Of a DNA stretch of 32,987 nucleotides, positions 1 through 32,987 are shown piece after piece; within the stretch, counting starts at the first letter, position 1; every line of letters starts with the position of its first letter. The position numbers and the translations under genes are program-made. The notes beneath the pieces were generated by a model, which saw nothing but the letters and a program-made list of their open reading frames with translations, did not search any database and had not been told where the DNA came from. Origin of the DNA: Chloroflexota bacterium. Lineage in GTDB: Bacteria > Chloroflexota > Dehalococcoidia > SHYB01. The stretch lies in the NCBI GenBank assembly GCA_016875535.1, contig VGPF01000027.1, positions 1 through 32,987 of the forward strand, written 5' to 3'.

Positions 1-154
1 GGGTCGCCGCCGTGACGCCCAACTCCCGGGACAGCGCGTCCAACTCTTCCCCATGCAGCAGCCGCATCACCGCTCCGCTCTTGCGCCGAGAGGAGAATCT
101 CCCTCGCTCAACGCGGCCTCGATCAAGTGCTCCCTCGCCCTTTCCATCCATCAT
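1..154 (-). CDS. IS3-like transposase OrfA, N-terminal 51 residues (partial)
   Basis: This is the beginning of a small DNA-binding transposase subunit that continues beyond the left edge. Translation starts at ATG 154, with a second ATG directly after, preceded by an AAGGAGG ribosome site at about 161-168. After a charged 20-residue lead comes FSSRRKSGAVMRLLHGEELD followed by ALSRELGVTAAT, the helix-turn-helix pattern seen in IS3-related OrfA proteins, where it binds the terminal repeats. Family knowledge predicts a second frame encoding a DDE integrase downstream, outside this window. The precise IS family cannot be fixed from 51 residues. Confidence 0.72.
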   Translation of the reverse strand, partial: MMDGKGEGALDRGRVERGRFSSRRKSGAVMRLLHGEELDALSRELGVTAAT

Positions 155-234
155 GGACACCTCCTTGAGTTTGTGGCATCATGCCCCAATTCCGTGTCCA
201 AGAAAATCCTAGGGCGGGGGAGCCTGACGTGACA
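1..234 (-). mobile_element. Insertion sequence, orfA-side end, running off the left edge
   Basis: The stretch holds the first codons of a helix-turn-helix transposase reading leftward off the window. The outer end is placed near 234 because the minus strand there begins TGTCACGTCAGGCTCCC, a TG-start sequence that would suit an IS terminal repeat. The partner repeat and any target duplication lie outside the window, so the boundary is a guess. It differs from the IS at the right edge, whose OrfA sequence is unrelated in detail. Confidence 0.5.
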
Positions 235-349
235 GGGACGGTTATCGCCGTTTCAATGCAGAACAGGAAACCGACCTACAGGAAATTACTGGCAGCGTAG
301 TTTGAGGAGTGGGCGGATTTCCCGCAGTGAGCTGGCTCTAGGCTCCTGC

Positions 350-1051
350 TTACGATTTCTGCCCAACGGGAATCTTGACCTGAGTGGTCAGGTCCATACC
401 CCGAAGGCCGAACTGCAACAAGTGGTGGCTGAGGCTCTTCTGCAGGATGTCTTGCGTCAGCTCCGAGGCGCGCTTCCCATCATGGGCACGGATGGCCATA
501 AGGATGGCCTTGTTCGGCTCGACGGTTTGAATAAGACGGTCAGCCCGGAGGAAGGTCAAGCGCCGGAAGCGCCGAGCTTGCTGCCATAGAGCTTCAAGCT
601 GGCGCTGCAGCAGTTCGTTGCCGGAAGCCTTGGCTATCGTTCTGCCTAACTCTTGGTTCAGAAGGTCGTAATCCTGGATGCGCCCTTCAGCAATCATCTT
701 GGGCGCCTCTTCAAAACGCTGGAGCAACGCCTCAAATTCCTTGCCAACGTGATCCTGCTCGGCAGCAAGCTGGGCAGAGAGACCCTCAAGGGCTTGTCTG
801 ATCTGGTACAACTCAACCACCGTCTTCACTGAAATATCGGTGACGAAAGCTCCGCGTCCTGGTGTGATCCGGACCAGGTCCTCCCGACTGAGCAGGCGCA
901 GTGCTTCGCGCACCGGTGTGCGGCTGACGCCGTACTTCTCCGCTAAATCGTCTTCAAAAAGGGGCTGTCCGGGTTGAAGCTCCCATGAAAGGATAGCCTC
1001 CCGCAGGGCGATATAGACTCGCTCAGAGGCAGTGCTGGCGCGATCCTTCAT
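350..1051 (-). CDS. GntR-family transcriptional regulator, FadR/FCD subgroup
   Basis: A 233-residue one-domain-plus-sensor regulator. The N-terminal winged helix (about residues 7-72) contains the typical stretch ending in YGVSRTPVREALRLL, the recognition helix of GntR proteins. The rest is an all-helical FCD ligand domain (about 80-215). ATG 1051 is chosen because GGAGGGAG lies just upstream on the minus strand; an ATG 14 codons earlier has no such site. FCD regulators usually bind small organic acids or acyl compounds and repress neighbouring catabolic genes. Here the upstream neighbours are the decayed MaoC/UGSC operon, so the regulator may have outlived its target or may control other CoA-metabolic genes. 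Ligand unknown. Confidence 0.9.
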   Translation of the reverse strand: MKDRASTASERVYIALREAILSWELQPGQPLFEDDLAEKYGVSRTPVREALRLLSREDLVRITPGRGAFVTDISVKTVVELYQIRQALEGLSAQLAAEQDHVGKEFEALLQRFEEAPKMIAEGRIQDYDLLNQELGRTIAKASGNELLQRQLEALWQQARRFRRLTFLRADRLIQTVEPNKAILMAIRAHDGKRASELTQDILQKSLSHHLLQFGLRGMDLTTQVKIPVGQKS

Positions 1052-1084
1052 CGGTGTCTCCCTCCAGACAAAAAGTCTGCCCGG

Positions 1085-1113
1085 AGTATGCATTAGATAT
1101 ACGAAATGTTCAA
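1085..1113 (-). promoter_or_regulatory. Putative promoter of the GntR gene with flanking inverted repeat
   Basis: On the minus strand TTGAAC (1113-1108) and CATACT (1090-1085) are separated by 17 bases, a fair match to a primary-sigma promoter. The inverted repeat TATGCA (1087-1092) and TGCATA (1117-1122) straddles it and could be an autoregulatory operator. Sequence match only. Confidence 0.38.
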
Positions 1114-1219
1114 CTGTGCATATCAGGAAGGCGCGACGGATATGGCATTATGTCAATGTAAAGGCTCCGAATCGCTGCTAGCGCAAGGGGAAAATGGCCG
1201 CGAACGGAAATGACACCGT

Positions 1220-1936
1220 TTAACTTACGGGCTTCACTTCTCGGCTGATCGAGAGGGTGCCCCCGTAGTGATAGAGGCTTCGGCCAGCATCAGCGCCGAC
1301 GACAAAGATATCGAAGTATTCGGGGCTTCGGAAGCAGGAGATCTGGGTTTCCGGCACGTCCCAGAGCCACTGAAGCTCGGGATGCGCCACAACAAAGCCT
1401 TGCTTAGGTTTGTTCAGCATCAGCTTTTGGAAGGACATCTTGGAGGCCTTGTAGAGCATCTCCTTAACGTCCTGAATAGATAGCCCGTGCTGGGCGAAGG
1501 CCTCTGCATGGTCCGGGCACATGAGGATCAGGTTCTGCGAATCGCCGTGAAAGGGCCCAGGACCGGACTTATCACCGGGGGAACTGATGAGCCAGTAGCC
1601 TGTGCTCACCTGGGCGGCGTTGCAGGTGGCGGTGGCGAAGGTCTCGATGAGGAGCTTGGGGTCGTGGTTCTGAAAGTCAAAGAGCTCACAGACACCGTAG
1701 GGAACGTTCACTGTGACGATGGACTGGTCCTTTCGATATCCCTTCAGCTCGCGATAGGCAGGCCAAGGATTCCGCTCTTCATTCTCCGCCACACATGCAC
1801 CGAACTTAATGGTAGTACCGATGGTGTCCATGTCACTGACGCCTGGGTATGAATGGCCGACGTTCATCATCATGAGGCGCAGCGTGCGGCCGATGCTGAC
1901 GTTGACTTGCGAAATCGCGCCGGGGCCTAGGGCCCC
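1220..1936 (-). pseudogene. UGSC-family protein, C-terminal relic
   Basis: This open frame of about 239 residues matches the last 40 percent of the intact UGSC-family gene at 9892-11595 nearly end to end. Shared blocks include MNVGHSYPGVSDMDTIG, VTVNVPYGVCELFDFQNHDP and FDIFVVGADAGRSLYH. Homology continues upstream of the ATG triplet at 1873 through GPGAISQVNVSIGR and then stops at a TGA at 1937-1939. The N-terminal UGSC domain with its redox motif is absent, so the copy is truncated. The preceding gene relic ends only 22 bases away, consistent with a deletion that joined the two. The C-terminus is intact and free of stops, so a short product from the ATG codons cannot be excluded, though no good ribosome site is visible. 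Confidence 0.8.
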
Positions 1937-1958
1937 TCACCGATAATTCGCGCAAGCG

Positions 1959-2393
1959 CTAGGGTAACGCTATCGTCGCCATTGCCTGTGCCGAAGTGCC
2001 GCGCGGGTTTTCCATCACCAATTCTACGTCCACAAGCCCCCCGCCCTTCTCATCGCGATAGGCCTTGGTCACTTTCCCCATCACCGTTGCCGTATCGCCC
2101 ACGCACGTCGGCTCCCGCATGGAGACACCGAGTTTTTGATTGCCCCCTCCGGGCCGCTCCAATCGGTCAGGAACCGGCCCAGCAGGGCCTGGTAGAACAT
2201 CGCATTCACAAAGATATCCTTTGCCCTGTACTCCTGGCGAACGCGCTGTCATGGTGCGCCGGAAAAAGTCACGGGTTCCTGCGACAGCAAGGATAGCCCG
2301 TTGCAGCGAGATTTCAAGGGAGAGTGTGCCCATCTCCTGGCTGGCCTGGACCACGCCCCACGTGAGCCGCTTCCGCTGTCTGTCCCTCTTCAC
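1959..2393 (-). pseudogene. MaoC-like hydratase (second hot-dog subunit), frameshifted
   Basis: The ends of this frame read as a MaoC/hot-dog protein: start QEMGTLSLEISLQRAILAVA and tail VMGKVTKAYRDEKGGGLVDV. The middle does not, but the homologous text DIFVNAMFYQALLGRFLTDW is found in another frame around 2155-2215. Two frame changes explain this: a lost C after TTTTTC near 2264, and an A run of five near 2135 where six would restore the frame. The intermediate frame also has a TGA where a Trp would be expected. A GTG start with AGGAAG upstream directly follows the first-subunit relic, as in a two-gene hydratase operon. Decay is the simplest reading; sequencing error would need several independent mistakes. 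Confidence 0.78.
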
Positions 2394-2396
2394 GGA

Positions 2397-2897
2397 TCAC
2401 TTCCTGTACCTGAAATAGACGCCGGTGTTTTTGCCCACAACCTCGAGCCGATGATTCACGAACTTCGTCACCTGCGTCACAAAGTGCCCCTCGCCGAGGC
2501 GCGTCTTTTTCTGCGCTGAGATGTCCGTGATCGTATCGCGCGCGCCGATTCGGTCTCCGGGGCGCACGGGCAGCAGGTACTCCTGCGTCGCCCCCGTGGC
2601 GATATTCCCCTCATAGCCTGCCAGCGTGACGCGCTGCAGCATATCGGGGTCGCCGTCTCGCTTGGGCCAGGTGGGCTGTTGGACCCAGGTAAGCAGCATC
2701 ATGGGGGGGAGCATTGATGCCGCCGTAGAGAGACTTCTTGGCAAACGCCTCGTGGGTGTAGAGGAGGGTCGCGTCTTCCACCATCTCGCACCAAAGGCGG
2801 ATCTGGCCTTCGTGACCTCGTCAGGGCCCCAGGTGATTTCGGATTCAGCGCCGAAAAGCGCCGCAAGCTGCGGGGGCAAACCGGCGCCTTGTGTCAC
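2397..2897 (-). pseudogene. MaoC-like hydratase (first hot-dog subunit), frameshifted
   Basis: The C-terminal part is a clear hot-dog domain with VRPGDRIGARDTITDISAQK and RLGEGHFVTQVTKF. Between about 2709 and 2807 the displayed frame turns to nonsense while a neighbouring frame gives WCEMVEDATLLYTHEAFAKK, the expected helix. A missing base near 2807 and an extra C in a run of seven at 2703-2709 account for both switches. The two changes compensate, so the ends are in one frame and a scrambled product of 166 residues could still be made. It is followed within a few bases by the second-subunit relic and preceded by the CaiB remnant. Confidence 0.76.
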
Positions 2898-2902
2898 CGA
2901 AG

Positions 2903-3379
2903 CTATCGCTTTCCGCGCCCGGCGCCGATGATCTCATCCACGATGTGCTGGTCTTCCCCAAGCAGCAGGGCCCGCCGGTAGATGCGCTACGGTGTCTCCG
3001 GCCATATGGCGGCGTTCCCCGGATACGTATAGCTCTCGCCCAGCTCCGGGTGTTCAACCTTCTTGAAAAAGTCACGAGCCAATAAGTGCTCGTCGTGGAC
3101 AAGCTCCTCCGGCGCGTTGATGCGCATCCACGTCAGGCCGATCTTCTGCTCGAATCGCTCCGGCTCGCCACGTCGGTACGGCCCGCCGATGCCGTAATAG
3201 CTTGAGACCTTTAGCCCGGAATCCTTGGCTCGTTTGATGCCCTTTTTAAGCCCGTAATCCTCTAACTTCTCTCTTTGCACACGGGTCGCCTGGAACCCAG
3301 CTCGCGCCCAGCCGTCCACGCACTGGCCGAAATCCCAGCCGGGCGTCGTCGTCACTGCCATGAAGAGCTTTGGATCCAC
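2903..3379 (-). pseudogene. Chimeric remnant: sugar-isomerase-like N-terminus joined to CaiB/BaiF CoA-transferase C-terminus
   Basis: From a GTG at 3379 with GGAAGG upstream, the first 65 or so residues resemble the start of a TIM-barrel sugar-phosphate isomerase/epimerase: LFMAVTTTPGWDFGQ, then GLKKGIKRAKDSGLKVSS. The following residues are instead the C-terminal end of a family III CoA-transferase: DEHLLARDFFKKVEHPELG and YPGNAAIWPETP. At 2987-2989 a TAG replaces the Trp usual in TPWRI; the same frame then continues RIYRRALLLGEDQHIVDEII to a TAG at 2903-2905. So the locus shows a deletion fusion plus a nonsense mutation. A CaiB protein is normally about 400 residues; only the last third remains. 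Confidence 0.66.
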
Positions 3380-3539
3380 GCTATGCCTTCCCGGCCCTTC
3401 GGCAATCGTATACAATGCGCATGCAGCCGCGCACGTTTGTAACACTAAACCTGGCGTCCTGTCCAGTAACTTGCGAATCCCCCACGCCGCAAGGTAGTCT
3501 GCCGGTCGCTGCTCTAGCCATGACCCTCGGAGAACACCT

Positions 3540-4679
3540 ATGACGACCAACCTAGGGATCGAAGCGAAAATCACTGACGAGATGCTGGCAAAGGCCAGAG
3601 TCCGCCTCGGCCAGGAAACACCTATCTCCAACCCGTGGAATACCGAGGTCACACGCGACAACATCCGCCAGTGGGTCGAAGCCATCGGCGATGTGAACCC
3701 CCTCTGGATTGACCCTGCCTACGCCGCCAAGACGCGTTACGGAACGTTGCTCGCGCCCCCAAGCTTCCTCTACACCTGCAACCAGGGCCCGATCCATCGC
3801 GGCGCTACGGCAGGCGGCTTCCGCGGCTTCCCCGGCATTCACCGCTTCTGGGCCAAGGAAGAATGGGAGTGGTTCGTCCCCATGAAGCTCAGCGACCAGA
3901 TTCGCGGCACCACCAAGGTCAAGGAATTCATCGAGCATCGCAGCACCCTTGGCGGCCGCTCCATCGAAGACGTGACGGAGCAGGCCTTCTATAACCAGCG
4001 CAACGAACTCATCGCCCTCCACCGTATGTTCTTCGTAAACGTCGAGCGTAAGACGGCAGGCGAAAAGGGCAAGCACAAAGAGCACAAGGCCTATCGCTAC
4101 ACCGAAAAAGAACTGGCCCAGATCGAAGCTGACATTGACAGGGAAGTCGTCCGCGGCGCGAAACCTCTTCACTGGAACGACGTGCAGATCGGCGAAGAGA
4201 TTCCCCACGTCGTCAAAGGCCCCTTCACCACTACTGAGGCCGTCGCCTTCGTTGCAGGCTGGGGCGGCCCCTTCATCATGGCCTCGGAGGTCACCCACAG
4301 ATATATCCGCGCTCATCCCAAGGCCAATGTCCCCGATCGCGAGACCAATGCCCCTGATTTCCCCGAGCGCGCCCACTGGGACAACAGCTTCGCTCGCGAA
4401 GTCGGCGCGCCCGGCGCATACGATTTCGGCGGCCAGCGCGTCGCCTGGGTCATGCACGCCCTCCACAACTGGGGCGGCGATGACGCCTCCATCCGCTCCA
4501 TCTCAGCCAAGCTCGTGAAGTTCAACGTCCTTGGCGATACCCAGTGGTGCAAGGCCAAGGTCACCGGCAAAACCGTTGAGAAAGGTCAGCATCTGGTCGC
4601 CCTGGAAGTCTGGTGTCAGAACCAGCGCAATGAGATCACCCTTACTGGCGAGGCGAAGGTCCAACTCCCGGAAAAGTAG
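3540..4679 (+). CDS. Double hot-dog MaoC/FAS1-like dehydratase family protein
   Basis: A 379-residue protein with two hot-dog halves (about 15-175 and 195-375), the layout of FAS1-like or MaoC-type (R)-enoyl-CoA hydratases. The first half has WVEAIGDVNPLWIDPAYA and LLAPPSFLY. The hydratase motif Asp-x-Asn-Pro-x-His is changed here: Asp51 and Asn-Pro are kept, but Trp56 stands where the catalytic His is expected. The second half lacks an obvious dyad. Hydratase activity is therefore uncertain, and a binding or related CoA-ester role is possible. Start ATG 3540 follows CGGAGA at 3528-3533. A seven-codon frame (3519-3542) ends on its start codon but looks accidental. A TACAAT box occurs at 3411. 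Downstream lie two smaller MaoC-like genes on the same strand. Confidence 0.85.
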   Translation: MTTNLGIEAKITDEMLAKARVRLGQETPISNPWNTEVTRDNIRQWVEAIGDVNPLWIDPAYAAKTRYGTLLAPPSFLYTCNQGPIHRGATAGGFRGFPGIHRFWAKEEWEWFVPMKLSDQIRGTTKVKEFIEHRSTLGGRSIEDVTEQAFYNQRNELIALHRMFFVNVERKTAGEKGKHKEHKAYRYTEKELAQIEADIDREVVRGAKPLHWNDVQIGEEIPHVVKGPFTTTEAVAFVAGWGGPFIMASEVTHRYIRAHPKANVPDRETNAPDFPERAHWDNSFAREVGAPGAYDFGGQRVAWVMHALHNWGGDDASIRSISAKLVKFNVLGDTQWCKAKVTGKTVEKGQHLVALEVWCQNQRNEITLTGEAKVQLPEK

Positions 4680-4791
4680 CCCGTCAGTGAAGCGCTAGCC
4701 CACGCCTCCTTGCATCGTGATTCACTGGCTCTTGCCATCCTTTGGTAGAGTATGGGCCTCCCCCCTTCACCTGATGGATAGAGGGCTTTTG

Positions 4792-5256
4792 ATGCCTCGC
4801 GCATATTGCAAGACGCCGAAACCGCCCAATCGCGCCATCACGCTGGATGACCTCCACGTCGGCTATGAGCGCACCTGGGAGAGGGACATCACTCAAGAGC
4901 TCGTCTTCTGGTACGCCGACCTTTCGGAAGACTATTCACCCTGGTACGGCCTCTTCGAATCCCCATTCGGCGACCCGGTGGCGCCGCCGCTGCTGATCGG
5001 CCGCATCGCCATCTGGACCACCGAGCCTCTAGGGAGGATGAAAGGCTTCGTGAACACCCGTAACATGACGGAGATCTTCGGCCCGGTCTTCGTCGGCAGC
5101 CGCATCCGGCTCCACGGGCGCATCACGGATAAATACCAGAAACGCGACCGCTGGTACATTGACCAGATCGTTGAAGCCCACGAAGTGGGAACAGACAGGT
5201 TGCTCCTTCGGGACAAAAAAACCTACATGGTCGCTCGAAGCCAAGGATCCTCATGA
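4792..5256 (+). CDS. MaoC-like hot-dog protein, first subunit of a likely pair
   Basis: A 154-residue single hot-dog protein. The key helix reads FWYADLSEDYSPWYGL: Asp47, Ser49-Pro50 and Tyr52 occupy the places of Asp, Asn-Pro and His in MaoC hydratases, so the Asp is present but His is replaced by Tyr. VAPPLLIGRIAIW follows, as in related N-terminal subunits. ATG 4792 is chosen for the GAGGG about six bases upstream; an in-frame ATG at 4774 would add six residues. Its TGA overlaps the ATG of the next gene in ATGA, suggesting coupled translation and a heterodimer, as in two-subunit hydratases. The substrate is unknown. Confidence 0.82.
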   Translation: MPRAYCKTPKPPNRAITLDDLHVGYERTWERDITQELVFWYADLSEDYSPWYGLFESPFGDPVAPPLLIGRIAIWTTEPLGRMKGFVNTRNMTEIFGPVFVGSRIRLHGRITDKYQKRDRWYIDQIVEAHEVGTDRLLLRDKKTYMVARSQGSS

Positions 5257-5666
5257 TCCAGGTCACGCCTGCAACACCGGTGGGCACTGCCCTGCCTACC
5301 TTCTCCCGGACCATAACGAGCGCCATCATGAACTCGCGGCAATGGGCCGGCACGAACCCCATCCACGTGGACACCGCCATCGCCAAGGCCCAGGGCTTTG
5401 AGCGCCCCATCGCGACGGGCCACATCCTCTCGGCCTATATGCAAGAGGCCTGCATCCGCTTCTTCGGAGAGCACTTCTTCTGCGATGCTACTATTGATGT
5501 TCGTTTCATCCATCCCTTCTTTTTGAACGATACCGTCACCATCGGCGGCGTCATCAAGTCGGCGAAGAAAGAGGCCGGAGGCGTTCGCTTCACCGCCGAC
5601 CTTTGGTGCACGAACGAGCAGAGCGAAAAGGTTGCAGTGGCTGTGGCAACCGTCCTTGTCGCTTAG
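5253..5666 (+). CDS. MaoC-like hot-dog protein, second subunit of a likely pair
   Basis: A 137-residue hot-dog protein with the core hydratase-2 signature QWAGTNPIHVDTAIAKAQGF and RPIATGHIL. His38 and Asn35-Pro36 of the catalytic motif are present, but the Asp expected at residue 33 is Gly. Its upstream partner has the Asp and lacks the His, so the residues are split between the two proteins. The start overlaps the stop of the partner (ATGA), and AAGGA lies just before it. Role inferred: (R)-specific hydration of an enoyl-CoA, or a related CoA-ester reaction, in the cytoplasm. Confidence 0.84.
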   Translation: MIQVTPATPVGTALPTFSRTITSAIMNSRQWAGTNPIHVDTAIAKAQGFERPIATGHILSAYMQEACIRFFGEHFFCDATIDVRFIHPFFLNDTVTIGGVIKSAKKEAGGVRFTADLWCTNEQSEKVAVAVATVLVA

Positions 5667-5769
5667 GCGCATCAGTCCCATTCTGCGTCGCCTGCAGTTG
5701 TCCTTTGCACTGCCTGGAGAGGGACTCTTCAGCTTTGTGAGCCATGCGGCGACGCTCGAGCCCTTCGTG

Positions 5770-5775
5770 TATAAT
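5770..5775 (+). promoter_or_regulatory. Perfect TATAAT -10 box before the hydroxyacid dehydrogenase
   Basis: TATAAT lies 24 bases before the ATG at 5799, giving a leader of roughly 16 bases. No convincing -35 hexamer is found 16-18 bases upstream, so an activator or an extended contact would be needed. Confidence 0.45.
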
Positions 5776-5798
5776 CCGCTTCCCCTGAGAGGCAAGCC

Positions 5799-6836
5799 AT
5801 GCGAACCGATCCCCTGCGCGTCGTATGCACCTGGCCGGTGAAGGACGATGAAATGAAGGTCATCGCCGGAGCAGACCCCTGCGTGCGCGTCACGCAAGCC
5901 CCGTACGTCGAGCCGGAGGCCCGTAGAGACCTCCGCCGCAAAGGGGCCCTGGATGAGATCGCCGGGCAGCCGTTTCCCCCGTCAGCCGAATTTCTCGAGC
6001 AAGTGAAGACCGCCGAAGTCGTTTACGGTCTCGACTTCCCTACAGGCTTCCCAAAGCTGGCCCCAAAGCTGAAGTGGGTGCAGATCCTGGGCGCAGGAAC
6101 CGATCATCTCCCGGGAGGCTCGGGCCTCTTTGAAAGCTCCATCATCGTCACCAAGCTCGGCGGCCCCAGCCTGCCCAACATCGCCGAGTACGTGATGAGC
6201 GCGATGCTCGACCACGTGAAGCTCTCAAAGGCCTACATCCTCAACCAACCCAAGATGCAGTGGACACGGCTCCCTACAGACACCCTTGCCGGGAAGACCG
6301 TCGGCATCGTGGGGCTTGGGCGCATCGGTGGGTTCGTCGCGAGATTCTCGAAGGCCTTCTCCATGCGCGTCTTGGCCTCTCGTCGCACGATGGGGGGCGC
6401 CCCCGAGCCTGATGTGGACGCTCTCTACCCGCCAAACCGCCTATTGGAGATGCTGCCCCAGTGCGACTTCATCGTGGTCGCAACAGCCCTAACGCCGGAG
6501 ACCCGCAACCTCATCGGCGAGCGAGAGTTGCGGGCCATGAAGAGATCGGCGCTGCTTATCAACGTCGCCCGTGGTGAAGTCGTGGATGAGCCTATGCTCA
6601 TCCGGGCGCTGAAAGAGGGCTGGATCGCGGCGGCGCACCTTGATGTCTTTCAGCAAGAGCCGTTGCCGCCCTCGAGCCCTCTCTGGGACATGCCGAACGT
6701 GACGATCACGCCCCATGCCTCTGCCGTGATGCCCGGCCTCACCGCCGGAAGGATGCAAATCTTCGCCGAACAGATCCGTCGCTACCTGGCCGGCGAACCC
6801 CTCATGTACGTTGTAGATAAGAAGAAGGGGTACTGA
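5799..6836 (+). CDS. D-isomer specific 2-hydroxyacid dehydrogenase
   Basis: A 345-residue NAD(P)-dependent enzyme that would interconvert a 2-oxoacid and a D-2-hydroxyacid. The nucleotide-binding Rossmann motif is GLGRIG (residues 172-177). The catalytic triad of the family is visible: Arg258 in NVARGEVVDE, Glu287 in DVFQQEPLP and His306 in ITPHASA. Residues 1-125 and about 310-345 form the substrate domain. The start follows GAGAGG by seven bases. It stands alone on the plus strand and converges with the SDR gene. The divergent N-terminal half gives no clear substrate; a branched or CoA-derived hydroxyacid would fit the neighbourhood. Confidence 0.93.
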   Translation: MRTDPLRVVCTWPVKDDEMKVIAGADPCVRVTQAPYVEPEARRDLRRKGALDEIAGQPFPPSAEFLEQVKTAEVVYGLDFPTGFPKLAPKLKWVQILGAGTDHLPGGSGLFESSIIVTKLGGPSLPNIAEYVMSAMLDHVKLSKAYILNQPKMQWTRLPTDTLAGKTVGIVGLGRIGGFVARFSKAFSMRVLASRRTMGGAPEPDVDALYPPNRLLEMLPQCDFIVVATALTPETRNLIGERELRAMKRSALLINVARGEVVDEPMLIRALKEGWIAAAHLDVFQQEPLPPSSPLWDMPNVTITPHASAVMPGLTAGRMQIFAEQIRRYLAGEPLMYVVDKKKGY

Positions 6837-6861
6837 CGTGCCCATATCCGTTCTCCGCCAC

Positions 6862-7764
6862 CTACGAGTAAGTCGTCGGCCCCTGGGCGATCTCCATCGT
6901 CCCCATCGCCTTCACAAGCTCTTCAAGGCTCCATTTGCCCTCTTTGAAGAGATGCTTGGTGATCGTCAACGGCTGAAAGAGGCCTACGTGGCTCCCCTGC
7001 ACTAAGAAGAACTGGCCGTTGATCTTCGCCGCCTCCTCCGTGCACAACGCTCCCACTGCTACGGCGATTTTGGCCGGGTCCTGCGGCTCCTTCCCCATCC
7101 GCTGACTCTGGGCGGCGGTCGCCCCGGTTGCCGCCCAGCGCGCCCTGCTCTCCGTGACCATGCGCGTATTCGCCGCGTCCGGGTTCACCGCATTCACCGT
7201 GATGCCGTACGGGGCCAGGTCACGACTGACCACATTCGTGAAGCCGAAGATTCCCCCCTTGCCTGCGCCGTACGGGGCCGTTCCAGTGCTCCCGATGAGC
7301 GCCGCCCGCGAGACAAGATTGACGATGCGCCCCCATCTCTGCCGCTTCATATGCTCGCAGGCGTGGCGGGTGCAGTTGAACGTCCCAAAGAGGTGCACAC
7401 CCACTACAGAAGCGAAAGTCTCCGGCTTAAGCTCATGGATCGGCGCTCCGGTGCTCGTCCCGGCGTTGTTGACCAAGATATCTATCTTGCCGAACGTCTT
7501 GACCGCCGCCTCGATGATGCGGCGTGCCCCCTCGAACTCCGCCACGCTCTCGTAGTTTGCGATGGCGCGCCCGCCCCTCGCCTTGATCTCCGCTACCACC
7601 TGGTCCGCAGGTGTGCTGTCCGAACCAACGCCCGCCGTTGAGGTTCCCAGGTCGTTGACCACCACCGCTGCTCCCATCTCCGCCAGTGTGTGCGCGATCG
7701 CTCTGCCGATCCCTCTCCCTGCTCCCGTCACAACGGCGACTCTTCCCGCCAATTGACGCTCCAT
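6862..7764 (-). CDS. SDR-family dehydrogenase, (3R)-hydroxyacyl-CoA dehydrogenase-like
   Basis: A 300-residue short-chain dehydrogenase/reductase. TGAGRGIG (13-20) binds NAD(P), NNAG is at 99-102, and the catalytic residues are Ser152 and Tyr165-x3-Lys169 (YGAGK). The early part, with VVVNDLGTSTAGVGSD and later VVAEIKARGGRAIANYESV, resembles the dehydrogenase domain of peroxisomal multifunctional enzyme 2, which oxidises (3R)-hydroxyacyl-CoA. That would pair with (R)-hydratases of the MaoC type nearby. The last 50 residues extend past the usual SDR end. ATG 7764 has AAGGAG seven bases upstream. It is divergent from the acyl-CoA dehydrogenase, with a shared control region. Confidence 0.9.
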   Translation of the reverse strand: MERQLAGRVAVVTGAGRGIGRAIAHTLAEMGAAVVVNDLGTSTAGVGSDSTPADQVVAEIKARGGRAIANYESVAEFEGARRIIEAAVKTFGKIDILVNNAGTSTGAPIHELKPETFASVVGVHLFGTFNCTRHACEHMKRQRWGRIVNLVSRAALIGSTGTAPYGAGKGGIFGFTNVVSRDLAPYGITVNAVNPDAANTRMVTESRARWAATGATAAQSQRMGKEPQDPAKIAVAVGALCTEEAAKINGQFFLVQGSHVGLFQPLTITKHLFKEGKWSLEELVKAMGTMEIAQGPTTYS

Positions 7765-7793
7765 GGCAAGCTCCTTGACCCGATGACGCGCGT

Positions 7794-7822
7794 ATCATAG
7801 GCAACAGGTTCGCCTTTCGCAA
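7794..7822 (-). promoter_or_regulatory. Putative promoter of the SDR gene
   Basis: On the minus strand TTGCGA (7822-7817) and TATGAT (7799-7794) are 17 bases apart. The spacing is ideal and the -10 matches five of six consensus bases. It lies about 30 bases before the SDR start. Confidence 0.45.
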
Positions 7823-7825
7823 AAC

Positions 7826-7837
7826 CGTATTCATACG
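7826..7837. promoter_or_regulatory. Palindrome CGTATTCATACG between divergent genes
   Basis: A perfect inverted repeat, CGTAT-N2-ATACG, sits between the two divergent promoters and overlaps the place where the -35 of the acyl-CoA dehydrogenase promoter should be. Further CGTAT copies occur at 7791 and 7846. It could be the operator of a regulator acting on both genes. Confidence 0.4.
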
Positions 7838-7847
7838 ATGTAGGGCG

Positions 7848-7853
7848 TATAAT
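7848..7853 (+). promoter_or_regulatory. Perfect TATAAT -10 box before the acyl-CoA dehydrogenase
   Basis: TATAAT is 29 bases before the GTG start at 7883. No -35 match is present at the proper distance; instead the palindrome at 7826-7837 covers that position. Confidence 0.45.
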
Positions 7854-7882
7854 CACGCCCCAAACCACTCGCGAGGCGCCCC

Positions 7883-9067
7883 GTGAATTGGCTCTTCACT
7901 CCTGAGCAAGACAGATTCCGCGCAGAGGTCAAAGCCTTCCTCAAAAAGGAGCTTCCCAAGGACTGGGACGGCTACCCGGAGGGCGACCAGTATTTCGCGG
8001 CGGGCATGGCCTGGACCCAGTCCCTCGTGAAAAAGTTCGTCGCCAACGGCTGGTTCACCATGGCCTGGCCCAAGGAATACGGCGGCGCGGAGCGCAGCGT
8101 CCTTGAGCAGGTCATCTTCAAAGAGGAGATGTCCTACAACTGCATCCCAATGACGGCCATCGGCGGCGCAGGCGTCGCCTGGGTCGGCCCCGCCTTAATG
8201 CAGGCCGGCACCCCGGAGCAGAAGAAAGAGCACCTGCCGCCTATCTCCAGCGGCGAAAAGTACTGGTGCACCGGCTATAGCGAGCCCAACACCGGCTCCG
8301 ACCTCGCTTCCCTGGAGACCCGCGCCGTCCGCGATGGCGATGACTACATTGTCAACGGCAGCAAGATTTGGACGAGCTCGGCGCACGTCTCCGATTGGTG
8401 CTGGCTCGCCGTTCGCACCGATTTTGCCGCCCCTAAGCACAAGGGCATCAGCCTCCTCATGGCCGATATGAAATCACCCGGCGTCCGCATCCGGCCCATC
8501 GAAGATATGGCAGGCCATCACCTCTTCAACCAGGTCTACTTCGATGATGTGCGCGTCCCCGTCCGCTACCGCGTCGGCGATGAGAACAAAGGCTGGTACG
8601 TCCTCGCCATGGCCCTGGACTTCGAGCGCTCCGGCATCTGGGGTGCGGCGGGCAACCTCCGTCGCGTTCACGATCTCCAGCGCTTCCTCGGCCAGGAAGA
8701 ATGGAAGCGCGTCTCTCCCTTCCGCAAGGCCGTCCTTCGCAACCAGCTCGCCGAGCACGATATCGAAGCCCGCATCGGCCGCAACCTCTGCTATCGGATC
8801 GGCTGGATGCAAAGCAAGGGCATGATCCCCAACGCGGAGACCTCTATCACCAAGGTCTTCCTCAACGAGTCCACCCAGCGCCTCTCCGCCGTCGGCATGA
8901 CCATCTTGGGCCTCTGGGGCCATTGTGAACCCGGCTCAAGGTGGGCGCCGCTCCAAGGCAGGATCGAGCGGACCTACATCAAGGATAGATCGGCGACCAT
9001 CGGCGGCGGGACGTCGGAAGTCCAGAGGAACGTCATCGCGGGACGCGGCCTCGGCCTTCCGCGCTAG
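7883..9067 (+). CDS. Acyl-CoA dehydrogenase
   Basis: A 394-residue FAD enzyme that would introduce a double bond into an acyl-CoA. The order is an N-terminal helical domain (to about 125), a beta domain with the signature YSEPNTGSDLAS (132-143) and WTSSA, and a C-terminal helical domain. Glu248 in LDFERSG occupies the place of the catalytic base in isovaleryl-type dehydrogenases; this is by motif comparison only. The C-terminal RSATIGGGTSEVQRNVIA is the usual FAD/dimer contact. GTG start preceded by GAGG. Converges with the crotonase gene, leaving one base between the stops. Substrate length unknown. Confidence 0.93.
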   Translation: MNWLFTPEQDRFRAEVKAFLKKELPKDWDGYPEGDQYFAAGMAWTQSLVKKFVANGWFTMAWPKEYGGAERSVLEQVIFKEEMSYNCIPMTAIGGAGVAWVGPALMQAGTPEQKKEHLPPISSGEKYWCTGYSEPNTGSDLASLETRAVRDGDDYIVNGSKIWTSSAHVSDWCWLAVRTDFAAPKHKGISLLMADMKSPGVRIRPIEDMAGHHLFNQVYFDDVRVPVRYRVGDENKGWYVLAMALDFERSGIWGAAGNLRRVHDLQRFLGQEEWKRVSPFRKAVLRNQLAEHDIEARIGRNLCYRIGWMQSKGMIPNAETSITKVFLNESTQRLSAVGMTILGLWGHCEPGSRWAPLQGRIERTYIKDRSATIGGGTSEVQRNVIAGRGLGLPR

Positions 9068-9068
9068 C

Positions 9069-9884
9069 CTACCGGTTCCGGTAGTTGCCCTTCCGCTTTT
9101 GGGCAAAGGCCAGCGCCGCCTCTTTCTTGTCCTCGCAGATCGCCGTGAGCGATTCAACAGCCGCGCAGTAATGGTGCGTGCTCACCACTTCCTGCCAGAT
9201 GCGCTGGTTCAGCGCAGACTTCGTCCACCTGATCGCCATCGGCGCCCCTTCAACCAGCTCCTTCGCCAGCTCCAGCGCCTTCGGCATCACCTGGCCCTGC
9301 GGCACAACGTGGTTCACCAGGCCGTACTTCAGCGCCTCGTGCGCCTTCAGCAGGCGGCCCGTCATCAGCATCTCCTTCGCCCGGTTCATGCCAATGAGGA
9401 AGGGCCACATCAGCGCGCCGCCGTCCCCCGCCACAAGCCCCATCCGCACATGCGTGTCGCCGATGCGCGCCGTCTCCGCCATGATGGTGATGTCGCACAT
9501 CAGCGCCAGCGTCGCCCCGAATCCTGCGGCATCGCCGTTGATCGCCGCGATGGTGGGCACTTCGCAGTTCAAGTAGTCATGGATGATCCACTTGCCCCCG
9601 CGCAGGATCCCGCCGATCGTCTTCGGCGGCTCGTTTACCTCTGCCGCCTTCGCCATCACCTTCACATCCCCGCCTGCGCTGAACGCCCGCTCCCCCGCGC
9701 CGGTCAGGATGACGCAGCGCACGCGCTCGTCATGGTTGAACGCGATAAGGATCTCTTCGAGCCCTTGGTGGATCGCCGGGTTCGTGGCGTTCATCCGCTC
9801 AGGCCGGTTGATGGTGATCGTGGCGATATGGTCCTCCACCTTCACCAGGAGGTCCACCTCCGCGTAGCGTGAATAGTCGTTCAT
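9069..9884 (-). CDS. Crotonase-family protein lacking both hydratase glutamates
   Basis: A 271-residue crotonase-fold protein. The oxyanion-hole segments are present: AFSAGGDVK (68-75) and INGDAAGFGATLALMCD. In classical enoyl-CoA hydratase two Glu residues do the chemistry; aligned by motif, they are Thr125 and His145 here (GDTHVRMG). A following VAGDGGALMWP supplies Asp154. The His and AGDG arrangement recalls hydrolase-like crotonases such as 6-oxocamphor hydrolase, so C-C or thioester hydrolysis is as likely as hydration. It starts seven bases after the UGSC-family stop codon, so the two are almost surely cotranscribed. Confidence 0.88.
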   Translation of the reverse strand: MNDYSRYAEVDLLVKVEDHIATITINRPERMNATNPAIHQGLEEILIAFNHDERVRCVILTGAGERAFSAGGDVKVMAKAAEVNEPPKTIGGILRGGKWIIHDYLNCEVPTIAAINGDAAGFGATLALMCDITIMAETARIGDTHVRMGLVAGDGGALMWPFLIGMNRAKEMLMTGRLLKAHEALKYGLVNHVVPQGQVMPKALELAKELVEGAPMAIRWTKSALNQRIWQEVVSTHHYCAAVESLTAICEDKKEAALAFAQKRKGNYRNR

Positions 9885-9891
9885 CGCCGCC

Positions 9892-11595
9892 TCATCGCGG
9901 TCGCTTCACCTGACGGCTGATGGAGAGCGTCCCGCCGAAGTGGTACAGACTCCGCCCGGCGTCCGCCCCCACGACGAAGATATCGAAGTCCTCAGAGTTG
10001 CGGAACATTGAAATCTCGGTCTCCGGGTAATCCCACAGCCACTGCATATGGGGATTTGCGACCTCGAAAGCCTGCCTGGGCTTGGCCAGCATGAGGCTGC
10101 GGAAGGACATCCGCGAGCCGTTGTACAGGGCCTCCTTCAACCGCTGGAGGCTCCAGCCCGCGTTGCGGAAGACCGTGGCATGGTCAGGGCAGAGAAGGAT
10201 GAGATTCTGCCGCTCGCCGTGCATCGGTCCCGTGGCGTCGGGGCTGCTGATGAGCCAATTTCCTGAGCCCGTCTGCGCGCCGTTCTTGATGGCGGAGCAG
10301 AACGATTCCACCAGCAGCTCCGGATCGTGGTTCTGGAAATCAAAGAGCTCGCAGACCCCGTACGGCACGTTCACCGTCACCGTCGTGGCGCTTCGGTCAT
10401 ACCCCTTGGAGACCCGGTACGGCTCCCACGGGTTCGCCGCCTCGTTCTCCGCCACGCAGGCGCTGAACTTCATGGCGCTGCCGATCGTGTCCATATCGCT
10501 CACGCCCGGGTATGAATGGCCCACGTTCATCATGATGAGCCGGAGGGCCCTGCCGATGCTCACGTTGACTTGAGAGATTGAGCCTGGGCCCAACGCGCAG
10601 ACCCCGTGGTTCATCCCGATCTCCTGCGCCATCGGCCCGCTCACCATCACCACCGGCGCCTGCGGTCCCGTGGACATCGCGAAGCCCCGCAGCCCGATCC
10701 GCGGCTCCAAGATGCACTCCATCATCGCGAGGATGATCGGCATCGTCGCTGGCTTGCACCCCGCCATCACCGCATTGGCCGCGATCTTCTCCACCGTCCC
10801 TATCCCGAATCCCGGCTCAAAGAGGCCGACGACCTCGTCGCCTTTGCGGCCCGAGGCGGCGATCATCGCCTCCACCTTCGCCCGCGTCGGCGGCACTAGC
10901 GGCATGCCGTCGCTCCACCCTGCGCGGATGAAGGCCGTTTGCATCTCATCAAAGCAGGCCAGCAGGTCGCCGGCCGTGTAAACAAGCTCAGGCTCCGTCG
11001 CAAGGGTGACGTGCTTGACGCTCGGGAGCCTGCCCAGAAGCTCTTGCTTGTGGGTCAATGCCGCGATGATTTGCGGGAGCGCCGCGTCCACCATGGCATG
11101 GATCCGCCCGGGGTCCTGATTAGTGAACGGATACGGCACCTCCGCGATGGGCGCTTCGGGGCAGCCGTAGACATTCGCGCTCCAGTGCGCGTCTTCCACA
11201 AAGCCCTTCGCCGTCCACGCGACCGTCGCGACGCCTCGCTTCTCCAATTCGCTCATGTCACGCACGAGCGCTGAGGTGCAGTTCCCTCAGTCGGCGGTTG
11301 CCCCCACCACTGCCGCGCAATCCTTCGCCATGCTGTCGAACTGCGCATTGGAGGCACGACGAGCAAAGGTTCCGTGCTCGCCGAAATACTCGCGGAACTT
11401 GGACGTGGGATAGAGGCGCTGAAGCAATTCCTTGGTGCGCGTAAGCCCAATTTCCCCACCCGCCTTCGAGTTCCAGAACAGTCCGATCGTCTTCCCCTCT
11501 AAGGTCTGTGGCCGCGCCGCTGGCGGGAAGCGATTGGCCCGCGGCGTCGCTGCCTGAGCCAGTGCGATTGGGTTTACGATGCGAAGTTCAGCCAT
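9892..11595 (-). CDS. UGSC-family protein, probable selenoprotein (Sec103 encoded by TGA)
   Basis: Reading from ATG 11595 (AAGGAG at 11601-11606), the frame runs 102 codons to TGA at 11287-11289 and then stays open in the same frame to a TGA at 9892-9894, 567 residues in all. Across the first TGA the protein reads VVGATAD-U-GNCTSALVRD. This matches the motif of the UGSC family, a group known as (seleno)proteins with Sec-Gly-Ser-Cys; here Ser is Asn (U103, C106). An SECIS-like hairpin follows at 11250-11270. No ribosome site precedes the GTG at 11265, so internal initiation is a poor alternative. The UGSC domain covers about residues 30-185; a C-terminal domain of unknown role (about 210-567) contains GWSDGMPLVPPTRAKVE and GHSYPGVSDMDTIG. 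It is probably a cytoplasmic redox or thiol enzyme, function unknown, cotranscribed with a crotonase. Confidence 0.82.
11250..11270 (-). promoter_or_regulatory. SECIS-like hairpin after the in-frame TGA
   Basis: On the minus strand CGCTCGTG and CATGAGCG form an eight-pair stem (one G-U) around the loop CGTGA. Counting the T of the TGA as 1, the stem covers 20-27 and 33-40 and the loop 28-32. Known bacterial SECIS elements have an apical loop at about this distance, with a G among the first loop bases; here G is second. A competing five-pair stem TGAGG/CCTCA starts at the TGA itself. Confidence 0.55.
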
Positions 11596-11814
11596 AACCA
11601 CTCCTTTGGCGCCTGCCCAACTTTATCTTGGTAAGTATCTACCCTATTGCAAGCCCTGCATCAACCTACGGTATGGGGGAGAGCGGATACACCAAAACCG
11701 GAACATCTCTGGAGATCCCCAGGATACAGTCTCGACAAAGCCCTAGAGACGTGGCATGCTTCGCCAGTCAGAGGGCCGAGACGAAACGCAGAGGCCCGGC
11801 GGAAGGGAGCCAAG

Positions 11815-12612
11815 ATGCCAGTCTCCAGAGAACAATTGAAAAAAGTCTGGACTCTTCCCAGCAAGGGCTCCTTCCTGCCGCCCAACGAGGCGCACCACCT
11901 CTGTCCCGGCTGTGGAGAGCCCGCCGCCTATCGCCTCATCGCCGAGCTTCTCGACGAGATGAACCTGCGCGAGCGCTCCATCTACGTAGCTGGCATCGGC
12001 TGCTACAACGGCATGGGCAGCTACCTCAACGTGGACCAGATGAAGGCCCTTCACGGGCGCGCCCCGTCTGTGGCTACCGGCGTCAAGCGCACGCTTCCTG
12101 ACCGCTTCGTCTTCACCATCCAGGGTGACGGCGACCTCGTCAGCGAAGGCCTATCCGAAGCCCTCCACTGCGCCGCCAGGGGCGAAAAGTTCACCACCAT
12201 CCTCGTCAACAACACCGTGAACGGCGAGACGGGCGGCCACATGACGGCAACCACCCTCGTCGGTCAGAAGACCAAGAGCACCCTCCAGGGTCGTGATGCC
12301 GCAGTTCACGGCAGTCCAGTGAAAACAGCTGAGCTGATTGCCCAGCTGGATGGTACCGCCTACTCTGCCCGCGGCTCGGTCCACAGCCCCGTCGCCATCA
12401 ATCGCACCAAGCGCATGATTCGCCGCGCCTTTGAGGCCCAAGAGCAGAAGCTAGGCTTCAGCTTCGTTGAGATTCTCACCATGTGCCCAACAGGTTGGTT
12501 TATGGAGACTTGGGAGGCGCCCAAGTACATGGAAGATGTCATGACCAAATACTTCACCCTCGGTGAATGTAAAGTCCATCCCATGCTTGCCGAAACCGGC
12601 CCCCTCTCATAA
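11815..12612 (+). CDS. ThDP-binding beta subunit of a 2-oxoacid:ferredoxin oxidoreductase type (orphan)
   Basis: A 265-residue protein resembling the beta subunit of 2-oxoglutarate or 2-oxoisovalerate:ferredoxin oxidoreductases. CPGCGE (30-35) and GIGCYN with Cys63 recall the cluster-binding and ThDP entrance region; GDGDLVSEGLSE (from 104) and VNNT (131-134) form the ThDP-Mg motif. These enzymes cleave 2-oxoacids to acyl-CoA and pass electrons to ferredoxin, but need an alpha/gamma partner, and none is adjacent. ATG 11815 follows GGAAGGGAG. It is divergent from the UGSC gene, which makes shared control possible. The partner may be encoded elsewhere, or the protein may act with something else. 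Confidence 0.8.
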   Translation: MPVSREQLKKVWTLPSKGSFLPPNEAHHLCPGCGEPAAYRLIAELLDEMNLRERSIYVAGIGCYNGMGSYLNVDQMKALHGRAPSVATGVKRTLPDRFVFTIQGDGDLVSEGLSEALHCAARGEKFTTILVNNTVNGETGGHMTATTLVGQKTKSTLQGRDAAVHGSPVKTAELIAQLDGTAYSARGSVHSPVAINRTKRMIRRAFEAQEQKLGFSFVEILTMCPTGWFMETWEAPKYMEDVMTKYFTLGECKVHPMLAETGPLS

Positions 12613-12684
12613 GGTCCCTGCTCTTGCGCCGCAGCCCCTGCTCCAGGAGGAACCTTCAGCCTGGGTCCTCTCTATACGCACACC

Positions 12685-12690
12685 TTGACA
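12685..12690 (+). promoter_or_regulatory. Consensus TTGACA before the solute-binding protein
   Basis: A perfect -35 hexamer lies 70 bases before the ATG at 12761. At 17 bases the -10 position reads GAACAT, a poor match; TATACG comes at 22 bases. TATACGC also occurs at 12673, so the -35 is flanked by two copies 40 bases apart. The promoter assignment is tentative. Confidence 0.3.
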
Positions 12691-12760
12691 CATATCTGAT
12701 GAATCGTGAACATATACGCGACTATTGTCCCTTGAGTAGTGAGTCCACAAGGAGGATCTG

Positions 12761-14488
12761 ATGATGGTCTCGAAACGCTCCGTCTTTGCGATAGCAGCCT
12801 GCCTCATGACCTTCGTCCTCGTCCTAACCGCATGCGGCGGTGATGACGAAGAGCCCACCGCTACAAAAGCGCCTGTAGCCCCAACCGCCACAAGCGGGCC
12901 TGCCGCCACGGCGACTGCCGCCCCCACGGCCACTCGAGTGCAGCCTACGGCTACCGCCACCCCGGTACCCCCAACGCCAACCCCGGCGCCGCGCCTCGGA
13001 GGCACCCTGACCACCCGCCTGCCCACCGACCCGGTTAACTGGGACCCACACATCCGCCGCTCGAACGATACCTTCGTTCGCAGCCAGCCCCTCATCAGCA
13101 ACCTCATTCGCTATGGCGCCAATAACGAAAAGGCCATCGAGCTTGATCTTGCTGAGAGCTACCAGCAGAGCGCCGATGGCACCACCTGGACCTTTAAGAT
13201 TCGCCAGAACGTCAAATGGCATGACGGCAGGCCGCTTACTACCGACGACGTTGTCTACAGCCTCCTTCGCATGGCCAAGAGACAGCCGGCCTTTGTGCCT
13301 CTCCTCAGCGGCGTCTTTGCGACTGTGGACACCGTCACATCGCCTGACCCTTCCACCGTCGTCGTCAAGCTCACCGCGCCCACCCTCGTCTTCTCCAGCG
13401 GCCTCCTAAGCACCCATGCCGTCGTGCTTCCCAAGCACATCGGCGAAAACTTCGATAAAACGCCCATCGGCTCGGGCCCCTTCAAGCTGGAGAGCATCAA
13501 AGCCTCCAACGTGACCTCCTTCGTAAAAAACGCCGATTACTTCTTCAAGGGAATGCCCTACCTGGATCAGATTGACTACTTCACCATCGCGGATAACGCC
13601 GCCGCCCTCGCCGCCTTCGAGACCGGCCGCCTCCACTGGAGCGGCAACTCACCGGACATCATCAATCCGTCGAACGAATCTCGCATCAAGCAGATCCCCG
13701 GTGTGCAGATCTACAGACAGGCCTCAGGCATCTTTATCAGCTTCTTGAACACCATAGTCCCCGCGTTCAACGATGCCCGGGTCAGAAAGGCCATTCATCT
13801 CGCCTATGACCGGCCCGAGTTCGTTGCCGTTGCCCTCTTCGGTAATGGCAATCCGTACGTGATGGACGCCCTACCCTCAACCACGATATGGGGCGCGCCT
13901 GAAGACTACGTGAAAACGCTTCCCGGCTGGCGCTCGCCCAAGTCCGTAGACACTAACGAGGCCAAGGCCCTGATGGAGGCCGCAGGCTACAACAATAACA
14001 ACCGCCTCAAGCTCTCCATGCTGACCATCGGCGCCCTTTTCGGCGAGCAGGCCGCCGTCGCAGCGACCCAGCTGCGCGCAGTCTACATTGACGCCACTGT
14101 GGAAGCCATTGATGCCGCCACAAGCACTCAACGACAGCAGGCCGGCAACTTCCAGATCGCCTTCTTAGCCGCCTCCGGCACCATTGACGACCCGGTTGGC
14201 GCCCATGCGCGGTTCTTCATCCCGGGAGCTGTAGGCAACTACTCCAAGCACAACATCCCCGAATTCAACAAGGCGTACGAAGAGCAGGATCGCCTGACCG
14301 ACCAGGCCGCGCGCGTGAGAAAGGTCCGTGAGATGGCCCTTGTCGCCCTCGATAATGCCTGGTGGACCTACGTCAGCGAGCGCAATCGCATCCACGCCGT
14401 TCTGCGCCAGGTGCGCAACATGCCTCCCGGCGCCCTCGGCACCAACGCCAACATGTTCCGCTTCGAGCAGGTCTGGCTGCAGCCCTAG
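12761..14488 (+). CDS. Family 5 solute-binding lipoprotein (peptide/nickel/opine type ABC importer)
   Basis: A 575-residue exported lipoprotein. The signal peptide ends in a lipobox LTAC with Cys25 as the lipid anchor. Residues 32-77 are a Pro/Thr/Ala-rich linker. The remainder is an SBP_bac_5 fold: GGTLTTRLPTDPVNWDPH, WTFKIRQNVKWHDGRPLTTD and later NDARVRKAIHLAYDR. It would capture oligopeptides or other amphipathic organic solutes at the outer face and hand them to a permease. No permease or ATPase gene is in the window, so it is an orphan binding protein. AAGGAGG precedes the ATG. Transcription is closed by a strong hairpin at 14508-14549. Confidence 0.93.
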   Translation: MMVSKRSVFAIAACLMTFVLVLTACGGDDEEPTATKAPVAPTATSGPAATATAAPTATRVQPTATATPVPPTPTPAPRLGGTLTTRLPTDPVNWDPHIRRSNDTFVRSQPLISNLIRYGANNEKAIELDLAESYQQSADGTTWTFKIRQNVKWHDGRPLTTDDVVYSLLRMAKRQPAFVPLLSGVFATVDTVTSPDPSTVVVKLTAPTLVFSSGLLSTHAVVLPKHIGENFDKTPIGSGPFKLESIKASNVTSFVKNADYFFKGMPYLDQIDYFTIADNAAALAAFETGRLHWSGNSPDIINPSNESRIKQIPGVQIYRQASGIFISFLNTIVPAFNDARVRKAIHLAYDRPEFVAVALFGNGNPYVMDALPSTTIWGAPEDYVKTLPGWRSPKSVDTNEAKALMEAAGYNNNNRLKLSMLTIGALFGEQAAVAATQLRAVYIDATVEAIDAATSTQRQQAGNFQIAFLAASGTIDDPVGAHARFFIPGAVGNYSKHNIPEFNKAYEEQDRLTDQAARVRKVREMALVALDNAWWTYVSERNRIHAVLRQVRNMPPGALGTNANMFRFEQVWLQP

Positions 14489-14507
14489 GTTCGGATTCGG
14501 CATAAAC

Positions 14508-14549
14508 AAAGAGAAGGGGCGGCTGGGTTGCCAGCCGCCCCTTCTCTTT
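14508..14549. terminator. Bidirectional rho-independent terminator
   Basis: The 19-base arms AAAGAGAAGGGGCGGCTGG and its exact complement enclose a GTTG loop. The stem base gives T-rich tails on both strands. It lies between the convergent ends of the solute-binding protein and enoyl-CoA hydratase genes. Confidence 0.85.
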
Positions 14550-14568
14550 CGTTCGCAGATCGCTTCCC

Positions 14569-15369
14569 CTACCGCCCCTGAAACTTCGGCGGCCGCTTCT
14601 CAAAGAAAGCCGTCCGCCCCTCTTTCGCATCCTCGCTCTTCATCAGCCGCATCAACGCCTCAACGTCCTTTGGTAGGCTCTCGCTTAGCGGCCGTCCTGC
14701 GCCGTCTGCCATCCGCGCCTTGATCTCCTTCGTCGCCATCCCCGGCATGGCCCCCAGCTGCTTCGCCACCGATAGGGCCCTCGCCGCAAGCTCCGCATCG
14801 GGCACTGCCGCCGTCGCCAGGCCGATCGCCGCAGCCTCCTTCGCATCCACCTGGCGTCCGCTCAGGGAAATCTCCAGCGTCCGCCCCCTCCCCACCATGT
14901 TGGAAAGCCGCTGCATCCCGCCCCAGCCGGGCAGGATGCCGAGCGTGATTTCCGGGAGACCGAACTTCGCGCTCTCCGCGAAGATCCGCACATCGCACGC
15001 CAGCGCCAGCTCTGCGCCTCCGCCGAAGGCGAATCCGTTCACGGCGGCTACCACAGGCTTCGGAAAGACCTCGATCCGGTCGAAGAGCGTGAGGCCCTTT
15101 TTCGAGTACTCAACATTCTGCGCCTCGGTATGGCGTTGAAACGCAGCCACGTCCGCTCCTGCGGAGAAGAAGCGCGTTGGACCCCCAGTGATGACAACCG
15201 CAAGGATGTTCGCTTCGTGCTCGATGGCAGTCAGGGCATGGTTCAATTCATCCAGGACTGCCGGCGCAACGGCGTTCACCGGTGGATTCGCGAGCGTCAA
15301 TATGGCGATTCGCTCGCTCTCCGTGACGCGCACAGATTTCAACGACTGTACCTTTTCAGCTAAAGACAT
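14569..15369 (-). CDS. Enoyl-CoA hydratase/isomerase (canonical crotonase)
   Basis: A 266-residue crotonase with both catalytic glutamates of the hydratase: Glu120 in GFAFGGGAELALACD and Glu140 in FGLPEITLG. The oxyanion hole is FFSAGADVAAF. It should add water to trans-2-enoyl-CoA to give (3S)-hydroxyacyl-CoA in beta-oxidation. The C-terminal FFEKRPPKFQGR is typical of the superfamily. ATG 15369 follows GGGAGG. It is the last gene of a minus-strand set with the amidohydrolase and ThDP enzyme, 110 bases behind the former. Confidence 0.93.
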   Translation of the reverse strand: MSLAEKVQSLKSVRVTESERIAILTLANPPVNAVAPAVLDELNHALTAIEHEANILAVVITGGPTRFFSAGADVAAFQRHTEAQNVEYSKKGLTLFDRIEVFPKPVVAAVNGFAFGGGAELALACDVRIFAESAKFGLPEITLGILPGWGGMQRLSNMVGRGRTLEISLSGRQVDAKEAAAIGLATAAVPDAELAARALSVAKQLGAMPGMATKEIKARMADGAGRPLSESLPKDVEALMRLMKSEDAKEGRTAFFEKRPPKFQGR

Positions 15370-15479
15370 TGGGACCTCCCTGGGGGATGCCCAGCCAGCC
15401 TATGGATAGAGCCCGCCGATGTCAACCCGGCCCCAGGGGAGGCAAAAGTGCCGCAGGTGCCCTCATAGAGAATCCGCAG

Positions 15480-16298
15480 CTAGGCAGTCGGCTCGAACTT
15501 GAAGAGCGAAGCCGCCGTCTTCCCCATGATCGCCTCTTGGTCCTCACGTGGCCGAGTCGAAAGATACTCCCTCAGCAACCGCCACACATTCCCGTAGCCC
15601 TCGCGGGTGCTGCGCGTCGGGTCCGACCCGATCATCACCCGGTTCGCCCCAAACGCCTCTATCGCCATGTCAATGAACGGCGGCGCCCTGCGGATATCGA
15701 ATGGCGGGTGCGTCATCGTCGCCGGGCGGCGCATCATCTCCCCGAACCCCGTCACCTTGATATAGACGTTGGGATACTGGGCAAGCCCCATCACTTTCCG
15801 AAACTCCGTATACGGAGGTTTGGGGTTCTGCTTCTCGCCGCCCAGGCTGAACGTCTCCAGCACAGCGCCGTGCTCCAGCACCATGATGAGATCCGGGATC
15901 TCCTCGAGCATCCTCCGGAACTCGTCCAAAGCATACTGCCGCGTCATCCCGGGACAGCTCACCGGCATCTGCAGCTCCGCCGCCTTCCGCCAGATCGCCA
16001 GTGGGTCCTTCTCGGGCGACCGCTCCTCGGCCCAGAATCGCACGGCGGACATGCCCCGCTTCGCCCACTGCTCCAAAACCGTAGGCGCGTTAGGCTGTGT
16101 CACGTCCACCGTTCCCACAGCCGAGATCCTCCCAGGGTAACGCTTCACGCACTCCAGGAGGTACGAATTATCGAACTCCCCGCGATGCTGGCAGAGTACG
16201 CCCCTATCTACGTCATTCCAGTTCATCAGGAAGATGAACACTTCCACAGGCTCGAACCAGCCCTCGCCTGCGTGGTAGTGCGTGTCAATCGTCAGCAC
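15480..16298 (-). CDS. Amidohydrolase-2 family metal-dependent hydrolase/decarboxylase
   Basis: A 272-residue TIM-barrel protein of the amidohydrolase 2 group. The metal-binding start is IDTHYH (Asp-x-His-x-His type); further candidate ligands are in VLEHGAVLETF and MIGSDPTRSTREGYGN. Such proteins hydrolyse or decarboxylate aromatic or oxo acids. GTG 16298 is preceded by GGGAGAGGG. The 60-base gap from the ThDP enzyme and 110 bases to the hydratase suggest one operon. The substrate is not deducible from sequence alone. Confidence 0.86.
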   Translation of the reverse strand: MLTIDTHYHAGEGWFEPVEVFIFLMNWNDVDRGVLCQHRGEFDNSYLLECVKRYPGRISAVGTVDVTQPNAPTVLEQWAKRGMSAVRFWAEERSPEKDPLAIWRKAAELQMPVSCPGMTRQYALDEFRRMLEEIPDLIMVLEHGAVLETFSLGGEKQNPKPPYTEFRKVMGLAQYPNVYIKVTGFGEMMRRPATMTHPPFDIRRAPPFIDMAIEAFGANRVMIGSDPTRSTREGYGNVWRLLREYLSTRPREDQEAIMGKTAASLFKFEPTA

Positions 16299-16358
16299 GG
16301 TCCCTCTCCCAAAGTCCGGTGGTGGAAGACGGAATCGCTGTCCGGGTCGTCGCCCGGT

Positions 16359-17978
16359 CTAGAAGCCGACCCCTTGAGACGCCCGCGCCGTCGGCTCCGT
16401 CTTCACATTCACCACCGCTGGCCCGTCGAACTTCAGCGCCCGCTGGATCGCGCCCTTGATATCCTTCGGATTCTCCACCCACTCGCCATGACAGCCGATC
16501 GGCGCCATCATCTGGTCGTACCGCAGCCAGCCCAGCTCCCGGCCCACGCTGCCGTACGTCCCTCGCCCGGTGAACCCGGCGTTGTTGCTGATGATCACCT
16601 TGATAGGCAGCTTATGCCGCACCGCCGTGTCCATCTCCATCCCGTTCCAGCCGAACGCTCCGTCGCCCGAAAGCACGATCACCGGCTTCCCTGGGTTCGC
16701 TGCCTGTGCCCCCAGGCCGAAGGGAACGCCCACGCCCATGCAGCCGTGGGGCCCCGCATTCAAGCTATGGCGAGGCTGGAAGAACGGGATCGAATGTCTC
16801 GCGAAACCCAGGATCTCATGCCCGTCCACCACAAGGATGGCGTCTCGCGGCATCACCTCACGCAGCTCCTTGCACAGCCGCAGCGGGTGGATCGGCATCG
16901 CCTCCGAGCTCAGATCGCTATTCTTCTCGCCCCGCGTCGAGTCCTCCCTCCGCAGATGCTCCGTCCACTTCGTGTACAAGGCCGGCTTCAGCCTGCCCTT
17001 TGACTCCTCGCTAAGCTGGTTGATCACCATCTTCACGTCGCCAAGGATGCCCACATCCACATGGCGGTTGTGGCCCAGCTCCTTCCCGTCAATGTTCACC
17101 TGGATGAACTTCGCGTCCGCCTTGAACCTCGGCGCGCGGAGATTCAGCGACATCGCATTCGCACGCGTCCCCAGCACCAGCACCGTATCCGCCTCTCGGA
17201 AAGCCGTGCTCCGCGCCGCGCCGAAGAAAAGCGGATGGTCCTCAGGGATTACCCCTCGGCCCTGCGGCGTCGTGTAGAACGGGATCCCCGTCTGCTCCAC
17301 GAACCTCCGCATCTCGCTCCAAGCCTCCGACCACAACACCCCGCTCCCGCTCAGCACGATGGGGCTCTGCGCCTTCGCCAGAAGCTCCACCGCCTTCCGC
17401 ACCTGCGCCGGGTCCCCCATCGGTCGCGAATCCACTCGATACCCCGTCGGGTACAACACCTTCGCCTCATCCACCTTGCTCATGATGATGTCACCGGGAA
17501 GGTCAAGATAGACTGCGCCCTTGCACCCCTCTTGCGCATGGCGCAGGCCCACGCTTACATACTCCGCCAGTCGGTGCGTCAGCTCCGCCTTGAAGGAGAG
17601 CTTCGTCACCGATCGGAACATCGGCACCTGGTCCATCTCTTGGAAGATCTCGTTCGTCAGGCCGGAAAGCGCAGCCGAGCCTCCCAAACACAACACCGGC
17701 GCGGCGTCCGCCTGGGCATTCGCGATGCCCGTGATCGCGTTCGCCGTCCCCGGCCCGGAGGCCGTCACGCAGATGCCCGTCTTCCCCGTGCATCGGGCGT
17801 AGGCGTGCGCCGCCATCGCCGCCGCCTGCTCGTGCCGCACGTAGTAGCACGTGATCCCCAGCTTCTCCGCCTCGGAAAGGATGGGCGAGATCGGCCCCCC
17901 CATCAGGTAAAAGATAACCTCGACGCCGTCATTCTTCAGCGCCTTCGCGACGATATGTGAGCCGGTCACTTCAGCCAT
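16359..17978 (-). CDS. ThDP-dependent enzyme of the acetolactate synthase / oxalyl-CoA decarboxylase / 2-hydroxyacyl-CoA lyase family
   Basis: A 539-residue three-domain ThDP enzyme. The activating Glu is Glu50 in VRHEQAAAMAAHAYAR. Residues 1-165 form the pyrimidine domain, about 190-325 the central domain, and about 365-535 the diphosphate domain with GDGAFGWNGME (438 on) and NNAGF (465 on). No FAD-specific signature is evident. The gene context, surrounded by CoA enzymes, favours oxalyl-CoA decarboxylase or 2-hydroxyacyl-CoA lyase chemistry over acetolactate synthesis, but this is inference. ATG 17978 with AGGAGG seven bases upstream was chosen over an in-frame start 23 codons earlier. First gene of the minus-strand operon. 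Confidence 0.88.
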   Translation of the reverse strand: MAEVTGSHIVAKALKNDGVEVIFYLMGGPISPILSEAEKLGITCYYVRHEQAAAMAAHAYARCTGKTGICVTASGPGTANAITGIANAQADAAPVLCLGGSAALSGLTNEIFQEMDQVPMFRSVTKLSFKAELTHRLAEYVSVGLRHAQEGCKGAVYLDLPGDIIMSKVDEAKVLYPTGYRVDSRPMGDPAQVRKAVELLAKAQSPIVLSGSGVLWSEAWSEMRRFVEQTGIPFYTTPQGRGVIPEDHPLFFGAARSTAFREADTVLVLGTRANAMSLNLRAPRFKADAKFIQVNIDGKELGHNRHVDVGILGDVKMVINQLSEESKGRLKPALYTKWTEHLRREDSTRGEKNSDLSSEAMPIHPLRLCKELREVMPRDAILVVDGHEILGFARHSIPFFQPRHSLNAGPHGCMGVGVPFGLGAQAANPGKPVIVLSGDGAFGWNGMEMDTAVRHKLPIKVIISNNAGFTGRGTYGSVGRELGWLRYDQMMAPIGCHGEWVENPKDIKGAIQRALKFDGPAVVNVKTEPTARASQGVGF

Positions 17979-18154
17979 CAGGACGCCTCCTAGAGGTAGT
18001 CGCGGGAAGACGCGGTACAGCGTAGGCGCGCTCTGCCCTCCTGTCAAACATCCTGCCGTGCCCGAGCCGAATCGCAGGCGTGGATATGCAAAATGCCTCC
18101 CCTTCGCTGCCCGTCTATTATCTGGCTGCTTCCACAGGGAGCGAAGGAGGCCGT

Positions 18155-18874
18155 ATGGACTACTCGGCTTTTGCGAAGGAACACGAACTGGAAATCACGG
18201 TCAAGGATCGCGTCGCCCTGGTGAAATTCAATCGGCCTCACGTGCGCAACCAGATGACCTATGCCATGCATCGCGGCATCGAGCGCCTCTTGCCTGATCT
18301 CGGCATAGATCCCGATGTCGGTGCCATCGTGCTCACCGGCTCAGGCACCGATTTCACCGTCGGCGGCTCCAACCAGCAGAGCTACAAGACGGTGAAGGGC
18401 TTGGGGCTGGCCGTGGGCGGCGACCAGGGGATGCTGCAGGACGATTACGATTTCACGGCCTTCCCGGAGACGTACCATGTCGCAATCCAGGCCTATCAGG
18501 AGGCAGGGATCACGAATCCGCGCAAGGAGCTGAGCCTGGTGGAACTGCACGATTGCTTCACGATCACTGAGCTGATCACGTATGAGGACCTGCAGATCGC
18601 GCCGCGCGGGAAAGGGACGGCGGATGTGGCGGCAGGGACGTTCACGCTGGAGGGCGAACTGCCGGTGAACCCGGACGGGGGCCTGAAATGCTTCGGCCAT
18701 CCCATCGGGGCGAGCGGGATACGGATGGTGTACGAAGCCTACAAGCAGATCCAGGGCAAGGCGGGGCCGCGACAGATCAAGGATGCGAAGCTGGCGCTGG
18801 CGCACAGCCTAGGCGGGGTACCGGGATCGTTCGCGTGCGGGGTCTCCATCGTCGGGCGCACGGACACGAAGTAA
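18155..18874 (+). pseudogene. Chimera of a crotonase N-terminus and a thiolase C-terminus
   Basis: The 239-residue open frame has two unrelated parts. About residues 1-74 are a crotonase start (VKDRVALVKFNRPHVRNQMT, then AIVLTGSGTDFTVGG). From about 77 on it is the C-terminal half of an SCP-x/lipid-transfer type thiolase: VKGLGLAVGGDQGMLQDDYD, LVELHDCFTITELITYEDL and CFGHPIGASG. The thiolase half keeps its two His/Cys segments but lacks the N-terminal half with the nucleophilic Cys; the crotonase half lacks its glutamates. An in-frame deletion between two genes is the likely origin. GAAGGAGG precedes ATG 18155, and TATTAT is at 18116, so it may be expressed. Neither activity is expected. Confidence 0.7.
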
Positions 18875-18895
18875 CCGGCTCCGCAATGGAGTAAG

Positions 18896-18972
18896 TGGTG
18901 CCCCTGGGGTGATTTGAACACCCGGCCAACGGTTTAGGAAACCGCTGCTCTGTCCAACTGAGCTACAGGGGC
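18896..18972 (-). tRNA. tRNA-Arg (anticodon CCU)
   Basis: On the minus strand the acceptor GCCCCTG pairs with CAGGGGC, the D arm is GCTC/GAGC, the anticodon stem GCGGT/ACCGT carries the loop TTCCTAA (anticodon CCT), and the T arm is GGGTG-TTCAAAT-CACCC. Discriminator A and a genome-encoded CCA follow. It reads AGG codons. Confidence 0.95.
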
Positions 18973-19147
18973 TTGCCGGACTCTCACCAGATGCCGAGAG
19001 GGCGGCCTCAGTCGGCAAAAGTCATTGTCGCATCCGGGCCCACAAGGCGCAATGCGGCAGGGGCTGGAAAAACCCCTTGGCGCGAGGTTATACTATGTTC
19101 CACGTTGCGTCAGGGGGAAACAGCAACGCTGGAATGGGTCGTCCGTG

Positions 19148-20167
19148 ATGCGCCACTTCCTCCCCCTTCTATCCGCTTCTTTGCTTGTCCTGTTGACGCT
19201 GGCCGCCTGCACGAGCGACGATGCTTCTGAGCAACCGACCGCCACGGCAACCAGCGCACCAATGCAGGCGACGGCCACACCGACGGCTGTGCCCCCAACG
19301 GTGACGCGCGCGGCGCAGCTGACAGCCGTGCCGCCGACTATCGCCGCCACGGCGATCCCCGCGCCGACGGCGACACAAGCGCCCCCGCCGACGCCGATTC
19401 AGGCGCCGACAGCAACGCTACCACCTCCGGCGACGCCCACACCAACCCCGGCGCCTGCTACGCCTACCGCAACGCTGCGGCCGACGCCGACACCCGCGCC
19501 GACGGCTGCAGCAGCCACGAACCCGCTCGTCGCGGCCTTCGCGCGGCTCTCTACCAGCGTCACCGTGCGGCAGGAGGGAGGCTTCTGGGTCATCACCTCC
19601 AACAGCACGCCGAACCACCCAAGCCCATATTTTCCGAGGACGGATAGTCGCTACCAGGCCTACAACGGGACGAACCTCCAGTATGCCCAGAACCCGAACC
19701 AGATCGTCGCGACGACACTAATCTGTCGGATCCCTGTTGAGCCAGGGCGCGCCGCGTCCACAACCGCGACCCAAGGCGGGCCCATCGGCATCGCCATCAA
19801 CGGCGTGCCGTTCTTCAACCAGTACGCCGCGATGAATGCGCCGCTGACGATGGAGATCAACTCCTTTGACCAGTACGGCGGCCACCCGCAACAGTTCGGG
19901 CAGTACCACTACCACGTGGAACCGACGGCGCTGACGGCGCAATTCGGCAAGGGGGCCTTATTGGGCTATCTCTTGGACGGCTTCCCCGTCTACGGGCCTG
20001 AGGAGAACGGCCGGACGCTCCGCAGCAGCGACCTGGACGCGAACCACGGGCATACGCACGCGACGGCGGAGTATCCGAACGGCATCTACCACTACCACTT
20101 CACCGCAGATAACCCATACCTCAACGGCACGGGCTTTTACGGGACGCCAGGGACAACGACCCGCTAG
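19148..20167 (+). CDS. YHYH-domain lipoprotein with long Pro/Thr linker
   Basis: A 339-residue exported protein. The signal peptide ends in LAAC with Cys21 lipidated. Residues about 29-120 are low-complexity Pro/Thr/Ala repeats that would hold the domain away from the membrane. The globular part has the paired His motifs GQYHYHVEP and GIYHYHFTADNPY, plus GYLLDGFPVYGP and NHGHTH, the marks of the YHYH family, whose function is poorly known but whose His clusters suggest metal binding. ATG 19148 (or GTG 19145) has only a weak ribosome site. A TATACT box at 19089-19094 is a possible -10. It stands alone between two tRNA genes. Confidence 0.86.
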   Translation: MRHFLPLLSASLLVLLTLAACTSDDASEQPTATATSAPMQATATPTAVPPTVTRAAQLTAVPPTIAATAIPAPTATQAPPPTPIQAPTATLPPPATPTPTPAPATPTATLRPTPTPAPTAAAATNPLVAAFARLSTSVTVRQEGGFWVITSNSTPNHPSPYFPRTDSRYQAYNGTNLQYAQNPNQIVATTLICRIPVEPGRAASTTATQGGPIGIAINGVPFFNQYAAMNAPLTMEINSFDQYGGHPQQFGQYHYHVEPTALTAQFGKGALLGYLLDGFPVYGPEENGRTLRSSDLDANHGHTHATAEYPNGIYHYHFTADNPYLNGTGFYGTPGTTTR

Positions 20168-20197
20168 GCCATACGATGACGCAGCGGGGGCAGGGGA

Positions 20198-20226
20198 AAG
20201 ACACCGCAACGGCAACGCGGTATACT
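20198..20226 (+). promoter_or_regulatory. Putative promoter of tRNA-Ala
   Basis: AAGACA (20198-20203) and TATACT (20221-20226) are exactly 17 bases apart, and the tRNA begins 20 bases past the -10 box. Four and five of six bases match the consensus hexamers. Confidence 0.5.
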
Positions 20227-20245
20227 TTTAGAGTTGTCCTGGTGA

Positions 20246-20321
20246 GGGGATATAGCTCAGTTGGTAGAGCACGTCGTTCGCAACGACGGGGTCGGGGGTT
20301 CGAATCCCCCTATCTCCACCA
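20246..20321 (+). tRNA. tRNA-Ala (anticodon CGC)
   Basis: The acceptor GGGGATA pairs with TATCTCC, allowing G-U pairs. The D arm is GCTC/GAGC, the anticodon arm CGTCG-TTCGCAA-CGACG gives CGC, and the T arm is GGGGG-TTCGAAT-CCCCC. Discriminator A and an encoded CCA end the gene. It reads GCG. Confidence 0.96.
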
Positions 20322-20400
20322 TCCACCCCACTCCCTTGGTTCTCAGAGCGAGGCTTCCTCCACGCCTTGAGGCAAGGACGCACCCCAAGCCTGGCCACGA

Positions 20401-22134
20401 CTAAAAGGCCTTGTACTTGTTGACGATGGGGAGGCGACGATCGCGGCCGAAGGCCCGGGGGGTGATCTTCACACCGGGCGGGGCCTGGCGGCGTTTGTAC
20501 TCGTTACGGTCCACTTGGGTCATGACGCGCTTCACGTGAGCCTCCGCAAAGCCCATAGCCAAGAGGTCAGCGTAGCTCTTTTCCTCTTCCACATAGGCCT
20601 TCAGGATCGGGTCTAGGATGCTGAATGGAAGGAGCGACTCTTCTGTGCGCTGATCGGCCTTCAGCTCGGGGCTGGCGGGCTTGGTGAGGATCCGCTCCGG
20701 GATCAAAGCCTTACCCGCAGCCCGGTTCCGATACCTCGCCAGCTCATAGACCACCGTCTTCTGCACGTCCTTGATGACCGCATAGCCGCCCGACATATCG
20801 CCGTACAGAGTCGCGAAGCCCATCGCCAATTCCGTCTTGTTGCCCGTTGCTAAGACGAGCCATCCGAACTTGTTGGAGATGGCCATAAGGATGTTGCCCC
20901 TGATGCGAGACTGGATGTTCTCCTCAGCCACGTTGGCTTCTGTGCCCTCGAACATGCCTCCAAGCATGGAGAGCATCGCCTCGAAGGCGGGTTCAATGCC
21001 GATTACATGGAATTCGATGCCTAAGTTCTTCGCCAAAGCGCTCGCGTCCTCCAAACTTGCTTTGGAGCTGTAGCGGGAGGGCATGCCGATGCCGACGACT
21101 CTCTCTGGGCCAAGGGCGTCCGTGGCGATGCTGGCAACGAGCGAGGAGTCTATGCCTCCCGAGAGGCCTAAGAGGACACGCTTGAAACCGTTCTTGCGAA
21201 CGTAATCGCGGACGCCGGTGACGATGGCCTTGTAGGTCTCAGCGATCGGCTCCAGGGGCGCAGGTTTCTGCGCAGGTAGGGGAGGGCGTTTCGCGGCGGG
21301 AGGCGCATCCAGGGGAATGACAGGGGCGGTGACGCCCTCCGGAAGCGCGCCGTGCTTCACTTTGCGGTGGAGCGGGCTGCGCAGGCGATGGCCCATGAGG
21401 GAAGTGAGGCTCAGATCGGCGACGACCATGTCCTCTTCAAAGGTCTTGCCGCGCGCAATGGCCTCACCATCCGGGTCGAAGATCACGCTGTTGCCGTCAA
21501 AGACCAGCTCGTCCTGGCCGCCGGCGATGTTCACGTAGCAGACGTAGATGCCGTGGTCTATGGCACGGGTGGCGACGAACTTTTCGCGAAAGCCGACCTT
21601 CCCGGCGTAGTAGGGCGAGCCGTTGATGGTGACGATGACCTGCGCGCCCGCGTTCGCCTGGTGAAGCGTCGGGCCGCCGGGGTACCAGATATCCTCGCAG
21701 ATGTTGACGCCCACCGTCACGCCACCGATGTTGAAGACGGGGCAGCTGTGGCCGGCCTTGAAGTAGCGGTCCTCATCAAAGACGCCATAGGTGGGGAGAT
21801 ACATCTTGCGATAGACGCCTGCGAGCTTGCCATCGTGCAGGATGGCCGCGGCGTTGTAGATATCCCTATCGGCATCCACAAAGCCGACGACGGCAGTGAT
21901 CCCTTTGCTGGCCGGAAGCAGGCCCTCCAGGCGGGCGCGGTTATCGGCGATGAACTGGGGCTTGAAGAGCAGGTCCTCCGGCGGATAGCCGGTGATGGTC
22001 AGCTCCGGGAAGGCGACGAGGTTCGCGCCCAGAGACTTGGCCGTGGCGATACCCTGGCGCACCTTTTCGGTGTTTCCATCGAGATCACCGACCGTCATGT
22101 TGATCTGGGCAAGCGCGACGCGGAATGTGGACAC
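20401..22134 (-). CDS. nadE: Glutamine-dependent NAD+ synthetase
   Basis: A 577-residue two-domain enzyme that makes NAD+ from nicotinic acid adenine dinucleotide, ATP and glutamine. The N-terminal nitrilase-type glutaminase has its triad at about Glu44 (AFPELTITGYPPED), Lys110 (YRKMYLPTYGVFDE) and Cys146 (GVNICEDIWYPGG). The C-terminal synthetase has the ATP pyrophosphatase loop LGLSGGIDSSLVAS (about 322-335) and KPASPELKADQRTEESL. GTG 22134 is preferred because AGGTGA lies five bases upstream; a GTG three codons earlier is also possible. Divergent from the aldehyde dehydrogenase relic. Confidence 0.95.
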   Translation of the reverse strand: MSTFRVALAQINMTVGDLDGNTEKVRQGIATAKSLGANLVAFPELTITGYPPEDLLFKPQFIADNRARLEGLLPASKGITAVVGFVDADRDIYNAAAILHDGKLAGVYRKMYLPTYGVFDEDRYFKAGHSCPVFNIGGVTVGVNICEDIWYPGGPTLHQANAGAQVIVTINGSPYYAGKVGFREKFVATRAIDHGIYVCYVNIAGGQDELVFDGNSVIFDPDGEAIARGKTFEEDMVVADLSLTSLMGHRLRSPLHRKVKHGALPEGVTAPVIPLDAPPAAKRPPLPAQKPAPLEPIAETYKAIVTGVRDYVRKNGFKRVLLGLSGGIDSSLVASIATDALGPERVVGIGMPSRYSSKASLEDASALAKNLGIEFHVIGIEPAFEAMLSMLGGMFEGTEANVAEENIQSRIRGNILMAISNKFGWLVLATGNKTELAMGFATLYGDMSGGYAVIKDVQKTVVYELARYRNRAAGKALIPERILTKPASPELKADQRTEESLLPFSILDPILKAYVEEEKSYADLLAMGFAEAHVKRVMTQVDRNEYKRRQAPPGVKITPRAFGRDRRLPIVNKYKAF

Positions 22135-22280
22135 GCTGGTCACCTGTGACCCCGATCCCGGAGGGGAAAGACGTTTCGACGATTATACCAGGGGCAGCTG
22201 ACGGCCTCACCATCCGAATCTCCAGGCGAGCCCGCTTCCCGCCAGGTGTAGACTTCACGTAAGGGGAGAAGGAGGTGCGT

Positions 22281-22593
22281 ATGGCAAACAAGAACTACAT
22301 CGGCGGCAGGTGGGTGACAACAGAGGCGGTCTTCCCCAGCATCAACCCGGCAAACACGGACGATGTGCTCGGCGAATTCCCGGCATCGTCGGGGCGGGAG
22401 GCCATCAGGCAGTCCAAGCGGCGCGGGAGGCATTTCCCGCCTGGCGGAAGCTCTCGCGGATCAATCGCGGTGAGTTCATTGACGCCTTCGCGCAGCTGGC
22501 GAAATCGCGGACGGAATTGCTCGCACGCCTTCTGGCGAGAGAGTCGGCACGAGCCTGAGTGAGGCCCGCGCGGATGCTATCGAGGGCATCCGG
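22281..22593 (+). pseudogene. Aldehyde dehydrogenase, N-terminal relic with frameshifts
   Basis: After a strong AAGGAGG site, ATG 22281 begins NYIGGRWVTTEAVFPSINPA, the standard start of an NAD-dependent aldehyde dehydrogenase. Near 22411 the homology moves to another frame (AVQAAREAFPAWRKLSRINR), and near 22548 it moves again (GTSLSEARADAIEGIR), ending by 22593. Only about 100 of the usual 480 residues remain, and the NAD-binding and catalytic parts are gone. Two frame changes plus truncation make this a dead fragment. Confidence 0.82.
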
Positions 22594-22633
22594 GTCCCGG
22601 GGCATAGAAGGCCCCAAGAGGCTATATTGTTGA

Positions 22634-22662
22634 TTGACTTGGTAAACAATCATTGGTAGAAT
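22634..22662 (+). promoter_or_regulatory. Strong promoter with overlapping inverted repeat, before the SufT-like gene
   Basis: TTGACT (22634-22639) and TAGAAT (22657-22662) are 17 bases apart; each matches five of six consensus bases. The inverted repeat TGATTG (22631-22636) and CAATCA (22647-22652) overlaps the -35 and spacer, a placement suited to a repressor. Transcription would start near 22669, about 60 bases before the gene. Confidence 0.6.
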
Positions 22663-22727
22663 GGCTCCGACTCAGGGGAAAGTCTGTGCTATCATGCTCG
22701 TTGCCCCCGGAGCCTAAGGAGACAGCC

Positions 22728-23036
22728 ATGTCCGCCGTGACAAAAGACCAGGTCCTCGAACGCCTCAAAGAGGTCTTTGACCCAGAGATCCCCTACAACA
22801 TCGTTGATCTGGGGCTTGTCTACGACGTGACGGTGAAGGACAACAAGACCGTTGATGTGACGATGACGCTCACGTTCCCCGGCTGCGGCATGGGGCCGTA
22901 TATCGCCAACAACGTCCGTGAAAAGATTTTGGAAATCGAAGGGATCGAGGATGCGAACGTAGAGATGACGTTCGACCCGCCGTGGAGCCCGGACAAGATT
23001 TCACCCTCGGTCAAACAAGAGCTCGGCATCGAGTAA
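22728..23036 (+). CDS. MIP18/DUF59 family protein, SufT/PaaD-like iron-sulfur assembly factor
   Basis: A 102-residue single-domain protein with the family core DPEIPYNIVDLGLVYDVTV and TFPGCGMGPYI; the Cys in FPGCGM is the conserved one of this family. Members help mature iron-sulfur proteins or deliver substrates for the PaaD-type role. The downstream Mrp-like ATPase, 69 bases away on the same strand, supports an Fe-S assembly function. ATG 22728 follows TAAGGAG. The strong promoter and inverted repeat upstream suggest regulated expression. Confidence 0.9.
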   Translation: MSAVTKDQVLERLKEVFDPEIPYNIVDLGLVYDVTVKDNKTVDVTMTLTFPGCGMGPYIANNVREKILEIEGIEDANVEMTFDPPWSPDKISPSVKQELGIE

Positions 23037-23105
23037 GAACAGCCTCCGGAAGCCCTTGGCCCATGGCTAAGGGCTTTTGCTTGCGCAGCGCGATAAGGAG
23101 CCCCT

Positions 23106-23951
23106 ATGCAGCAGCATGACCACGACCACGGGCATTCGCACGGCCCACGGCCGATGCAAGGCCCCGGGCCTGACGCCAAGGCGCGCATCGAGGCGATGAA
23201 GCGTCAATTCGCGCAGAAAAAGCGCATCAGCGAGCGGCTGGCAAAGATAAAGAACAAGGTCGCTGTCTATAGCGGCAAGGGCGGCGTAGGCAAGAGCACA
23301 GTCGCGGTGAACCTGGCGGTGCTTCTTGCTCAACGCGGCAAGGCTGTCGGCCTCCTAGATGCCGACATTGACTGCCCGAACTGCCTGAAGCTCCTGAAGG
23401 CTGATTCTCAGCCGGATGTCATTGACGGGCAGATCACGCCCGCGGTCATGCACGGAGTCAAGGTCGTCTCCATGGCTTCCTTCCAGAGGAACGAGGAGGA
23501 GGCGATCATCTTCCGCGGCCCGATGATCCACAACGCCCTGACGCAGTTCATCGAAGTGACGGATTGGGGCGACTTGGACTATCTCATCATAGACATGCCG
23601 CCTGGGACATCGGACGCCGCGCTGACGGTGATGCAAACCCTCCAGCTGGACGGCTTCATCATCGTGACGACGCCACAGGAGCTGGCCATCCTGGACGCGA
23701 AGCGCTCCATCAACATGATCAAGAAGCTGAATGTGAAGGTCCTTGGCGTGGTGGAAAACATGGCGGGCGACATCTTCGGCAAGGGCGGCGGCGAAAAGCT
23801 GGCCAAAGAGGCAGGCGTGCCCTTCCTTGGAAGCATCGAGCTGCGGAGCGCCTTCCGCGAGCCGCCCAAGCCTGTGGCGCTAGTGGACAAGAGCGCGCGC
23901 CGTGAGCTCGATGCGGTGTTGGACCATCTGAAGACGCCGCAGGTGGTGTAG
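23106..23951 (+). CDS. Mrp/NBP35-type P-loop ATPase, iron-sulfur cluster carrier-like
   Basis: A 281-residue SIMIBI ATPase. The deviant Walker A is SGKGGVGKST (56-65), followed by LLDADID and the Walker B region LIIDMPPGTSDAAL. The first residues are His/Asp-rich (HDHDHGHSHG), a likely metal-binding tail. In most Mrp proteins a CPxCG motif stands before IFGxGGGEKLA and holds a bridging Fe-S cluster in the dimer. Here VENMAGDIFGKGGGEKLA has no Cys; instead a CPNC (Cys90, Cys93) follows DADID, where others have GPS. The cluster site may therefore have moved, or the protein may carry a different metal. AAGGAG precedes the ATG. Probably in an operon with the SufT-like gene. Confidence 0.9.
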   Translation: MQQHDHDHGHSHGPRPMQGPGPDAKARIEAMKRQFAQKKRISERLAKIKNKVAVYSGKGGVGKSTVAVNLAVLLAQRGKAVGLLDADIDCPNCLKLLKADSQPDVIDGQITPAVMHGVKVVSMASFQRNEEEAIIFRGPMIHNALTQFIEVTDWGDLDYLIIDMPPGTSDAALTVMQTLQLDGFIIVTTPQELAILDAKRSINMIKKLNVKVLGVVENMAGDIFGKGGGEKLAKEAGVPFLGSIELRSAFREPPKPVALVDKSARRELDAVLDHLKTPQVV

Positions 23952-23971
23952 CGACTGGTTTTAGTGAAACC

Positions 23972-24000
23972 AAAAGGGCGAGCCTGAGGCTCGCCCTTTT
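23972..24000. terminator. Bidirectional rho-independent terminator
   Basis: AAAAGGGCGAGCC and its exact complement GGCTCGCCCTTTT form a 13-pair stem with a TGA loop. The A and T runs within the arms serve both strands. It lies between the convergent Mrp-like and AccDA genes. Confidence 0.87.
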
Positions 24001-24023
24001 CCGTTCTGTGCGTGGCGGCGGCC

Positions 24024-25838
24024 CTACCGCCTGTTCCCGTTCTCCCGCTTCTTGACGCGGCGGTTGGGGTCGGGCTCGCGGCCAAGGACGCGGTCAATAG
24101 TGTCCTGCACGCTGTTGACAAAGGACTCCTGGGCCTTATCCGCCTCGGAGGCAAGAGCGACTTCGAAGAGCGTGCCATAAGAGCCCATCTTCCGGAACTT
24201 CTTCGCGCGGCTGCGCAAGAGCGTGCGCGTAAATGTCATCTGCACGTCCAGGAGCGCCTGCACAAGCAATCGCTCCAGCTGGCGCGCCGCCTCGCCGATG
24301 TTCGTGTGGGCGCCCTCTTCCGGCTCCGGCACCACGCCGTCCACGATCCCAAGGTCCATGCAATCCTCCGCAGTTAACTTGAGCGAAGCGGCAACGGAGT
24401 CGGCCCGGGCGGAATCGCGGTAGAGGATGAGGGCCGCCGCCTCGGGCGAGATGGGTGTGTAGATGGAGTTCTCCATCATCAAGATGCGGTCGGCGACGCT
24501 GAAGGCCAGAGCCGCCTCGCTGCCGCCTTCGCCGATGATGGCGGCGATGACGGGCGTCGGCAGCTCAGCCATATCGCCCACCATCAGGCCGAAAGCTCCC
24601 GCCAAGCCGCGCTCCTCACCCTCTAGTCCAGGATAAGCGCCCGGCGTGTCCACGAAGGTGACCAGAGGCAGGCGGAACTTTGCGGCCAGGCGCATCGCCC
24701 GGCGAGCCTTCCGGAAACCTTCCGGATAGATATACCCCTCATGATGCGCGCCGCTCTGCTCCTTCTTTCCACGGTCCTGGCCGATGACCATGACGGCTTC
24801 GCCGGCAAGATAGCCGATGCCGGTGATCACCGCCGGGTCGTCGCCGTGGATGCGGTCGCCGTGAAGCTCGATGAAGTTCGAGACGATGCGCTCGATGTAG
24901 TCGCGGGAGGTGGGCCGCTGCTCGTGACGCGCAAGCTGGACGCGCTCCCACGCAGGGGCGGCAGGGCGCTCCACCGTGCGCAAGCGGCTGCGGTTCGCGA
25001 TGGTGAGGCGGTATTTGAAGCCGAGAAGATCGAGCGCAAGCGCCAGCTGCTGCTTCAAGCGGCGCCGGTCCACGATAGCATCGATCATGCCGTGGGCCAG
25101 ATAAAAGTCGGCTGTCTGGAACTCCTGGGGTGTCTTGCCTTCTTTCGTCGCCGCTTCCGCCAGGCGCTTCGGCGCAAAGCCGATGATCGCCCCCGGCTCG
25201 GCATAGACGATATCGGCCATGCTCATAGAGGCGGCCAGAAGGTGGCCGGAGGTGGGACTCGAAAGGATGGAGATGAAGGGGATGCCCTGCTTGCTCAGTC
25301 TCCGGAGGGCCATCACAATCTTGGGCATCTGCATCAGGGCAAGAACGCCCTCCTGGATGCGAGGGGTGCCCCCGCTGGCGATAAGGACAAACGGCAGCCG
25401 CCTTCGCGAGGCTGCCTCAGCCGCTTTGGTGATCTTTTCGCCGACGGCGCTGCCGATGCTGCCGCCCATAAAGGCATAGTCCAGCACCGAAAGGACAGCC
25501 TCAACACCGCCGATGTGCCCAGTGCCTGTAATGACGGCCTCGGCTATGCCGGTGACGCGTTGGGCCTCCGCGATGCGCTCCTTATAGGGAACACGGTCAG
25601 CAAAGGAGAGCGGGTCCAGGGGAACAAGGGACTCGTTGATCTCGCGGAAGGTGCGCGGGTCAACCAGGGCTTCGATGCGCTGGGACGCGCTGATGGTGTA
25701 ATGGAAGCGGCAGTAGGGACAGACGTGGTAGCGATGATAGAGGACGGCGGACGCCAAATCACCGCCGCACGAGATGCACTTTTCGAGCTTATCGTGCGGT
25801 TGGGGCGCTGAAGCTGCCTCTTTCGCCTCTTTGGCCAT
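24024..25838 (-). CDS. accDA: Acetyl-CoA carboxylase carboxyltransferase, fused beta and alpha subunits
   Basis: A 604-residue fusion of AccD (about 1-285) and AccA (about 300-590), which in most bacteria are separate. The AccD part begins with a zinc ribbon, Cys21-x2-Cys24-x15-Cys40-x2-Cys43, followed by the carboxyltransferase core with SGGTPRIQEGVLALMQM. The AccA part has DYIERIVSNFIELHGDR, the core VMVIGQDRGKK, and TFVDTPGAYPGLEGEERG. It transfers a carboxyl group from biotin to acetyl-CoA, giving malonyl-CoA for fatty acid synthesis. Biotin carrier and carboxylase genes are not in the window. A Lys/Arg-rich tail ends the protein. It lies 50 bases behind FtsK in the same direction. Confidence 0.95.
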   Translation of the reverse strand: MAKEAKEAASAPQPHDKLEKCISCGGDLASAVLYHRYHVCPYCRFHYTISASQRIEALVDPRTFREINESLVPLDPLSFADRVPYKERIAEAQRVTGIAEAVITGTGHIGGVEAVLSVLDYAFMGGSIGSAVGEKITKAAEAASRRRLPFVLIASGGTPRIQEGVLALMQMPKIVMALRRLSKQGIPFISILSSPTSGHLLAASMSMADIVYAEPGAIIGFAPKRLAEAATKEGKTPQEFQTADFYLAHGMIDAIVDRRRLKQQLALALDLLGFKYRLTIANRSRLRTVERPAAPAWERVQLARHEQRPTSRDYIERIVSNFIELHGDRIHGDDPAVITGIGYLAGEAVMVIGQDRGKKEQSGAHHEGYIYPEGFRKARRAMRLAAKFRLPLVTFVDTPGAYPGLEGEERGLAGAFGLMVGDMAELPTPVIAAIIGEGGSEAALAFSVADRILMMENSIYTPISPEAAALILYRDSARADSVAASLKLTAEDCMDLGIVDGVVPEPEEGAHTNIGEAARQLERLLVQALLDVQMTFTRTLLRSRAKKFRKMGSYGTLFEVALASEADKAQESFVNSVQDTIDRVLGREPDPNRRVKKRENGNRR

Positions 25839-25888
25839 CGCAGGGCTCCCACAAAGCCCATATGCGCCGAACGCGGAAGCCGCCCTCG

Positions 25889-28336
25889 CTACGCCACTTC
25901 TTCAGTTGCGACTGCGTAGCCTTCACGCTCGAGCTGCTCCACCAGACGCTTGGCTTTAGTATAGCCCACCTGGAGCCGTTTTTGTAAGAGCGAAGGGGAG
26001 ACGCGCGTCCCTTGGCCGGCGATGGCCCGAGCCTTGGCGAGAAGCAGGTCTTCGCCGGACGCGACGGCTCCGGGTCCTGGCGATGCTTGCACGGGCACGG
26101 TCTTTGAAGGCGGAGGCGGCGGGCTGGCATTGTTGAGGCCGTTGTAGCCCTCCTCTTCATCGTCGCCTTCGTCCTCATCCAAATGCTGGGCGATGGAGCC
26201 TTGGGCATTGGGCGAATTGGCCATTTGGGTGACATCCTTGAAGAGATCGGGCGGGCGAGGCACGTCATCCTGGCTGTTCCAGGCGTGGACGATCTTCTCG
26301 ATCTCGCGATCAGAGACAAAGACTCCCTGGACGCGCGCCGGCTTCTGGGCATCCTGGGGCTGGTAGAGCATATCGCCCTTGCCCAGGAGCTTCTCCGCGC
26401 CGACGGCATCGAGGATTGTGCGCGAGTCCACCTGGGAGGAGACGGCGAAGGCGATGCGCGTGGGGAAGTTGGCCTTGATGAGGCCCGTGACCACGTTCAC
26501 TGAGGGGCGCTGGGTGGCGACGATGAGGTGGATGCCGGTGGCGCGGCCAAGCTGGGCCAAGCGGGTGAGCGCGTGCTCCACATCCATAGGCGCCGTCATC
26601 ATCAGATCGGCCAATTCGTCTATGCAGATGACCAGGAAGGGCATCGGCTCCGCCACCTGCTTGCTCCTGTTGTAGGCCTCGATATTGCGAACGCCTACAG
26701 CCGCCAGCTTCTTATAGCGCTCGCTCATCTCCCAGAGCGCCCACTTCAGCGCGCTGACGACCTGGTCTACGTCCACGATGACCGGAGTGACAAGGTGCGG
26801 GATGCTGTTATAGGGCGTCAGCTCTACGCGCTTGGGGTCCACCATCAGGAAGCGGACATCCTTCGGCGTGGCGTACATGAGGATGGACGCGATAGTCGCG
26901 TTCATGCAGACGCTCTTGCCGGAGCCGGTGGCGCCTGCAACAAGGACGTGCGGCATCTTCGCCAGGTCAGCCACAACAGGCTCGCCGCCGGTACCCTTGC
27001 CCAGGGCGATAGCGAGCTTGCTCTTGGCACGCATCTTCTGAAAGGCGGCCGACTCCAATATGGAGCGGAAGCCGACGACTTCCGACTTCGAGTTCGGCAC
27101 TTCGATACCGACCAGCGCCTTGCCGGGGATCGGCGCCTCGATGCGGAGGCTAGGCGTGGCGAGGGCCAGAGCAAGGTCCTTATCAAGGCCTGCGATGGCG
27201 TCAACCTTCACGCGCACCTTGGAGGTCTCTTCGCGCTTCACCACAGGCTCGCCATCCTCATCCACCATCAGTTTGCCGTCTTCATCGCGTAGGCGCACTT
27301 CCTTATACTTCCGGATCCAGCCGGGCTCCAGGCCGAACTGCGTGACGGCCGGGCCGGGGCTGATCTCCACCACCTTGGCCTCTATGCCGTGGCTGGCTAT
27401 GGCCTCTTCGATGGCGGCGGCGCGCGACTTATTATCGGAATCGCTTGGCGAAGAGGAGGCGACGTGCTCCAAAACCTTGATCGAGGGGAGCCGCCAGCCG
27501 CCGTTGTCAGCCTGTTTCTCCAGATAGTCTTTGCCGTCCTCCATCAGTTCGCCGCTTGCAGACAGTTTCTGCTTCTTCTGCTTGGGAGGCTTTGCCTCTT
27601 TGGCCTTCTGCTCCGCGGCCTCGACCGTCGCCTGCTTCTCCGTCCCTTCCGTGGGAGCGGCTGCGACCCCATCTCCGGAAGGCGCTTGGGCCAAGCTCTC
27701 GGGAACGGCGATCCCGCGGCGGCGGTCCAGCCAACCTTTGAGCGCATCGCCGGTCCAGATGGTGGCAAAGACGAACTTGCCCCACGCCTTCTTGATGCCG
27801 ATGAAGAGATACCGCGCGCCGTGATGGGTAAGCCACCCCATCGCCACCGAGGCCCTAGCGACCGCCCACGCGGCCTGCGACGGCGCGATGAAGATCAACC
27901 CGAGTATCCCAAGAAAGGCGACGCGGAAACCGCCGCCGACATGGGGCGCGCCAAGGATATGGCCGCCCATGTAGCCACCCACGCTCGCCTCCGCCAGCGC
28001 GCCGGCGCCGGTAAAGAAGAAGCACAGTGCGCCCCACAACATCATGGCGATCAGCGCCGCGCCTATCCACAGGTTCCACCTGCGGATAACGGACATGGGC
28101 CGCCCGGAGAACGCGGCGATAAAGACGATCGCAAAGGGAACGGCGATGAGGCTGCCGAAGCCGATATTCCGCCACCAGGTGGCGTGGGTGAAATAAAGGA
28201 GCGCGCCAAAGCCGATGAGGAGGAGCCCGGCGAGCATCTCGTGCCAAACGGAGACGGTAAAGAGGCTCTTGATAGCGCCGCCCGGAGAGGCGGCGAAACT
28301 CTTGATTGCTCCTAAAGGTCCGCTTGTTCTTGCCAC
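25889..28336 (-). CDS. ftsK: DNA translocase FtsK/SpoIIIE
   Basis: An 815-residue membrane-anchored motor that moves chromosomal DNA through the division septum. Four hydrophobic segments lie at about 30-155, then a charged, Lys/Glu/Ala-rich linker, the alpha domain (FGLEPGWIRKYKEVRLRDED), and the RecA-like beta domain with Walker A VAGATGSGKSVCMN and the segment FLVICIDELADLMM. The last 65 residues form the gamma winged helix that reads KOPS-like sites (RVSPSLLQKRLQVGYTKAKR). GTG 28336 follows GGAGG. Its start is 12 bases past the RNase J stop, so the two are in one operon. Confidence 0.95.
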   Translation of the reverse strand: MARTSGPLGAIKSFAASPGGAIKSLFTVSVWHEMLAGLLLIGFGALLYFTHATWWRNIGFGSLIAVPFAIVFIAAFSGRPMSVIRRWNLWIGAALIAMMLWGALCFFFTGAGALAEASVGGYMGGHILGAPHVGGGFRVAFLGILGLIFIAPSQAAWAVARASVAMGWLTHHGARYLFIGIKKAWGKFVFATIWTGDALKGWLDRRRGIAVPESLAQAPSGDGVAAAPTEGTEKQATVEAAEQKAKEAKPPKQKKQKLSASGELMEDGKDYLEKQADNGGWRLPSIKVLEHVASSSPSDSDNKSRAAAIEEAIASHGIEAKVVEISPGPAVTQFGLEPGWIRKYKEVRLRDEDGKLMVDEDGEPVVKREETSKVRVKVDAIAGLDKDLALALATPSLRIEAPIPGKALVGIEVPNSKSEVVGFRSILESAAFQKMRAKSKLAIALGKGTGGEPVVADLAKMPHVLVAGATGSGKSVCMNATIASILMYATPKDVRFLMVDPKRVELTPYNSIPHLVTPVIVDVDQVVSALKWALWEMSERYKKLAAVGVRNIEAYNRSKQVAEPMPFLVICIDELADLMMTAPMDVEHALTRLAQLGRATGIHLIVATQRPSVNVVTGLIKANFPTRIAFAVSSQVDSRTILDAVGAEKLLGKGDMLYQPQDAQKPARVQGVFVSDREIEKIVHAWNSQDDVPRPPDLFKDVTQMANSPNAQGSIAQHLDEDEGDDEEEGYNGLNNASPPPPPSKTVPVQASPGPGAVASGEDLLLAKARAIAGQGTRVSPSLLQKRLQVGYTKAKRLVEQLEREGYAVATEEVA

Positions 28337-28348
28337 GGCGCGCCTCCG

Positions 28349-30001
28349 CTATAGCCCCATCGCCACCGGGATGATCATCGGGCGACGCTTTGTCGCCTTG
28401 TAGAAGAACTGGCCCAAGGCCTCTTTGACCTTGGTCTGGACAAAGGGAATCTCCACCTGGCCCATATCATGGCTTAGGGTCTCAATGATCAGGCCCTTCG
28501 CCTGGGTCAGCACCTGGCTCTCTTCTTCCTCAAGAAAGCCGTACGAGACGATCTCAGGCTTGCGGACAGGCCGCGAGGTGCGGCTGTCTACAACGAGGAA
28601 GACGACGACGATGCCATCCTTGGAGAGCATCCGCCTGTCCCGAAGGACCACGCTCTCAGTTTCCCATCGCCCAAGGCCGTCCACGTAGATAGGCCCGGAC
28701 TGAACACGCCCATGGCGATGGGCGTGTTCATGGTCAAGCTCCAGAACATCGCCATCTTCCATGATGAACGTTCTCTTCTCGCTGATGCCCAGAGACTTGG
28801 CGATGGCCGCATGGGCCACAAGGTGGCGGTACTCCCCATGGATCGGAACAAAGTGCTTCGGCTTGGTGAGGCTGATCATCGTCTTGAGCTCTTCCTGCGC
28901 GGCGTGGCCATGGACGTGGACAGTGTCCATCCGGTCATTGATGACCTTCACGCCAAGGCGCAGGAGGTTATCCACCGTTTTGTGAACAAGGGTCTCGTTG
29001 CCGGGGATGGGCGTGGCGGAGATGATGACCGTATCGCCCTCCCGCAGCGCTACTTCGCGATGGTCCTCATTCGCCATGCGCACGAGCGCGGAGGTCGGCT
29101 CGCCCTGGGCGCCGGTGGTGATGATGACCACCCGGTTAGGCGGCAGCATCTCCACTTCATCAATGCGCGCCAGCGTCCCTTCCGGGAACTTCAAGTAGCC
29201 GAGCTTGAGCGCCATCTGCACGTTCTCCACCATGCTGCGCCCCACGATGGCGATGCGCCGGTTGTGCTTGATGGCCGCCTCCGCTATCTGCTGAACGCGT
29301 GAGATCAGGGAGGCGAAGGTGGCGACGATAACGCGCCCCTCAGCCTGGCCGATCACGCGCAGCATCGTCTCGCCCACCAGCTGCTCTGAGGGCGTGAAAC
29401 CCTGGACTTCGGCGTAGGTGGAGTCTGACATCAAGAGCGCCACACCCTCGCTGCCGAAGGAGGCCAGCTTCGCCAGGTCGGAGGCGCGGCCGTCCACCGG
29501 CGTGTGGTCGAACTTGAAATCGCCGGTGTGGATAACGGTTCCCACAGGCGTGCGGATGGCCACGCCCATCGCGTCCGGGATGCTGTGGCACACGCGGAAG
29601 AACTCCACATCGAACTTGCCCATGCGGATGCGCTCGCCAGGCCGTATCTCCTCGATGGGCGCATCCTTGAGGCCCTTGCTCTCCCGGAGCTTCACTCTGA
29701 TGAGCCCGTGGGTAAGGCGGGAGGCATAGACCGGGGCCTCGAACTCGCCGAGGACGTAGGGCAGCGCGCCGATGTGGTCCTCGTGTCCGTGGGTGACGGC
29801 GATGCCGCGGAACTTTTCGGCCTTTTCCCGAAGGTAGGTCATGTCGGGGATGACAAGGTCCACCCCCAGCATCTCCTCGTCAGGGAACATGACGCCTGCG
29901 TCTACGGCGATGATGTCATCCCCGTATTCAAGGAGCATCATGTTCTTGCCTATCTCGCCCAGGCCGCCTAAGGGTATGACTCGCAGTTTCTCTTTACTCA
30001 T
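28349..30001 (-). CDS. rnj: Ribonuclease J
   Basis: A 550-residue beta-CASP metallo-beta-lactamase nuclease for mRNA decay and rRNA maturation (endonuclease and 5'-3' exonuclease in known members). The N-terminus has PLGGLGEIGKNMMLLEYGDD and the zinc motif VTHGHEDHIGALPYV (His71, His73, Asp75, His76). Further ligands are in ADVHGHAAQEELK-like text VHVHGHAAQEELKTM and FVPIHGEYRHLVAH. Residues 455-550 form the C-terminal oligomerisation domain. ATG 30001 (MSKEKLRV) is chosen; a GTG two codons earlier is also possible. It lies 17 bases after the uracil-DNA glycosylase stop. Confidence 0.95.
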   Translation of the reverse strand: MSKEKLRVIPLGGLGEIGKNMMLLEYGDDIIAVDAGVMFPDEEMLGVDLVIPDMTYLREKAEKFRGIAVTHGHEDHIGALPYVLGEFEAPVYASRLTHGLIRVKLRESKGLKDAPIEEIRPGERIRMGKFDVEFFRVCHSIPDAMGVAIRTPVGTVIHTGDFKFDHTPVDGRASDLAKLASFGSEGVALLMSDSTYAEVQGFTPSEQLVGETMLRVIGQAEGRVIVATFASLISRVQQIAEAAIKHNRRIAIVGRSMVENVQMALKLGYLKFPEGTLARIDEVEMLPPNRVVIITTGAQGEPTSALVRMANEDHREVALREGDTVIISATPIPGNETLVHKTVDNLLRLGVKVINDRMDTVHVHGHAAQEELKTMISLTKPKHFVPIHGEYRHLVAHAAIAKSLGISEKRTFIMEDGDVLELDHEHAHRHGRVQSGPIYVDGLGRWETESVVLRDRRMLSKDGIVVVFLVVDSRTSRPVRKPEIVSYGFLEEEESQVLTQAKGLIIETLSHDMGQVEIPFVQTKVKEALGQFFYKATKRRPMIIPVAMGL

Positions 30002-30018
30002 GCACACTCGCTCATGGC

Positions 30019-30627
30019 CTAGAAAAGGCCCAGTTGTTTCGGCTCCGTCTTAGCCTCTTCCACTTTTGCCGCTTCCTTCAGGATTTGGGGGATCTTTTTG
30101 AAGTCACTCTGCAGGGTCTGCTTCAAGCTCTGCTGGTAAAGCGCCGCCGCCGGATGGTGGACCGGCAGAACAACCACACCGCCGATCTTGCGCGGCGAAC
30201 CGTGGACCTTGCTGATGGAGTCACCAGGGAAAAACTTCGCCATGGAGTACCGCCCCAGCGTCACGATGACTTTGGGACTGATAAGCCGTATCTGCTCGTT
30301 GAGCCAGTCCGAGCAGGCGGTAATCTCGGCCGGCAAGGGGTCGCGATTTCCGGGCGGCCTGCATTTGACGACATTGGCGATAAAGACGTCCGACCGCTTC
30401 ATCCCGATGGAGGCGATCAGTTCGTCAAGCAACTTTCCTGCTTGGCCCACAAAGGGGCGTCCCTGCTGGTCCTCGTTGTAGCCCGGTCCCTCGCCGATGA
30501 ACATTACTTGGGCCTTCTCGCTGCCCTCGCCGGGGACAACGCGGGTACGCTGCTTGGAGAGCTCGCAAGCGGTGCAAGAGAGGCACGACTGATGAAGGGC
30601 GGACAGCGATTCGTACTGCTGCGCCAT
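30019..30627 (-). CDS. Type 4 (Fe-S) uracil-DNA glycosylase
   Basis: A 202-residue DNA repair enzyme that removes uracil from DNA. Motif A is GEGPGYNEDQQGRPFVG (from 45), and motif B is HHPAA (from 157). Four cysteines for the [4Fe-4S] cluster are visible: Cys18 and Cys21 (CTAC), Cys89 (NVVKCRPPGNRDP) and Cys105. The C-terminal 30 residues are charged and end in QLGLF, which looks like the pentapeptide used to bind the sliding clamp (QxLxLF pattern). It heads the RNase J-FtsK-AccDA run. Confidence 0.93.
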   Translation of the reverse strand: MAQQYESLSALHQSCLSCTACELSKQRTRVVPGEGSEKAQVMFIGEGPGYNEDQQGRPFVGQAGKLLDELIASIGMKRSDVFIANVVKCRPPGNRDPLPAEITACSDWLNEQIRLISPKVIVTLGRYSMAKFFPGDSISKVHGSPRKIGGVVVLPVHHPAAALYQQSLKQTLQSDFKKIPQILKEAAKVEEAKTEPKQLGLF

Positions 30628-30660
30628 ATTGGACTCAGTTCAAAACTTTCTTATATAGTA

Positions 30661-30689
30661 ATAGTAGCACCCGGACTCCGAGGTCACAA
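30661..30689 (-). promoter_or_regulatory. Putative promoter of the uracil-DNA glycosylase operon
   Basis: On the minus strand TTGTGA (30689-30684) and TACTAT (30666-30661) are 17 bases apart, each matching four of six consensus bases. An AT-rich stretch (TATATAAG) follows, 34 bases before the gene. Confidence 0.35.
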
Positions 30690-30872
30690 GAAGCCGGATC
30701 GTGTCTTATGTAGAGTATACAGAAAACTGCGACTTTTGGGCCGCCTTCTTCTGTACGGAGGAACGCAGCCGAACGACCCGAGTTAGGGCTGATCATACGC
30801 GTGACGCGATTTGAGGCTCTTCAGATGCCTTGCTAGACTAGCCGCCCGCATCAAAGCGCAGAAAGCACCACG

Positions 30873-31367
30873 ATGGAAGCAATTACGATCCGCCTTGCGA
30901 AGGAAAGTGACCTTGCAAAAATCAACGATATCTACAACTACTACGTTCTCAACTCGACCTGCACCTATCAGACGGAGCCGGAGACTGCGGCAGGACGCGC
31001 CGCTTGGTTCAGCATGCACGGGCCCAAGCACCCGGTCACCATCGCCGAGCTTGGAGGCAACGTCGTCGGCTGGGGCTCGCTCTCCAAGTTCCACCCTCGG
31101 GAGGCCTATAGCCGAACGGTGGAAGACTCTGTCTATGTGCAGGAAGGGCTACACGGCAGGGGGATCGGCAGCGCATTGATGCGCGATATGGTGGAGCGGG
31201 CGAAAGGGCTAGGCCATCACACCATCATCGCAGCGGTTGATTCAGAGCAGCCTGCAAGCATGGCCTTGCACAAGAAATTCGGCTTCCTGCATGCCGGCCT
31301 CCTACGGGAAGCCGGTTTCAAGTTCGGCAAATGGCTGGATGCCCTCTACCTTCAGCGGATGCTGTGA
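30873..31367 (+). CDS. GNAT-family N-acetyltransferase, phosphinothricin acetyltransferase-like
   Basis: A 164-residue acetyl-CoA-dependent acetyltransferase. The N-terminus IRLAKESDLAKINDIYNYYV with STCTYQTEPET and the tail FKFGKWLDALYLQRML follow the pattern of the Pat/Bar/MddA group, which acetylates phosphinothricin-like compounds or methionine derivatives. The acetyl-CoA loop is GLHGRGIGSALM (92-103). The real substrate is unknown; many such proteins are generic detoxification enzymes. The ribosome site is weak. Its TGA abuts the stop of the response regulator on the other strand; the two stops form TGATCA. Confidence 0.92.
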   Translation: MEAITIRLAKESDLAKINDIYNYYVLNSTCTYQTEPETAAGRAAWFSMHGPKHPVTIAELGGNVVGWGSLSKFHPREAYSRTVEDSVYVQEGLHGRGIGSALMRDMVERAKGLGHHTIIAAVDSEQPASMALHKKFGFLHAGLLREAGFKFGKWLDALYLQRML

Positions 31368-31823
31368 TCACTGCTTATCGAACAGCCCTGAAAAGGCGTT
31401 CTCTTGCTCGGGGGTGAGCTCGGCGGCCGATGCCGTCTTGGCCGCAAGCCGGAGCAAGTCCTGCACCCGCTGATACGCCTCTGTTGGGGTGAATGGCTTC
31501 GCAAGGAAACCGTCAGCGCCCAAGTCAAAGGCGACCCGAAAGACCGCCTTCCGAGCAAGCCCCGTCAGCATCAACACACGGGCGGGCCGCGTTGCCGGAT
31601 CGGCCTTCACCTCACGCAAGACCTCCCAGCCAAGCATGTCCGGCATCACCACGTCCAGAAGGATGACCGCAGGGCGTTCCTTCCTGGCCATGGCCAGAGC
31701 CTCCTGGCCGCTCCTGGCAAAGAGCAATGTGCAGCTGGCGCGCGCCAGCGTGGCGCGGAGGAGATCGCGCATGTCTCCCTCGTCATCCACAATCAAGATC
31801 TTTGGCGGCGGCGATGCAGTCAC
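31368..31823 (-). CDS. Single-domain response regulator (receiver only)
   Basis: A 151-residue protein with one REC domain and no output domain. The acidic pair is Asp13-Asp14 (ILIVDDEG), the phosphorylation site is Asp57 (VILLDVVMPDM), the switch Thr is Thr87 (MLTG), and Lys109 is in FLAKPFTPTEAY. The last 25 residues are a short extension. The start is uncertain: GTG 31823 places the domain eight residues in, while a TTG at 31844 would add seven. The truncated histidine kinase 640 bases upstream on the same strand is a possible partner. Confidence 0.9.
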   Translation of the reverse strand: MTASPPPKILIVDDEGDMRDLLRATLARASCTLLFARSGQEALAMARKERPAVILLDVVMPDMLGWEVLREVKADPATRPARVLMLTGLARKAVFRVAFDLGADGFLAKPFTPTEAYQRVQDLLRLAAKTASAAELTPEQENAFSGLFDKQ

Positions 31824-32064
31824 GATCTTTACACCCGGTCGCAATGCATTGCCAGAGCTTCACGCCCCGGCATGGGAATGAAGCGAGCCCCAGCCGGCGT
31901 TTTCCCGGCAAACGGTTGGCCTATGCTCTTCCCTCCCACGTTGCCATGCTGGGATGGGCCTTCCGTTTTCCCACAGAAGTGATGGTACACCAAGGGCCCT
32001 GAGGCGACTTGATGGCTGGCATGTATGTTTCCCATGAAGCTGACTCGTCTCCCACGTTTTCGCA

Positions 32065-32451
32065 CTAACCTTCCTCCGCCACGCGGACCGTTACGGCGCT
32101 GGAGGCAATGACACTTGCGTCCACCGGCTTGCCCAGGAACGGGACGACCGTATTGTAGGTCCCCTGCTCTTGCAGCGGCGTTCGCGTCAGCCCGCAACTG
32201 ACAAGATGCCGCTCGGCGTTGCGCAGGGCCACCGCAACTTCATACTCTGCTTGAGTCCACGCCACCCATTCAATCGTTGCCGCCGCGATGCCCCCAGTCG
32301 CATCTATCTCCCAGCGCCGTACGGAGGCACTCCCCAGCTCTGTGCCGTCCGGCGAAAGAAGGATGCCGTCACGGGCGGTATCCATGGCAAAGATCGCGGT
32401 GGTGGCAAAGAGGATCCACACCAGGACCATGCACAGGGCAAAGCGCGACAT
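32065..32451 (-). CDS. Hypothetical exported protein
   Basis: A 128-residue protein with no family I recognise. Residues 1-22 (MSRFALCMVLVWILFATTAI and on) form a signal peptide or membrane anchor. The rest has one Cys and alternating hydrophobic residues suggesting a small beta-rich domain. GGAAAGGACGAG before ATG 32451 is a good ribosome site. It starts 12 bases after the histidine kinase stop, so it was the next gene of that operon and may be linked to signalling. The 240 bases downstream to the response regulator contain no gene I can support. Confidence 0.72.
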   Translation of the reverse strand: MSRFALCMVLVWILFATTAIFAMDTARDGILLSPDGTELGSASVRRWEIDATGGIAAATIEWVAWTQAEYEVAVALRNAERHLVSCGLTRTPLQEQGTYNTVVPFLGKPVDASVIASSAVTVRVAEEG

Positions 32452-32463
32452 CTCGTCCTTTCC

Positions 32464-32738
32464 TTAATGCAGTGGCGCACTCGAGTGTGCGTCTGTGATA
32501 GGTAGCTCCACGACGAAGGTTGCCCCCTTGCCGGCTTCGCTTACCGCGTACAGCCTGCCGCCATGCCCCGAGACGATCCGCTGGCTGATACTCAGCCCCA
32601 AACCCGAGCCCGTGGAGGGCTCTTTCGTCGTGAAAAACGGTTCGAAAATCTCCGCCAGGTGCTCCTCTCGGATACCGAGCCCGGAATCACGGAAAGAGAG
32701 ACGGACGAACGCACCGATAGCGTGGCCGGTGATCCACA
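32464..32738 (-). pseudogene. Histidine kinase, C-terminal ATPase fragment cut by an IS
   Basis: About 90 residues of a HATPase_c domain remain: the N-type G1 box FRDSGLGIREEHL, the F box IFEPFFTTKE, the G2 box GSGLGLSISQRIV, and VELPI at the end. The N and G0 region, dimerisation helices and sensor are missing because the IS beginning at 32739 interrupts the gene. The upstream part should lie beyond the other end of the IS, outside the window. Residual translation from within the IS is possible but could not make a working kinase. Confidence 0.85.
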
Positions 32739-32987
32739 TGACCTGCCCCCCAAAAACTAGACCAGGCGCAAAGTGGGAAAATGCCTGGACGGAAAGGGAG
32801 GCAGCGATGCCAAGGAAACGGTTTGCGGCAGAGGAGATCATCAACAAGCTCCGGGAAGCGGAGGTGCGCCTGGCCAGGGGAGAGACCGTGGCCCAGGTGT
32901 GCAAGGTCCTTGGGGTAACCGACCAGACCTTCTATCGGTGGCGACGGGAGTACGGCGGCCTGCGCATCGATCAAGCGAAGCGGCTCA
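32739..32987 (+). mobile_element. IS3-family insertion sequence, left end, running off the right edge
   Basis: The element is placed from TGACCTGCCCCCCAAAAACT at 32739, where kinase homology breaks off; the TG start and this C-rich sequence suit an IS3-group terminal repeat. It carries the start of an OrfA transposase gene at 32807. The other terminal repeat and target duplication are outside the window. Confidence 0.78.
32807..32987 (+). CDS. IS3-family transposase OrfA, N-terminal 60 residues (partial)
   Basis: The protein begins MPRKRFAAEEIINKLREAEV, then GETVAQVCKVLGVTDQTFYR and WRREYGGLRIDQAKRL. This is the well-known HTH_Tnp_1 OrfA pattern of IS3 elements (IS407/IS1400-like), where OrfA binds DNA and is fused by frameshifting to the OrfB integrase. 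AAAGGGAG precedes the ATG. The gene is open to the window edge. It interrupts a histidine kinase gene. Confidence 0.9.
   Translation, partial: MPRKRFAAEEIINKLREAEVRLARGETVAQVCKVLGVTDQTFYRWRREYGGLRIDQAKRL

Follow-up and report, generated by a model that had tools for sequence, protein, structure and literature searches.

The 32,987-nucleotide stretch analysed here (the window) carries on its minus strand a predicted selenoprotein coding sequence, 9892..11595, in which a UGSC domain is followed by a C-terminal domain; its extent is that of the read-through frame and is matched by full-length homologs. Minus-strand translation of 11595..9892 gave 567 codons and a terminal stop (TGA, 9892-9894, minus strand). 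The sole internal stop was the TGA of codon 103 (11287..11289, minus strand), which is read as selenocysteine on the basis of the homologs described below. The sequence around this codon is GATAD-U-GNC-TS, and Cys106 (11278..11280, minus strand) would be the partner of Sec103 in a U-x-x-C motif. A Shine-Dalgarno-like AAGGAG, read from the sequence, lies 5 nt before the ATG (11595), at 11601..11606 of the minus strand; inspection of the sequence ahead of the GTG at 11265 revealed nothing resembling AAGGAG. The mechanical ORF list cuts the gene in two, 11287-11601 and 9892-11265, giving an upstream piece of 104 amino acids from an upstream GTG, or 102 from the ATG, and a downstream piece of 457 amino acids.

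A first-pass annotation had described one 567-codon frame broken only by the TGA at 11287-11289. Retranslation agreed with this frame and its coordinates, and the strand, which had been left unstated, is minus. The start signals claimed there, AAGGAG at the upstream start and none at the downstream GTG, were both found in the sequence, and the predicted split by a gene caller into about 102 and 457 residues is what the ORF list does. The protein-like sequence reported to flow across the TGA is spanned by the Pfam UGSC match, homologs of 54-80% identity align with it over their full length, and the Cys noted three residues past the TGA is Cys106, an invariant column among 42 aligned fusion proteins.

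Domain architecture and the known UGSC family

The UGSC domain (PF24696; residues 6-181; 11053..11580, minus strand) scored 113 bits against a cut-off of 25, and the match crosses the TGA. The NF041046 equivalog aligned over the whole model (1-147) with 94.6 bits, below the NCBI cut-off of 125; the earlier assignment to the UGSC family thus passes the Pfam threshold and misses the NCBI one. In an AlphaFold2 model (pLDDT 91.6, pTM 0.92), the UGSC domain is predicted to consist of five alternating strands and helices, and Sec103 is placed where strand 3 ends and helix 3 starts.

The remainder of the protein forms a conserved C-terminal domain of the 'Unknown_1' type (residues 205-567; 9895..10983, minus strand). 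No Pfam match was obtained for this region (residues ∼205-567) even at E<=10, and profile comparison found it unrelated to UGSC and to the selenoproteins GrdB/PrdB. Matches to cyclic amide hydrolase and MmgE/PrpD-like proteins were at noise level and were rejected. PDB sequence searches with the protein or with the alignment of either domain returned no relative, nor did a PDB sequence search with a GrdB-like protein, and the PDB offers no solved GrdB or UGSC structure for comparison. No match at E<=0.001 came from fold searches with the full model or with the C-terminal domain; the best Foldseek matches were flavodoxin-like and periplasmic-binding-protein domains, all weak. In this genome the C-terminal domain is also encoded on its own, by genes adjoining the stand-alone UGSC genes, an arrangement that speaks for joint action of the two domains.

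A UGSC-containing protein was published in 2008 by Zhang and Gladyshev in the GOS paper (PMC2398784), which reported its fusion with the conserved domain 'Unknown_1', proposed a thioredoxin-like fold and counted the family among the commonest selenoproteins of aquatic metagenomes. No function has been assigned to the family in the later literature that we searched. The present protein shares with it (PF24696/NF041046) the same domain at full length, Sec or Cys at the motif and a Cys three residues on; the Unknown_1 fusion is also common to both, the C-terminal domain here being equated with Unknown_1 by description only. It differs from the family as described in having UGNC instead of UGSC, besides the equivalog score given above. 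The gene is thus an additional member of an already described selenoprotein family.

Conservation of codon 103 and the U-x-x-C motif

TGA occupies codon 103 in full-length homologs of 80% (same genus), 70%, 64% and 60% identity, and also in an intact paralog of 79% identity on contig C11 of the same genome; besides the paralog, it recurs in three related, independent assemblies. Three homologs of 54-58% identity (L061-L063) have a Cys codon at this position, within DCGSC; they come from an Actinomycetota MAG (58%), a Caulobacteraceae MAG (54%) and Trujillonella endophytica DSM 45413 (L063, 54%). The Caulobacteraceae assembly (L062) gave no selA match, and both of its UGSC genes are without TGA. 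selA is present in the other two genomes, indicating that the Cys form needs no loss of the selenocysteine machinery. Across the 42 aligned fusion proteins (TGA being entered as C, and position 106 being TGA in one copy), position 103 was Sec or Cys in 42/42 and position 106 was invariantly Cys, answering the earlier question of whether homologs have Cys at residue 103.

The family motif is U/C-G-S-C, and U-G-N-C is found here. The first-pass annotation had regarded the Asn variant as a notable deviation. Members of the family differ freely at the third residue of the motif, where S, N, A, G, T, D, Y and Q all occur, and a second copy, L082, is also UGNC. UGNC as a special variant was therefore rejected, and it is best seen as ordinary variation.

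Several relatives depart further from the common pattern. A UGSC fusion paralog (L069; 89-1756 of G031:C101, minus strand) has two in-frame TGAs and the motif U-G-T-U; with both the Sec and the partner-Cys positions encoded by TGA, a double-selenocysteine active site is possible. In a full-length paralog of another genome (L095; G032:C16) the Sec-Cys motif is replaced by GDHRPS, and this copy is possibly catalytically dead. The relative that holds L069, G031, has at least 20 UGSC fusion genes on several contigs, nearly all with one TGA, and several of them stand in tandem with genes for family-5 solute-binding proteins.

Selenocysteine machinery of the host genome

The host genome is a draft of 2.52 Mb with an estimated completeness of 98%. 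All four components that the first-pass annotation had proposed looking for were found in it: tRNA-Sec (66 bits against a cut-off of 47; also called by ARAGORN as SeC(tca), anticodon TCA), selA (542 bits), selB (334 bits) and selD (371 bits), the last itself containing one in-frame TGA. Of the genome's seven UGSC genes, one has no internal TGA and the other six have one each. A thioredoxin gene ends ∼30 nt before the tRNA-Sec gene (G000:C2:14845-15270; L001, L164), an adjacency that might matter for selenoprotein recycling.

A SECIS-type hairpin downstream of the TGA

Downstream of the TGA, the minus strand contains a SECIS-like hairpin, CGCTCGTG-CGTGA-CATGAGCG (11250..11270), with an 8 bp stem and a 5-nt loop, CGUGA, whose second base is G, followed by U. 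The loop lies 24 nt past the UGA and the hairpin energy is -10.6 kcal/mol. PMC13188914 quotes a model of the bacterial SECIS with a loop of 3-9 nt, a stem of 4-16 bp, a G among the first two loop bases, a distance of 16-37 nt from the UGA and an MFE <= -7.5; the hairpin agrees with every one of these constraints. Along this gene, a qualifying stem of such length follows just 4% of the codon positions.

Among the seven sequences of the window's clade, 98% of cells were paired compared with 20-55% in slid controls, with most changes one-sided and a shuffle control that is not decisive at n=7. Synonymous recoding, which measures the number of pairs given the amino-acid sequence, gave p values of 0.03-0.22 per gene, consistent but not individually significant; Cys homologs showed no such excess of pairs. 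Taken alone and given the protein sequence, the hairpin is only moderately unusual. More distant UGSC genes have their hairpin 6 nt closer to the UGA, and it covaries there, with 13 cells changed on both sides, a number reached by 0/500 shuffles. It would therefore seem that the hairpin register is shifted in the window's clade. An Rfam search around the TGA gave no SECIS family and chance-level matches only.

Selection across the TGA

Divergence at third codon positions was dominant both before and after the TGA, with dN < dS on each side; over comparable stretches, dN/dS against the two closest homologs was ∼0.07-0.17, ratios that are rough because dS is near saturation. Judged by these substitutions, purifying selection acts on the gene on either side of the TGA; such constraint excludes in practice a sequencing error or a dead gene. 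The earlier call of a probable selenoprotein is in agreement with the selenocysteine machinery, the Cys or Sec at position 103 and the recurrent TGA, and we regard it as nearly certain that this is a genuine selenoprotein gene whose UGA would be decoded as Sec103. It is very improbable that faulty sequencing or assembly turned a Cys codon into TGA, or that the gene is a pseudogene. Apparent gene fragments in the window, such as a truncated paralog piece at 1220-1948, show that decay or misassembly does happen nearby, but against both readings the paralog (G000:C11) and three related assemblies share TGA at this codon, purifying selection persists past it, 6/7 UGSC genes of the genome have a single TGA, and the Sec machinery is present. 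Reading the TGA as Trp (code 4) was also rejected, since homologs have Cys and other genes in the window stop at TGA.

The fragment at 1220-1948 (minus strand) is ∼70% identical to residues 329-564 of the selenoprotein, and its 5' end is cut off directly beside the remains of another gene; it is either a paralog that has been truncated or a join made in assembly. At 18080-18874 (plus strand), a 264-aa ORF matches enoyl-CoA hydratase at its N terminus and a thiolase C-terminal domain at its C terminus, as would result from a deletion fusion or a misassembly. Short ORFs at 1959-3685 (minus strand) resemble broken dehydratase-type genes, with a FAS1_DH_region match that falls slightly short of the cut-off, and suggest decay or frameshifts.

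Probable relationship of the UGSC domain to GrdB/PrdB

A direct Pfam search with the protein reported UGSC alone and no match to PF07355, the family of GrdB and PrdB, which are selenoprotein subunits of the amino-acid reductases for glycine and D-proline, respectively. We gathered GrdB- and PrdB-like proteins from related genomes with PF07355 and compared profiles with hhalign. The UGSC profile aligned to the GrdB/PrdB profile with a probability of 96.3 and an E-value of 2e-9, with the Sec columns superposed. The probability was 91.7 when only stand-alone UGSC proteins were used, 93.5 with PrdB-like proteins only and 94.1 with GrdB only. Eight unrelated families scored at most 25, the highest being a Rossmann-type dehydrogenase, and column-shuffled controls at most 0.4; thioredoxin and TlpA gave 0.7 and 1.2. 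One-against-one E-values of this kind are uncalibrated for a database, so the evidence is the contrast with the controls. From this contrast, the UGSC domain is probably a distant homolog of the Sec domain of GrdB/PrdB. The likeness extends over ∼70-100 residues and comprises a common strand - UxxC - helix - ExxGI/LPT - strand pattern. Unlike GrdB/PrdB, the UGSC fusion has no region matching the N-terminal part of GrdB and carries a different fused domain.

The genome itself contains no PF07355 protein and no PF09338 protein, the GrdE-type pyruvoyl partner, in a search for partners that covered PF09338 alone. The pyruvoyl chemistry of the GrdB/PrdB enzymes would thus not be available in its usual form.

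Thioredoxin-like UxxC selenoproteins likewise place UxxC at a strand-helix junction, but they show no profile similarity to UGSC, and their topology differs from the one predicted here. A thioredoxin fold for the UGSC domain is accordingly not supported by the profile comparison or by the predicted structure.

Gene neighbourhood

An enoyl-CoA hydratase/crotonase gene (9069..9884, minus strand) starts 7 nt past the selenoprotein stop and is a probable operon partner. Genes for an acyl-CoA dehydrogenase, an SDR, a 2-hydroxyacid dehydrogenase, MaoC-type proteins and a family-5 ABC solute-binding protein are also nearby. Six other stretches likewise have family-5 solute-binding protein genes close to fusion genes; counted over these seven of the loci read, the enrichment is only suggestive. 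Copies in other phyla adjoin genes for tripartite tricarboxylate transporters, CoA transferases, the PEP mutase family, aconitase X, amidohydrolases and the enolase superfamily. The neighbours point to a role in small-molecule catabolism, and suggest more specifically the catabolism of an imported organic compound.

On the Paracoccus ferrooxidans plasmid pFER4, a UGSC gene (L157 6387-6956) is annotated as two hypothetical proteins, split at the TGA, with selB ∼4.4 kb downstream. The Paracoccus and Acidovorax plasmid copies are both annotated as short hypothetical pieces. Annotation pipelines thus cut such genes at the active-site codon.

Proposed mechanism

We propose, at a probability of roughly 0.4, that the protein is a cytosolic two-domain Sec-Cys reductase, composed of UGSC and 'Unknown_1', that resembles GrdB/PrdB and acts in small-molecule catabolism. 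SelB and tRNA-Sec would insert Sec103, which is predicted to end a β-strand and N-cap a helix within an alternating α/β domain. By analogy with GrdB/PrdB, the selenolate would attack an activated carbon of a small organic substrate that the C-terminal domain would position; Cys106 would resolve the intermediate as a Se-S bond, to be re-reduced by a thioredoxin-type reductant. We infer the Sec attack and the resolution by Cys106 from the GrdB/PrdB relationship. As GrdB/PrdB and PF09338 are both absent from the genome, the substrate would have to be activated by something else, possibly the C-terminal domain.

There is a substantial chance, somewhat short of even, that the selenoprotein performs other chemistry, for example substrate binding, isomerisation or the detoxification of electrophiles or peroxides. 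The C-terminal domain without a recognised relative leaves room for such roles, as do neighbours that vary widely by lineage, from aconitase X, PEP mutase-family and amidohydrolase genes to those of the enolase superfamily and the tripartite tricarboxylate transporter. Each mapped Sec, however, is followed three residues later by a Cys (or, in one copy, by a second TGA), and such a partner fits redox use.

A general thiol-disulfide oxidoreductase of thioredoxin-like fold, with Sec103-Cys106 as a CxxC-type pair working on disulfides of proteins or small molecules and the fused domain as an accessory redox domain, seems improbable. Its UxxC at a strand-helix junction recalls thioredoxin-type motifs, and Cys280 and Cys380 of the C-terminal domain, largely conserved (36/42 and 34/42, respectively), could suit a redox relay; yet the thioredoxin and TlpA profiles remain at noise where GrdB/PrdB reach 91-96, the predicted domain is a regular β-α alternation and not a thioredoxin topology, and the top fold matches, weak as they all are, lie with flavodoxin-like and periplasmic-binding-protein domains.

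Implications for the UGSC family

The probable link of the UGSC domain to GrdB/PrdB was added by the present analysis. For the reductase that we propose, it supplants the thioredoxin-like expectation with one of reductive cleavage of a small metabolite. A broader and more speculative idea, which we hold to be rather unlikely as it stands, is that the UGSC family may be a third branch of the GrdB/PrdB superfamily, made up of soluble Sec reductases in which a C-terminal domain, fused or neighbouring, takes over the binding and activation of the substrate and makes a pyruvoyl partner unnecessary. If this were true, the expansion of UGSC genes, to more than 20 copies in one relative, would point to many selenium-dependent catabolic reductions that have gone unrecognised.
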